Assembly: GCA_947846985.1 (NCBI GenBank)
Contig: CANTUZ010000002.1
Span: 154,933,889-154,997,888 of the forward strand
Direction: 5' to 3'
DNA from: Fratercula arctica
Lineage: Eukaryota; Chordata; Aves; Charadriiformes; Alcidae
DNA: 64,000 nucleotides
Shown here: positions 1 to 64,000 of the stretch, one piece after another
Layout: each line of letters opens with the position of its first letter
How positions within the stretch are numbered: the stretch's first letter is position 1
Notes under the pieces: model-generated
Databases searched by the model: none
The model's input: only the letters and a program-made list of their open reading frames with translations
What the model was told of the DNA's origin: nothing
Program-made: the position numbers and the translations under genes

Positions 1-2983
1 GACACCAGCCCACAAGGGGCCAATTCTCCCAGCACAGCACTGAGTTAGTGGGAAAGAAATGTGTCCTGCACAGCTCGGTGCCGTTACCTTCCCAAATGGA
101 AAAAATCCTCGCCTGAAGAGCTGGGTTAATGCTGTAGGGCTTGTGTGGGAGACCCCCATTAACACAGCGTGGGCTGGAGGAGCTACTGTCCCTGTCCTTC
201 CCAGCTCCCACGGCCACTACTTTCTCTAAAGCTGAGACGCTCTTGCTGTGATGCTCCTAGAGATATTCTTTCTTTGCTGAGGCAGACATCCTTATAAACA
301 AGAAGCTGAATCCAGCAAACCAAGCTGCACCTTGCCATTAAATCATGGTCAGGAATTCAGCGACAATGACCTTTAACCGCCTGCAAGTGAACACACTCTC
401 CCAAATAGCCACAGTTTTGAATACTTACACTGGAAGCAAAGCTAACGGTAAATATAGCAAACGTCCTGGGACAGTGACAGGTTAGGACAGAGGCACCAGC
501 CAAAGAACACAAATTGTCCTTCTCCTGCTGTCCCCCAAGTCTGGTCTGCTTCCTGCAGCCTCACAGCACCAGAGGAATTCCCAGTGTAGCGACAAAGTTA
601 ACTGGAGGTCCGGAGAGGTTTAGTGCAATAGCCAAGATAACATTTAAGAGAAGATAAGCCAAGAGAAAGCGAAGCTGGGAGTCTTTCCTGCCTTCCCACT
701 ATCAATGTAAAAGGCATTTCTGTTGCAAAGACTCTTTATTTACACCTCTGCAGCATCCTCATATGGCTGCAAACAATCCTAAGAAACCAATAAAAACTAA
801 TACACAAAATTCAGCATCAGTTGTGTTTTCATGTGTTAGGAACGTCAATGGTCTTGCCCTAAGCTAGGAAAGGGTGGTAAACCCTGACTTTCTGTCTATT
901 CACTAACTTGAAGCAAACACGTGTGTATATGTGTATATATATATATATACACACACACTACTAATGCAGAAAGAAGCCTCTAATATGCCTTACCAAGCAT
1001 TCCCAGTGCCTTTTATTACAACACTCCTAATGCTTTGTGTCCTCAGATCCTGAAGGGAGCCATTAAAGAGCCGCCGTGTGAGCCAGCATCCATTTGTGGA
1101 TGAAGAATGCTAACGGCCGGCAGCGCCGCGGCTTTGGGGGGGGGCAGGTCCTGAACGACCTCCAGACAACCAGGAGGGAGTTCAAAACACCGCTGCAGGG
1201 GTGTCCATCCCATCTCAGCCTGCAGTAAAAGCTCCCCGTGCCATTTTGCAATGCTGCAAACGTTCTCCCTCCTTAAAGCAGCAATTTCTTCTTCTCTTGG
1301 TTTTCTCGTACTGCGTTTAAAGTCAGCGCCAAGGCTCCTTCTCCAAAATCTCTCAGATACAGCCACAACACTTGCCAGATGTCTGGGGGAGCCACTGAAT
1401 TAATACGGTGAATGCACATAAAAATTTAAAATAATATTTAATTTCCTCAGAACTTCTCTCACACCCCCTAGGGAACAGTTACCAGCTACGTGATATCTCA
1501 GCTGGACAAAACCCGTACAGCTGGGACAAAACTGCTGGGCATGTGAGTTTTCTGTGCAGAATCACAACACCGAGGGGCAGCGAGATGCAGGATCCGGTGG
1601 TCCAAGGTGGCAGCTCCATCTGTGGGTTTTAATTTTGCAGTTACGAACAATCGCCTCCACTCCAGAATCGGAATCCGCAGCCAGCAGATGCTTATTTAAC
1701 TCATGGCAAGATCTTGGCAGGCAGTCTGACGTTTTCAGAAGATAACTGCAGTTAATAGCACAGATCTACTTAATCACTTCAGTCAGGACAGAATGACCCA
1801 GTGTCGTCTTCAGATCTGATTTATGAAACGATGGCATCAAATAGGCTAAAGTAACTGGCTGCTACAGCGTCGATGACATGATGTTCCTGCAGTGCTTGAA
1901 CACATGGGTTTGGGGAGAGGCAGAAGGAGAACTAATGAAGCACAGAGACGGGGGTTACATCTTCCTCAAGGACTCCAGCCTGGCACATTAGGATCCCACG
2001 AAAAAACATTTGGAACAATATTATTTTTTTTTTTCTTCAACAATGCAAAATTTGGGCTTGGAAACTTGCATAATCCCTCTAAGGGAGAGCCTGGAGGCAA
2101 AAATAAATAAGGAAAAGGGGAAATTATCATTATTTCCAGTCCTTCCTTCCTTTTAACTCTCCAGAGAGGCCACCACCCGCTTTGGGCTCAGCACACCATC
2201 AGCTCACCGACAGTTAATGAACAGAGTTGGCTCCTTACTGCAGTCCTTCCATGGTCACCTTCAGGCCTGCTCCTTCAAAGAAGTTAGCTCAGTTCTTTCA
2301 TAGGCTCTGGGATCCTCCTCCCAAGGGATGCATAGGTCCAATTCCCAAATATCTGCTAAACCAGTGGTTTGCAGCTGTAAGATATGGGCCAACAAGCGAT
2401 GGGCTGCAAGGTGCCGTAAATGGTCTGTGAAATGCTTCAAGGAAAAGCAAAGGAACTGAAAAAGGACTTTTCATTTATCAACAGGTATTGGTGGTGACTG
2501 GTCAATCGTCAGACAAAGCTCATGACTAATTTTTTATCATCATTGTTTCTCAGTTAAGAAGTCTGTAATTACAGCTTTGCACAAGAATACAGTTCTGGTG
2601 ATTTCACTGGTGCAAAACAAGCTGGTCTGCAGATTTTTCTCAAAAAAGCTCTGTGGTCCAATCACCTAACATCACCGGTGCACCGACCTCAGGCCATCCA
2701 GTCCCTGCTGCTTCCAAAGTAGAAAAAAAGAAAATGGAAAATGTTAGGATATATTTACGCCAGAGTTTTGTGACCTCCTTGGTCTTGATGACAACTACAA
2801 CTCAGGTATCCATGCCATGAGTATGTACTACACACCTGTGCTGGTTCAAGTGTGGCCCTTCAGAAAAAGGCAGCAATGAAAAACAGGAGTGATCTGACAC
2901 AACATGGCCACCAACTTCTCCCTGAAGTCAGAGGGAGAGAGATATACCTTCAGAAAGATACTAATCTTGTCAGCCTAATGGTC
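1..2983. other. Intergenic sequence downstream of CYRIB
   Basis: No gene or interspersed repeat recognised. A TG/TA microsatellite is at 917-958 and a G run near 1,136-1,144. Open frames here are short and unsupported. Confidence 0.7.
917..958. repeat. TG/TA/CA dinucleotide microsatellite
   Basis: The alternating purine-pyrimidine tract GTGTGTATATGTG, (TA)n, (CA)n is interrupted but about 40 bp long. Confidence 0.9.
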
Positions 2984-3480
2984 CTATGGAGTCCTCAGCA
3001 CAAGAAGGACATGGACCTGTTGGAGTGAGTCCAGAGGAGGGCCACGAAGATGGTGAGAGGGCTGGAGCACCTCTGCCATGAGGACAGGCTGAGAGAGTTG
3101 GGGTTGTTCAGCCTGGAGAAGAGAAGGCTCTGGGGAGACCTTACTGTGGCCTTTCAGTACAAAGGGATCTTATGAGAAAGACAGGGACAGACTATTTAGC
3201 AGGGCCTGTCACAATAGGACAAGGGGTAATGGTTTTAAACTAAAAGACAGTAGATTCAGACTAGATATAAGGAAGAAATTTTTTACGCTGAGAGTGGTGA
3301 AACACTGGCCCAGGTTGCCCAGAGAGGTGGTAGATGCCCCATCCCTGGAGGTGTTCAAGGCCACGTTGGACGGGGCTCTGAGCAACCTGATCTAGTAGAA
3401 TATGTCCCTGCTTATGGCAGGGGTGTTGGAACTAGATGATCTTTAAGGTCCCTTCTAACCCAAACCATTCTATGATTCTG
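2984..3480 (+). mobile_element. CR1 LINE 3' fragment
   Basis: Nucleotide motifs match the end of CR1 ORF2 (CAAGAAGGACATGGACC, GTTGTTCAGCCTGGAGAAG, AGAGGTGGTAGATGCCCC) and the 3' UTR with CCATTCTATGATTCTG. Stops and indels break the frame, so this is an old 5'-truncated copy. Confidence 0.93.
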
Positions 3481-3939
3481 TAAGCTGGAGACACACTTGT
3501 CTCCTTTCACTCTCGATCAAGAGAGCTTAGATGGAACTCTTGCTTCGGCATCGTTCAAGGTAGGTTTGACTAGCCCAAGACAAAAAACTTGCTAGAAATC
3601 AAGGTGCTTGGAGGAACTCCTTACCACCTAGACCCTTTTATCTTCATCTCTTTAATAACTAATTCCTTCCAGCATATATGGCAGGGTGCCAACACATGGA
3701 TCCTTGCCTGTCCAAGAGCATGAGGAGGACAGGGCATGCTCCGGTCTCAGCCAGGCTGCTGCCTCCCATCACACCGCTCTGCTGCCCACCGACGCCAGGG
3801 GAAAATGTCCCATTAATTTCAACAGAAGTTGCATCAGCCCTTTTGTCTGCATCAGCCAAGCAGTGAGACACAAGGACTAGGAACGCATCCCGTCGTTCCA
3901 GCACACCATTCTGCAGAGCATTCCCTCACACGTGGCTTT

Positions 3940-3974
<35 letters not shown>

Positions 3975-6900
3975 AATTCTTACTGGGTTTTGCTGAAAGA
4001 ATCAACATATTATTTCCAAGTACACTCATGAATTCAGAGACCGCAATCACCAAGAGATTATCTAAATGAAGTTCTGAATAATGAGGTTCATGTCATGTCA
4101 ACCACCAACTATTAATGAAATAAAAGATAGGGCAGAAAAATGGTTTTCATCCCAGTCAAAATGACACCCTAAAACCAGGAATGACCTTTTTGTGTTCTTG
4201 TTGCTGAATCTTCAGGTTTTGTACCATGGAAAACCACGTGATAAAGTCCCTGCACAAGATGTCAGGCATTTCCAGGCAAACCGTACAGACCGCAGTATCA
4301 TTAATTTAATCTTCCACTACTCGACTCTTCTCCTGACTGAAAAATCAATGCTAATAAGGAGCTTTGGGAAAAGACTGTGTTGATGCCTCATCTTGTATGG
4401 ACTAATTTTAACCTGCTATCAAATGACTAAGTGGCTTTAAAGAACCTATAAACCCAACAAAGACATTTTTAAATGTCTCTTTCCCAAATGGTGCTCTCTG
4501 CTGATGAAGACATCTAAATGCATGAGGACGGGTTTATGTGCTACCTCAGTCTCTCTGTCAGGAACGCTGGGGATGGAGGCCAGAGCCTCGTACTTCAACC
4601 GCATCAGCCCCTGTCGCTGGCGTGCAGGAAAGCACCAGGCAACGCATCCCACAAAGAGCAATTTCAAGTAGTCAGAGACACTAATAGGATCTGAATCAGC
4701 TGTAGCTGAAGGAAAAGAGCGCGCTGCTATTTGCTCATTCGAATAAATTGCCTGCTAGAGCAATAACCGAAGCCCGGAGAATAAGTATGATTTTAAGCAA
4801 TAGTTAAAATGGGATAAAAAAAACCCCACCCTGAATAGTCTCAGCTTCACTCTTGAGCATCCCCTGCAGCGCTGACCTGAGGTGGCTGCCGTTACCTTCA
4901 AGGCCTTTGGGGAGGCAGCCTGGGAGGTCACAAGGCATCTGGCAGATCATTCCTCACCCCTGGGAGCTGTGAGACTCAACTTTTCTGAGTCACGCAGCTT
5001 TCTCCCCCTTTTTGGCAAACCTCCCATCAAAATCTGCTACCTGGCCACATTGCCCTGCTTTAAATCATGTCACAACGGCTATTTCACCTAGGGACCACTA
5101 AGTCATGACCAGAAGACAACAGCTAGGTGAATTCGGATATTGTCTTTTCTGAAAGGCTTACTTTGTTTTATGATTAGTCCAGCTAATTTGTCTCTTCCAT
5201 TCCTCATTGCATCCCAACGTTAAACCACTAATCATGTTGGTCTGACCACCAGAGCAGCAGCTCTCCTATTTCTTATTTCTTTCTACAGCTCCTAGCACTA
5301 TGAGGGCTTGATCTTTAAACCAGAAGTCCTGAAATACCTTGATTTGTACTTGTATACAAGCAGACACACGGATATTGTTAGTAGATCTTTAAAAAGATGC
5401 AGTCTGCTTTGCTTTCTGAAGATAACACCCATCAACACCGGAAAGCGCCTATGGTTCTTCTGAGCAAATGCAAGGCCTCCCCCGTAGTGAATAGATTATT
5501 TACTGAATTTTCAAAGTCAGATTAAATTTCTTTTCCCTTCTATTCAGCAGCTTTGGCCATGGAGGGAGATACAGGAAAGGATGGATCCAAGATTAATTAT
5601 TCACTCAGCCTGAGAAGAAGCCGTTTCCCTCTTGCAAGAGAGGCCCTCAACTGCCAATTTCACAATTCCCTCCTGAACACAATAATACATTAATAATAAT
5701 GCCTGCTATTAATACAAATGAGGGGGGAAAAAGCCATACTGTGGAATACAGCAGAGTATTTATCCCAGCTAAACATCACTGTCTTACCGCTGTGAGAGGA
5801 GTGAGAAGGAAACCAAACTCCACTACATCAAACCAGCTTTTAATACTGAGTTCCATCCTGATAATATCACAGCAGATAGTGATGGATGAGATCCTGCTGA
5901 TAACCTAACTCCAAACAGGGAGCCTGTGATGAGGTTATCATCCCAGCAGGACCCTGTTTCATTTCCCCAGGGTCTTCCTTTCATCCAAGTAACAGCATGC
6001 CTGGCAGAGAGACCATTCCAGGCCCCACAAGGCTAATTCCAGAGGGACCAAGGTGTCTTCAAAAATCTCTGTGCTTTTTCCTTTTGCACGTGAACCACCA
6101 TCACTTCATACCTTGACCCCTTAATGAGGCTGCTCTCAGGTACCTGTTATGTAGGGTCACAGCTTACGGCTCACAGGGAAAACAGATGCGGCCATGGCCT
6201 TTTTTGATACCATGTATCAGCACCAGAATGTCATTTGGCTACTGATTTACCAGAAAAACAGCTGCTGGATGCATGCACACAGAAAAATCCCACATCCCCA
6301 GGCACACTGGATGGTCCAGCCCACTGTGCACCTCCATGATGTTCACCTCCATGTCTGACTCTGCTTCACCTCTGTGCCAAACGTGGCTAGGTCACCCACC
6401 AGGGCCACCTCTGCCTCTGTGCTGGCATGACTTACCTGCCCAGAAGGCACAAATTCCCCAGTGTGCTGTGCCCAGGCTCTCCAAAATCCCACATCCTGAA
6501 CATCTCCATGCCTGGGTCATCAGCGGTCCTCTTGTCTGCTCCCTGCGGGGCAATACTTGCAGCTCTGCCCTTGAGACCTGCCCATGGTGCATGAAAAGGA
6601 GAGGGAAGGCCATGGGGAAGGGGCTGGTCCAGCCAAGGTCTTGGACCCCCAGACCTGGGATGGCGCTCAGCCAGCAGCACATCGCAGCTCCCATCAGGAG
6701 GGTTCAGGTCTGTGCAGCACGCTTTGGGATCGCCATCAACATAGAGTTATCAGGGTGGAAAACCATCCCAAAATGTGGTGTCAAAGCCTGTGGTTCTGCT
6801 TTTTTGCTCCTGCTACAGCAAGTTACACGAAAGGAAAAACCATATATAGGAAAACTTTGCTGCTTTCCAGTAATTTCCCCAAACTCTTATCATTCTTTAT

Positions 6901-7790
6901 TTGGTCATTCTACGAGTCACTGTCCTCTCCCATCCTCAGCTCATCACGCAGCAGGAAAATGGGATGGAGCTAAAAGACAACAAAAACCTCGGCAAGACTC
7001 CAACCATGATTAGACATTTCGATGAGTAACGAGCATGACCAGAGTTACAGCAGTAAATATTTAAAGTTATTTTTGAAATGAAGTCTCACGAAAGATGTAA
7101 ACTCTCATGATTTGAGGCATTAGCTAAGCTCTAATTACAGAGGGAAGGGGAGGAATGGAAACTTTTGAGATAAGGGATAACCTAACTGCTTGTTGCAGGG
7201 TTTCTTGGAACACCCTCAGTCTGCCCCGTTCTGCTCATTGTCAAAATCCTGGGCTAGAAGGCTCGCAGGTCTGCACGAGCTTAGCAGCTCCTAAATTCCT
7301 AGAAAAGCAATTGTAACTTACACTTCGCTTGCTACAAACATTTGATTTTCTACACAAACTATAGAAATATATTATTGTATAAAATCAGCTGTTTTGTTAC
7401 GGGCAAACCATTACCATAGCTACCTCCCCCCTGCCCCTCGCCACGAGCTGCAATTAATAGTTTGCCCATTACAAACATCTGTTTTTTATTTATATAATAT
7501 ATACATTTTATATGTACATACACACACAAATTATTGTTAGAGCACTTTTCTAGCATATAAGAAAGCTAGAATGAGAAAACAACTTCCCACCCCAGGAGAC
7601 CCAAGTTCAAACACCTTAACAAATAAACCGTATAAAGAAAATAAGTAAAGACCATAACACTTATTGATTTACAATATCTGACCTACTCAATTCACTGAAA
7701 CTTGTATTACATACAGCCTGCTTTACCTCTCTGTCCTCCATATGGTGTTGGATGCATTCATTGTTTCATTCTAAATTTGAGGGAAACTTA
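3481..7790. other. Intergenic sequence, no gene recognised
   Basis: It holds a 29-bp poly(A) run and a possible hairpin at 5,892-5,951. The 246-codon open frame at 6,273-7,013 has low-complexity, Pro/His/Cys-rich composition and no family resemblance, so I do not call it a gene. Confidence 0.65.
3942..3970 (+). repeat. Poly(A) run, 29 bp
   Basis: Uninterrupted A. No retrocopy or SINE body is recognisable upstream. Confidence 0.95.
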
Positions 7791-8250
7791 GAATCATAGA
7801 ACAGTTTGGGTTGGAAGGGAATGTTAAAGTTCATCTAGTCCAACTCCCCTGCAATGAGCAGGGACATCTTCAACCAGATCAGGTTGCTCAGAGCCCTGTC
7901 CAACCTGACCTTGAATGTTTCCAGGGATGGGGCACCTACCACCTCTCTGGGCAACCTGGGCCAGTGTTTCACCACCTTCAGTATAGAAAATTTCTTCTCT
8001 ATATCTAGTCTGAATCTACTCTCTTTCAGTTGAAAATCATTACCCCTTGTCCTATCACAGACAAAGTTTGTCCCCATCTTTCTTATAAGCCCTCTTTAAG
8101 TACTGAAAGGCCACAATAAGGTCTCCCCAGAGCCTTCTCCTATCCAGGCTGAACAACCCCAACTCTCTTGGCCTGTCCTCATAGGAGAGGTGCTCCAGCC
8201 CCCTCACCATTTCTGTGGCCCTTCTCTGGTCCCACTCTAACAGGTCCAAA
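7791..8250 (-). mobile_element. CR1 LINE 3' fragment
   Basis: Reading the minus strand gives CR1 tail protein in two frames ([15 protein letters not shown], then a frame change, then HWPRLPREVVGAPSLETFK), followed by the 3' UTR ending at AGAATCATAGAA on the plus strand. It is frameshifted and truncated. Confidence 0.93.
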
Positions 8251-10336
8251 CTTATTTTCACCACCCATTTTGTACTGTCTAAAGCAATCATTCTCCAACC
8301 TCGACTGGGTCCTTTAATACAAATGTCTCACGACACACGTGCCTTTATGTTCCCAGGTTATCGTCCCTTCTGCTTTCAGTCTGCCAAGGCAGGACTCTGT
8401 GGAGCAGTTTGTTGGGGAAGCAGCTGGGCAGGACCAAAAGATGCTTCTTACAGCTGGAAAGGTCGATGGCGGTTCTCAGATCCACAACCCCAACACAAGA
8501 ATGCTTCACCTCCTGCCCAGATGTGTTTGCTTTTGCTGTAGCAGGTCACCAAAGGATTAAATGGTCAACCTCAAATTTCTGTCCCCAGCATCTGGTGATA
8601 CTTTAGATGTTATGGGCTTGGGCCCACCAATCCCCTGGAGAAGGTGTAAGATGGGGAATGCCACGGGAAAGCGGCACGCAGGGCAGGAGCCAGAACAGAT
8701 GTGCTGGGGCAGCCGGCGCTGGTCCAGCGACACACAGCACCATTTTGTACCAGAGTGAACCACCCACGTGCTGCAGGCAGCGCCAGATTTACCCTACCGC
8801 CATAGTCTCAACATGGGTAAATCTGTTCCTTCTGCAAGGAGATGCAGAAATACCCCAGCTGCTGAGGTCAGTTAGCGCTGATACAGGGAGCTGGCGAGCC
8901 TCAGCAGAGATGCCCTGTCAATGTGCCTGTTTGGCTCCTTTTGGGGCACTGCTGAGCCATGGCGGAGACTGGAGGAGAACAGGAGTGGATGGGTTTCTCT
9001 AGGAACTGCCAAGCCCATGGAGTCGATCAAAGCGTGGAAAGCACAAGCACTCCAAGCCAGACCAGTCAGTCCCATGACAACAGAGGAGGGGATGCAATGG
9101 CAGCACCACCCAACGTTGACGATGCCACCATGAAGTGCCACCATCTCCAAACCAGCTGGGGCTGTGCACGGGCACTCACGAGCTGGCATGATGGGAGGGA
9201 TGGTCTGTCTTTGGCACATTGCACACAACACAATTTGCCATCATTGCAGCGCCTGCACTAGGACTGAGCCCGCCTGATGAGCTTCTCTGGTGGTTGCACA
9301 CAGACATCAAAAGAAGTAAGTGGGAGGAGGTCGATTCCTGGGCAGCCTGGCTGCTGTTGCTGTTTACTGTGCAAACCCCTCTGTGAAAATGTCAAATGAT
9401 TTTCGTGCATTTTCCTGCCACGCTCCACGTCAGCGAGATGGCACCTAATGGTCAGCAGCGCTAATGGACACCGACAGGACGGGAAGCAGCGTTTGGTGTG
9501 AGTCATGGTAGGTGACAGATCTTCCAATGACGGTACTAAAGTGTCTCCAGCCCTTTCTCCTGGCCTGGATCCAAACCCCGTGTTTGAATCCTGAGGTTCG
9601 GGGAGCATTGATGTTGTTCGCCTGCTGAGGAATGGGCATTTTTGGCAATGGGCTGTTGGTTAGAAGAGGTGACAGGACTGCTGAGTGGCTGACTCACTCC
9701 TGAAGAAGAAAAGGAAGATTCTGCCTCCGGACGCAGTTCGATTAGCAGCCCCAGAAACTTCTGCAATGCAAGTTTGCCTGCTTTCCCCATTTACAGCCCA
9801 CCCCATGCTTGTCAGCATACGCATTATCCTTGCATAAAAATCACCCTAAAAAGGGTGCCCTGAATCTCATCAGTGACTTGGTCACACAGACATTGTTCAG
9901 GCTCCAGAACCCTGCTCCTTGATGCTGACACATTGTCTGTTTTATCAAAGCATCACGCTGCACCCAAAGCGGTGCTCAGCGTCCCTGGTACCCACTGCCA
10001 CTCCTCCGGCACGGCCCCAAAAACCAGCCCAGTGCTCAGCTCCGGGCAGCCCTCCTCCATCCCCAGCGCCTTTCTGAAGAGGAAGCGGCGCAGACTGACC
10101 AAATTCCAATCCCCTTACACAGCCTCGCGCAGCCGCTCCCCGGGAGGCTCGGAGCAGCCCTCGGCCGCTTGCTCAGACCCGAAAACGCGGGGAGGATTCA
10201 GAGAGCCAAACTCTTCCTTTACGAGAGAAGTCGAGTGTGGGATATTCCTAACCTCGGGCTAACCAGACCCCAGAAATTTCTCTGCATTGGATGCAGTCTC
10301 AGGCTGCGTCTGTTGTTTTTGATGTTACTAAAAAAG

Positions 10337-10357
10337 AAAAAAAAAAAAAAAAAAAAA
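10337..10357 (+). repeat. Poly(A) run, 21 bp, within an A/G-rich tract
   Basis: Uninterrupted A flanked by AAAAAG and GGAAAAAG. Confidence 0.95.
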
Positions 10358-11123
10358 GGAAAAAGAAAACAGTTTTGGGAAAGAATGCAGCCAAATTCCC
10401 AGGCTGCGGTGGGGGGAGATGCAGCAGACTGAAGAAATCACTGCAGTGCACAACATCAACTCCTCCCTTACCTGCAACAGAGGTTTGATTGTAAAATTAT
10501 ACCGTTTCCAGTAGTGGCACAGTAGGCTATTTAAGAGATATATAATATCTACACACACAGCCACACAGAGAGCTCCTCACAGCAATAGCTGCAAATGCTG
10601 ATCGATGTTCAGCCCACAGAAATTTCCCATGGTCTGATCTCCGGCTCCCCCAGACTCCAGAAGAAGCCTATCCCCAGTGCAGACGGGGTGGGCTCGCTCT
10701 CCCAGCAGATCTGTCTTTTAAGGATTTCCAGATCTGAGCCTCAGACGAGGCCGCTCTGCACCAGGGGCTGCTCGGGGCTGCAGAGCCCAGGCTCAGACCC
10801 GGGGAGGGAATACGAGTCCAAAGCGTGGGAAGGGGCTGTGCCTCTGCGGAGCACAGAGCAGCCGTGGGGCTGGATGGAAGCAGCTGATGCCGCCCCTGCA
10901 AACAGCATCGTCCCCAAAGCCTCGCTGAGGCGGCAGTGCGCTCTCTGCTGCGGGTGAAGGGGGACAGAGGCTGAAGACGATAGTGCCTTCGAGGCTGAAG
11001 GTCTTTCAGCAAAGTGACTGATTGAAACCCTACCGCTCCGCTCTACCTGCTCCGCTCCCCGAGCGAGAGCTTCCCATGCCGCAAAGACCCAGACAGTGCC
11101 TTCTACACCCCAATCCACCTTGT

Positions 11124-11154
11124 AAAAGCTAATTAAATCGTTTAATTAGCTTTT
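11124..11154. repeat. Perfect 14-bp inverted repeat with 3-nt centre
   Basis: AAAAGCTAATTAAA and TTTAATTAGCTTTT flank TCG. Each arm has a TAATTA homeodomain-type core. Confidence 0.95.
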
Positions 11155-13142
11155 GATTAATGGCATATTTCAAAATTCTTTAGAGACTTGCAGATCAGCA
11201 GAGGGACAACGTTGGGGTCTGGGGCCGTTCGTTTTTAAAACGAGTTCCCTCCTTGAGAGCAGACACGCAATTACGGCGCCGTATCAATTGTTTCTCATTT
11301 GCTAAGGCAGAGCATGAAGCAAGTTGTGTTAATGTGTCGAAACGAGGGGAGAAATAAAGAGAGCAATGGATCACCGAGCCTTTGAAGGGAAAAGTAATGC
11401 TGCAGTAATTTACAGAAGGGCGAGTTTGTGGGTGGGACAGTCGCTCTCAAAGAACGGTGGCGTTCAGCCAGTAAACAGGGCTCGTTTGAGAAGAGCATCA
11501 CTGCCATCTTCAGGAGAGGCCGCTTCTCTTCCCTGCCATGCGGCGGCTTTCCCAGCAGCATTTTTTGGTTTATGCAATACAAAAAACCTTTTCTGCAACT
11601 CCAGCCAAGGTTATATTTTTAGTTATTATTGACGTTCTGCAGATGATGGTTTGGTCCAACACCTCCCAGCTTCTTGAATGTTGACACCCCAAACTGCCTA
11701 TGCAGGAACATTTCATAAGCAGAATTTCCAGTGCAAGCTTCAGTTTAAGATGGAAATGACTGGTCGGTCAGGCCGGCCCCCCACGAAGCAACAACATTTC
11801 CCAGCGGGCACCTCCCACCCTTTATTCAGTCTAGCTTAAAAGTCTCCAAGGAGCCACCCTCTTCCACTTCTCTTGCAAGATGTTTATGTTAGCGTAAGAG
11901 ATGTGTTAGGAAACTCCTCGTGACATCAGCCAACTTGCCTTCCCATGGCATTAAATCATCATTTTTCCAGCCAGAACGCCAGCCATCAGCTGGTAAACAC
12001 AGAAAGCATCTCCAGCCCGGGTCTCAAAGTGGCGTTTCACTCTCAGGCACTACAAGCCATTCAAAGATGCACAGTGCTGAATGCAGAGGACATCACCTTA
12101 AAAACAACAGTACGGATGCTAAAGATGATAAAGGCAATTGCTTAACTGTGCTATTTCCTCGCTTTTAAGACTTCCATGTTACTTAAACTCAAGTCTTTCG
12201 GCAAACGTGGTCTCCTACTGCTATTAATTACACCAATGCTGATCAGGGGTCACATAGCTGGTTATGGGGACATCAGCTTCATAGTGCAACATCTCCCTCC
12301 ACCCTGCAATCGGACACGTCTCATGTGCCCCTTCACACAACGGGTATGTTTCCAGCCACGTGGGACGAGCTGGACACACGCACATACTCCTTTCCCAAGC
12401 CTGGACACTGGCCCATCATTTGGCCACCGTTCGAGCATCACTTCGACACAATGGGCACAAGTTGAGATCATGCAATGCGGGACGATGTGGTGCCAGGATA
12501 AAATAAGCAGCTCAGCTTCTTCCTTGCCTGCATCCAGGGAAAAGAGAGGTCACAGATCAGGCCAGTTACAGGCTCTTGCCAGGCCAGCTCTAACTTGGAG
12601 CTGTCTTACACTCCCATGACTACAGAGGTCATCTCTTCTCTGCCTCAGTCAGTTCACAGAGTACATGGTTACCAGCAAGAAACAAAGCCAAAAAGGACAT
12701 ATCATAGATGTCACCTGCAGCAGGAGCTCTCCATGTTTCTGCAGATGGGGACATCAGCGACACACCCTGAATGGCGAGGAAGGGGAGAAGCACACAGAGA
12801 GACACCCTGGGAGACCTCGGGATCAAAAGGGATTTGCCATCACTAACAAGGAATCCCGTGGCAGGAGCCAGGAGAAGGCACAGCTCTCCAGTGCCCCACT
12901 TCTTCATCACCAGTCACCAGCTGCTTGTAACTCCTCGTCTTATTTATCTGACGCTTCCAACCCCCGCAGCAACTTGTTGGCTTCTGAATAAGGCTCAAGT
13001 GTGAGCAGAGAACGCAGGTCCCCAGGGCAGGAGCCTGCAGAGGGTAGCAGACTGCTGTAGTTCACAGCAGACCACTACAGGGAAGAGGACAAAGACACCT
13101 GAATTTCTCCAACTTCTGTTGCACAAACTGAGGTCCCAGGAG

Positions 13143-13738
13143 CCATCCAAGAAGGTCAAGAGCATCCAGCCTTGTATCAGAAATAGTGTGGCCGGCAGCA
13201 CTAGGGAAGGGATTGTCCCCCTGTACTCAGCAGTGGTGAGGCCCCACCTCGAGTACTGTGTTCAGTTTTGGGCCTCTCACAAGAAAACAGACACTGAGTG
13301 TCCAGAGAAGGGCAATGAAGCTGGTGAGGGGTCTGGAGAACAAGTCTTATGAGGCGTGGCTGAGGGAGCTGGGGTTGTTCAGCCTGGAGAAGAGGAGGCT
13401 GAGGGGAGACCTTATCGCTCTCTACAACTACCTGAAAGGAGGGGGTAGCCAGGTGGGGGTCGGTTTCTTCTCCCCTGTAACAAGCGATAGGACAAGAGGA
13501 AAGGGCCTCAAGTTGCACCAGGGGAGGTTTAGATTGCGCATCAGGAATAATTTCTGCACCAAAAGGGTTGTCAAGCATTGGGAACAGACTGAGTCACCCT
13601 CCCTGGAGGTATTTCACAGACATGTAGATGTCGCACTTGGGGACATGGTTAAGTGGTGGTTTTGTCAGTGTTAGGTTAATGATTGGACTCTATGATCATA
13701 AAAGTCTTTTCCAATCTAAATGATCCTATGATTTCTAA
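13143..13738 (+). mobile_element. CR1 LINE 3' fragment
   Basis: It starts within ORF2 (GCATCCAGCCTTGTATC, AGCACTAGGGAAGGGATTG), runs through CCTCGAGTACTGTGTTCAG and GTTGTTCAGCCTGGAGAAG, and ends in the long CR1 tail GTGTTAGGTTAATGATTGG and GATCCTATGATT. A short deletion near 13,285 disrupts the frame; an open stretch at 13,258-13,674 is a remnant of ORF2. Confidence 0.93.
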
Positions 13739-14111
13739 TCACAGCAGCACGTTGAAGAGATGAGACAGTGCCAAAGCATTTCCATATGTATCAGATGAAT
13801 GCTTTTCCAGCCTTCACCAAAAGAAAAATGAAGGGTCTGGCATGAAGCTGTAGATGTAACTGAGACACGTAGACACACCTGAGCAGGGCAGCCACAGGAA
13901 GGCTGCAGGTGAGTGAGGCCCCAGGAGCTCCAGGACCGTTCACACACACAAGAAACCTCAGTAAATATGTTGATAACACACCAAATCCATGTAACTTGCT
14001 ACCAGCCTACCACACACTCAAGCATTTACAGGTGAAATAATTACAGCATTTTGAAAAATGTATTCTCCCCCTTGCCCAAGTCTTGTAGAGCATCCCCACA
14101 GTAACTAGATG
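13739..14111. other. Short gap between two CR1 pieces
   Basis: Nothing recognised. Confidence 0.6.
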
Positions 14112-14214
14112 ACTACCTGGTCGAGTGGGAGGTGTCCCTGCCCATGGCAGGGTGCTTAGAACTAGATGATCTTCAAGGTCCCTTCCAACCTAAACCATTC
14201 TATGATTCTATGAC
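14112..14214 (+). mobile_element. CR1 LINE, extreme 3' end only
   Basis: About 100 bp of CR1 3' UTR: CCCATGGCAGGGTGCTTAG, AACTAGATGATCTTCAAGG, then CCATTCTATGATTCTATGA. Strong 5' truncation is typical of CR1. Confidence 0.9.
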
Positions 14215-16523
14215 TTCATCTCTGCCCCATACAACTCCACAAACACACACTGCCACAAAAAGGGACCAGAGCACTGCTCTGATTCAAGAGATGGGGTCAG
14301 ATGATACCTGGCTAGATTTGCTGACCAGGCACCCTTCTATCACCACGGTAACAAAACAGAAGGATGAGAACAACCAGTATCAAAGTGGGGGGAAGCAAAG
14401 CGCTGCCCCAGATGCAGGGTACCCAGTTGGATGCAATCATCCAGTTTTTAAGTATCCCATGCGATAGCAATTCACTACAAAATTCATACGCGCATTGATA
14501 GCATGAACTTTATACCAGGATTGCTTTAGTCCTTGCTTCACTGCCCCCAGATGGAGAGCTGCTACTAGTGATCAGCCAGCAGAACTACACACTGGGAAAA
14601 GGAGAGGGTGGGGGGGGAAGAAACACAAACATCTTTGCTTAGGGCAGTAAAAAGACCAAAAGAAAGAGCAAGAGCAAAGAGCCTGGTAATTCAGGGCTAA
14701 TTCCCCATTTTGATAAAAGAAGTTGCTTCACAAAGGCATTTCTTAAAGCTTTGAGAAACAAGTAACCCCATCGCCGCAGCCAGGAAGGGCACCCTCAGGG
14801 CTGCCTCCTGCCTCAAGCAGGGCTTGTTAACACAGGTGTCTGCAGCACCCAGTGAACATCGCAGTGCTTCCACACAGACACCCTGCTGAAATGCCACAAC
14901 CAACTATAAACTCACCACAACTGCATAAACTACTCCTTAATTATTTACATCTATTTCAGAGGTGTAAACCTTTTCAGGAACAGAAAGACAACAGTAAGTT
15001 TAAAAAAAACTTAAGAAAAGGAGGATGAGCATCCCTCTAGTGAAGCAACAGCCTGAAGAGTCACGGCTGGAGAAGACACACTGGCCTTGGCTTTGCAAGC
15101 CAAGAGAAAGCAGCCAGAGGACGGTGCACCCAGAATGAGATGTTTGCCTGGGAACACTACAACTCCACCGGCAACAAGCCATTGCAGGATCTCCCTCTCC
15201 TCCAGATCTGCTCCGGCCATAGTGACACTACCAGGAAATAGGCAGCGTTTCTGGCAAAGTGGGACGTTGATGGGGTTTATAAGCAGAAGATGCAGGCAGG
15301 AAGGGATACTTTAAGAGAAACATTTCCACTACTTGTGTGCTTTGTATGTGAAATCTTAAGAACCAAATCTATCATATAAGCAGGCTGGTACTAAAGAAGG
15401 ACAAACCTCCAGGGTTTGTGGGGTGGCACACACTCTCAGCCATGCAGCAACTTCACTGCGTGTGAGTGGTGACGCATCACACAAGCCCCTGTGGACCCAT
15501 GTCCCCCAGAGACACATCTGTGCCCAGAATTCGAGGCCCATAAGAAAGCAACAATAGCAGTTACACTCAGAGACACAGCACCACGAGGAGAAGACCTTCC
15601 ACCTACAACAGCTACAGGGTGGTCACATCAGCTCACAGCAGAGGAAGGCTGGCTAATTTGAGCAGAGCATTTATTTAAACCATTGAGTGCCATCCATCCC
15701 AGTACCCCAAGATTCTAAGCTATCACTTATACTAGTGACATCTGAAATGAGCAATTCCCCCCCCCCCCAAACTTAGGTAAAAAGCTGTTTAGTAGCCAAT
15801 ACTTAGTGCGAGCCTGCCAGCTACTCCTCTGTCCGCTACCACAGACAACAGAAGAATTAAAACAGAGAAAGGGAGGAGATTCAAGAGAGTGTTTGCAAGA
15901 AACAAGCACCAAAGTTTGAGCAGTGAATACGCAGCGGTTCCAGTTCAAAAATGTGAACAGCTGATGCCTGATGCACTGGGAGGCCTGTCTTCCTCTCTTG
16001 GAAAGCTCACGAGTAGGGAAGCTCGGGGAGTTGCGGGGCAGCCAACTCAAAGGCACATCAGCTGCACACACAGAGCAACTGCAAAACATAAATGCCAGAG
16101 GGGAAAAAAAAAAAAAAAAAAAAAAAGGAAAGCTCCAATTATTCTCAGACCACAAGAACAACAATGTTTAAAAGCAAAGCTATTGGCAGGGCAGCAGAAA
16201 GGAAGAGCTGTCCTGAACAGACAACTGAAAAATTCTGTGTTGTTTTAGCCAGTAGCCATTGAGGCAGACAAAAGAGATCTACTATATGGCTAGTTCCTCC
16301 CTCCACACTGGCACCCAGGCTGGATTTACTCTTTCAGGTGTTTTCTAATGAGATCAGAAATAAAAACTGTCAAATACCCAAGTTGTGCTTAAAACCTATT
16401 CTCAGTAAATTAGATTTCCTTTAGAACGCTTTACTTGCAAAAAATAACACTGGACAGGAGTATGATTTGCCCTTCCTGTGATTATTAGTTGATAACTGTA
16501 TTCACTGTAACAAGTCTAAGACC
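14215..16523. other. Intergenic sequence, no gene recognised
   Basis: It holds a 12-bp C run at 15,757-15,768 and a 23-bp A run at 16,104-16,126. No repeats or coding signs besides. Confidence 0.65.
16104..16126 (+). repeat. Poly(A) run, 23 bp
   Basis: Uninterrupted A between GGGG and GGAAAG. Confidence 0.95.
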
Positions 16524-16772
16524 ATAGAATCATTTAGGTTGGAAAAGACCCTTGGGGTCATCGAGTCCAACCATCAACCCCACTCTACAAAGTTCTCCCC
16601 TACACCATATCCCCTAACACCACATCTAAACCACTCTTAAACACATTCAGGGATGGTGACTCCACCACCTCCCTGGGCAGCCTATTCCAGTGTCTGACCA
16701 CTCTTTCTGAGAAGAATTTTTTCCTAATGTCCAGCCTAAACCTATCCTAGCCTTATTTTTGTCTGCAGGGGT
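16524..16772 (-). mobile_element. CR1 LINE 3' fragment
   Basis: In minus orientation it reads CR1 ORF2 end (CACTGGAATAGGCTGCCC, AGGGAGGTGGTGGAGTC) and the 3' UTR finishing as CCTAAATGATTCTATGG. It is degenerate, with stops. Confidence 0.92.
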
Positions 16773-17877
16773 AATGAACTCATGGGGACAGTTACCCTTT
16801 CAGGTACATGCAGAACACTTGGCTGCATACAGTTTGTAACATTCACACAATTCTGGGAAATATTGTTTTTCTTAGAAAATACAAAGAAAATAATAATCAA
16901 GTTTTGTCCTTTCTCAGCTGGATTCTACTGTGATGCTGCCAAAAGGACTGGGGAGCAGCATCATGTCAAAGTAAGAGCGTTGTACTCCCGTAGCCAGCAT
17001 AGCGCACGGTTTGCTTGCTCTGTAGCAGGGACCTCTGCTGAGCATCTTTGGCAAGAAAGAAAAAAAAAAAAAATAAATAAATGTACTACCCAGCCTACAG
17101 GTACCAGCAATGCAAACTTCTGCCTCCTTCAAACTCTTCCTCGAGTGTCATGATTTAAAATTTTGCAGATCCCTTATTTCCAAAAAAGAAAAAAAAAACA
17201 CAAACAAAAATTAAAAAGAAGAATCTTTCCCGATGGCGCAGAAGGGTTCTTTTCCAGAACATTGACAACTCATTTTAAGCACAATCACAACAGCACCACA
17301 CATGAAGTGCACTAATGTTTGTTTGTCTGTCGATGCAAAACATGCCATTTCCCAGAGATCATCTGTCTAGTAATTCTCAGTTCCTGTTTTCCCCTTCAAT
17401 TCTTCCCCTCCCAAAAAAAAGGCGCTTTTCTTCACCAGGATACCAAAGCTTAACACTTGTTGCAATAAAACACTAGCCAAGCAGGAAACATTCTTTAGTA
17501 CACTAAGATTATTCAGATTTTACACGCAGTTCAAAATATCTAAATCCACAAGAGTATAGACCAGTACAGAGAGAGGGGGAAGTTAGTCTCCAAACCATTG
17601 GTACGGAAAGAGCCAAACCAGCAGCCTAATCTGGAGCATCATTTCTGACGACTGTTCTGAGATTTCAACATCGATAGCCAAGATGCAGGTTCTTCAGCAA
17701 CGTCCACGGGGAGCTACATGGACTGGACAAAAGTTCGTCCCCTCAAATCCTGTATAAGTGACATTTCTGGGGACAGGGAAGCAGCACAGAGCGGAGGGCA
17801 AGAACCCTGAAACACGCCAGGCTTAAATCAGTGGATTAGACTAGCGGTTACTGGTAATGAAACAGCAGAGTTTTCAC
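16773..17877. other. Sequence between a CR1 copy and the CYRIB 3' end
   Basis: Unique AT-rich sequence. The part from about 17,280 may still belong to a longer CYRIB 3' UTR; no AATAAA in gene orientation was seen near its left end. Confidence 0.5.
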
Positions 17878-17894
17878 TATATAAAATTTATAAA

Positions 17895-17900
17895 TTTATT
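17895..17900 (-). promoter_or_regulatory. Candidate poly(A) signal AATAAA for CYRIB
   Basis: TTTATT on the plus strand reads AATAAA in the gene's direction, followed by a T/G-bearing stretch (GTGAAAACTCTGCTGTTT) suitable as a downstream element. It lies about 800 nt after the stop. Confidence 0.5.
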
Positions 17901-17984
17901 TTTTTGTAAAAATCCAAAGAGCACGAAGACATCTCACTCAAAATACTGGTAAATCAAACCACACTTAGAAAAATGAAAGCCGAT

Positions 17985-17990
17985 TTTATT
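17985..17990 (-). promoter_or_regulatory. Second candidate poly(A) signal AATAAA
   Basis: A further AATAAA in gene orientation lies 90 nt before the one at 17895. Either or both may be used; sequence alone does not decide. Confidence 0.35.
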
Positions 17991-18700
17991 ATCTTATCCA
18001 CAGCCAATCATTTGACATGAACATGCATACGTAATTTTGCTACGCACACACCACAGTTTAACGTTAGTTATTAAAGGTTAAACATACAACATACATCCTT
18101 ACAAAAAAGAGTCAAAATGCAAACGTAACTTTTAAACAAAACAGTTTTTACTCATTTAAAAAAACCTTTGTGTTGGGTACCATTTTGTACAAACACAGTT
18201 AATTTAAACAAATCTGCTTTTAGTTTCCTCATGGTTGCACATGAAAATAAGCTGCAATAGAAAATGAAGTCATCAAGGGATTTTTAAATAGCAGAAGTAG
18301 GCAGTCTTGCCATGCAGAAGAAGCAATATTAAATATTAGTTTTTCAAAAAAAGAAAAAACCACAAGTTTAAAAATATTTAGTTCAAGTCACAAATCTTTC
18401 CCCAGTACAGAGAAATCCAAATGCAACGCATAATTAGCTGCCACTTAAGATGGCTATTCTGAAAAGTAGAAATACTTTCCAGAATTGATAATTTTCATCG
18501 ATTTGGCACAGAAAAGAAGTCTGAGCTTACTTAAGAACAAGAAAATGATTAAAAAAAACAGGGTAAACAGGAAGAGAGAAAATAAAAAGCAAGAATGAAC
18601 GAGATAGTAGTTGCAATCACTAAAAAAAAAAAATAATCTGTGCATCTCAGTCATTGCAGAATACTGTCTGTCTACAGCAGGTGTGAATTCCAGGTAATTG

Positions 18701-18764
18701 TTATTGCAACATGGATTTAATTTGCTTGGAGGTAGTCTCATCATTCAAATGCTTTGTTGTGTAC
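18701..18764 (-). CDS. CYRIB: CYRIB last coding exon, residues 304-324 and stop
   Basis: Acceptor TGTGTTTAG is followed by G, completing Arg304, then [20 protein letters not shown] and TAA at 18703-18701. The exon continues as the 3' untranslated region. The C-terminal KQIKSMLQ separates CYRIB from CYRIA. Confidence 0.97.
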
Positions 18765-21700
18765 CTAAACACAGAAATAAAAATCAAGTTGAGAAGAGCA
18801 TAGAGGCTATTTTATATTTTACTTCGGCTTGGTAAATACGTAATTTCTTTGTTTATGGCTCAACCTGACCATACCAGAGCTAAACCCTCAGCCACTGATC
18901 ATCACCCACTCCAGTTACCAAGTCAGACATCCTGATCAGCAAATGCTACTGTCAATCAGAGCTATAACCCAACAGCCTTGAACCAAAGGGCATTAAAAAT
19001 AAGCCTCAGCTGGATGCTGGCTTTCGTGCTCACAGGCTATTTCACCATAAACTCATGTTGTGATAGGTAATCACTCACATGGGATAGGTAATTATCACTA
19101 ATTCTGAGATCTCTGTCCATAGGAAACATCTTCAAATGAAACACAGCTTCAGAAACCTTTCTCCAGAACTTCCAGTGACCAAACCTTTCTAAGATCCCCC
19201 AAATGAGACTGGATTTAATTGCTTTTCAACCTAATTTCCTGTTTAGCTAAGTAACAGTGCTGCTAAAACTAAAGAGTACGTGCATGTGTTTATTGACACC
19301 CCCCCTTCAAAATTCTCTAGAACATTAGCACATTTTTAAATCACTACAAAAAAACTCAGTCATCGCTTATTTTAAAAGAAAATACTGTATATCCTCAGTG
19401 CTGGCTTCTTTGTATGATTCATTTGCCTCAATCTTCCTTCCCTGACTAATCTAGAAGTAAGGAAAAACTTACTCTATAATTTAAATTTAAGATGTTAAAT
19501 TAGCACTTCCACTGTTATCCACAACCACAGTGATATTTTAGTTGTTCACTTGAAGAATATATGACTTTTTGTTTTGGAAATTAATATCAATATAGATTTC
19601 AACACATTTTGATAATTTATACTCTCCACAAACAAGAGGCATAAGGTTTTCTAAAATCCTGAAAAGTTATTGCACTTGGTATTCTTCCCATGTGAAAAAG
19701 CTGAACGTGATTACAATATTTTATGAAATTCAAATTATAAACAGCTGATCTTCCTCCAAAATCCATACCACCTTCCATTTGCTTTTAAGACATTATCTAT
19801 CTCTTGAGAAAACATAACTTCTAACACTCCTTTGGAATCAAAGACTTAAGATTTTGACTTAATTTCTCATGACATCAATTTCCCATGACATCACCTTGAA
19901 TTTGCTTTCACTGTGCACGCACATGGCAGCTCACCTCTGCATCGCTTCCTAACAATTCCAAAAGTGATAGTAAAATATTTAAATATCCTACCCAATCGAG
20001 TAATTGAACGTATGAAACCAGGACTGTTAAAGTATGCAAGCATGAAAAGGGCTGGTGTGCTGGAAGGTCACAGCACAACAGCACAGACTGAATTTACACA
20101 CGACTAACCACAAAATAATGCACAACAAAGTGAGAACCTGAACTACGTTTTCCACGTACTTCACTAAGTGTCAGCCACAATGGGGAAAAATGGGGCACCA
20201 GTAAAGATCAATGTTCATTTGAAGCTGCCATCACAATAAATTAGTCAGAAAATAAGTGCTAATATAGCATTTTCCCTCAGGAAGCTTTTGTTTTTCCTGA
20301 TCACCATCTCAAAGGCTGATCACATACAGGAGGTCAGAGATGAACAACAAAGTGATTTAGGCATGAAAATACTCGCATGAAGTCTCAAATTAAGCCCAGA
20401 TTTATTTTTTTTTTTCCCTTTAGCCAATAATCTGAAAAAAACTTTGCAAGTGAAACCACTCATAATACCACATTAGTTCACTTCTTCCCACATCTTAACG
20501 CAAAAAAGAGGGCAAATGAAGTTAAAGTAGTTTCATTACAGATAAGAAAAACAATGTCCAACTGCAACACTTTCAGGCAAGACAAACTAAAACTTCCACA
20601 TTTCAAAGTGAGTGTATGAATAACAAAACACAGCTACAGTTAATTGTTACCAAAGTAATATAATACTTTTTCATGTAAGGACAAGAATGAAGCCTCCATC
20701 TGCCTATCACGTTTTGTCACTTCTTGACACTCCTCTGATGCTGGACACCCACATGAAGAATGTGTTCCTGACTACAGATACAGCTTTATGACCCAAATTA
20801 GCAGGTTTTAGGTTTGTGTACAGAATTATTAATTTTTCTTTACTTCTCCAATTAATGTGGCAACACCTTGTCGTGTCTATTCTACAGCAAAAACACTGAG
20901 GCTCTTGCCTTAAGTACCTCCCTGTAAATACTTTGTGAAAGAGGAACAATTTCTAGTTACATACCAAAAAAACCCTGTCTTACCTGTCTGAAACTATCTG
21001 TGCAACAAACAAAAAAAATCACATGAAACTACTCTTATGTTCTACTATTAATAAATAAAATCACCAAGCCATGGTCAAACCACAGACAACTGGGGATATG
21101 GCCAACGCAAACTAATCCAGCCACTTCTTTGGTAAGCTGGCACAAGCCAGTGCAGATACTGCAGCTGCTCGTGGGTAATTCAGTTAGATGTGATCACAGT
21201 TAACTTCTGGTTAGCTTTTACCATGTATTATACTTTGTCATGAAATTTAACCTCAGGTACAATGTCTACTGTGTCACGCAGAAGGGTTAAGACCCATTCT
21301 TAGCCTGCATGCAGTTAAGTATGCAGAAAATTATCTTCAAATGAAGAACTGCAAGTTTCCAACCCAGCCTTTGAAACACAGCAGCTTCTTCCTGCATCCC
21401 CCTCTCAAAACACACTGGAAAAGCAGCCTGCAATAGCCACATTCACCTTTCACCTGCACCACTAACTGAATGTCCTGCTGCTGAAGGAAATGCCTTGGAC
21501 AATTTATGAAAAGTCACATAAAAGTATTTCAAATAAAAGAATAAGAGTACCTGAGAGCATTTAGAAGGCCTTCTACACTGTTAGGAGGCTGGTCTTTAAG
21601 AACTTTGATGCATCCTTTCATCTAGGAGTTAAAAAAAAAAATACAGCGTTTTTTCATGCTAATACCTTCTAAGTTTACAAAAGTGTTTTATACTCTACCA

Positions 21701-24700
21701 GAGAAAGAAAAAAAAAATGAGTATTTAAAAACTACAGCAGTGTAAACACATTTTCTTGATATTAGAAAGGAATTAAGCTTTCAGTATTACATTTTCCTAT
21801 GACAGAATGGCTTAGCTACTTAATAATCTGCATGACTTTAGACAATGCAACTTTGATATCAAGATCTACCGGCCTTAAAAGTAAAATGAACTGTAAACAA
21901 AAAAAATAATCTTTGTTTATCATAAATCCATTAAGAATTATTACATTCAGCCACTGAAATAATGACAACCTCTGTAGTTAATACAATGGGATAACAGTCC
22001 ATTTGAAACCACCACGAAGCAGCACGGAGTAACAGCACGTATTCCATAGACTTACTACCAAATAACAGCAGAGAGTTGAAGACCGGACGATGATCAACCC
22101 AGAACCTAGCTCTTTACCAGATGGTGAGGAACAAGCTAGACGCCATTGTTATCTCCAGTCATTCTGATTTGGATCTTTCAACACAACGACTATTCACAAG
22201 TATTTCAAGACACCATCTGAATTCCATCAAGACAGATTTTTCATGACCTAACAATGACCATTTATGTTTCTGAAGGCTTAGTTTGTATTTCTCACTACTT
22301 ATGTATATGGTTTGCTAACATTTACCACTACCCATTTAGCATCAATGGAAAGTGTACATCTGCTACTAGAACCCGGAGGACAGAAAAGGAGTCTACGCAC
22401 AATATAAATGCTCCAAAGATTATTTAGTAACAATAAACTTACATCAATTTTTGAAGTTTTGGCAAAAGCGCCCACCGGATGCACATGGTCATAGAGTATG
22501 ATGACACCCACCATTACCCTCAGACAGAATGATACTGTTTCCTCATTTGTAAACCTGCTTCTATATTCACTGTAATTTAAAAACACAGATTATTATATAA
22601 TCAAACACAAGATGACTAGTAATGCCCGAAATAAGATTAAAGAGAAAAATCCTACTATAAACCCTCAGAGAAAAAACCAAAACAAAAACCCAAAAATTCC
22701 GCCAACCCCATGGACTTTTGAGACTTTTCTTTTTCCTTTCAATAACCTGCACGTAAGTCAGGCCACTGGTTAGAAAGAGTTATCTGGAGACTAACAAAGA
22801 TTCTGAAATCTAAAATAGCGCCCTGCTCCTGTAACTTTTCAAGTATTTGATTTTTTTTCTAGAAAAAAATATTAAAACAATACATACTAACTTTGCTTTC
22901 AATGCTTCCTAGCCTTTTCCCTGCCATCCTCCAATACACACGCAAACCAAGCTTCTGACTCGGGAAAAAACCAAAAAGGCAAGAAAAACCCCAAGCTTAA
23001 TGAAAAATGCTTAACTACCTTCCTGCATGGGACAGATCATCCCTAAGTAGGGTAAGAATATAAGTGTTTGGAGCTCTCAATGTGCCACAAAACAAATGCA
23101 CTGCGGTATTCGGGCAGAAACTTAGTTAAATAAGACGTACCTCATGCCTGAGTAATTTTACAAATGCGAAATTATTTAGATCCCAGAAGAAACAGATAAA
23201 ACCCCCACAGTTTCGTTTGACTTTTTGTTCATGCTCCCAGCGCCTCTCAAATTTGCAGCAGACAATAGACTGCCTTCATGCCTAAAAGTCATCTCAATTC
23301 CCCAGACAGGGGCGCTGGAATTTTGTTACAGCCATTGGCCAAGCCAACTTGCAAGGAGGTACCATCCAACACATGGCCCATAACCCCTCTTTCAGGAGGC
23401 CCTAGGCAATCATGCTCAAATAGTGTATTTTCCTGAATTATGTATGAGAAAACCATTTATAAAGAGTGCCAAGAGGTTGTCTAGCTTTCATAGCCATTCT
23501 ATTTTTAAATATTAATATGTTCAGAACAGTAGACCACATGATTTGCATGGCCAGCAAAATGAGACAAGTTAGTTTCGTGTCAAGGTAACCAGTTAATTTG
23601 GTAAAAAGAAAACACCATAGCTCCTAATTACCCCATTATATTTCTTTCACCTTACGCATCACAAGTCATGTCTTAAAGAGGGAGATGATTCAATACACAA
23701 TACAGACACTGTTTATACTCACGGGGTTTCCAGCATGACCCTGCACACACTAGCCATGGTGCTTAAGCAATCTGTAGTATTCTCTATCGGTAAATTTTTA
23801 TTCTGCAGAAGAAGATAAACAGTTTCCAATTCAATTATTGTGAAATATTATACTACAAAAGCTAAATCGAATCAGTGATCTGCCGGCATGGCAATGCGGA
23901 GGAATTAAACACACCAACACAACTATGGCAACTGGGTTACCTCACACTGGATTTTAAAATGTCACAATAAAGATCGGCGACTTACAGAGCAAAGTTTACC
24001 ATATGAGCTTTGCTAACTTTTTTGTAGTTAAAGAAATACACCATTAACACTTTCGACTTTTGGAAGTTTTAAAGGTATCATCTGACCTGCTCTTTAAAGA
24101 CAGAACTTTCTGCAGCCAAATACATGCATCTGCTGCAATAGTAAGACTTAAAATTGTAGCAGACAAACAAACATCTCAAAGGAATGTAAAAAAAGAAGCA
24201 ATTTTTCTCAAGGCATTTCAAGTGTAAAGCAGAAGTTCGGAAAAAATATTAAAAGACAAATGTCTCTTTGTATTGATCATGTAATGTGCAATTATTTTGA
24301 TTATAAAATAGTGTGCATTCTTTGCATGTAAGACAGAAATCATCATGGTTATCAGAAGTCAAGCACAATATTTATAGTGACTAATATTTATTTAGGTAGT
24401 GATGGATAAATAGGGATATGTCTAAATGGTGGAATACTTTTCCAGTTCAGGTTCCTCCCCTCTTCTGCAATAACCTAACTATACTTGACTTCACACAGCA
24501 GAACAAAAGCATCTTGGAAAGGAGAAAAGGAAGCTACAAATTTCAGTTCCCTTCCCTATTTCAAGCACAGAGAATGAATCCATTTCCCTTTCAATTTTCT
24601 GAAGTTTCTGCTCTAAACCACCACCGAAATGCACCACCTCTCCCACTTCCCTCCTTGGGGAAAGCTATCACTACCAGTGTTGTAATGCTATCCATTAACT

Positions 24701-27700
24701 TTTTGCAACACATCCACAAGGTGGCCAGCTGAACTTACTCTAACCTCTACGGCATCTGAAAAAGATGCTTAATGTTTCTTGAGGCTCCAAAAAAAAAAAA
24801 AGAGTTTAATTTCTAGATTCCAAATGAAGCCTAGTAGAACAGTTTTGTGTTCTAAAGTGATTTCTGGCCCTGCAGTGTTTTGAAGTACACTACCCAAGGC
24901 ATAAATTTATATTCTTACCTCTGACACAAACTTTGTTGTAGCATCACTTAAGGTTTTCAACATTGGTGTTGCTTCAGCATAAAATAAAGACATTCTGTTT
25001 GCCAATTCATTATTTACTTCATTTTCTCCCTCTGCCTACAAAATCGAAGGAAAAAAGAACGTAACTGTTCTGTACATGAGAAGATCAGTGGTAGTATAAG
25101 ATTACATTTCATTCCATCTAAGGGTTACCTACTGGGACATTGTTAATCCTCATACGGCTCAGAGTTCTTCTATAGTAGCTGAAGTCATTCTGTATAGCAG
25201 GATTTGTCATCTACAGAGATATGGAAGCAAAAAAGTTGTGACAAACTCCTTAAGAGAAGAACAAGTTCTCATAAAATATAATACTGAGAACCTTCTGAAA
25301 TAAAAAGGCCCGTCACATGTTGAGAAGCGATATGTAGAACATAAAACTTCCTGGTTAAAATTCTCAGATTTTTCAGAACAAGATCTAATGAGAACAAGAG
25401 AAGAAGCAGTTTCCCAAATAGGAGTTTGAGATTAGTAGGTTGTAAGAAAATGTCTCTGCTAGTTTGACTCCAAGGATCAGGCTAGTAAACTAATATCATT
25501 TCAGCTTAGTTCTTTGCATATTAGCAAGAAAATAGCTGGACTATAGATGTGCACATACTAAAAGCAGCAGCAGCATTATCCCAAGAGGTATGCCAAATTC
25601 AGCTGAAGAAACATGATTAATAGGAACTGAAACATAACAAGTGCCTAAAGCTAATATGATATTTCATCTGCTTTCTAGTTTAATCTAACTGTAGGTCACA
25701 TGAACAAACCAAGCACAGTAGATATCTGAGTTATCTACTACATGCTGTATTCTAGAACAAAACACAACCCGCATTGCTTCAGTAAGCTTCTTTTCTTTTT
25801 GCCAGCCATTGTGTGTATAAAACTACAAGTTCTTACCTTGAGCTCATCAAAGCGGAGTGTAAAGTGAAGAATTTCTGCAAACTGCTTAGCAAGAGCCTGC
25901 TCTCGCTCCAGGTGTTGCGTTGGTGAATATGGAGTGCTCGTCAGGGCTCCCAACAGACCTCGCAATCCTGCCTCTTAAATGAGAGGAGAGTATTTTGCAA
26001 CGTACAACTGCACCTGCTTTTTGTATCTCTGCTGACTGATATTCTGCAGGCTAGATTTGAATCATCCATCTGCCAAAGTACACGGTAATTAATAATAAAG
26101 GGGCTTGATGAATCACTTCTATGTGCCACTTACCACGTTTGCTTACAAACTGCTGTAAAGACTAGGTCTAAGCAGCACTGACAGCCATGAAAAGACTTAC
26201 TGAAAAGTTTTAGTCGAGCTTTGTCTGCAACATTTGTGTAAAACATTTCAATCACGTGTATTAGCAGACTGTAGTGTTTAAGATAACACAGAATTCAAGA
26301 GGTACATACCTATCAGCAGAAGTCATGTCTTATTTATGATAAACTTACAATCAACTTCCTACTCATTTTGAGAAAAATACCTCATCTCTTTAACAGAGCA
26401 GAACTTGCCTGCAAAAAGCTTCTATTTTCTGAACCACAAATACCTTTTCTTCATGAGCTATGCTAGTCACTGTCTGAAAGCCAACAAGTAGTTTGTGATA
26501 AAACAAATCAATTCTAATAGGTTTTATCAGCTTAGACACAAATCCAACTTGACTGATGCTGGAAGAGGTATGAAGGCACCTGCATAAACCAAGATCAAAC
26601 ATTTCCATAGACCAAATTATTTCTAGTGTTTGGGGGGGAATAACATAGTCACTTTTCATTACTCTTGGTATCAGAAACATTATCAGAATTCAGTCCCGAC
26701 AAGTTAGTCTGCTAGTTTTCAAACAATCTGCTGGTTAGTGCTTTCCAGAGTTACTAAAGAGGGCAGAGAGAGAGGATGATAACTATGCTCACATTCTCTC
26801 TCTCCTCTTGGTACCCCCACTGAAGCAGGTTTGCTTTCACATGCAAGAAAGTAGTATGCAGATATAAATAGGATCCAACAAGGCGTTGACCCAGATGTGA
26901 TCACATCTGAATACGACAAATTTACTAATTAATGAAGACAACCCCCCCCAAGTTAATACCATTCCACTTACCTAGTCTTTGAGAAAATTCATAGAATTTC
27001 TTTAGTTTGCCTACTAGTGGAACAACTGCACCCCATGCCTTCTCTTGCAGCTTCTCATCATTGGGATGCTGTATTGCCTTAAATTAGAGAGAGGAAATAA
27101 GTATGCTTAGATTAAGAATAACTGATACAGTATTAAAAAAAATAAAATCTATGCCGGGTAATTGTTTGAGGAACTAGTAATTAAAAATTCTGCCTACTGA
27201 GAAGTTTACAGTTGAGAGATAAGCCTGTACTAACCCATGTCTGTTCCAAAATGCTCTAAATACTTGTGTTGAAAAATAAGTATCCTGAACATGAAAACAA
27301 CTTGGAGAAAGTATAAAGGAATTGTTAAAAATAAAGCTAATCAAATAAGAAAATTTACATAACCAGACCTAGTTAATTAAAATCAACAACTTCATTGGAG
27401 TACCTCCAAGCAAAAGTTTAGTGATCAAAGACTCATCTTAATGTTGCTATTTATCACCAATTTTTGAATTTGCAAAGAAAAAACAAAATCAAACAAATTT
27501 GCTGTGAAATTCAGGCTAAATATTACAGTAGGAACATTTAAGCCTAACCAACAACATAAAGCACCACCAAGACATGGTATATACCACAGTTTCGAGGTAT
27601 ATATGCATAGACCTTGTCTTTACAGCAAGCTTCCCAGACAGGTAAAACCTTAAATTCAGTCTCTCCAGGTTTTTAAGATAGAAACTATACCACTTCGCAA

Positions 27701-30700
27701 CTGAAAATTACTAAGAAAACAGAAATAAAAAGGCTCATAACTCTCCTGCTGCACCTTCACAGTCAGCTCCTTGATTCCAAAAACTGTTTTAGCCAACCCT
27801 GGGCTGTGAGTTGCAGCACACTCCTCTCTGGTCCATGGGAAGTTTCCTTCCTGCGATGTCTACCTCCTTCTCAGAAGCATCTCTCTTCTTTCTCCGCGGG
27901 AGCTGCAGGCTTCGTTGCGGAGACACACTCCTGCCAGATCCTACAGCCTCTCCCTGAACAAGCTCCTTCCTTGAAGAACAAATAAGCTATCTCTCCTCCT
28001 AAGGGTTTTATGTGATGCAGTTACTACCTTCTAAAATCTACCTTACGAATTCAACAGACTGAATAAAAACTCGTGGTACTTTAAAGCTGAATGGCTCTGA
28101 GTATCTCAAATTCATCTAGAGTGAGCAGAGACTCCTCCTATGTACTAGGATTTCTTAAGAGTATGCTACAGTAACTCCTCACTTTAGGACCAAAGTAACC
28201 CCATTGCTGCATCTGAGGAAGAAGGGAAGGGAGTTGAGAGAGTATTTATTCCACCCTTTCTTAAAGGTAAATGAAAAATGGAGTGGCATGCTATAAAGAA
28301 ACTTTGCTTCTGTTCCAAACACCTACTTTAGTAAATAAAAGCCAATTAAAAGGAATTGAAAATGAGATGTCTTTTGTGTTAGGATTATCACACATCAGAT
28401 TTCTCCAATTAGCGTACAAAAAAAGATGTCGACACCACTCAATATTGCACTGTAGTCACGTCACGCTCTCTACAAATTCACCACTAACCCAGTAAGAGCT
28501 TATGTGGGAATACAAAGAAAAATCAATAGCAACAATTCCATAACGAGTTTGAGAAGCATCATTTGCTATTACACATGTGCATTAATATTACTGAAACAAG
28601 CGACATCTGTTTCACTGTTAAAAAGGAACATTCCAGAGCAGAAATTCAAGACAGCAGTTTTAATAGATAACATGCTCTGCCAAAACAGCTCCTGCAAGCA
28701 AAGTTAAAATCCAGCAGCATTTGGTTAGGATGAAACAATGAACAACCACAGGTTGTGCACAATCATAACGCTCTAGCTCACCTCTCGTATTTCATGGCCA
28801 GCTCCTCTATATGACTGCAAGTCTTCCAGTATTCCTTCTGCATCCTTTAACACTACATTCACCTGATTATAAATTTCCTTTTCAGATTCTGTAGGTTGGG
28901 CATCTAAACAGTAGAACATATTAAATATATATATATTTTTTTTAACAACAATATGGAATTCAATAGGCACACCATCACCTATGGGACAAATTCTTCATGC
29001 AGCAACTCAAGAATTTTCCTTTTCTGAAGAGTCACTACAGCGTATAAGGAACTCCAAGAAAGTAATTGCATTTATTTTAATAGTCTTTTAGATTCATTTA
29101 GCATCCCAAAAATTCACCCGGAATCCATCCTTCCTGACTTATTTAAAATTGAGTAGGAGAAGAAAACCTGACAAGTCATCTTTATTGTACCAATCTCACC
29201 TTAGAGCGCAGTACAAGCTCAATGGAAGAGACGTAGGTAAGCACTCAAAAGACACGGTCACCACAGATATTACAGGAGGTGTTCACGTCTCTTTTTATCT
29301 AGAAACACTGCATCAGATTATTTTCCATCTTCCCTGCCTCTCCTTTTACTGGTTGGGAAAGAAGCTGTATCTTTTACTTCTAAATAGATTTAATTCTCAA
29401 AACATATTCTTTATTGTACTAATTGCAAAATCAGAGTTAAGAATAAAAAGATCTAGCGTAAACTTGCTCTCTTTTTTTCTCTCCCCACCCCCCCCACCCC
29501 CCCCCCCCCGCCTTAAGGATATATGTTGTCTCTCAGCTTTTTTTATAATTAGCTAACAACTTGCCAAAAGTATTTGGTATTCATTTCAAAAGCACTACAC
29601 ATACAGGTTTCATGAAATGTCATTCAATGAGAAGTATGTTTTGAGAAGAATCAACAAAAGGTTTTAACCTTTAAAAATAATCACTTACTACAAATATCCC
29701 AGACCTGGTTTACCCAATACGAGATCAGTTTTTCTTTTAAAGTTCTGATGGAAGCTATAAGGTTAGTTCCTTTTAGACCAATATAAAAAAAAAAATCTAG
29801 TTAGTTACTGAAGGTGCTTCTGAAGCTCTTACAGAAAAAAGCCCACACTTCTGTTTACATGGGCAAAATATGTTATGAAATAAATATCAGTATATTTTAA
29901 TCCAAGATTTCCAATGCCGAAAGTCAGGGTATTAACAACAGATCTTTTTTTATAGGGACGAACAAAAACTATCTATGGACAGTATATCCTCATGATTTTG
30001 TGCAGCTTAAGGAGTCTGGAAAATGTCTTTCTATGATCCATATGTATAACTCCCACTAACAGCGACGGTAGTTTGGTACATACATTAAAAAGAAACAAAT
30101 AATCACAATATCCTAGTGTTACACACTAGGAAAAAAAAATTAGAAAATGAAGTCTGTATTAAGAAAAATTAAGTTTCACATGCATTGCCTGTCTGGATTT
30201 TGCTGTAATTTTTGCATAATACTTCTTATTTTTATGGTTTAATGCATAGTGAGTGCGTGTTATTAGCAAATACGCCTAAACGTAGACCTTGCAACAGTTT
30301 AACTGTGATATTTTGAGAACCATCAAGAATTAACATGGGTTTAAAAAAAAAAAAAAAGCTGGTCACTCCTTTTTTTAAAAAAAAAAAAGTTTAAGAGCAC
30401 CATGTTGATTAGGCATTGAGTAAAAGCACCAGTGCTTTTCAGATCATCACAAAGGTCACATTCATAATTTTGAAAGCTGCTGAAGACTGCTATAAGAAAT
30501 GAAGACAAAAAAAAATGAGGGAGAAGAGCAGACAGGTCAGCACCAGTTGACTGGCAGCAGTTCATGCACAAACATGAAACGCTATAGTGAAATACAGACT
30601 AAAACATGAAGCTCTGTAGCATAACAGATCATGTTGTTAAATAATGCAATCAAGACTTGCCACTTGGATTGTCTCACACTGAGCACATCTCTTGCCTATT

Positions 30701-33700
30701 CAATTTTTCATGCCATTTTTTCTTTACTTTCTCTAGCAAGGAGAGTTAATTTTTTAAATCAGGCCGAGGGGGGGTTGAACAGCAGAAGGGCCCAGGAGAA
30801 CTCCTTCTCCCTTCAAAACCCACTGACTAGCAGAACAGATGTAATACTCTGACCTTCCGAGTTTAGAAGTGAAAATCATCTTCTAGATACAAATTAAGTG
30901 GTCTTCACTGAACAGCTGGCTATGCAAGTCAACACCCCGTACACCTCTGTTAGTGTTTCACTTAAGATGTAATCAGCCAACTATCATGTTTTATTTCCCT
31001 AAAATGTTCCAGGGAATCTTAAAAAAATGGTTTAGAATTAATTTGTGTTGGTGGGGTGCTTTTTGCTTTTTTGTTTTGATTATAAGAAGCTTATGAATAT
31101 ACATGTTTTAAGATCCAGTAGGCCCTGGATTATTTCTTTTGGTACATATTTCAGTGTACCTAGTCCTCTCCAATAGAAGAAAGGTGTAAACCTGATTTGT
31201 CCCATCTGTAATTCTTCTGCACCTAGAAAAGAGCTCACATTTAAAAAGTAAATCTAAAATCTTTTTATATTCGCCTCACAATACATTTAGGATGCATTAG
31301 GATAGATTTAAAAGGCACAATACAGAAAGTCTTCAAGCCCTAGTGCTGGCTGGCTCAGAGCAATGGGTTTATTTGCTTCTCAGCTGGTTAGGGCACTGTA
31401 TTCTGAAAGCCCATCACAGACTGAGAAAGAGGGAAAGGTTCCTCTTCCCAAGCACCGCTGGAATCTTGACCAGGTGGAGGTGGGATTCCCACACATCAGT
31501 AGGGACCTGAGGACTCAGCCTACGGGACTTTCACTTGAGAATCACTAATTGTGGAACTGGTTTTCCTCAGTGTGGAGCGCAGAGAGCAGGAAAGGGAGTT
31601 GTACTTCTGGAGTTAGACTTGACAGCTAAGAAAAAGCAGCCAGCACTGCCAGGCATCCAAAGAACAGGATGGAGGAGGCATACAATTTCAGGGAATTTCC
31701 CTTTCCGCTTCCATGCATGTAAGTTCCTGCTACAACTTTATGACAAGGCTTTGCCTTTACCCGGCAACATTTCCCATAGAAAGAACAAATTCAGTAAGCA
31801 CAGCACAGCCCACCGAAATGTTCTGAGGTTTGATGTTGTTGCCAAGGGAGCCGACCCCTGGTTATTCAGGGCAGCTATCCCATTTTTAAGCCAATAGTAA
31901 GAAAAGGGAAGACCAAGGTCCCTCCAGCAAATAGGGAGTTCATCTTTAAATTAATTTTAAATTTAATCAGAACGTTACTACACTAGATGCAATACACATT
32001 TAGAGTTCAGAAAGCTCACACGATAACGTATTAAAGACAAGAGAGCAGACTTGAAACAATATACAAACGCTGTTATACCAACTAAATGCTATGGGAGTAT
32101 GACAACACATTGCATGCGGGGAACACACACATTTAGTGACTATTAAAAAAAGTACTTGGCTAGCCTACAGAACTAGTAGGGAGAGAAATTTAGGGTTAAA
32201 AGTTTATACTGCACAGCAAACACAATTTAAACTGAGATTTTTCCCAGGGAAGAACACATCAAGTCATCTGAAACTGGCTGGGACAAAATTCACAAGCAAG
32301 GGAGAGAAAAATCCCAGACTGCTGGAGATTAAATAATTTATTCATCTCTATCATCATTACGATGGAGAATGCTATCTTTGTGGCTCCTCTGAAACCTAGC
32401 CAAGTTCCTTGGAGGTAATGCAGAATACTTTCAGCGCTGGCTTGACATCACCATCTGCAACCAAAAAATACTCTGCATTTTAGCTACTATTCAAATCTGT
32501 GAATTTGGAAAGGATTTGCACGGTGACAGTAATGACACCAACGCAAAAGTTGAGCTACAAGTTTCCCACGGTGTAGGGGGCTGGTTTATGTTAACAATGC
32601 TGTCCTTACAGAGCTGTGCATTTTCTTATGCTTATGTTAAAGTGGCATTACAAAGACCTTAGTAGAATACTTCAGACAGCTATTTGTTTGCAATAGGTAA
32701 CGTGAATGACCAAGGAAAACATAAGCTTAATCAATGTTAAGGCAAGGAAAAGCCAACAGCCCATTATACGATTTATTGGGCCATTTTTTGCATGTATTCT
32801 GATAGTCAGTCACACAAATCACTCTAATCGAGCACCGAGATAAATATCTGAAAAAAGTAATCTCAGAAACCAGTATAAAACTTCTCTAAATTTGAAGTTT
32901 GTATCCCTATAAAGCTTTACGGACATTAGATTTTTAGCTCCTTATAGTATCACGCAAGAGACATTTAACTAGCTTGCTCACTACAAAGACATCTATGGAT
33001 TTAAGAACAAAAGACTTCAAACTGTGTATTACTGGGCCAGCCATAACACAGAATAGGCAAATTTGTTTTTAATACAGAGCTTACTTGCTCTTCCACATAA
33101 AAACACAACGTTAAGTATCACGAGATTAAGTGCCAAGTCTTGAAGAAAGATCTTGACTGTGTCAAAGCCAAGATCCTGTCAAGGCAAGCTCTCTGAGAGG
33201 GAGCAGAAAGAAGCAGGGATAACACAGTGTAGCAGCAGAAACAAATGCAGGACAGGGTCCAAAACGAATAAAGAACAGTCTAACAATTCAGCCATAATAT
33301 AAGTCACTTAATTTGACTGCATATGTAAACATTTCATGTCAGCAACCTGCTTACTCTCATGCCAAATCTTGTTCATGCTCAAAACATGCATCTTAAAACA
33401 AAATTGATAGCTTTTTTAAAAAAATAAATAGCAATTTTTATTGCAATTGATTTTAGAATTATGCCTCTTGTATCCTGCTAACTTGAATTCAATTTAGTCC
33501 AGTTATTAAATGGTTGGTATTTGCAGATGAAGGTGGAGCTTCACAACTCCAATATTCTCCCATATCAGTTCTCCCTACTTCACTAAGTCGTACCTATTCT
33601 GATGATATGTGAGATTTCAAGTGATTTTAAACAACAGTTTTGCTTTCTGATTTTTTGAACACAGCCCTTGATTATCTCCCCTTTATGGATAATTTGTACA

Positions 33701-36003
33701 GCTACCATCTTTCAATAACAATATATTCAGAAGAGACAATTGATAACATCAACAGTACAGCATAAGGGTCTAGAAAAGTTGTAACTTTAATTGTCATTAA
33801 AGCAAAACCATATTTCTGCAAGCATTCACTTTCACATTAGAACTAATATAACCAATTGCTACTGTTTCATCAAATATAACTGAAAAATAATTTGGGGGAA
33901 GAAAAGAAGATAAAATGAATCTCTAATTATCCATATCACAATATTTCATCTTTTTTTGTTATGCTATTCCACTGTATTTTATTACACAGTCAAAACGCAC
34001 TTTAACATTAGTTTTCTTATTTTACGCTTGCTGGTGTGCAGCTGAGTAAAGCAATAGCATATTTCAAAATAAAGTAGTTAAACATGCATAGCAGCAGCCA
34101 ACTCCACTTACCTGCCATTCTTAGGCTATATTATATCATGCAACAAAAAGTAAAAGCAGAAATACTAATAATATGCAAACCTTCCAGAACACTTGGCATT
34201 GACGAGAAGCTATACGTCTCTTGCGTTCAAAAGCACTTTCGTCTCTATACCCTGAGCCCTCCTTTTAAGGAGGGATTAGGTTAACTGTCAAATTTCAATG
34301 CCAAATCAAATAAGGCTCACATATACACCTATAATGTGATAATGCTGGAGAGCTATGAATAGCTGTTGTGAGTCAATCTGTATATGCAGCGTTATTCAGT
34401 GGCACGCTGGAAGTGAAGAAAAAAAGAATCAGGTTTCATATTCACAATCAGGCTTCATTTCATCCTTTAAGGCACATGTATCTCCTTGCAATTTCAGCAA
34501 GTCTTCAAATAATTCAAATTCTTTTTAAAGTTTTGAGTAGAAGATGACAGAATTTTGGTTTAAAACAAGAACCATAACAGATTCCAACAGTAAAATATAA
34601 TTTGAAAGCCCTCCCCTGAAATAAAGTTTTTAGGTTTTAGAAATGGAAATTGTTTTAAGACAGATTATTGCTTTCTGCAAAAATTTGCTGAACAATTATC
34701 CATAGCTCAGGCATGCAAAGCTGTTAGAAGGATGGCAAAGTGAAAACATACATTTAGTACATGACAAATGCAGTCTACTGCAGGCAAAGAGTAATAGATA
34801 TATAAAATCATCTTCTCACTTTCAAAATCAAGGAAAAAATTTGGCCCCTGCTCAAGGTCTGTGCATGTCAAAACTTTTAGAAGGTTCCCCATGTTAAGGT
34901 ACCTGCCAAGACAAGAATGAGAGAAAAGAAAATTTTCTTTTTATAAGAAGGAACCGCCCAAATATAGTTGATTGAAGCAGTGGGGGAAAGAAGACCAGAG
35001 AGTTCCATCAGGCACGAACCCATCCTTCAGGCTGCCACCCTGATGGGTGGAGGGAGACCCCCACCTCAGGGATGTACAGCTGGTGATCCCAGAGATGCAA
35101 TGCAGCTTTCCTGTACGAAGTGACTACGTCACCAACATCTTCACAGCTGCCCGGTCAAGAAAAGGGCAGAACCCCAACTGAAGGCATCGTCAGTGACTAA
35201 TTCTGTCCTGGTACACCCTAGCAGCAGTGTCCTGAGCAGGAGTACCACATGGAGGGCTAAAGACCGTATTTGCAAGCATTAACATGGTAGCCGTACTACA
35301 GATTTTTACCTGATGGGACAACAGAAGGAAAGAGTTTTCATTTGGTCAGCCCTTATAATTTTGTCAGAAAGCCATTCTAGAAAAGCACATCAAATTACAT
35401 CATTTCAGTGTGCAGAAAAAGAGAACACAGGTATGCCACAGATCTTTTACACAAGGTGCCCAAAACATCCATGAAGCTCAGACAATTCCACTTTGGCCTT
35501 CTGGATGTAAAAAAAACACATTGACTGCACCACGAATGTCCGAACCAGGATCAGGAATGATTTAGTACTCACTCTTGTACAAGATAGGATTACAGTCAAC
35601 AACTGCTCAGCACAGATTACTATGGCATACTGACAGAATTTTTCCTTTTATGATTACATGATTTGAAGGCAGATGGATGGACGTCACTGACCACAGAGAC
35701 CCAAAATGACTAAGCACAAGGAAAGAAAATTTACACAGTAGCATGATGGTGGCTTGGCTACTACTGGAGGGGAAGAAAAACAAAAAAAAAAGGAATGGAA
35801 AAAAAGACACATGCAACTCTTTCAAATTGAAGATTTGCAACTGAGTCCCCTAGCCTTCACTGCAGCAGGTATCAATAACCCTACTGTTACCATCGTAAAT
35901 GCACCAGCTGTGAAGGGCTGAGAGACTTACTTTCAAAATCCAAGAAAAAATGTGCTGCATTGTGGTCTATGTCCCTGGTTAGCACCTTAATGAGATTACC
36001 CAT
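18701..36003 (-). CDS. CYRIB: CYRIB (FAM49B), spliced coding region, 10 coding positions
   Basis: CYRI-B binds active Rac1 and competes with the SCAR/WAVE complex, damping Arp2/3-driven lamellipodia and macropinocytosis; it acts at the plasma membrane and on endocytic vesicles. The exons listed separately, joined with either 34820-34892 or 35931-36003 as first coding exon, give 975 nt, i.e. 324 residues plus TAA, and all split codons rejoin correctly (AAT, GAG, CCT, AGG). Nearly the whole chain after residue 25 is the Rac1-binding (DUF1394, CYFIP-like) fold. R160 and R161 in YYRRTLSR, reported as essential for Rac1 binding, are present. Glycine 2 after the initiator Met fits N-myristoylation. 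Compared with the human protein as I remember it, I see only two changes (Asn71, Gly103). The paralogue CYRIA is less likely: the end reads [10 protein letters not shown] and the middle [10 protein letters not shown], both CYRIB-type. All introns are GT-AG. Confidence 0.97.
18765..21550 (-). other. CYRIB intron between coding exons 10 and 11
   Basis: Unique AT-rich sequence bounded by GTACTC and TTTAG. I see no repeat, RNA gene or further exon; the short open frames inside look like chance. Confidence 0.85.
21551..21621 (-). CDS. CYRIB: CYRIB coding exon 10, residues 281-303 and two bases of 304
   Basis: Acceptor AACTCCTAG, then [16 protein letters not shown] and EGLLNAL plus AG of Arg304, ending at donor GTACTC (GT at 21550-21549), a weaker donor than the others. 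Length is 71 nt. [11 protein letters not shown] is the CYRIB form; CYRIA differs here. Confidence 0.97.
21622..22442 (-). other. CYRIB intron between coding exons 9 and 10
   Basis: Bounded by GTAAGT and CTCCTAG. No repeat or additional feature seen. Confidence 0.85.
22443..22569 (-). CDS. CYRIB: CYRIB coding exon 9, residues 238-280
   Basis: Acceptor TTAAATTACAG, then T completing Pro238, then [33 protein letters not shown] and AFAKTSKID. The donor is GTAAGT (GT at 22442-22441). Length is 127 nt. The hydrophobic [18 protein letters not shown] stretch is a core helix of the fold and not a membrane span. The open frame continuing beyond the donor is intronic. Confidence 0.97.
22570..23722 (-). 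other. CYRIB intron between coding exons 8 and 9
   Basis: Bounded by GTGAGT and ATTACAG. No recognisable repeat or exon-like segment. Confidence 0.85.
23723..23802 (-). CDS. CYRIB: CYRIB coding exon 8, residues 212-237 and two bases of 238
   Basis: Acceptor CTTCTTCTGCAG is followed by AATAAAAATT. The exon encodes [16 protein letters not shown] then [10 protein letters not shown] plus CC of Pro238, ending at donor GTGAGT (GT at 23722-23721). Length is 80 nt. The sequence matches the conserved middle of the CYRI proteins. Confidence 0.97.
23803..24918 (-). other. CYRIB intron between coding exons 7 and 8
   Basis: Bounded by GTAAGA and TTCTGCAG. A plus-strand 104-codon open frame (24,418-24,732) lies here without coding signs. 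Nothing else seen. Confidence 0.85.
24919..25035 (-). CDS. CYRIB: CYRIB coding exon 7, residues 173-211
   Basis: Acceptor ATTTTGTAG precedes GCAGAGGGAG. The 39 codons read from [16 protein letters not shown] to [14 protein letters not shown], and the donor is GTAAGA (GT at 24918-24917). It is phase 0 at both ends, 117 nt. The intron separating it from exon 6 is only 97 bp, the shortest in the gene. Confidence 0.97.
25133..25210 (-). CDS. CYRIB: CYRIB coding exon 6, Rac1-contact exon, residues 147-172
   Basis: Acceptor CTCTGTAG is followed by ATGACAAATCC. The 26 codons run from [16 protein letters not shown] to [11 protein letters not shown]160 and R161 in YYRR are the basic pair known to be needed for Rac1 binding. 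The exon is 78 nt, phase 0 at both ends. The donor is the unusual GTAGGT at 25132-25127; a second GT lies four bases further on (GTAACC). Frame continuity with the next exon (AEGENEV) requires the first GT. Confidence 0.96.
25211..25836 (-). other. CYRIB intron between coding exons 5 and 6
   Basis: Bounded by GTAAGA and TCTGTAG. No feature recognised inside. Confidence 0.85.
25837..25973 (-). CDS. CYRIB: CYRIB coding exon 5, residues 101-146
   Basis: After the acceptor CTCATTTAAG the exon begins AGGCAGGATT, completing Glu101, and continues [19 protein letters not shown], then [18 protein letters not shown] and TLRFDELK. The donor is GTAAGA (GT at 25836-25835). Length is 137 nt. The [19 protein letters not shown] stretch is shared by CYRIA and CYRIB, while STPYSP marks this as CYRIB. 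Gly103 replaces the Ala I remember from mammals. Confidence 0.97.
25974..26971 (-). other. CYRIB intron between coding exons 4 and 5
   Basis: Bounded by GTAAGT and ATTTAAG. It contains a 96-codon minus-strand open frame at 26,390-26,680 with no family resemblance. No repeats recognised. Confidence 0.85.
26972..27077 (-). CDS. CYRIB: CYRIB coding exon 4, residues 66-100 and first base of 101
   Basis: The acceptor is TCTCTAATTTAAG and the exon starts GCAATACAGC. It encodes [19 protein letters not shown] followed by [16 protein letters not shown] plus a G, and ends at donor GTAAGT (GT at 26971-26970). Length is 106 nt. Asn71 differs from the Ala I remember in the mammalian protein, so it may be a lineage-specific change. 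The remaining residues match. Confidence 0.97.
27078..28781 (-). other. CYRIB intron between coding exons 3 and 4
   Basis: Bounded by GTGAGC and AATTTAAG. Unique sequence; a somewhat more GC-rich patch at about 27,750-27,970 has no recognisable identity. Confidence 0.85.
28782..28903 (-). CDS. CYRIB: CYRIB coding exon 3, residues 25-65
   Basis: The acceptor TACTGTTTAG precedes ATGCCCAACC; the first two bases complete Asn25. The 40 following codons read from [13 protein letters not shown] to [10 protein letters not shown] and stop at donor GTGAGC (GT at 28781-28780). Length is 122 nt. The segment forms the start of the helical CYFIP-related fold. The ATG at the exon start is not an initiator; it is a split Asn codon plus Ala. 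Confidence 0.97.
29483..29512. repeat. C-rich low-complexity run
   Basis: A stretch of C interrupted by three other bases, 30 bp, inside the intron before exon 3. On the minus strand (the transcript) it is a G run. Confidence 0.9.
31371..31448 (+). repeat. Possible relic of a tRNA-derived SINE
   Basis: TCTCAGCTGGTTAGGGCAC (31,378-31,396) closely resembles a tRNA D-arm/A box, and GGTTCCTCTTCC (31,437-31,448) is a rough B box at tRNA-like spacing. Stems do not pair as in a tRNA, so it is not a functional tRNA gene. Confidence 0.25.
34820..34902 (-). CDS. CYRIB: CYRIB first coding exon (proximal copy, exon 2a)
   Basis: The acceptor is a pyrimidine-rich tract ending TCTTGTCTTGGCAG. It is followed by GTACCTTAAC and the ATG at 34892-34890. 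The exon encodes [18 protein letters not shown] then FFLDFE plus one base, and ends at the donor GTGAGA (GT at 34819-34818). This is the N terminus I know from the canonical mammalian CYRIB protein. Gly2 is the expected myristoylation site. Cys10 lies close behind it and could serve as a second lipidation site; the distal copy lacks it. The open frame running on past the donor is intron read-through. Confidence 0.96.
34903..35930 (-). other. Intron separating the two alternative CYRIB first coding exons
   Basis: About 1.03 kb of unique sequence lies between exon 2b's donor and exon 2a's acceptor. Splicing 2b to 2a would place a second MGNL start out of continuity (83 nt is not a multiple of three), so joint inclusion should disrupt the frame. 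No repeats recognised. Confidence 0.8.
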
Positions 36004-36013
36004 GCCAGCAAAC
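35931..36013 (-). CDS. CYRIB: CYRIB alternative first coding exon (distal copy, exon 2b)
   Basis: The exon follows an acceptor reading CTATTTTTAG and has ten untranslated bases, then ATG at 36003-36001. It encodes 24 codons, [18 protein letters not shown] then FFLDFE, plus one base, and ends at a consensus donor GTAAGT (GT at 35930-35929). Its phase-1 end joins to the AT of the 28782-28903 exon to make Asn25. It is the same length (83 nt) and has the same layout as the copy 1 kb downstream, with 14 of 24 residues identical. The TRDID segment resembles the paralogue CYRIA more than the proximal copy does. Gly2 is kept, so myristoylation should be possible. The region matches a functional exon in every visible respect; which tissues use it cannot be told from sequence. 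Confidence 0.87.
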
Positions 36014-36569
36014 CTAAAAATAGAAATGGCAAAATAATTTAGTTCCAATAACCATTTCCTATTTTAAGTAGATGCCTGGGGCTCACTGGAGCTGGGCTTC
36101 CGTTGGGTTTTGCACACTGTGGATTCATCACCTTCTGGTAGGAAGTAGAAAGTGCACACTGTATGGCTGGCGTATTTCCGCTCCTCTCCTTCTCAGGGAG
36201 GAGCAATCATTGAAAAAATTAAGAGTTATAGCTTTGACAAAAATAAAGATCCAATTTTCTGGCTTTTTCATCTTTCTTTGATACATTTAAAGAACTGCTA
36301 CTTATGATGACAGAGCAATTGTGTTATTGCACAGCCAAAGACATTATTGCTTATGACAAAAGCACCCTCAAATGAAACTGGTGTCATCATAAGTCTGATT
36401 CTTTTACTATCTCTCCATAATCCAAAATAAATTTTGAAAAGCCTCTTAGTAGAAGTCATCTGTGGCCAATGAACAGTTTTTCCTATCAAATCACGTAAAG
36501 TGACAAGTTAAATACAAGTTAGATCTTTCCAAACACAGAAGATAATCAGGTTTCAACAATTCTTCTTAC

Positions 36570-36588
36570 GTTTGCAGTCGCATTCCAG
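36570..36588 (-). other. Possible 19-nt microexon upstream of CYRIB exon 2b
   Basis: A run of 13 T then AG precedes CTGGAATGCGACTGCAAAC, followed by donor GTAAGA. The contained ATG would be in frame with the MGN start of either first coding exon. Its very small size and the low-complexity acceptor make it speculative. Confidence 0.2.
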
Positions 36589-39500
36589 CTAAAAAAAAAA
36601 AAATGAAAAGTGGAAGAAAAATTAAACAGTCGTTAGATTACTTGGGGTCAGATAAATTAATGAAACCATTTCAAATGTTACCATAAGTCTCAGAAATCAA
36701 TACTTTGAGTAGGACTATGAAAACTGCATTTCATAACAAGGCAGCTTTTTCAAGGACCCTCCCATGTTTCACAGAGGCTGAAAACATACTTGGGAACCAT
36801 TGCCCTGAAGTACCAGGAGTTCACTGGAGTGCTGCTGCCAGACAAGTACAAGACATCACCCAAAAACCTGATTTCAAATTATTTAATAAGCCATCAACAG
36901 TCTGACGTTTAGATTCAAATTTGAATTTTCAGAGCCTGTGTTGCCGCATTTCTTGAGTTCCATAAGAAAAATGCAACTGGTGTGTGAGGGAGAAGCAAAC
37001 TAAGAACAGCACATGATTTGGTTTTCAGGATCCACAAGGTGCAGCAATAACTCACACAACCAACAAAAGGCAGAGAAGGAAGAAGGAATTAATCCCAGAT
37101 CATTGAAAATTACTCAGTCTTTGCTCCAACAACTAATTACATTAGTCCACGCTCCAACAACTTCTACAGAATGACTAAACAACAGTTAAAAGTCTAGATG
37201 TTCAGAAAAGCGACTCTGAGTGTAAGCCACGTGATCACGGTGGGTTCTGCACACAGAGCCTCATCCCTAGGTGCACACTTGCTTTTTTGCTGTTCAACTT
37301 TTTCCTTGAACCTCAAAAAATGCAATTCCTGCTTCCTAAGCATTTGAACGCAGCTCTCTGGAAAGTCAGATCAGACTTCTGAGCCTGTGAGAAACACTCA
37401 TTATTTAAGGAAGTTTTAAATTAGAGTGTCCGGTTTAGACACTTATCTCAAAAACTAATCCATAAAAATGTGTTTCTTCAAAGGGGCAACTTTTCCAGAG
37501 CTTTCTATTCCATAGCTGAGTGAACTCTTCAAATGCTGCACGTGCACCAATGCTGTGTAAACAAGCAACATCATAAAGCAGAGAAATTACTTTTCTGTAT
37601 CTCACAAGCATGTTCTGTAACACAGGACTGAAAAAGCCACTTAGTTCATTCCCCAAGAACTAGGACATTCATAATCTGGAAAAAACTGAGATACAGAGGC
37701 ATTCTTAAACAATTATTTGTTAACCGGGGCAATAAAAAGCCAGAAGTGCAAGCTGCCTAATGGTGACTGAGTCTGTAGATTCACATTTAAAAACGAAACC
37801 TCAGTCTCAGAGCAGTGGATTACATATCTCAATTCCAACATTAACAAACAAGTAGCAAGTACGCAGCAGCAGTGAGTGGTGTTAACTGCCCGAAGAGAAG
37901 TTGAACTATACCCACAATTACTGCCATGCTTCAGTTCTTCAGCGGCACCATCCCCTCCTCCACCAAAGTATGTTCACTACCTCAAGGAAATGCCTCTATG
38001 TAGGTTTTGCCTTTGTTTTGATATTAACCAGTCTCCTAAGAGTTTACAGGGTCATGCATGTGGTTTAAATAGCGGATAAGTTACTTCTGAAGGTCAGAGT
38101 AGCCGCATGCTTATAGGCTTGAAATATTTGAAGATAAGTTTACAGAAGAGTACATAGCCACCGCAGAACAGATTGTATAATTGAATCCCTACAACTTCCT
38201 AAAATGAATAAGGGGTCAGGGACTCAGTCCTGCAATACAAATACCTTCGTTCAGACCTTCATCCCTCAGAAGAGTTTGCTGATACAAATATATGGTTTCT
38301 TTCCTGGGAGTGAGTTTAGGGAATAGAGAAGCACAATAAAAGGTTTGGCAGTACAATGAAACAGCAGATATGAAAGTTTCAAGCAGAAGATGGAACTGAT
38401 CTAATAGTAACAGCTCAGTGAACAGCCTCTCTCAGAAAAGAAGGGAAATTCAAGATGAGGAGACCGGATTAATTCAACTACAACAGCAACAAGATGACAA
38501 CATGTGATATAGGAATAAATTTCAATTTACATGACTAGAAAGGTGCATGAACACCTGTTCATAACAGAGTTCGTAACAGACCTCTTCCGTTGTGCACTCA
38601 GCATACTGAAAACAATCTTGATAAACTTTAGTCACATCAGTTTCGCATAGAAGATAGACCATCACATTTGCTTTCTTAGCAGCAAAACATTCACCATACA
38701 TTCAGTTTTTATGGAGTGAATGGAAATCTAGCAGAAGCCGGACAAAACCAGGTTTTTTTTTTTAAACTTGTATCAAGATGAATTTAACAGTTACTCAAGG
38801 ATCTCGGTATTTCTTAAAACCCCAAGATCTGCTGTGTTTTGAAAACTGTGAGAGTGACCATTCCTCCAAGTTGTATCCCAAAAAGATTTTAAGAGGCTAA
38901 AAAGAGAGCTTGAAAACTCCATTCAGACAAAAAGCTGAAAAGGTATAATTCATCTAGCATTTTTTGGGAGGACGTTTTCTCTCTCCTTAGCATTCAAGGC
39001 AATGAATGCAAGATCCAACAGACAGCAATTTACTCTTCTGGCAAAGCTAAGCACCAGTTTTTTGAGGTCTGAAATGGCCGCCTAGAAATAAGACGGTGGT
39101 GCCAGTGTGGAACTTCCCAGAAGCATGGAAGCAGCTACAGGTCAACATGCCATGGCTCAGGTTAGATGGCTCTACACTTCTCTACATTATTTTCCTTCTA
39201 AAGGTATAGCTAAACAGAAGACGAGCTGACCTTTTGCACTCACAGGTGGAGCCCTAGAGAGGGAAAAATGAACACTGAGCTTTCTGAGAGGCTGCTATGG
39301 CAGCAGGACACCTGGATCAATCTAGAGTAAAGCAACCGAGCTCACAGATGCCTCAGGCTTCTGAAAGGTCCAGATTTACTAGGGACACTTGTTTTGTTCA
39401 ACGTGGCTTGTCATTTACTTTCATACGTTCTGGACCCAGCAGAAATGCAAGTCCACTACTGGCTCTAATATTAAAGATGATGACAATCTGCATGTAAAAG

Positions 39501-42500
39501 AAACAGTCTGCAAAATTAGCCGTTACAGTTATCTTCAGGGACCTCGTCTGCTATCTGATGCCCTTCAAGAACATCACCAGCATAGAAGATTCTGGTAGCT
39601 CTATGAAGACTTATCTTGGTAATTAACCACCACAGTGGCATGCCCAGTCAGTACTGACTTACCAAGCACACTCTCAATTTCCTTGAAAGTCCACAACTTG
39701 AGCTGAAGTAAGTAGAGTTACTGTTTCAAAAAGTCAGGTGTGGCTCCAGTTAACCAGCCCTGAGGTTGAGCTGTCATTGCCTAGTCAAGGCCATCTTCCA
39801 GCACTGACTGCATCCTCCTTGAGCACGTCACCACATCAGTCAGCCCTGATTCAAGAAAGATCTGAGCCTGCACAAAGACCGAAGCCAACAGCAACCACTG
39901 CTACTGACCAAGTTTTATATCCTGCAGTTGGGCTTTGTCCCACAGCCAAAGAGCTGACTTGGATCACTGACTGGAGGTGACTTCTGTGGGCAGTAAACTG
40001 ACCCACAACTGTTCCAGTGCAACTGGAACAAAATCTACACTGAAGCTGAAATCCTTATCAAGAAGAATTTCGCATATTGCAATCACACGCCCAGCCTTAA
40101 GTACAGCTTAGGTCACTGGTTATTTTTTCTTACACAGCTTAAGACTGTCAATCTCTGACCAATTTTATTTGGTATTCTCATTCAGAATATAGTACACTAC
40201 AAAACTTGCAAACTGTTTTTTCTCCCAGGGGTCCTATTGATTTTAAGATTTTATAGTGCAGTGTCCAAAGGTGGCTCGTTTGGTAAACCAACTGTGTAAG
40301 ATTCAGTAAAAGCACACTTTAGACCACTGAAGTGTTCTCTTGACATGAATCCAACATCATAAAATCAGAGTAGAAAAAAAACCCCCACTAGTCTCTGTGC
40401 AAAAACTGCCTGTCCCTATGAAGCTGCCCAGAATCCCTCCTGGCATGCTCTGTACTCCAGCACAATACACGAGCCACGTGGAGCAGGTTATGGGAAATCA
40501 GAGCGCAAGCCAAGAACATGGTTTGAACTTGACCTACTTGCAGAGGAAGACATACGGAATGCCACATCTGATTACAATGATTTGGCCCATTACAGCCTTA
40601 TGGGGTTGTATGATGTTGCGTGTAGTGTCATGATCAGACAAGCGGAAAGCAAAGGCATATTTTCAAAACAAGTCTTGCACGCATGCCCCTCATGCTGAAA
40701 ACATCCCTGACACATTTCAGTTCTTTTTTTTTTTCCTAAGCTAACCCCAGGGGAAATTTAATAGAAATACATGATGCAACTAAATTCACCCGAGCACCAA
40801 AGAAATCTCCCCCCTTGCACCTGAAAGCAAAACTGTACATTAACAAGGATTTTGCTTGCAACTGGTGAGTAGCTGGAAAACTTACCCTTGCTAAAGGAAA
40901 AATACTATAAAGATGTTCACAGGTAACATTTTTAATTTTGCTTTGTTCTATCAGAAGAACAGCGTGCTTTCAAACTATTCAAAAAACCCACAGTTAAATA
41001 AATAGATAAAAAAATGTCTGTGACTATTGAAGAATTCCTGCTTCAAGAAAACATCAGCTCCCCTTTTGGAAAGGGGACTGCTTCCCCAAGACTGCTTTTC
41101 ATGAAGCATAAGACTGAACAGGAACATTCAGAGTATGAAAACTGCACTCCACAAAAACCTCATATCTATGCTCTGGAGTCTGGAGGAGGAAGTTAAGCAC
41201 GGGACTATACGGAAAGCTCAACCTAATGAAAAAGCAAACATTTTCTTACAGGGATTGAGTTTTAAAATTTCAATCAGTCACATGTGTGGCATCAACCTGG
41301 GATTCAGAGGTATTTGGGTAAAACAGTAAGTGAAAAACACTTCTAGCATTAAGAAGTCTAACATTATAGCATAACAATACAGCATTATAACACTTACCAT
41401 GTTACTACATAACCAAAACCCTAGCTAAACGTCTCCCTAGACTGTTTTTCTAGAATAATAATCCTATCAGCCTGGCAATTGTTTCAAGGCTTACTGAACA
41501 TTTTCTGCCTGTAGTATCTAGCCATGGACAGGGAGGAAAAAAAAAAGAGGAAAAAACAAAACAAAAACCAAAACCAGTGAATGGGTGGCTGCCCACATCA
41601 GCTGAATCCAGGGCAGCCCTTAGCAACACATGGCATCACAGAGCAACAGCCGATTGGATCCAGTGTCATTTTCTCTCCTGATGAAGACATTCAGCTTCAA
41701 GAGCAGTGAGAATATATCTGCCCTTGGCCTTAAAAGCTAGAGAGCACTGCAGATGGAAACAGGCTTGTAAACTCCATTGTGGGAATCACTCTTTTCAGAA
41801 AGTCGTAATATTTTCCTTGGATCCTTGTTTCTCCTAGTCTAACGCACGTTTGTTTCTCTTCTGAATAGTGCTGGAGAAGCGTAGATGTCCTCTGACACAT
41901 TCTAGTTTCTACTACTGATATTGGTGTTTAAATCAATAAAGATCTTTCAATTAAATAAAATCCCAAAGTAATAAAATACATTGTCCAGACAATAAATAAT
42001 TATTGAGGTAATAGTAAAAAAAAAAATAGTAGTTATCACTCATAGTCTGGAAGAGAGACCAACACATGGAAACTATCAGCTTCAGATTTAGGAACGAGAA
42101 GCTCGGTGCTATTAGCTTAAACAAGTCAAATTTTGGATACGCTGGTCTCATTTTCAGGACTCATTGTAGCAACAGTAACATTGTTAATATTAAAGGGATC
42201 AGTTCACGTACCGACATCTAACTGCTGAATCAAACACATACACGAAGTGCAACACCAGTCACCACACATTCATTGCTGAACAATTTGTTGTAGCAAACGT
42301 AAGATTTCATCAATTTTTAGATGCACTTTTACTACATACTTCACACTCTAAACCCGTGCAAAGACCTGTGCACTGCTTTCCACTCCTGACACCTAGTGGT
42401 TATTCTTCCACAAACTATTAATCACAAGCCAACCACAATAAGAAGAATAAAAGATATGCCAGCCAAAAAAAAAAATAACACTCCATTGAATTTCTGGGGC

Positions 42501-43826
42501 TTCAATCATCAGTATCTTATCTGAATAGTGTAAAAACAATTTATACCATAGAAAATGGTTTTGTATCAGAAACTAAGTATTCAGCCTACTTAAAAGCTGT
42601 TTAAACCTCCTTCTGATGTCAGTTCTTTCGGCTAAACTGACTTTGGTACAATAAACTGTTTTAGTTGAAACTGAAGTTACTTTTTTTGAGATCACACATC
42701 ATCAATAAAGTCTCCTTTCTGAACAAAACCGAATTCAAAACTGGTCATATCAGGAAAATGGAGGCCTGCCAGGGAAAACAGTCTAGTGAAAAAAGGCTTA
42801 CATTCCCCAAAACCAGAATTGTAAAGTACGGTCAGGTCAGTGTTTATTCAGTCCATTTTTCCACTTGAAGGAAATCACAGGAAAGGCACTGAAGAATCCA
42901 CAGTTCCTTTAGAAGAGGCAGTCTTAAAGCCTTGTTAATGCGGGAATATTTTAGTGGCACAGCTGACACTGAATAACTTATTTGACAGGAGCTACAATAA
43001 AATAACTAAGTGTGCCCACACAAGTCTGGAATAAAACCCAATTTGTCTGGAAGGATTACTCTCATTTTTAAAACAGAGCTTGTATTGAAAAGGGGAGAGA
43101 CTATGGTCCAAAAATCTTCTGTGATTTACCCTTCAACAAGTAACTGCACAATTCTTCCAAGAGTGAATCTGGGGTAGAAAATAATTAGATATGCTTTCCT
43201 CTTTCAGAGTGATAGAAGTTCAACATCTTTCTAGCTTAATTCTGCATAATGCTCTTTTTAATTCAATTACATTGCAACCATCGGAAAAAAAAAACGCAAT
43301 GCTTTTTTTAGTTCAGGGACATTTACATTCAAATGCAATTTACATTTTGCTTTCTCCTTCAAAGTTTTCAATCTTAAAAGCCTTTTGCAGTGCTGTAAAT
43401 CCTCCAACAGAGGTCACTGCCTTACAATTTGATCTTCCAGAGAAAGGGAAGCCAGTGACAGATGTGTTCATACTGTCTTAGTGCCCTACAACTCTGACAG
43501 CCAGCAATTTCCTTCCAGCCCAAATACTGCATTTAGTCCATGATGTTGTGACATTGTCATGGAAACAGTGGCTCATCTTGAAGTCTGTCTTTTTTCAAAA
43601 TAAGCTGAGAACATTCTATTTTTGTCACGTACATAAAGATGCAAAAAAGCATTTAACACGAGATGCAGTAGATTTACAGGGCCCTTTACAAAAGAGTTTC
43701 TTGCTCTACAAAAGATGGTATGACTATTAAAACTGAGCTATACTACCACGTTACCAAGAAAGTTTCATATTTCAGCAATTTCAGCCATTTCAGCCTGTAA
43801 TTTAACAGCTGTCAAACTGCCATCTC

Positions 43827-43843
43827 AAAAAAAAAAAAAAAAA
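43827..43843 (+). repeat. Poly(A) run, 17 bp
   Basis: Uninterrupted A, with more A-rich stretches to 44,003. Confidence 0.9.
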
Positions 43844-46346
43844 CAAACCCAAAACAACCCAACAGTAACATTGATTTGTATGATAAGTTCTCCTCCTGTC
43901 AGGTTTTCATCTCACTGTAAAGAAAAAAAAAAACACAAAAAAAATCAAAGCAAAAAACCCCAAACCTGCAAGTTTTATTTAACTGCTAGGAAAAAAAAAA
44001 AAATCTTTTCAAACCTTAACTTCCCTATAGCGTCTAGTCCAATTGATCAGCTGGCACTTCACGTGAAAATGAGCTCTTCTTCCAGCCTAGTTTTATTTGG
44101 AAACCTGTTTTGTTTCAAAATAGCTGAAATCCCATCTATAAGAATCAGACTCCCATACGCTTCAGTAGCCCAGCTGGGTGAAGCTGCACTGAGGCTCCGA
44201 CAAACAGCCTTGGCAATGCTGCCATCTAATGTGCTAGGACAAGGAGTACAAGCATCCACATCGCGCTCTACTGCTCAAATAAAATGTTTTCTTTTAGTTT
44301 GGCTCTGAACTGCTGCACCACTTCAAGTGCCTTGGCTTGCAAATCCTACACTACCAATATTACGATGAATTATCTAGTCATCAAGCTGATGGATATCAAT
44401 ACTCATTGACATATTCTACGTCAAGGGATTTCTTCGGAATGTCACAGTACTACACTGCAAACCTTGTGTGTATGAACCTGACATTGACTGTCCACCTGCA
44501 AATTCAACTCACTGACACACCACCTCTGAAGTACCAAAGAGGAAAGGAAGCACATAGCTGGAAACGCAGATTATTCTGTGGAGTTTCCTTTTTGAGACAC
44601 CAGTCAGACAAAGTGTGTTTGCAGAATATAAAAGGATAATGAAGCACATCAAGTTACTGATGGTACAACAGAAGATGATGAGCAGAATGATATTCCTTCC
44701 CTTCCCATCTGTTATCAGGAATACTAACAAAACAGACAGGCATGAGGCAGGGCGGCGGGACAGAATTGGTGTCCACATGGTTGTCTGCTTCTTTAGAGTT
44801 TGACAAGAGATTTCTTACAAGACCAAGGTTCTATCGCCATCTTTGTTATTCCCAGTTACTTCTCCAGACACCTCATGAGGCACAGTAGCAACTACTTTTA
44901 TCGAGTTCGGATAGTTTTTCTTGTTATAAAGCAGGTGTAAAATTAAAAAAACCCAGACCACATTTGCCTAGACTCCTCTAGCTGTGCTAAATCTGATCAT
45001 CTTTTATCTCATTCTCCACCCCATCCAACACACCTCAAATTTTCTTTTAATCTTGAAATCAAACTAAAGGTATCCTGTAAGTGTAAGATATCATAAGACA
45101 GTTTATTTGCATCCACCTATTGGAAATATGGATGAACGTTTGCAACTCTCCAGTGATATACAACCTACAATTCATTAAGATCAGTAGCAAGTATGCAGAA
45201 TACCATGCAGTTACAATTTCCTGCACCAGTCCATCTCTGAACTCTACAAGCTCATCTCATCTCACAAAGAGTTTGCACCACTTCCTAGGGAAAAAAAAAA
45301 AAACAAAACACACAACATACGCATATGCAGAACAGAAGGCCATTAAAGAATACTAAAGATATTTAATAATCACATCCAACTAAGAAAACTTGACCTGAAA
45401 ACACCTACATCCTAGAAGAACAACCAATATATGTGCTCCCTGTTCCTGCTCTTCCCTAAGCATCTATGCATATTTGAAGGTTCAGGTTCTATTGGTTATT
45501 GAGCTTTATTAAAGTTTTAACCTTATTCAGAAAGTGACCTCTAGTTAGCTTTGCCCCATTCTTCGAAGCTTAACCAAAGTCTTCAACAGTCTCCGGATCT
45601 TTACCATTGTTACCTTACTGGTGCTTTCCTATTGAAAGTGTTCCTTGGGTAGGGCTTTTGCCAGTCCCTTCAAACCCTTCACACTGGTGAGTCTCAGCTG
45701 GCTTAAGATGCTGTTAAGTTTTTGGCAGCTGCTTTGTCTCAGCACAGCTGGAGAAGGTGAAAAGCATTCAGACACCTGAACTTTAGGGCTGATAAACCAC
45801 CACCTTGGTTTATAAACCTTTTCCCTTCAATACCCAGATTACTGTTGATTCACAGTTTCTTCAAAGAAAACAGAAGTTTCTTGCCATATGCTGTAACTGT
45901 TTGCTGGACAGCCTTCCTCCTCCTGCAGGCAGTACCATTCCCAGCAACGTCCTTTGAGTTTTGCTGGCTTTTCTGGATGACTCTCACCTTCCTGAGCGGC
46001 AGCAGCACCACCATTCTAGTAGAGTAATAAGTAGGGGGTGTGAAGGGATGAGCAAAATCAAGCACACACATGCAGAAGTCCTGGAGACTGTGCCTGGCTA
46101 AACGGACCCATGGTGTGACTCACTTCAGTGACTCTTACAACGTATCATTTGCAAATGCACACAATGCTGTAAATAGAAGTTTGCACTTGTTCGAATTGCA
46201 ACTAACTAACACACTTCGGAAGTAAAGGCTACCAAAATTGAAAAGGTACTTCAGGCACTGGATATTCTTCCATTAGTTTATTGTAGATTTGGGCAGTACT
46301 GCTGTATGCTTGCCCACTTCCTAGAGTCATTCCATAACCCCAGAGA

Positions 46347-46395
46347 GGCAAGACAGTAGGCTAGAAGGACTTGGTCTGACCCAGCATTGCCATAA
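46347..46395 (+). mobile_element. Possible ancient CR1/L3-type LINE tail
   Basis: GTAGGCTAGAAGGACTTGG followed by TCTGACCCAGCATTGCC resembles the 'gggctagatggacc..tggtctgacccagta' ending of old amniote CR1/L3 elements. The 5' extent cannot be judged by eye. Confidence 0.5.
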
Positions 46396-47445
46396 ACTCT
46401 CCTAAAAATGACAAAATATGATATAAATCTCAAAAACCAGCAATTCTGCGAAACAAGTATTTTAATACATCAATCATGCACTAAAGTAAAGGACAATTAC
46501 TTTAGTAACACATTTATAATGCCATATACTCTTAACTCCTGAATGGAGTATTCAAATAGTTTTGGACATAGCACTCGGAAGTGTTTTCTACTGTTGTCAA
46601 CAAAAGTAATGACAAATCAATTTAATCAGCTCCCAAGAATTCAAAGAGCTTTTTGATGATTCATCAGAAACAGAAGAGAAATAAGTCCTACCTCACATTT
46701 GGTAGCATTGCCTTCCCCATCTGACAGGAGATAGTTACCTATGCTGGCACAGCACAATAAACATGAAGTTTAACCCACACACTTTATGCAGTAGCTTAGA
46801 TGACAAGTAGCAGGTTATAAATCTAAAAGCTAAAACCTTCACATGAGCATATAGTACCTCTTCAGACTTAGAAGCCGGTTCAGAGTACTGGTTTCTGGCA
46901 TAAGGCATCTGGTCAGAAAAGATTTGAAGTCACACAGTAACTTTTTAGTAAAAAGAGTGAGAAAGAAGAAAAAAAAAAAAAACACACACACGCACCCCAA
47001 AACATTATCTCTTCATTCAAAACTTCCAAGAAGCTTAAGCATAATCTTCCGGGATAAGTTCTTAAATGTGGCCAAACTACTCTATTCTGTGCATACTAAA
47101 AATGCCTTTACTGAAACAATGAGACTTCTTCACATCGCTACAGCAGAGAGTTTTCAAAATGATTACCAGGCTGCACAGTGAGGTACCGTGCAACAACAAA
47201 CCAAAGAGCTGCAACCTGGTTTAGCATCTTTAACCACAGAGAGGCATAAATTAGGTTATAGATCAGGACTTCCTAGTGAACACTAGAAATTTCAGAAGTT
47301 GTAGAAGCAAATGGGGGGAAAGGAGTTCTTGAAGAGAAAACTGCTAATGTTCAGCACACTCCCATTTTCCGACCTTCAACATATTAAATTTGAAAACTCT
47401 TATATGTCATGAGAGTTTTCAAACAGGTTAAGTTTCAGTTCTTAC

Positions 47446-47482
47446 CTACAGCCAGTGCTGCACTCTGTTCTTGGCCTCCAGG
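47446..47482 (-). other. Exon-like segment, candidate CYRIB 5' UTR exon
   Basis: The acceptor TTTTTCTTTTAAAACAG and strong donor GTAAGA (GT at 47445-47444) flank 37 nt. If included after the 60,383-60,461 segment it would introduce a stop (CTG TAG), so it is more plausible as untranslated leader. No direct evidence of use. Confidence 0.3.
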
Positions 47483-50400
47483 CTGTTTTAAAAGAAAAAG
47501 AGATCATGAAAATTCATTCTTTTGCACCAAAGTTCTTAAATGTAATACTACATGATCTTAAAAAGGCAAACTAGCATCTGTTCTAAACATTGTACTACTT
47601 GTCTGCATCTACTTCATAAATGTCGTTCTGGATCTACATGCCACAAGTGACTTTTGAAAAAAAATACGTTAAAAAATAGAACGCAGAACTGTGTTTTATC
47701 TCTAGGTGTATAAAACAAATAGGGAACACCATTATTTGGCAACAAATGTTTGTTTTTCTAGGGAGAAAGGCTGCTGGTGTTAGATAATCCATAAGAACAC
47801 ATATCCCATAATAAATTTAATTACTAAAGAGTCAAAGCTGCAGTAAAATACCAGTGACAAATGGTTTGTCTGATATTTCACTTTGCAGACACAAACTTTA
47901 AAAAGAAAGAGGTAACACAAGACTCTTAATTCAACCACACAAATTAGCTCTTGAAAAAATTCATGGCTTGTGTGCTGACCTCCTAGAGAGGGCACTTTCC
48001 AGTCACCACTGAAAACCATTTGCTTAACGAAGAAAACTAGCCTTCTTCGACAGCCTCAGTCTGCTATACACATTATTAACCACCACCTTAAGGCTGGTTA
48101 AATAATTATGTTAATAGTACAGTTTAAAGGAGAAGATATGGAGTACTACAGTATCTCATAAAGCTTCACAGGAAATAGTAATGTAACATTAGCTTGGGAA
48201 GGCTCTGAAGATCGACAGCACCACGGGCAAGCAGCAGAGCGGAGACTCTCATGAGAATGACTTTTCGCAGCCCACAGAACTGAATATAAGCAAAAAGGCG
48301 ATGCCAGACACTGTTACAACTGTGGAAATTTATCTCTCCATTCTTTCCAGTGTAGGTATCTCTCTCAAAGAGGCTTCTCCCCTTGACCAGGATTTCTTTA
48401 AGCTTGAGTAGCACCTTCTTTTTCCTTTGCCAGTTGGCTTCAGTAAGCAACAGCAAGTATTCCAGGACAATAACTATCTTTGTGTCCTGTGAAGTAGTTA
48501 AACAGCACTATCTTTGTAAAAAACTACTCTAGCTTCCCTAAAACTCACCCATTCTCCTAGGCATATTTTAAAAATGTTTTTTTTTCCCCTCCTCATGACT
48601 GCAGACTGCTCAATCTGTGCTTTGAGACAAAGCAACAACAACAAAAAATAATAATCAAACACTGACTGGAAAACGTTGGTCCCCTGCAGGTCAGGGAAGA
48701 ACATAACTGGTACTGCGAATAGAGAAACTGAAACCAAAGTTAGACCCAACACTACTTCAAAAGCTGATTTCCTGAAAAAAGTGAAAGAAAAAAATCAAAT
48801 AGGACAAAACATTTAAGAACACTATAAAATCCTACCTAGAAATAGGTATCTTTTGGGGGTAGCCAAGAGCTCTGGTTAAGCTGATTTCGGGTGAGAGTCC
48901 AACTTAATTCAGTGGGCTATAAACAAAAAGGAGAAGTCCAAATACATTAGAATGACCAGACTATAGAAAAAAAAAAAATGAAAGTAACAGAGAAGAAATC
49001 CACCCTATAATCATCAAGGCTAGGGACTTTTTAAAAAAAATGTTTCCTAACAGCATTCGTTCATTACTAAACAGAAATGTCTAAATTTCCAGCTAATAAA
49101 GTTATTTAAAAAAAAACCCTAAAACTGCTCAGCTCTTTACATCTTTCCGGACAGAACACTGCTCTTATGATCACAAGCACTTACCACCTACAAGAAAGGT
49201 GTGTGCTGATGCTCAGGTAACTTGTCCTGAAGGCATCAATGAATGAGTGAAAGTAAATTATTAACAAAGTCTTGCAGAACTCTTGTGATACGGGCGTGAG
49301 AAGAGGCCTAGTAGAACCATTAGGCAAAAGGGAAGCAACCAGGAAAGCTGAGAATCATAAGTCAGTTGGACTATAATCAATAAGAGGCAAAGAGGTGTTG
49401 ACATCCATGAACTGGATTCCTATCTTTTAGTAGCGATGAGTATGCCTTCATGCAAAACAGACCACACTGAGCGCATTTGATGCTATCAACTTGGTTTATA
49501 CAGGCAAGCTGAGAGAGATTTGATTTTTGCACAGCACATGGTATTTTAAATTTAGAGGTTAGCACTATGCAATATAATAAAACACTGTCTAAATGGATAA
49601 GAAATTGACTTGCAAATCTCTAGCAGACAGTGGGGAATAATCAGTCATTAAAATTGCCAGATGTGAAGTTAATAATGCAATGGATTCTTTACACAATTGA
49701 TTTTTGTACTTCTGGATGCACCTTAATTCAGACATAAGAGTATGTAAGTGAACAATTGCCTATTGTCAGGTTCAGAGTGCATCACTTGGGTTCTCTCAGT
49801 ACAGAGGATCTCCAGAACATCTGAGCTTCCTTCTGACTGATTCTCAAGGTTTGAATCTGCAGATTAATATAGAAAGAATACCAAAAGGCACAAGATGAGA
49901 CATATATAATTTAGCAGGTAGTGAAACACTGAATAATACAGAACCAAGCATTTTTTTCAATTGCTTGTGATTCTGAGGCAGCCAAGTGTTTAACATTGTA
50001 TTCCAAAGAAAAGCAGCTCTGGGCAGGAAAATTACCTTTTATTCAATGGGTTAACAGCTCACGGATTTTGTTTAGCCTTTTTTTTTTTTAATACCATTTT
50101 ATAGAGTCAAACAGCAGAAAGGTTAATGTGTCCCATCCCAGGAATCTCTATTACACACACACTCCCTCCCTTCACTCTCAGCCTAACTTCACCACAGCAG
50201 AAAAAGGAAAAAGCATACGCTAACATCTCAGGCCAACTACAACTGCAATTTAAAGAACTGTCACAACAGTTGGAAAACAAATGGGGAAAGACGTCTACAG
50301 CCATTAGAGAGGGACAGTGAATCATCTAAACTGTAGCTATTCATTTTCAGAAGAAAACAAAACCAAGCATCATTCAGTTTGTCAGAGGAAAAGCCTGTAG

Positions 50401-53269
50401 TTGACACAAGTCAAATGGCACCCAAATATAAAAGATGCACTAAGTAAACTTGGCATCATTGCGCATAATGAAACTTGAAAAAAAAAAAAATAATAACTGG
50501 CTAACCACTGAATAAGCTCTGTGTTTTGGACATCCACCTCATATTGAGCTGATGCTGCTTAACTCGGCAGTACATGAAAACAGATTCCAGAAGAGAAAAA
50601 CTAACCATTAACTTTCACTATGAAACCAGTGTTTTCCAGCCAACCCTGACTGAACTAATTAAGAAGCCTCTACACACAAGCATAGACTTGTCAGCAACTG
50701 TCAGTCAAAATTTGTTACAAGACTGGTGATTCTGCAGCTTTCCAACACTCAGGTTTTTCTGCCCATTAAGAACAGAAAACCCTGAGTAGTAAGAAAGAAT
50801 TGATAACAACTTCGCAATGCCCATCTAAATTACTTTCTGTGTACTTGATTGCTACCTCAACTCATCAGGGAACTTCAAAAAGAATTCCTTCATAATGCTT
50901 ACAACACAATGAAAGCTTGCACAGGAGTCACCTACTCCATGTGAGATATGAGACACTCAGACTTTAGTAGTGGTCTTCAAAACACAATGCACTCTGTTGC
51001 TTTTAAAGAGCACATGCTTAAATTGCTTGTTCAAAGTTGAAGCTTGCAGTAGGACTTCCCTTGGTAAGCATCGCCAACTTGAACTCTGTGCCAGCCAGAG
51101 GTGGGCTACGGCATGGATGTTCTCAGTCCGTGAATCTCAACTGCCCTTTGCAGAACAGCACAGGACCTAGCTCAAAGGCTACACTCCTCTGGCAGTTTTT
51201 AGATACTCCTGCTCCCTCATTTCAGTTACAGACTAGAAGTTAAGTTTGAGGAAACCACTCCAGAAATTGGTTACTCTTAGAAGCACACATTAAAACATAA
51301 AAAGCAAGCTCAGTCCAAAACAGAACCGCAAGTTAAATACATCCTACATCTTGTGGGTAATAAAAAAAGAACACTGAGAAATGTTTAGTAATAAAACTTG
51401 ATTTTTACTTTAGCAACAATAACAGATGGCTAAGCTATAAAAATAAATCGTAGCTAAGATCATGTTTCAAAGGAAGTTTCAGGGCATCTGCAGATGAACC
51501 CACGGTTCAATGCTAAATGGATGTGAACTCCAACATTAACATCAGTGATTCTAAAAGAAGATTCTGCTCTACCCGTATGGCAAAAATCAAACATCAGATT
51601 AAGTCTATGCAAAGGTAGTCTATCACTACTGCAAAGCAACCTCAGTTCTTTATAAGAAAGCAAATTTGCTGGTTGCCTGCTATAAAACCACCTTTTTTTT
51701 TTTTGACTTCTTGCTATAGGAAGCTTCAGCTCAAATCTTTCTTCTCCATTCACTTTTACTTATCCTCCTGAAGCTAAGTTGTACCTTAAAAGTCTATTGT
51801 TATATTAAGCCTTTCCCTATCCTATATAATTTCTCAATGCTGTCTTACAATATCTCATGTTACTTGCTACACTAAAACCTGTGGTTTAGGTTTATGCATT
51901 AACAATAGAGAGGGTGATCTGACATGAAAGATTTCTTGGTGGTTCTTGACCTGTGTTAGACACCTGCCAAAAGCACATATTATGCTTTGTCTTTTATTCA
52001 CAGATTAAAATGCATTTATGCCAATATAACTCTCATTCTTTACAGCTATATTGGCATACAGGCCTTCATACTGTGCATCCAAACATCTAGCAACACTAGA
52101 TGTCTAGTTCCACTTGCTAAGTTAGGAGCGCAACTAATTACTTGCATCCTCCAGGTGAGGTCCACAAAGCTCTGTTTCAGTTCCTCTGAAGTTAAGTCTG
52201 AAGATTTGGCTTCAAAAGGAACGTAGCAAAGAGCCATCAGGTTTGCTTTGAAGGAAATAGTTCAAGGAAGTTTAGATGCTGCACTACAGATGAACAAAAA
52301 GGGCACAAGGTTATATACACATACCCCTTTCATAAAAAAAAAAAAGGGAAAACCACATATAATTGACAAGCTTGTATGGCATAAGAGGATACTCACACAT
52401 ATACAAGACTAATACGCACCATGAAAATTTGTATTTCATCCACTTACAGGTAAGTTTTCCACAACAAACCATTACCTTGGCTTAGTGGAATCAGTAAAAT
52501 GAACTATCATAACCCTCATTTTTGCATCTTATCAAAGCTTTACATAGGAAAAAAAGCTGCAAGTGGAAGACCAAGTACAAGGTGGTTGTTGTTTTTTTTT
52601 AACTGAAACAGAAAGTTAATTTAAATATTTCCAAATAACTTTTCTATTTCTCAAAATACGTGAGAATATTAAGCATTAGGTAACCAAAGACAAATAAGGA
52701 CTTTTAGGAAAACAGAGATGAGACATCTGGGGGTGGTTTTTTTTGCTTTTGGCGTTTGGTTTTTTGGCGGTGGGGTGGGAGAACTGTGATGTTTTAGTCC
52801 AGGCTACACAGCTTCCTGCTTTACTGGAGGAAAAAAAAAAAAAAAGCTTGCAAGAATGACTGAAGCACAGTCCTGTGTCTAACAGTCAATTATTCAACAA
52901 CTGAATTTGCTATTTCAGTAGGATATTATCTCCTATATTTCTTTTGAACTTCCATAAATCTAAATCCTGAAGTGATTCAGTACTGGATGTATTACACAAA
53001 CAGAATTCTGAAGAACTACGTGGCATTCAGGTTTTCATTCCTCAAAAAGGTACTTAAAGGACTTCAGTTTTCCTAACCTAGGAAGAGATGTTGCATGCCC
53101 TTACAGCATTATAATATATAAATTACATTGCTATCTTATTGCATGTTTAACTTCCCTATGACTACTCAACACTGATATTTTTCCACATTTGATGCTGCTT
53201 CCTTTGATGTTATGCTGTTAACACCCAGTTGTGAAGTGTTCCTGAATACCAACTAAATGATTCAACAGC

Positions 53270-53287
53270 TTTTTTTTTTTTTTTTTT
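53270..53287 (+). repeat. Poly(T) run, 18 bp
   Basis: Uninterrupted T in the CYRIB 5' intron. Confidence 0.9.
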
Positions 53288-54798
53288 AATTTAAGCTACA
53301 CAAATGATATAGTTTCTTAGGAATATGGCAAAGCTTAAGATAGAGTTCTGACTCAGTATCAGCATAACAGAAATGAAACCATAACCTGCCCCAGGAAGTT
53401 TGCAGCAATACTCATCCACTTGCATAATAAAAACAGTAAGACAAGAAAAGGTCAAAAAGGCTTTCCCATTCAACATTATTAGTAGTGTATTATCAGCTCT
53501 GAGCAACCTCAAGACCCATAGCCCTATTCAGTAATGCTTAAACAGTGGAACCCTTATTTCTTACAATCTCAGGGTAGACCACTTTCCTCTGGACTATACT
53601 GGGTCACATGAACGGAAAGGAACTTCTATCATGAAAGGAAGCCAACCACTGAAGAGTAATGTGCCACCTAAAACATCTTTTTAGTTGTGTTAGTGAGTTC
53701 TAACCATAAATTGGTTCTTCAACAGTATCAGAAATTGAGTGCTGAAGCCATAGTTAACGTGCTAACAGGTAAAAGCGTAAGATGAATCTAGACCTAAGAT
53801 GGTTAGACTAGAGCTACAGCAGCTTCACAGACAGCATCTCTGCTGCTCAGAGGCAATGGACTTGTTTATTCCAGATTTCAACAAACACAGACTAGTTTTT
53901 AAGCAGCCTGAAAAGCCCTTTCTCAGAAACAACAGCAGTAAGTTTTGCCACATGCTTCTCACAGACCCGAGGGCTGAGCAGTTACAGGGGATACCCAAGC
54001 AGTTTGCTTTAACTCCTTGCCCCCAAGGCCCCTAGGACCACCCCACTCAGTCAATCTCAGCAGAGGCAGCTCCTCCGTAATCGTAACTCATACACAAGCC
54101 AGAAGGCAACACTGTGCAAGAGTGACCACGACACAGCCTTGGGACACGCAGTAATTTCTGCAGAGAAGGATCAGAGGATCTCTGCTTTGGCTAGAGTAAC
54201 TGTCACGTAGCGCTAAGGCTCTTGAAAACACCTCCAGCTCTACCAGGAGTCCTTTGAGCTCCACCTACATGGAAAGATCTGTAATAACCATTTCAGCTAA
54301 AATTAAGAAAAAGAAAAAAAGAGAGGGAGATGGGGGAATGAAGAAAAAAAGGGAATCTCTTCAGACCAGCTAAACAGTAACATTCCAGTAGCAGAAGTCT
54401 GAGATTATTTTAATACAAAGGAAAACATGGGTGATTAGATGCCCCAGTAAAAATGATTAACAGGAATACTCAAGACAATTGTATCAATCACTAGCTGTTC
54501 GGAGAGGAAGAATCTAACCATGTTGTTTTAACCTGTGACCTCAAGTGTTTATTGGCTAGCATTTAAGATGGAAGCATACATAAAAATTACAGAATACAGG
54601 GTAACAAACATAAGAGATGTACCATGGGAACGTCTGGGCCCAGCATAGCTTTGACCAATAGTCAGGGAAAAAGAAAAAACCAGTAAAACGGGAGCCATAC
54701 AACAAGGTCTTAATCCTGCATTGTAATTTAATGATGCTGTCTCAACAGCTGCACACTATTTCTGCTTGATAATTTCCAAAATTAATCCCACAATGAGC

Positions 54799-55055
54799 TA
54801 AAAGGAGGCAAGCTGCATCAGGGGAAGTTCCAATGGGACATAAGGAAAAGGTTCTTCAATGAGAGGGTGTTTGGCCAGTAGAACAGGCTTCCCCGGGAAG
54901 TGGTCACAGCACGAAGCCTGCCAGAGTTTAAGGAGTATCTGAATGACGCTCTTAGTCATAAGGTTTAGTTTTAGGTAGTCCTGTGAGGAGCAGGGAGTTT
55001 GAGTTGATGATCCTGATGGGTCCCTTCCAACTTGAGATATTCTATGATTCTAAAT
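54799..55055 (+). mobile_element. CR1 LINE 3' fragment, diverged
   Basis: The left part resembles CR1 ORF2 end (GCATCAGGGGAAGTTCC, ACAGGCTTCCCCGGGAAG), and the right part is a 3' UTR ending GGGTCCCTTCCAACTTGAG and ATTCTATGATTCTA. Antisense to CYRIB and within its 5' intron. Confidence 0.88.
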
Positions 55056-55953
55056 AATAAAACTGCAGTTATGAGGTCAAGCAGCAAGCTGACTATTAAC
55101 CAGATCTGAAGGACATGTTAGTAGTCCAAATCCCTACAGAGTTAAAAGTAACAAAAAAAAATCCCCAACAAAACCTAGAAACGTCCTTTAGCAAGCATTT
55201 AGGAATCCTTCTGTAAGTCAGGAAGTGAAATACGCAACATCTGACATTAACCTAATAGAACAAACCACATTAAAACATAACACGAAAATCCAGTCACCTG
55301 TCTCAACAAGCACAGATTTTCAGGTCACATGTCTTTCTGATGAGAAGAGTTTACATATTTTGCTAGTCTGTTTAAAAGTGACTTTTCAAAAAGCCAAAAC
55401 AACCCTTAAATAAATGTCTTTGATTTGAAGGCTCATTGGACAAACAGAATTAAACAGTTCACGTTGTCCTGAGCAACTATTTACAGGTGGAGAAAAATAG
55501 CAGCGTTACCTTCATAAACCAACTGAAGTCTCAAACAGAAGAGTTTACTAAATGAGCCATGAAACCGAATTCAGAACTTGCTTCTTTTTAAACTTACTCT
55601 ATGAACTGTTGCAGCCAGACTGCTGCGTATAAAGCAAGGATATTCTGGAAGAGCTCTACACTGAATTCCGCTTGATTTCATTAAAAAAGCCTGTCACTGA
55701 TCATTTACAGATTATTACCATCTTTATTCAAGGTTTTAAGTAATTTTATGTCCCCTGTGAGAGAAAAGATACCACATTACATTGCGTCAGCACGGGCAGA
55801 TTATTTACATTCTTTTCTAATACATACTATTAGACTTTAACACAGGATTGCACAAAAGCTTTTAGCCCCTCAATCTATTCCCATGCTATCACAGCCAGCC
55901 ACGCTAAACAAGCCCCAAGACAAAATACGTAAGAGACAGCTCAGTTTGGCCTA

Positions 55954-55985
<32 letters not shown>

Positions 55986-56607
55986 CCAACAAAAACCCCA
56001 CAAACTTGTCAGCTTTTCCTCTTTCTTGCCTTAGATACCAGCATTAATACAAAATAAACGGATGCTGGCAGAACATCAGTAACATGATCAGAATTTCTAC
56101 CAAAATATTTTATAGTGAGTGTTAATAACACGAAAAGTACTTAACCCCCATACACTAAGAACCATTTCAACAAACCCACTTTCACATGGACGACAAATCA
56201 ATTCAAGAAGCTCTGCGGAACTGCAAATATAACTTACAGGCAAACCTACAGCAATATATTTAGAGCGACACTACCAAGAGAGATTGTTTTTCATTTGTGG
56301 CACAAATGGGAAGTAAAAGTGGTTTCAGTTGTCAGAACAACATTAATATTTCTTCATGTATTTACAGTATACAACCTCATTGTGACAGATTATTCTTTTA
56401 CCTCAATGGTTCCCATATTACCCTGCTGTTGGTACCTGGTAGACACTGCAGAGAAAGCTTTTCAAGTTGCTCAGAAGCATTTGTAACTTCACCACTTTCT
56501 ATGCTGGTAATATAGGTTTCCCTAAATGAAAAAAGTCCTTCTGAAAGCACACATTAAAAGCTGCACATTTTTAACACCTATTCCCTTGTTTAATAGAGGA
56601 AACATTT

Positions 56608-56755
56608 CATAGAATCATAAAGTGGTTTGAGTTGGAAGGGACCTTAAAGATCATCTAGTTCCAACTAGATCATCTAGTTCCATGGGCAGGGACACCTCCC
56701 ACTAGACCAGGCTGCTCAAAGCCCCATCCAGCCTGGCCTTGAACACTTCCACTTA
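56608..56755 (-). mobile_element. CR1 LINE, short 3' end with internal duplication
   Basis: The plus strand reads TTTCATAGAATCATAAAGTG then GGAAGGGACCTTAAAG, the reverse of a CR1 tail, up to CAGCCTGGCCTTGAACAC. A 19-bp period is duplicated (GATCATCTAGTTCCA at 56,649 and 56,668). Confidence 0.9.
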
Positions 56756-57601
56756 GCATTCAGCAAAACAAATCAGAACCTTACTTTATATTTCTTGCAC
56801 CACATTTGACTTTACGTAAACTTCCCAGAGAGTCGAAGCCATAGAGAAGTCCGTAAGATATGCAATATGGCCTTACTCAGCACAGGATCTCTTCCGAATG
56901 AGGCCCTTCACTTCTAACTTTTTGTAGGCAGACAGCTACAGGGACAACTGGAAACAAACTTTCTTGCTCCTTTTAAATTTAGCACACATTAAGGGATTTG
57001 CACTAAAAGACTGAAATCATTAGCAAAGAGATTTTAAAGATTCTGCTCACAAGGAAGGAGGACATTTAAAAATGTGTCAGCCAGACAAATAACTCTTATA
57101 AGCTCTTATAAGAGCTATACAAGCCACAACAAAGCGTTCTCAAAATTAATAAGAAAATAACAGGTATGCATTTACTTCTACTTTGCAAACATAATAATGA
57201 AGGTGTTTTCATATTTATTAAAATTAGCACAAAATGCAAAACCTGTTAATCCACAAACACTGCAATATCAGTTCTGGAACAGGGACTCCACAACATGTTA
57301 ATCAGCTTGCTCGAAACTTCTCCCCATCATCATTACAGGGGAACAATTTTAAGTTGTATGGAAAGATTTTTAAATCTTCAAGCATTCAGCCAAGTGCAAG
57401 CTGCATAGGAGAGATAAAGCTATAAAGTAAGAATGAATAATTATCAGAGATTATACGCAAAACCAGGAGATAATTATCAAGATCTTTTCTGAATGACTGA
57501 TACTCAGGAAAAATAATCCCATACAAGTAAGTTAACGTAATGAAAAAGAAAAGCTAATACAAGAAAAACAGGGCAAACGCTAAAATGTCACATGTCACAT
57601 A

Positions 57602-58528
57602 ATGTCAGTCCTCTTCAATATATTCAGTCCTCTTCAATATATTCAGTCCTCTTCAATATATTCAGTCCTCTTCAATATATTCATCAATGATCTGGATGAG
57701 GGGATAGAGTGCACCCTCAGCAAGTTTGCTGATGACACAAAGCTGGGGGGGGCGGCTGACACACCGGAGGGCTGTGCCACCATACAGAGAGACCTGGACA
57801 GGTTGGAGATCTGGGCAGAGAGAAACCTTATGAAATTCAACAAGGGCAAGTGGAGGGTGCTGCACCTGGGGAGGAACAACCCCATGCACCAGTACAGGTT
57901 GGGGGCTGACCTGCTGGAGAGCAGCTCTGTGGAAAGAGATCTGGGAGTCCTGGTGGACAACAGGATGACCATGAGCCAGCAATGTGCCCTTGTGGCCAAG
58001 AAGGCCAATGGCATCCTGGGGTGCATCAGGAAGAGTGTGGCCAGCAGGTCAAGGGAGGTCATCCTCCCCCTCTACTCTGCATTGGTGAGGCCACACCTGG
58101 AGTACTGTGTCCAGTTCTGGGCTCCCCGGTTCCAGAAGGACAGGGAACTGCTGGAAAGGGTGCAGCAGAGGGCTACCAAGATGATTAGGGGACTGGAACA
58201 CCTCTCTTATGAGGAAAGGCTGAGGGATTTGGGTCTCTTCAGTCTGGAAAAAAGACGGCTGAGGGGGGATCTTATCAACACTTATAAATACTTAAAGGGT
58301 GGGTGTCAGGAGGATGGGGCCAGGCTCTTTTCAGTAGTGCCCGGGGACAGGACAAGAGGCAATGGGCACAAACTTGAGCACAAGAAGTTCCAGCTAAACA
58401 TGAGGAGGAACTTCTTTACCCTGAGGGTGGCAGAGCACTGGAACAGGCTGCCCAGAGAGGTGGTGGAGTCTCCATCTCTGGAGACATTCAAAACCCGCCT
58501 GGACATGTTCCTGTGCAACCTGCTCTAG
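57602..58528 (+). pseudogene. CR1 ORF2 C-terminal fragment (reverse transcriptase), 308 codons
   Basis: The frame starts just outside the element at a chance ATG, crosses the 19-bp repeats, then reads [20 protein letters not shown], the FADD catalytic box of the RT palm (residue 42 on), [11 protein letters not shown], and the CR1 tail with [33 protein letters not shown] and [16 protein letters not shown], ending CNLL-TAG. The endonuclease and N-terminal RT are missing, so it cannot mobilise itself. It is open to the normal CR1 stop, but there is no sign of host use. Confidence 0.9.
57606..57681 (+). repeat. Four tandem copies of a 19-bp unit at the CR1 5' junction
   Basis: The unit CAGTCCTCTTCAATATATT occurs four times without mismatch, then continues into CR1 sequence (CATCAATGATCTGG). 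Three extra copies add 57 nt, 19 codons, so the RT frame is kept: units one and four are both read as VLFNIF. Confidence 0.97.
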
Positions 58529-58615
58529 GTGACCCTGCTCTGGCAGGGGGGTTGGACTAGATGATCTCCAGAGGTCCCTTCCAACCCTATGGTTCTATGA
58601 TTCTATGATTCTATG
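57606..58615 (+). mobile_element. CR1 LINE, 5'-truncated, relatively intact 3' kilobase
   Basis: This carries the C-terminal half of CR1 ORF2 and the complete short 3' UTR, ending in three ATTCTATG-type units. The 5' edge is four perfect 19-bp copies (57,606-57,681) of the segment coding SVLFNIF. Flanks TCACATAATGT (57,595-57,605) and TCATATAATGT (58,616-58,626) look like a target-site duplication with one mismatch. The open frame and near-perfect flanks suggest a younger insertion than the other CR1 pieces here. Orientation is opposite to CYRIB. Confidence 0.95.
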
Positions 58616-60382
58616 TCATATAATGTTATATATCAGTGTCTGTGATAATGGACAGCTGAAACATAACTAAAAGAAATACCACCTGGATAAAATAAGCCCT
58701 CATGGCTACTTAAGACATGTGTGCTTGTCTGCACCACACCAAGGTCCAGCTGGCTTAATATTTCTACCTTAGCAAGACCTGGACACGCTCTGCCCCAAGG
58801 GATGTTCACGTGTCTCATTCTCTTGTCGGCGTATTCCCAGAGTTGGGGGCCTGAGCTGAGAGACCTGGGTCAGGTCTAAAACACGGTAGGTCTCAGCGGG
58901 CTCTCGGCTGATGTCTTCCCAGGCCAAAGTCAATGCTGGAAACAAGTTTGTGCAGCACTACCCCTGAGCTAAAAAGCACTGCTTAGTCCTAAAGGCAATG
59001 CTGAATTTAGACAAATACTTTACCACAGAGTTGCAGACAAACAGCTACTTTCTAGAACTACCAAGTTTCAGTCAGCATGGAAATCCTGACAAAATTCTCT
59101 CTCCAAGAGAGATGGGGGATGATGGGGTGGGAAAGGAAGCCGAAGCAGGGAAATGGACAGAGGACCCCTCCCCCTACTGAGCTTATGAGCTTTTCAGTTT
59201 TCTGTATGGGGCAAGCTATGCACTCAAATTTAGTGACAGGCATACATTATTTATTCACATCATATATAATCACGTATATTAACCTAAAAATTACTATCAG
59301 ATAATTACAATGTTATAACTGTGATAATTACAATCCTTGGACCCAGGTGCATAACCCCATTCTGGGCTAAGAACTCTCTCCTGACGCAAGTTTACTTGGC
59401 CCTGTGTCTCAAATGCTAGCAGTAAACGGGAGGGTAGGATTCAAGCTTTATAGATAATATATAGCAAGGTATAATCACAGAGGGAATCGGAATGCATATT
59501 TAGTTTACAGCTTTGTGGAGGTCTTCCCCCATACTGAAGACTGGTACTTCATTTACAACAAAGTGTTTGAGAAAAGAGCTGTAAATCTGGTACTATCAAT
59601 GCCCATATGATTTAGCTATGTCAAGACATATTCAGATGTATTAAATTCTCCTCTTTCCTTGTGATTGCCTTGTAATAGTACAGCTCAACGTCTTAACTTA
59701 CAGGCTGGTAAAATGCTACTAAGTCGTCATTGCTCTTCACTGACTTTTACCATTCTAAACCTACAGGCAACCTACAGATGACTTTAAATGCCTGTAAATT
59801 ATGATACAACTTAGTTTTAGCATCACATATTATTTTCAGGGAAAATTATACCTCAAACACCCATAGAATAATTACAAGTACATTAATAGCATCTTCCAAG
59901 CACCTGCACACTCAAATTAGTATGCTCGGCCACGTTCAACTTCTAAACTAGATTTTGTTAGTTTCTTTTTTTCTCTCTCTTGCCAGGTCCTGAAGAATCA
60001 GATTTAAAGTTTCAGTGTTCACACTATCAGACTTCAAATAGTCTTTATATAGTAGGAGGTACAGACATGTTGTATCAGTCTTGGTAGAAAAGGCAAATAG
60101 ACAATGTTTAACATCCCACTACAGAAAAAAGGCTAGTCTTTTTTTTTTTCCCCTACTGTGAGAGCAGGAATTTAATCACTTTGTATTCCAATTTAAATAC
60201 CCACACATTATCCACTGCTACCAAGCCTTTTGTCTGGTAAACTACAGTTAATTAAAAAAAAATAAAATTATTGCATGAACTACTTCTTGCTTTCAATAGA
60301 TCAAAATACTTTCTACTCCTTGGCCCGAAACATTATGGAAAAGAAGCCTTCTACAATCAAAGACACCTAAGGAATTGTTTAC

Positions 60383-60461
60383 CAGTTGGTAGTATCTTCT
60401 TGCAGTCTTAACAGAGAACTTCCTTCCTCAGATTGCTGATGTCGCAGCTCGTCTTCAGAAT
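60383..60461 (-). other. Exon-like segment, candidate CYRIB 5' exon
   Basis: On the minus strand a good acceptor (CTTCTGTTTGTTCAG) is followed by 79 nt and a moderate donor GTAAAC (GT at 60382-60381). One frame is open throughout (SEDELRHQQSEEGSS then LLRLQEDTTN). Its trailing TG would join G-TAC or G-TTT of either first coding exon in frame with the MGN start. It may be a 5' UTR exon, an alternative coding exon or a chance match. I do not recognise the peptide. Confidence 0.35.
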
Positions 60462-63400
60462 CTGAACAAACAGAAGAATCCCATTAAACAGAAACAGTAC
60501 ACAGTATTTCAATTACATAAGCCAGTACCAGCGGTAAGTCAAAGTTAATCCTGCAGTGATAAGGAACCTACATAGTTCTTTAGGAATGTAAATAAAACAT
60601 GCAGATTTCAAACACAGTTGTGATTTTATGGAAGTACATTACAAGCAAATGGAGAGGCATCCTTACAAACTCTTCTGTGAGTCAGTAAAGCCATTAGCTA
60701 TCCGTGATCACAAGCATCAGAGCACTGCACCTCAGCCTGAGTTAAGTTACACAGTTATAGCACCAAAAAAACCCCAGAGCATTCCATCTCTGCATTACTG
60801 AGCCAAGTTACAAACAGTTGCAGCAGAAAAAGTAGGTCTCAGTCCAAGTTTTATTTACAATGTCATATCTATTGCGCACAGGGAAAAACGCTTCATTGCT
60901 GCAGTTTTCATCAGTTAAAGACAAATTTGGCCAATGGCAGTTTTTACCTTTTTGAACTTATGCTAGTATTACTAAGATTTCCTACTTCAAAACTAAGTTT
61001 CTTGTGTAGAAAATTAGTACTTGTATGGTCAGACAGAACAGCATTTCCTACGGAAATGCGGTACCGAGATCTACTGCAAGCATTTGAAGGCATTCGTTTG
61101 GAGCAGGTTTATAGAGCAACCTTTTTTTGTATAATAATAGGATGATGAACTGGTCCAAACTGACACATTTCTGTTGTGGTAAAAGGTTCGTAAGCCTTTT
61201 CCATTTGGGGGTTTTGTAGGCAGCTTCTGTTTCAGGGATTTTGGCTAATTTAAATACTTGAGTGTCATCACTTAAGCTGTCTCCAGTAAAACCACTGTTG
61301 TTCCTACTTCAAGTATTGTTCCTGGTACCAGAATCCACCCTGTCAATATGTCACATCTCAAGGGTTCTTTTAAAAGTTGATCTTCCCATTTTGTACTACA
61401 ATTCTCTTTCTGCTTCTACAGCAGTCAAGCACATTCTGCAACACAACTGTTTTTAGCACAAACTTGGTTTAGAAATATAAAAACCTTGTCATGTTAAGGA
61501 CATTTGCAGATCCAGCCAGAGGCATGAAATATTCAGTGTTAATTTGTATTCAGTCAGCTATCAGCAGCTCCTCTTGCATCACATAATCCTGATTAACAAG
61601 CATTTAACAAAAATATGCTGCTCTGCAGTGAAATTTCTAATCACAAAGGCCATGGTATTACGTATTTACCCCAGCTTGAGAAAGGTGGAGGGAAGGGGAT
61701 GAGCTATGCAGTATCAAGGTTGGGGGTGATTTTAGTCACAGTGAAAACTATCATTAAAAGATACCACCCACTTCCCACCCCCACCCCCACCCCCCAACAT
61801 AAAAAGAGAACCTTGTGACCTGAACAGCACAGCTAGGAGAAGAAGAGGCAAGGACTATGAGTTTTTATGCAAAATTTCATCGACAAATTGAATATAGAAG
61901 ATCTCATGTTGGAGGGGACCCATAAGAATTATTGATAAAATGGTAAAATCAATAAAATTAAAGGATCCTATTTGCAGCTACACTGAAGCAAATAGTTGCA
62001 ACAGATAAAAAATAAAAACAAAAAAAAAGTGATATTAGTCAACAATAACTTTTGCCAATTTGTCTCAAGGCAGTATCTAACATAAGCAGGTGCCTGGCAA
62101 ATTAATGCTGGGGTTTTTTCCTGCAAATGTTGTTGTGTGAAGCACTACTACTCTCTCTCGGACAAAGGGAAATCTAAAAAAACATCCAAGACATCTTATT
62201 CACTTTGGTAAAGCCTAGGCTTTGTTTTAACAATTGTTCCACTATGCTATTTCAGTCCCTTTCACTCACGGTCCTTTTGCCAAGCAACTGTATAAAGTTA
62301 ACGATCGGTTAAAGCGTTCTGAATGGAAGCCATAAGGTGTCATACTCACACGCTGCTTGGTGAGCTGCTGAGCAGCAGCACCATCACTGTCTGCAGCCTG
62401 GTAACAGGATTTGAAAGTTCTGCTGGCTGAGTGACCATTTATGCAATTGCAACATGGGCAATTTCCTTCAACACGCTCAACAAAAATACTTCCTTCTACC
62501 CTGCTACGCTACAGTATGAAAAGCTTCCTATTCAGTACCAGAGAATAGATTATTTTCAAGCATAATTGATCACTTCATTAAACAGAAAACTTGTGTCGCA
62601 CTTTCACTGGAGCAACTCACATATCGTGTTGCCAAATTTGTATGTTTAAATTTCCTCATGAATACCTGAAGTCACATGCAGGATTTTCTTTCACTGAAAG
62701 CGGTACCTAAACCTGCTGGAGACACTTCTGCCCTTCCAGCCCACACTGCTCTGCGTTGCTCCCTCTCCTGGCTGCCCAGCATCTCCCATGCTGTAGTTCC
62801 TCCCTGACATCCCACAGGATGGCCTTCAAGTAAGAAAGGGAAGAGAGTGCCAGAAGCCACAGCTGCGTAGCAATTCTGGATGGGAAAAGTCAATGTGGCA
62901 ACACAGCAGTAGGTACAGTGGGCTGGAGGGATTGTGGAAACATCCACATGCAGAGGAACTATGTGATCTGCCAACGCTGGGCAAAGAAAAATGTCTGGTG
63001 TGACAGGAAGAACTGGAGAGGAACTGGGCTGCTGCAGAAGCACTGGCCAGGAGCCACCGGGCAGCACTGGACATCGAGAGGACAGGGGTGCCCAAGTGGG
63101 GGCACATGCAGAAAGCTGCAGACTTGCGGTCCCTTTGGAAGATTTCCCCAGCTTTGAAACCAACAATTCCTTATATGTGATCTAGACTAATCCGGTTCAG
63201 TTCACAAAACCTGTCATGGAAACTTTAACTTATTTTTTCCTTCTTTTTAAATAACAGATCCCCAAATTGTAACCTACAGTATAAATAACAGAGCTGAGAA
63301 AAACTAAGTAGCTGCCATCTTAGCTTTCAGTCAATATTTGTTCAAATATTACATTTCTTTACTTCAATAGGCCTTTGTGGAGTAAATGAACACTGTTTCT

Positions 63401-64000
63401 TTGAAAGGCTAATGAGAATAGCAGGTAAACAATGGAAGAGTAAGCTCATTCTTAGAAGATATCCTTGCTTGCCCTCCACATGCTGTGTTGGCATAGCTTT
63501 GTAGGATGATGAGTTCAAAAGAAGGAAGCAGACAATAAACCTACTTGTTCCCGGTAAATTAGGGAGACTTCACCTATTCATTTAAGCAACCATCCCTTAC
63601 TTCATTAGTTTTGTCACTTAAGGGGAAGGTGGAATTAAATTCTGAAGTACAGCACCTGATTAAATCTTGTTCTCTGTGTAAAATTCATGCTCAAGAAAAA
63701 TATTAACCATAAAGACATAAAGAGTCTTCTGTGAATTGCACGGTGTTCGTTTTTCTCTACTGTACATGTTTCAACAGGCAGAATCATGGTCACTGCTTCC
63801 CAAGCCTCCAAGTTTTGCACTCATTTGAGCTACAAGGAAGAACACTTCTGAGAAATTTATTAACAGCTACGTTCTCAGGAAAGAATGGCAAAGCCAGTGA
63901 CACAGAGGTTCATAGGTTTTACTGAGAGACTCAGCATACTCCATGCAAGACAGTTTGCTGAAACACTGTGGCAAAATGGGCAGTTATTGCCAGATACAGC

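What the first reader, a model, noticed from the sequence alone, without database searches (positions are those of the whole stretch)
34820..36013. Tandemly duplicated, probably mutually exclusive first coding exons of CYRIB
Two 83-nt exons 1.03 kb apart have identical architecture: splice acceptor, 10 nt leader, ATG, 24 codons, phase-1 GT donor. Both begin MGNL and end FFLDFE, with 14 of 24 residues shared. Neither has stops or damaged splice sites, so both appear maintained. As 83 is not divisible by three, including both would disturb the frame, which favours exclusive choice. I believe a similar alternative N terminus exists in mammals but cannot verify it.
Basis: partly seen in the sequence, partly recalled or inferred. 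Interest (0 to 1): 0.75.

Follow-up and report, generated by a model that had tools for sequence, protein, structure and literature searches.

The report
CYRIB's two alternative first coding exons
This bird gene carries two interchangeable versions of the exon that encodes the membrane-contacting start of an actin-regulating protein; the swap is already reported in human cells, but the exon pair also sits in two sister genes of this bird and looks older than the vertebrate gene family itself.

Summary
On the minus strand, two 83-nt exons (36013-35931, 34902-34820) each have an acceptor, 10-nt leader, ATG, 24 codons and a phase-1 GT donor; 14 of 24 residues match. The rest of CYRIB lies downstream. 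Vertebrate proteins with either start are on record; whale shark CYRI-B (6yjj) matches the distal exon at 23 of 24 residues. A 2022 paper reports the swap in human HEK293T cells, so the phenomenon is already known.

What I add: CYRIA and a third paralogue (FAM49C) in this genome have the same pair, in the same order, with type-specific donors. Including both exons gives a premature stop in all three genes. Lampreys show both types (different genera). None of 118 readable N-termini from an invertebrate-like search has the proximal type. So the distal exon is probably ancestral and the copy predates the vertebrate paralogues. The exon covers residues 1-24 of the 1-25 described as membrane-binding. 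Both CYRIB exons keep Gly2; only the proximal one has a cysteine (Cys10). FAM49B is a high-confidence palmitoyl-protein, so exon choice may set one or two lipid anchors (inferred, untested). No avian RNA reads were available.

The parts
35931..36013 (-). distal first coding exon (D): 10-nt leader, ATG at 36003, 24 codons, phase-1 donor GTAAGT at 35930
   Evidence: 23/24 aa identical to whale shark CYRI-B 6yjj
34820..34902 (-). proximal first coding exon (P): 10-nt leader, ATG at 34892, 24 codons, Cys10, phase-1 donor GTGAGA at 34819
   Evidence: 24/24 aa identical to the deposited sequence of 7ajk and to Petromyzon P0186
34903..35930 (-). 1028-nt intron between the two alternative exons
28782..28903 (-). 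common CYRIB coding exon 2 (acceptor at 28904), target of both donors
26972..27077 (-). common CYRIB coding exon 3
25837..25973 (-). common CYRIB coding exon 4
25133..25210 (-). common CYRIB coding exon 5 (contains Rac1-binding R160/R161)
   Evidence: residues named in PMC7955166 and PMC8236918
24919..25035 (-). common CYRIB coding exon 6
23723..23802 (-). common CYRIB coding exon 7
22443..22569 (-). common CYRIB coding exon 8
21551..21621 (-). common CYRIB coding exon 9
18701..18764 (-). last CYRIB coding exon, stop TAA
47446..47482 (-). 37-nt upstream 5'-UTR exon; joined to the D exon in pheasant model P0002 and to exon 2 in skip-both models such as P0023; no ATG
60383..60461 (-). 79-nt upstream 5'-UTR exon; joined directly to the P exon in pheasant model P0008; no ATG

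Best explanation
These are tandem-duplicated alternative first coding exons of CYRIB, each joined alone to common exon 2. SHOWN: anatomy, homology, open frames and splice sites; each type in vertebrate protein records; the same pair in CYRIA and FAM49C of this genome; a premature stop if both are included; exon swap in human cells (published). SUGGESTED by gene models only: a shared set of upstream 5'-UTR exons feeds both. INFERRED: exclusivity comes from splice-site choice, with double inclusion giving no full-length product from the first ATG; it is not forced by intron length (186 to 1277 nt between the exons in the three genes). INFERRED FUNCTION: the swap replaces residues 1-24 of the membrane-binding N-terminus while keeping Gly2 (reported myristoylated) and the Rac1-binding domain, and so tunes how or where CYRI-B docks on membranes to sequester active Rac1. 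My preferred detail is that the P type can be doubly acylated (Gly2 plus Cys10) while the D type is myristoylated only (about 0.35 for that detail).
For: Anatomy. Beyond chance and old. Deposited CYRI-B sequences of both types. Both types across vertebrates: of 197 proteins from two capped lists a regex called 113 P, 42 D, 7 both in one model, 35 neither; of the 35, P0057 reads as P and P0114 as truncated D. Human swap: PMC8872254, 400 to 317 bp (loss of 83 nt) and a same-length clone matching exon 12. CYRIA and FAM49C pairs in the same genome. By BLOSUM score each of the six exons matches the same type in another paralogue best (6 of 6). Donors GTAAGT in 3 of 3 D and GTGAG in 3 of 3 P. Residues 1-25 described as membrane-binding and removed from a crystal construct (PMC7955166 passages). 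FAM49B in 10 of 18 mammalian palmitoyl-proteomes (PMC5468251) and among medium-confidence PPT1 substrates (PMC9004782 passages). Cys in P but not D of CYRIB.
Against: No avian RNA evidence was examined. Skip-both transcripts are reported in human cells, and about 33 of the 197 proteins are models without either exon, so choice is not strictly exclusive. By plain identity the paralogue matching is less clear: CYRIA D and FAM49C D are as close to some P exons as to some D exons (17 residues each). Four other cysteines (223, 231, 253, 284) could carry the palmitate, and no site-level evidence was seen; in PMC9004782 the FAM49B row has no CSS-Palm mark and a SwissPalm figure printed as 0.973. In FAM49C of this bird the P exon has Tyr and the D exon a Cys, so a simple 'P = cysteine' rule fails there. 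90% clustering hides isoforms in the protein database.
Confidence: 0.88

Rival explanations
1. Alternative promoters rather than splice choice: each coding exon belongs to transcripts with its own 5' end and is never in competition with the other.
For: Pheasant model P0002 (D) opens in sequence just upstream of the 37-nt exon, while P0008 (P) joins the 79-nt exon directly, so no single reliable model seen here shows one 5' exon feeding both; the human gene is listed with 78 transcripts (PMC8872254).
Against: Both exons are internal, with acceptors and 10-nt leaders. The 37-nt exon precedes D in P0002 and exon 2 in skip-both models, and the P0002 opening carries a stop in this bird. In PMC8872254 one 400-bp RT-PCR product gave clones with exon 14, with exon 12 instead, or without exon 14.
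Confidence: 0.15
2. The distal exon is a decaying relic, not used in birds.
For: The proximal type dominates the protein lists (113 P against 42 D of 197), though the second search used a proximal probe.
Against: Distal peptide 23/24 identical to whale shark, with intact splice sites. Distal-type models in pheasant, two whales, a flying fox, a pangolin, a hamster and a colugo. Human isoform 3 supported by a cDNA clone and residual protein of about 37 kDa.
Confidence: 0.03
3. The pair mainly sets protein level: double inclusion acts as a poison event and skip-both as a non-productive event, with the peptide difference a by-product.
For: Double inclusion gives a stop inside the P exon in three of three paralogues. 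Clones lacking exon 14 in human cells.
Against: The two peptides are each strongly conserved (P 24/24 bird to Petromyzon; D 23/24 bird to whale shark), which level control alone would not need.
Confidence: 0.1
4. The copies are recent or kept alike by gene conversion within birds.
For: A 29-nt match at 86% across the 3' part of the exons and the donor.
Against: Synonymous sites saturated, flanks not alike; six of six exons score best against the same type in another paralogue; both types in cartilaginous fishes, teleosts and lampreys.
Confidence: 0.01

Closest known systems
Human FAM49B/CYRIB isoforms 1 and 3 (PMC8872254; section 3.6 and passages read, including parts of the abstract)
   Same: Two 324-aa isoforms differing only in the first 25 aa, start codons on exons 14 and 12; cDNA clones show a same-length substitution and an 83-bp loss
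   Different: Exons 12 and 14 are numbered with an exon 13 between them; the passages read do not describe the exons as homologous duplicates or compare paralogues; this window is the bird orthologue
Tandem duplicated exon substitution events (PMC9741552; outline with abstract and sections 6, 12 and 21 read)
   Same: Homologous tandem exons, one used at a time, mostly ancient; 40 of 236 human events are N-terminal; the fates after gene duplication described there resemble what is seen in the CYRI family
   Different: Whether CYRIB is among the 236 could not be checked: the text held no FAM49B, FAM49A or CYRIB and supplements were not open to me
FYN mutually exclusive exons and their division among Src-family genes (PMC9741552 section 12 read)
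   Same: Ancient exon alternatives in a signalling gene (FYN myristoylation is recalled); relatives kept one exon each, as the two teleost CYRIB groups appear to have done
   Different: The FYN exons cover the SH2-kinase linker and the N-terminal part of the kinase domain, not the lipidated N-terminus
Dually acylated N-termini such as Galpha-i/o and Src kinases (recalled)
   Same: Gly2 myristoylation with a nearby cysteine
   Different: In CYRI the cysteine is at position 10 and sits in only one of two alternative exons; its acylation is not shown

Membership tests
Tandem duplicated exon substitution (mutually exclusive homologous exons) | Adjacent exons homologous in sequence | tested here: met
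   14/24 aa; score 63 against 30 for the next best of 127,858 windows
Tandem duplicated exon substitution (mutually exclusive homologous exons) | Same phase, each joinable alone to the same downstream exon | tested here: met
   83 nt each, phase 1, both give a 324-aa protein
Tandem duplicated exon substitution (mutually exclusive homologous exons) | Inclusion of both is non-productive | tested here: met
   Stop at offset 23 (CYRIB), 20 (CYRIA) and 29 (FAM49C) nt in the P exon; this is a translation, not an RNA result
Tandem duplicated exon substitution (mutually exclusive homologous exons) | Transcripts carry one or the other in the organism concerned | not testable with these tools
   No avian RNA reads; reported in human cells by PMC8872254
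Tandem duplicated exon substitution (mutually exclusive homologous exons) | Strict exclusivity (never neither) | tested here: inconclusive
   Two of four sequenced human clones lacked exon 14, in a CRISPR line mutated in exon 14
CYRI/FAM49 (CYRIA/CYRIB Rac1-binding) family | Full CYRI-B coding frame with Rac1-binding domain and R160/R161 | tested here: met
CYRI/FAM49 (CYRIA/CYRIB Rac1-binding) family | N-terminal Gly2 for myristoylation | tested here: met
   MG- in both exons; myristoylation itself is from papers, not tested
Dually acylated (myristoyl plus palmitoyl) proteins | Conserved cysteine near Gly2 | tested here: met
   Cys10 in every CYRIB and CYRIA P-type unit, in none of its CYRIB or CYRIA D-type units; but Tyr in 33 of 36 FAM49C P units, and Cys in the FAM49C D units
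Dually acylated (myristoyl plus palmitoyl) proteins | S-acylation at that cysteine | not testable with these tools
   Protein-level palmitoylation only; no paper in the library holds both 'CYRI-B' and 'palmitoylation'

The most novel reading that the evidence does not exclude
The CYRI family carries a lipid-anchor switch older than the vertebrate CYRI paralogues. Exon choice decides whether a myristoylated Rac1 sequestrator also carries an S-acylatable cysteine in its N-terminal helix. The switch was inherited by three paralogues with type-specific splice donors, and was later split between two teleost CYRIB genes. Published comparisons of CYRI-A with CYRI-B, and of whale shark with human CYRI-B, then partly measure exon type rather than paralogue or species.
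Probability: 0.3. Interest if true: 0.62.

Novelty: already known. Interest (0 to 1): 0.42.

Why it matters
The exon encodes nearly the whole membrane-binding start of a regulator of Rac1 and actin. Ignoring it has practical costs. A knock-out aimed at human exon 14 left isoform 3 behind (PMC8872254). The whale shark structure carries the distal type: the positions 10-18 that PMC7543656 calls poorly conserved in CYRI-B are those that differ between the two exons, so that divergence looks like a comparison of different exons. The tagged proteins in PMC8236918 fit a D-type CYRI-A (Pro16) and a P-type CYRI-B (Pro17). If the lipid reading is right, exon choice links splicing directly to where Rac1 is buffered.

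Tried and rejected
Steric exclusion by a short intron: rejected as a general explanation; the intron between the exons is 1028 nt in CYRIB, 186 in CYRIA and 1277 in FAM49C.

Skip-both isoforms as a conserved third N-terminus: judged unlikely. In bird models the 5'-UTR exon reads GGQEQSAALAV before exon 2, while many mammalian models reach exon 2 through another reading (RTRTESPALAE); the window's two upstream exons contain no ATG. No nucleotide alignment with mammals was possible.

RBFOX control: TGCATG lies 115 nt (D) and 102 nt (P) after the CYRIB donors and 55 nt after the CYRIA P donor, but none within 400 nt after either FAM49C donor. The chance of one within 115 nt is about 0.05, and the window total is as expected (48 against 47). 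Post hoc, kept only as a lead. A paper search on FAM49B with RBFOX listed 8 papers; I saw their titles and abstract starts and read passages of one, none of which names FAM49B as an RBFOX target.

Gene models with both exons in one protein (7 of 197) were not taken as evidence for double inclusion: in P0001 the stretch between the exons matches the intron of this window, and P0054 looks similar. Structure prediction was not run; the D-type N-terminus is in a published crystal structure, and a P-type model was not judged decisive. One paper search was swamped by general splicing papers and was followed.
Full report
CHECK OF THE OBSERVATION. The sequence was read on the minus strand and the exons rebuilt by script. 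The numbers in the finding hold: two 83-nt exons at 36013-35931 and 34902-34820, 10-nt leaders, ATG at 36003 and 34892, 24 codons, phase-1 donors at 35930 and 34819, common acceptor at 28904. Against 127,858 peptide windows in six frames the distal exon is the best match to the proximal peptide after itself (63), well ahead of the next (30); the flanks are not alike, and synonymous sites are saturated. A repeat search finds a 29-nt match across the 3' end of the exons and their donors.

WHAT IT IS. Public proteins carry either N-terminus. The PDB entries 6yjj/6yjk, the whale shark CYRI-B of PMC7543656 (passages read), have the distal type, 23 of 24 residues as in this bird. The deposited sequence of 7ajk has the proximal type, 24 of 24, although PMC7955166 lists that crystal as the N-terminally truncated construct, so only the distal type is known to me to be seen in a crystal. 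The first protein search (best 120 of 1834 hits) and the second (best 120 of 196) gave 197 distinct proteins. A regex called 113 proximal-type, 42 distal-type, 7 with both in one gene model and 35 with neither; by eye P0057 of the last group is proximal-type and P0114 a truncated distal-type. Distal-type CYRIB occurs in pheasant, two whale, flying fox, pangolin, Chinese hamster and colugo models, and in teleosts.

IT IS ALREADY KNOWN IN HUMANS. PMC8872254 (section 3.6 and passages read) states that FAM49B isoforms 1 and 3 are both 324 aa and differ only in the first 25 aa, with start codons on exons 14 and 12. Of four sequenced cDNA clones from a HEK293T knock-out line, two had lost exon 14 (400 to 317 bp, i.e. 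83 nt), one had a base inserted, and one had the same length and matched exon 12. A residual protein of about 37 kDa remained. That exon 12 is the distal and exon 14 the proximal exon is my reading from order and length. PMC2941758 (one table passage read) lists FAM49B among predicted normal-CNS cassette exons without naming the exon.

THE PAIR IS FAMILY-WIDE AND OLD. In the window's own genome the ATG pattern search led to two further pairs. CYRIA on contig C3: distal ATG 111873174, proximal ATG 111872911, both minus strand, with the remaining CYRIA coding exons downstream. A third paralogue on contig C18: distal 3365098, proximal 3363744, with its coding exons in the same locus; its relatives are named 'CYRIA-like', and I equate it with the Fam49c of PMC8872254. 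In all three genes the order is distal then proximal. The donors are GTAAGT for 3 of 3 distal exons and GTGAG for 3 of 3 proximal exons. The distal leaders are alike (GTTTGCTGGC, GTTTGCTGGG, GTCTGCTGGCC). By BLOSUM score each of the six exons matches the same type in another paralogue best (6 of 6); by plain identity two distal exons tie with some proximal ones. Reading through both exons gives a stop in the proximal exon in each gene. In a FastTree of the common body (191 sequences) the CYRIA, FAM49C and CYRIB groups, named by me from their labels, each contain both types. Lampreys show both types, in two genera and not shown in one gene: Petromyzon P0186 proximal, 24/24 identical to this bird; Lampetra P0095 distal-like. 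One search did not list the window's own two ATGs among its 83 places, so it cannot show that there are no further pairs.

ORIGIN. Of the 120, 118 have a readable N-terminus, 0 match the proximal pattern, and 117 of the 118 have [RK] followed by Asp, Glu or Ser at the distal-like position. The distal exon is therefore probably ancestral, and the proximal exon a copy made in stem vertebrates. Isoforms hidden by 90% clustering, and the rows beyond 120, could change this.

FATE AFTER GENE DUPLICATION. In the teleost CYRIB proteins, one clade had 9 proximal, 0 distal and 2 with neither. The other group, a 12-member clade of moderate support (0.82) plus the adjacent P0055, had 13 distal (one truncated) and 0 proximal (Fisher p = 2e-6 on the 22 typed rows). 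Proximal-type fish outside both groups (P0049, P0077, P0092) were left out. The 67 other CYRIB rows up to P0079 are mixed (27 P, 7 D, 2 both, 31 neither). This looks like the division of exons between gene copies described for other genes in PMC9741552 (sections read). It is suggestive only: clustering hides isoforms and synteny was not examined. No row is named as a mammalian CYRIA with a proximal exon (120 of 196 rows seen).

HOW IT PROBABLY WORKS. PMC7955166 (passages) calls residues 1-25 membrane-binding and removed them to crystallise the protein; PMC8236918 (passages) describes an amphipathic N-terminal helix. The alternative exon encodes residues 1-24, so splicing swaps this module and leaves the Rac1-binding domain untouched. 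Gly2 is kept. The CYRIB proximal exon adds Cys10; the CYRIB distal exon has Arg10 and no cysteine. FAM49B is one of 38 proteins found in at least half of mammalian palmitoyl-proteomes (10 of 18) and was caught by both capture methods in rat brain (PMC5468251, section 6 read). It is listed as a medium-confidence PPT1 substrate, though without a CSS-Palm mark (PMC9004782, passages). The acylated cysteine is not given in what I read. The step from these facts to a one-or-two-anchor switch is inference; FAM49C of this bird, with Tyr in the proximal and Cys in the distal exon, does not follow the simple rule.

A CONSEQUENCE FOR PUBLISHED COMPARISONS. [quoted passage not shown] The whale shark N-terminus differs from the proximal type at position 5 and at exactly 10-18, while matching the bird distal exon at 23 of 24. 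If the human sequence used there was the proximal isoform, as I assume, the comparison is between alternative exons, not species. Likewise, the GFP insertion sites in PMC8236918 (Pro16 of CYRI-A, Pro17 of CYRI-B) fit a distal-type CYRI-A and a proximal-type CYRI-B.

LIMITS. No RNA data for birds; no supplementary tables; the genome search answered only once. Statements about what was not found in print rest in the open-licence library only.

Noticed in passing
G000:C3:111872911-111873174 (L010) and G000:C18:3363744-3365098 (L009): The same distal-proximal first-coding-exon pair exists in CYRIA (186-nt intron between) and FAM49C (1277-nt intron between) of this genome.
   Followed up: yes
window 34712-34717 and 35810-35815 (-): A TGCATG (RBFOX-type) motif lies about 100 nt after each of the two donors; CYRIA's proximal exon has one 55 nt after its donor, FAM49C has none within 400 nt.
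   Followed up: partly
proteins P0198-P0317: 86 of the 118 readable N-termini, many of them arthropod, have a Cys-Cys pair in the loop after the MG start, hinting at an independently placed S-acylation site.
   Followed up: no
teleost CYRIB proteins: Two teleost CYRIB groups appear to keep one exon type each: proximal in one, distal in the other.
   Followed up: partly
window 47446-47482 and 60383-60461 (-): Upstream 5'-UTR exons recoverable from bird models; skip-both models splice the 37-nt exon to exon 2 in frame, but mammalian models read differently there.
   Followed up: partly
PMC12501019 (passages): FAM49B is among 27 genes prioritised by a schizophrenia splicing-QTL study; the passages read do not name the intron.
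   Followed up: no
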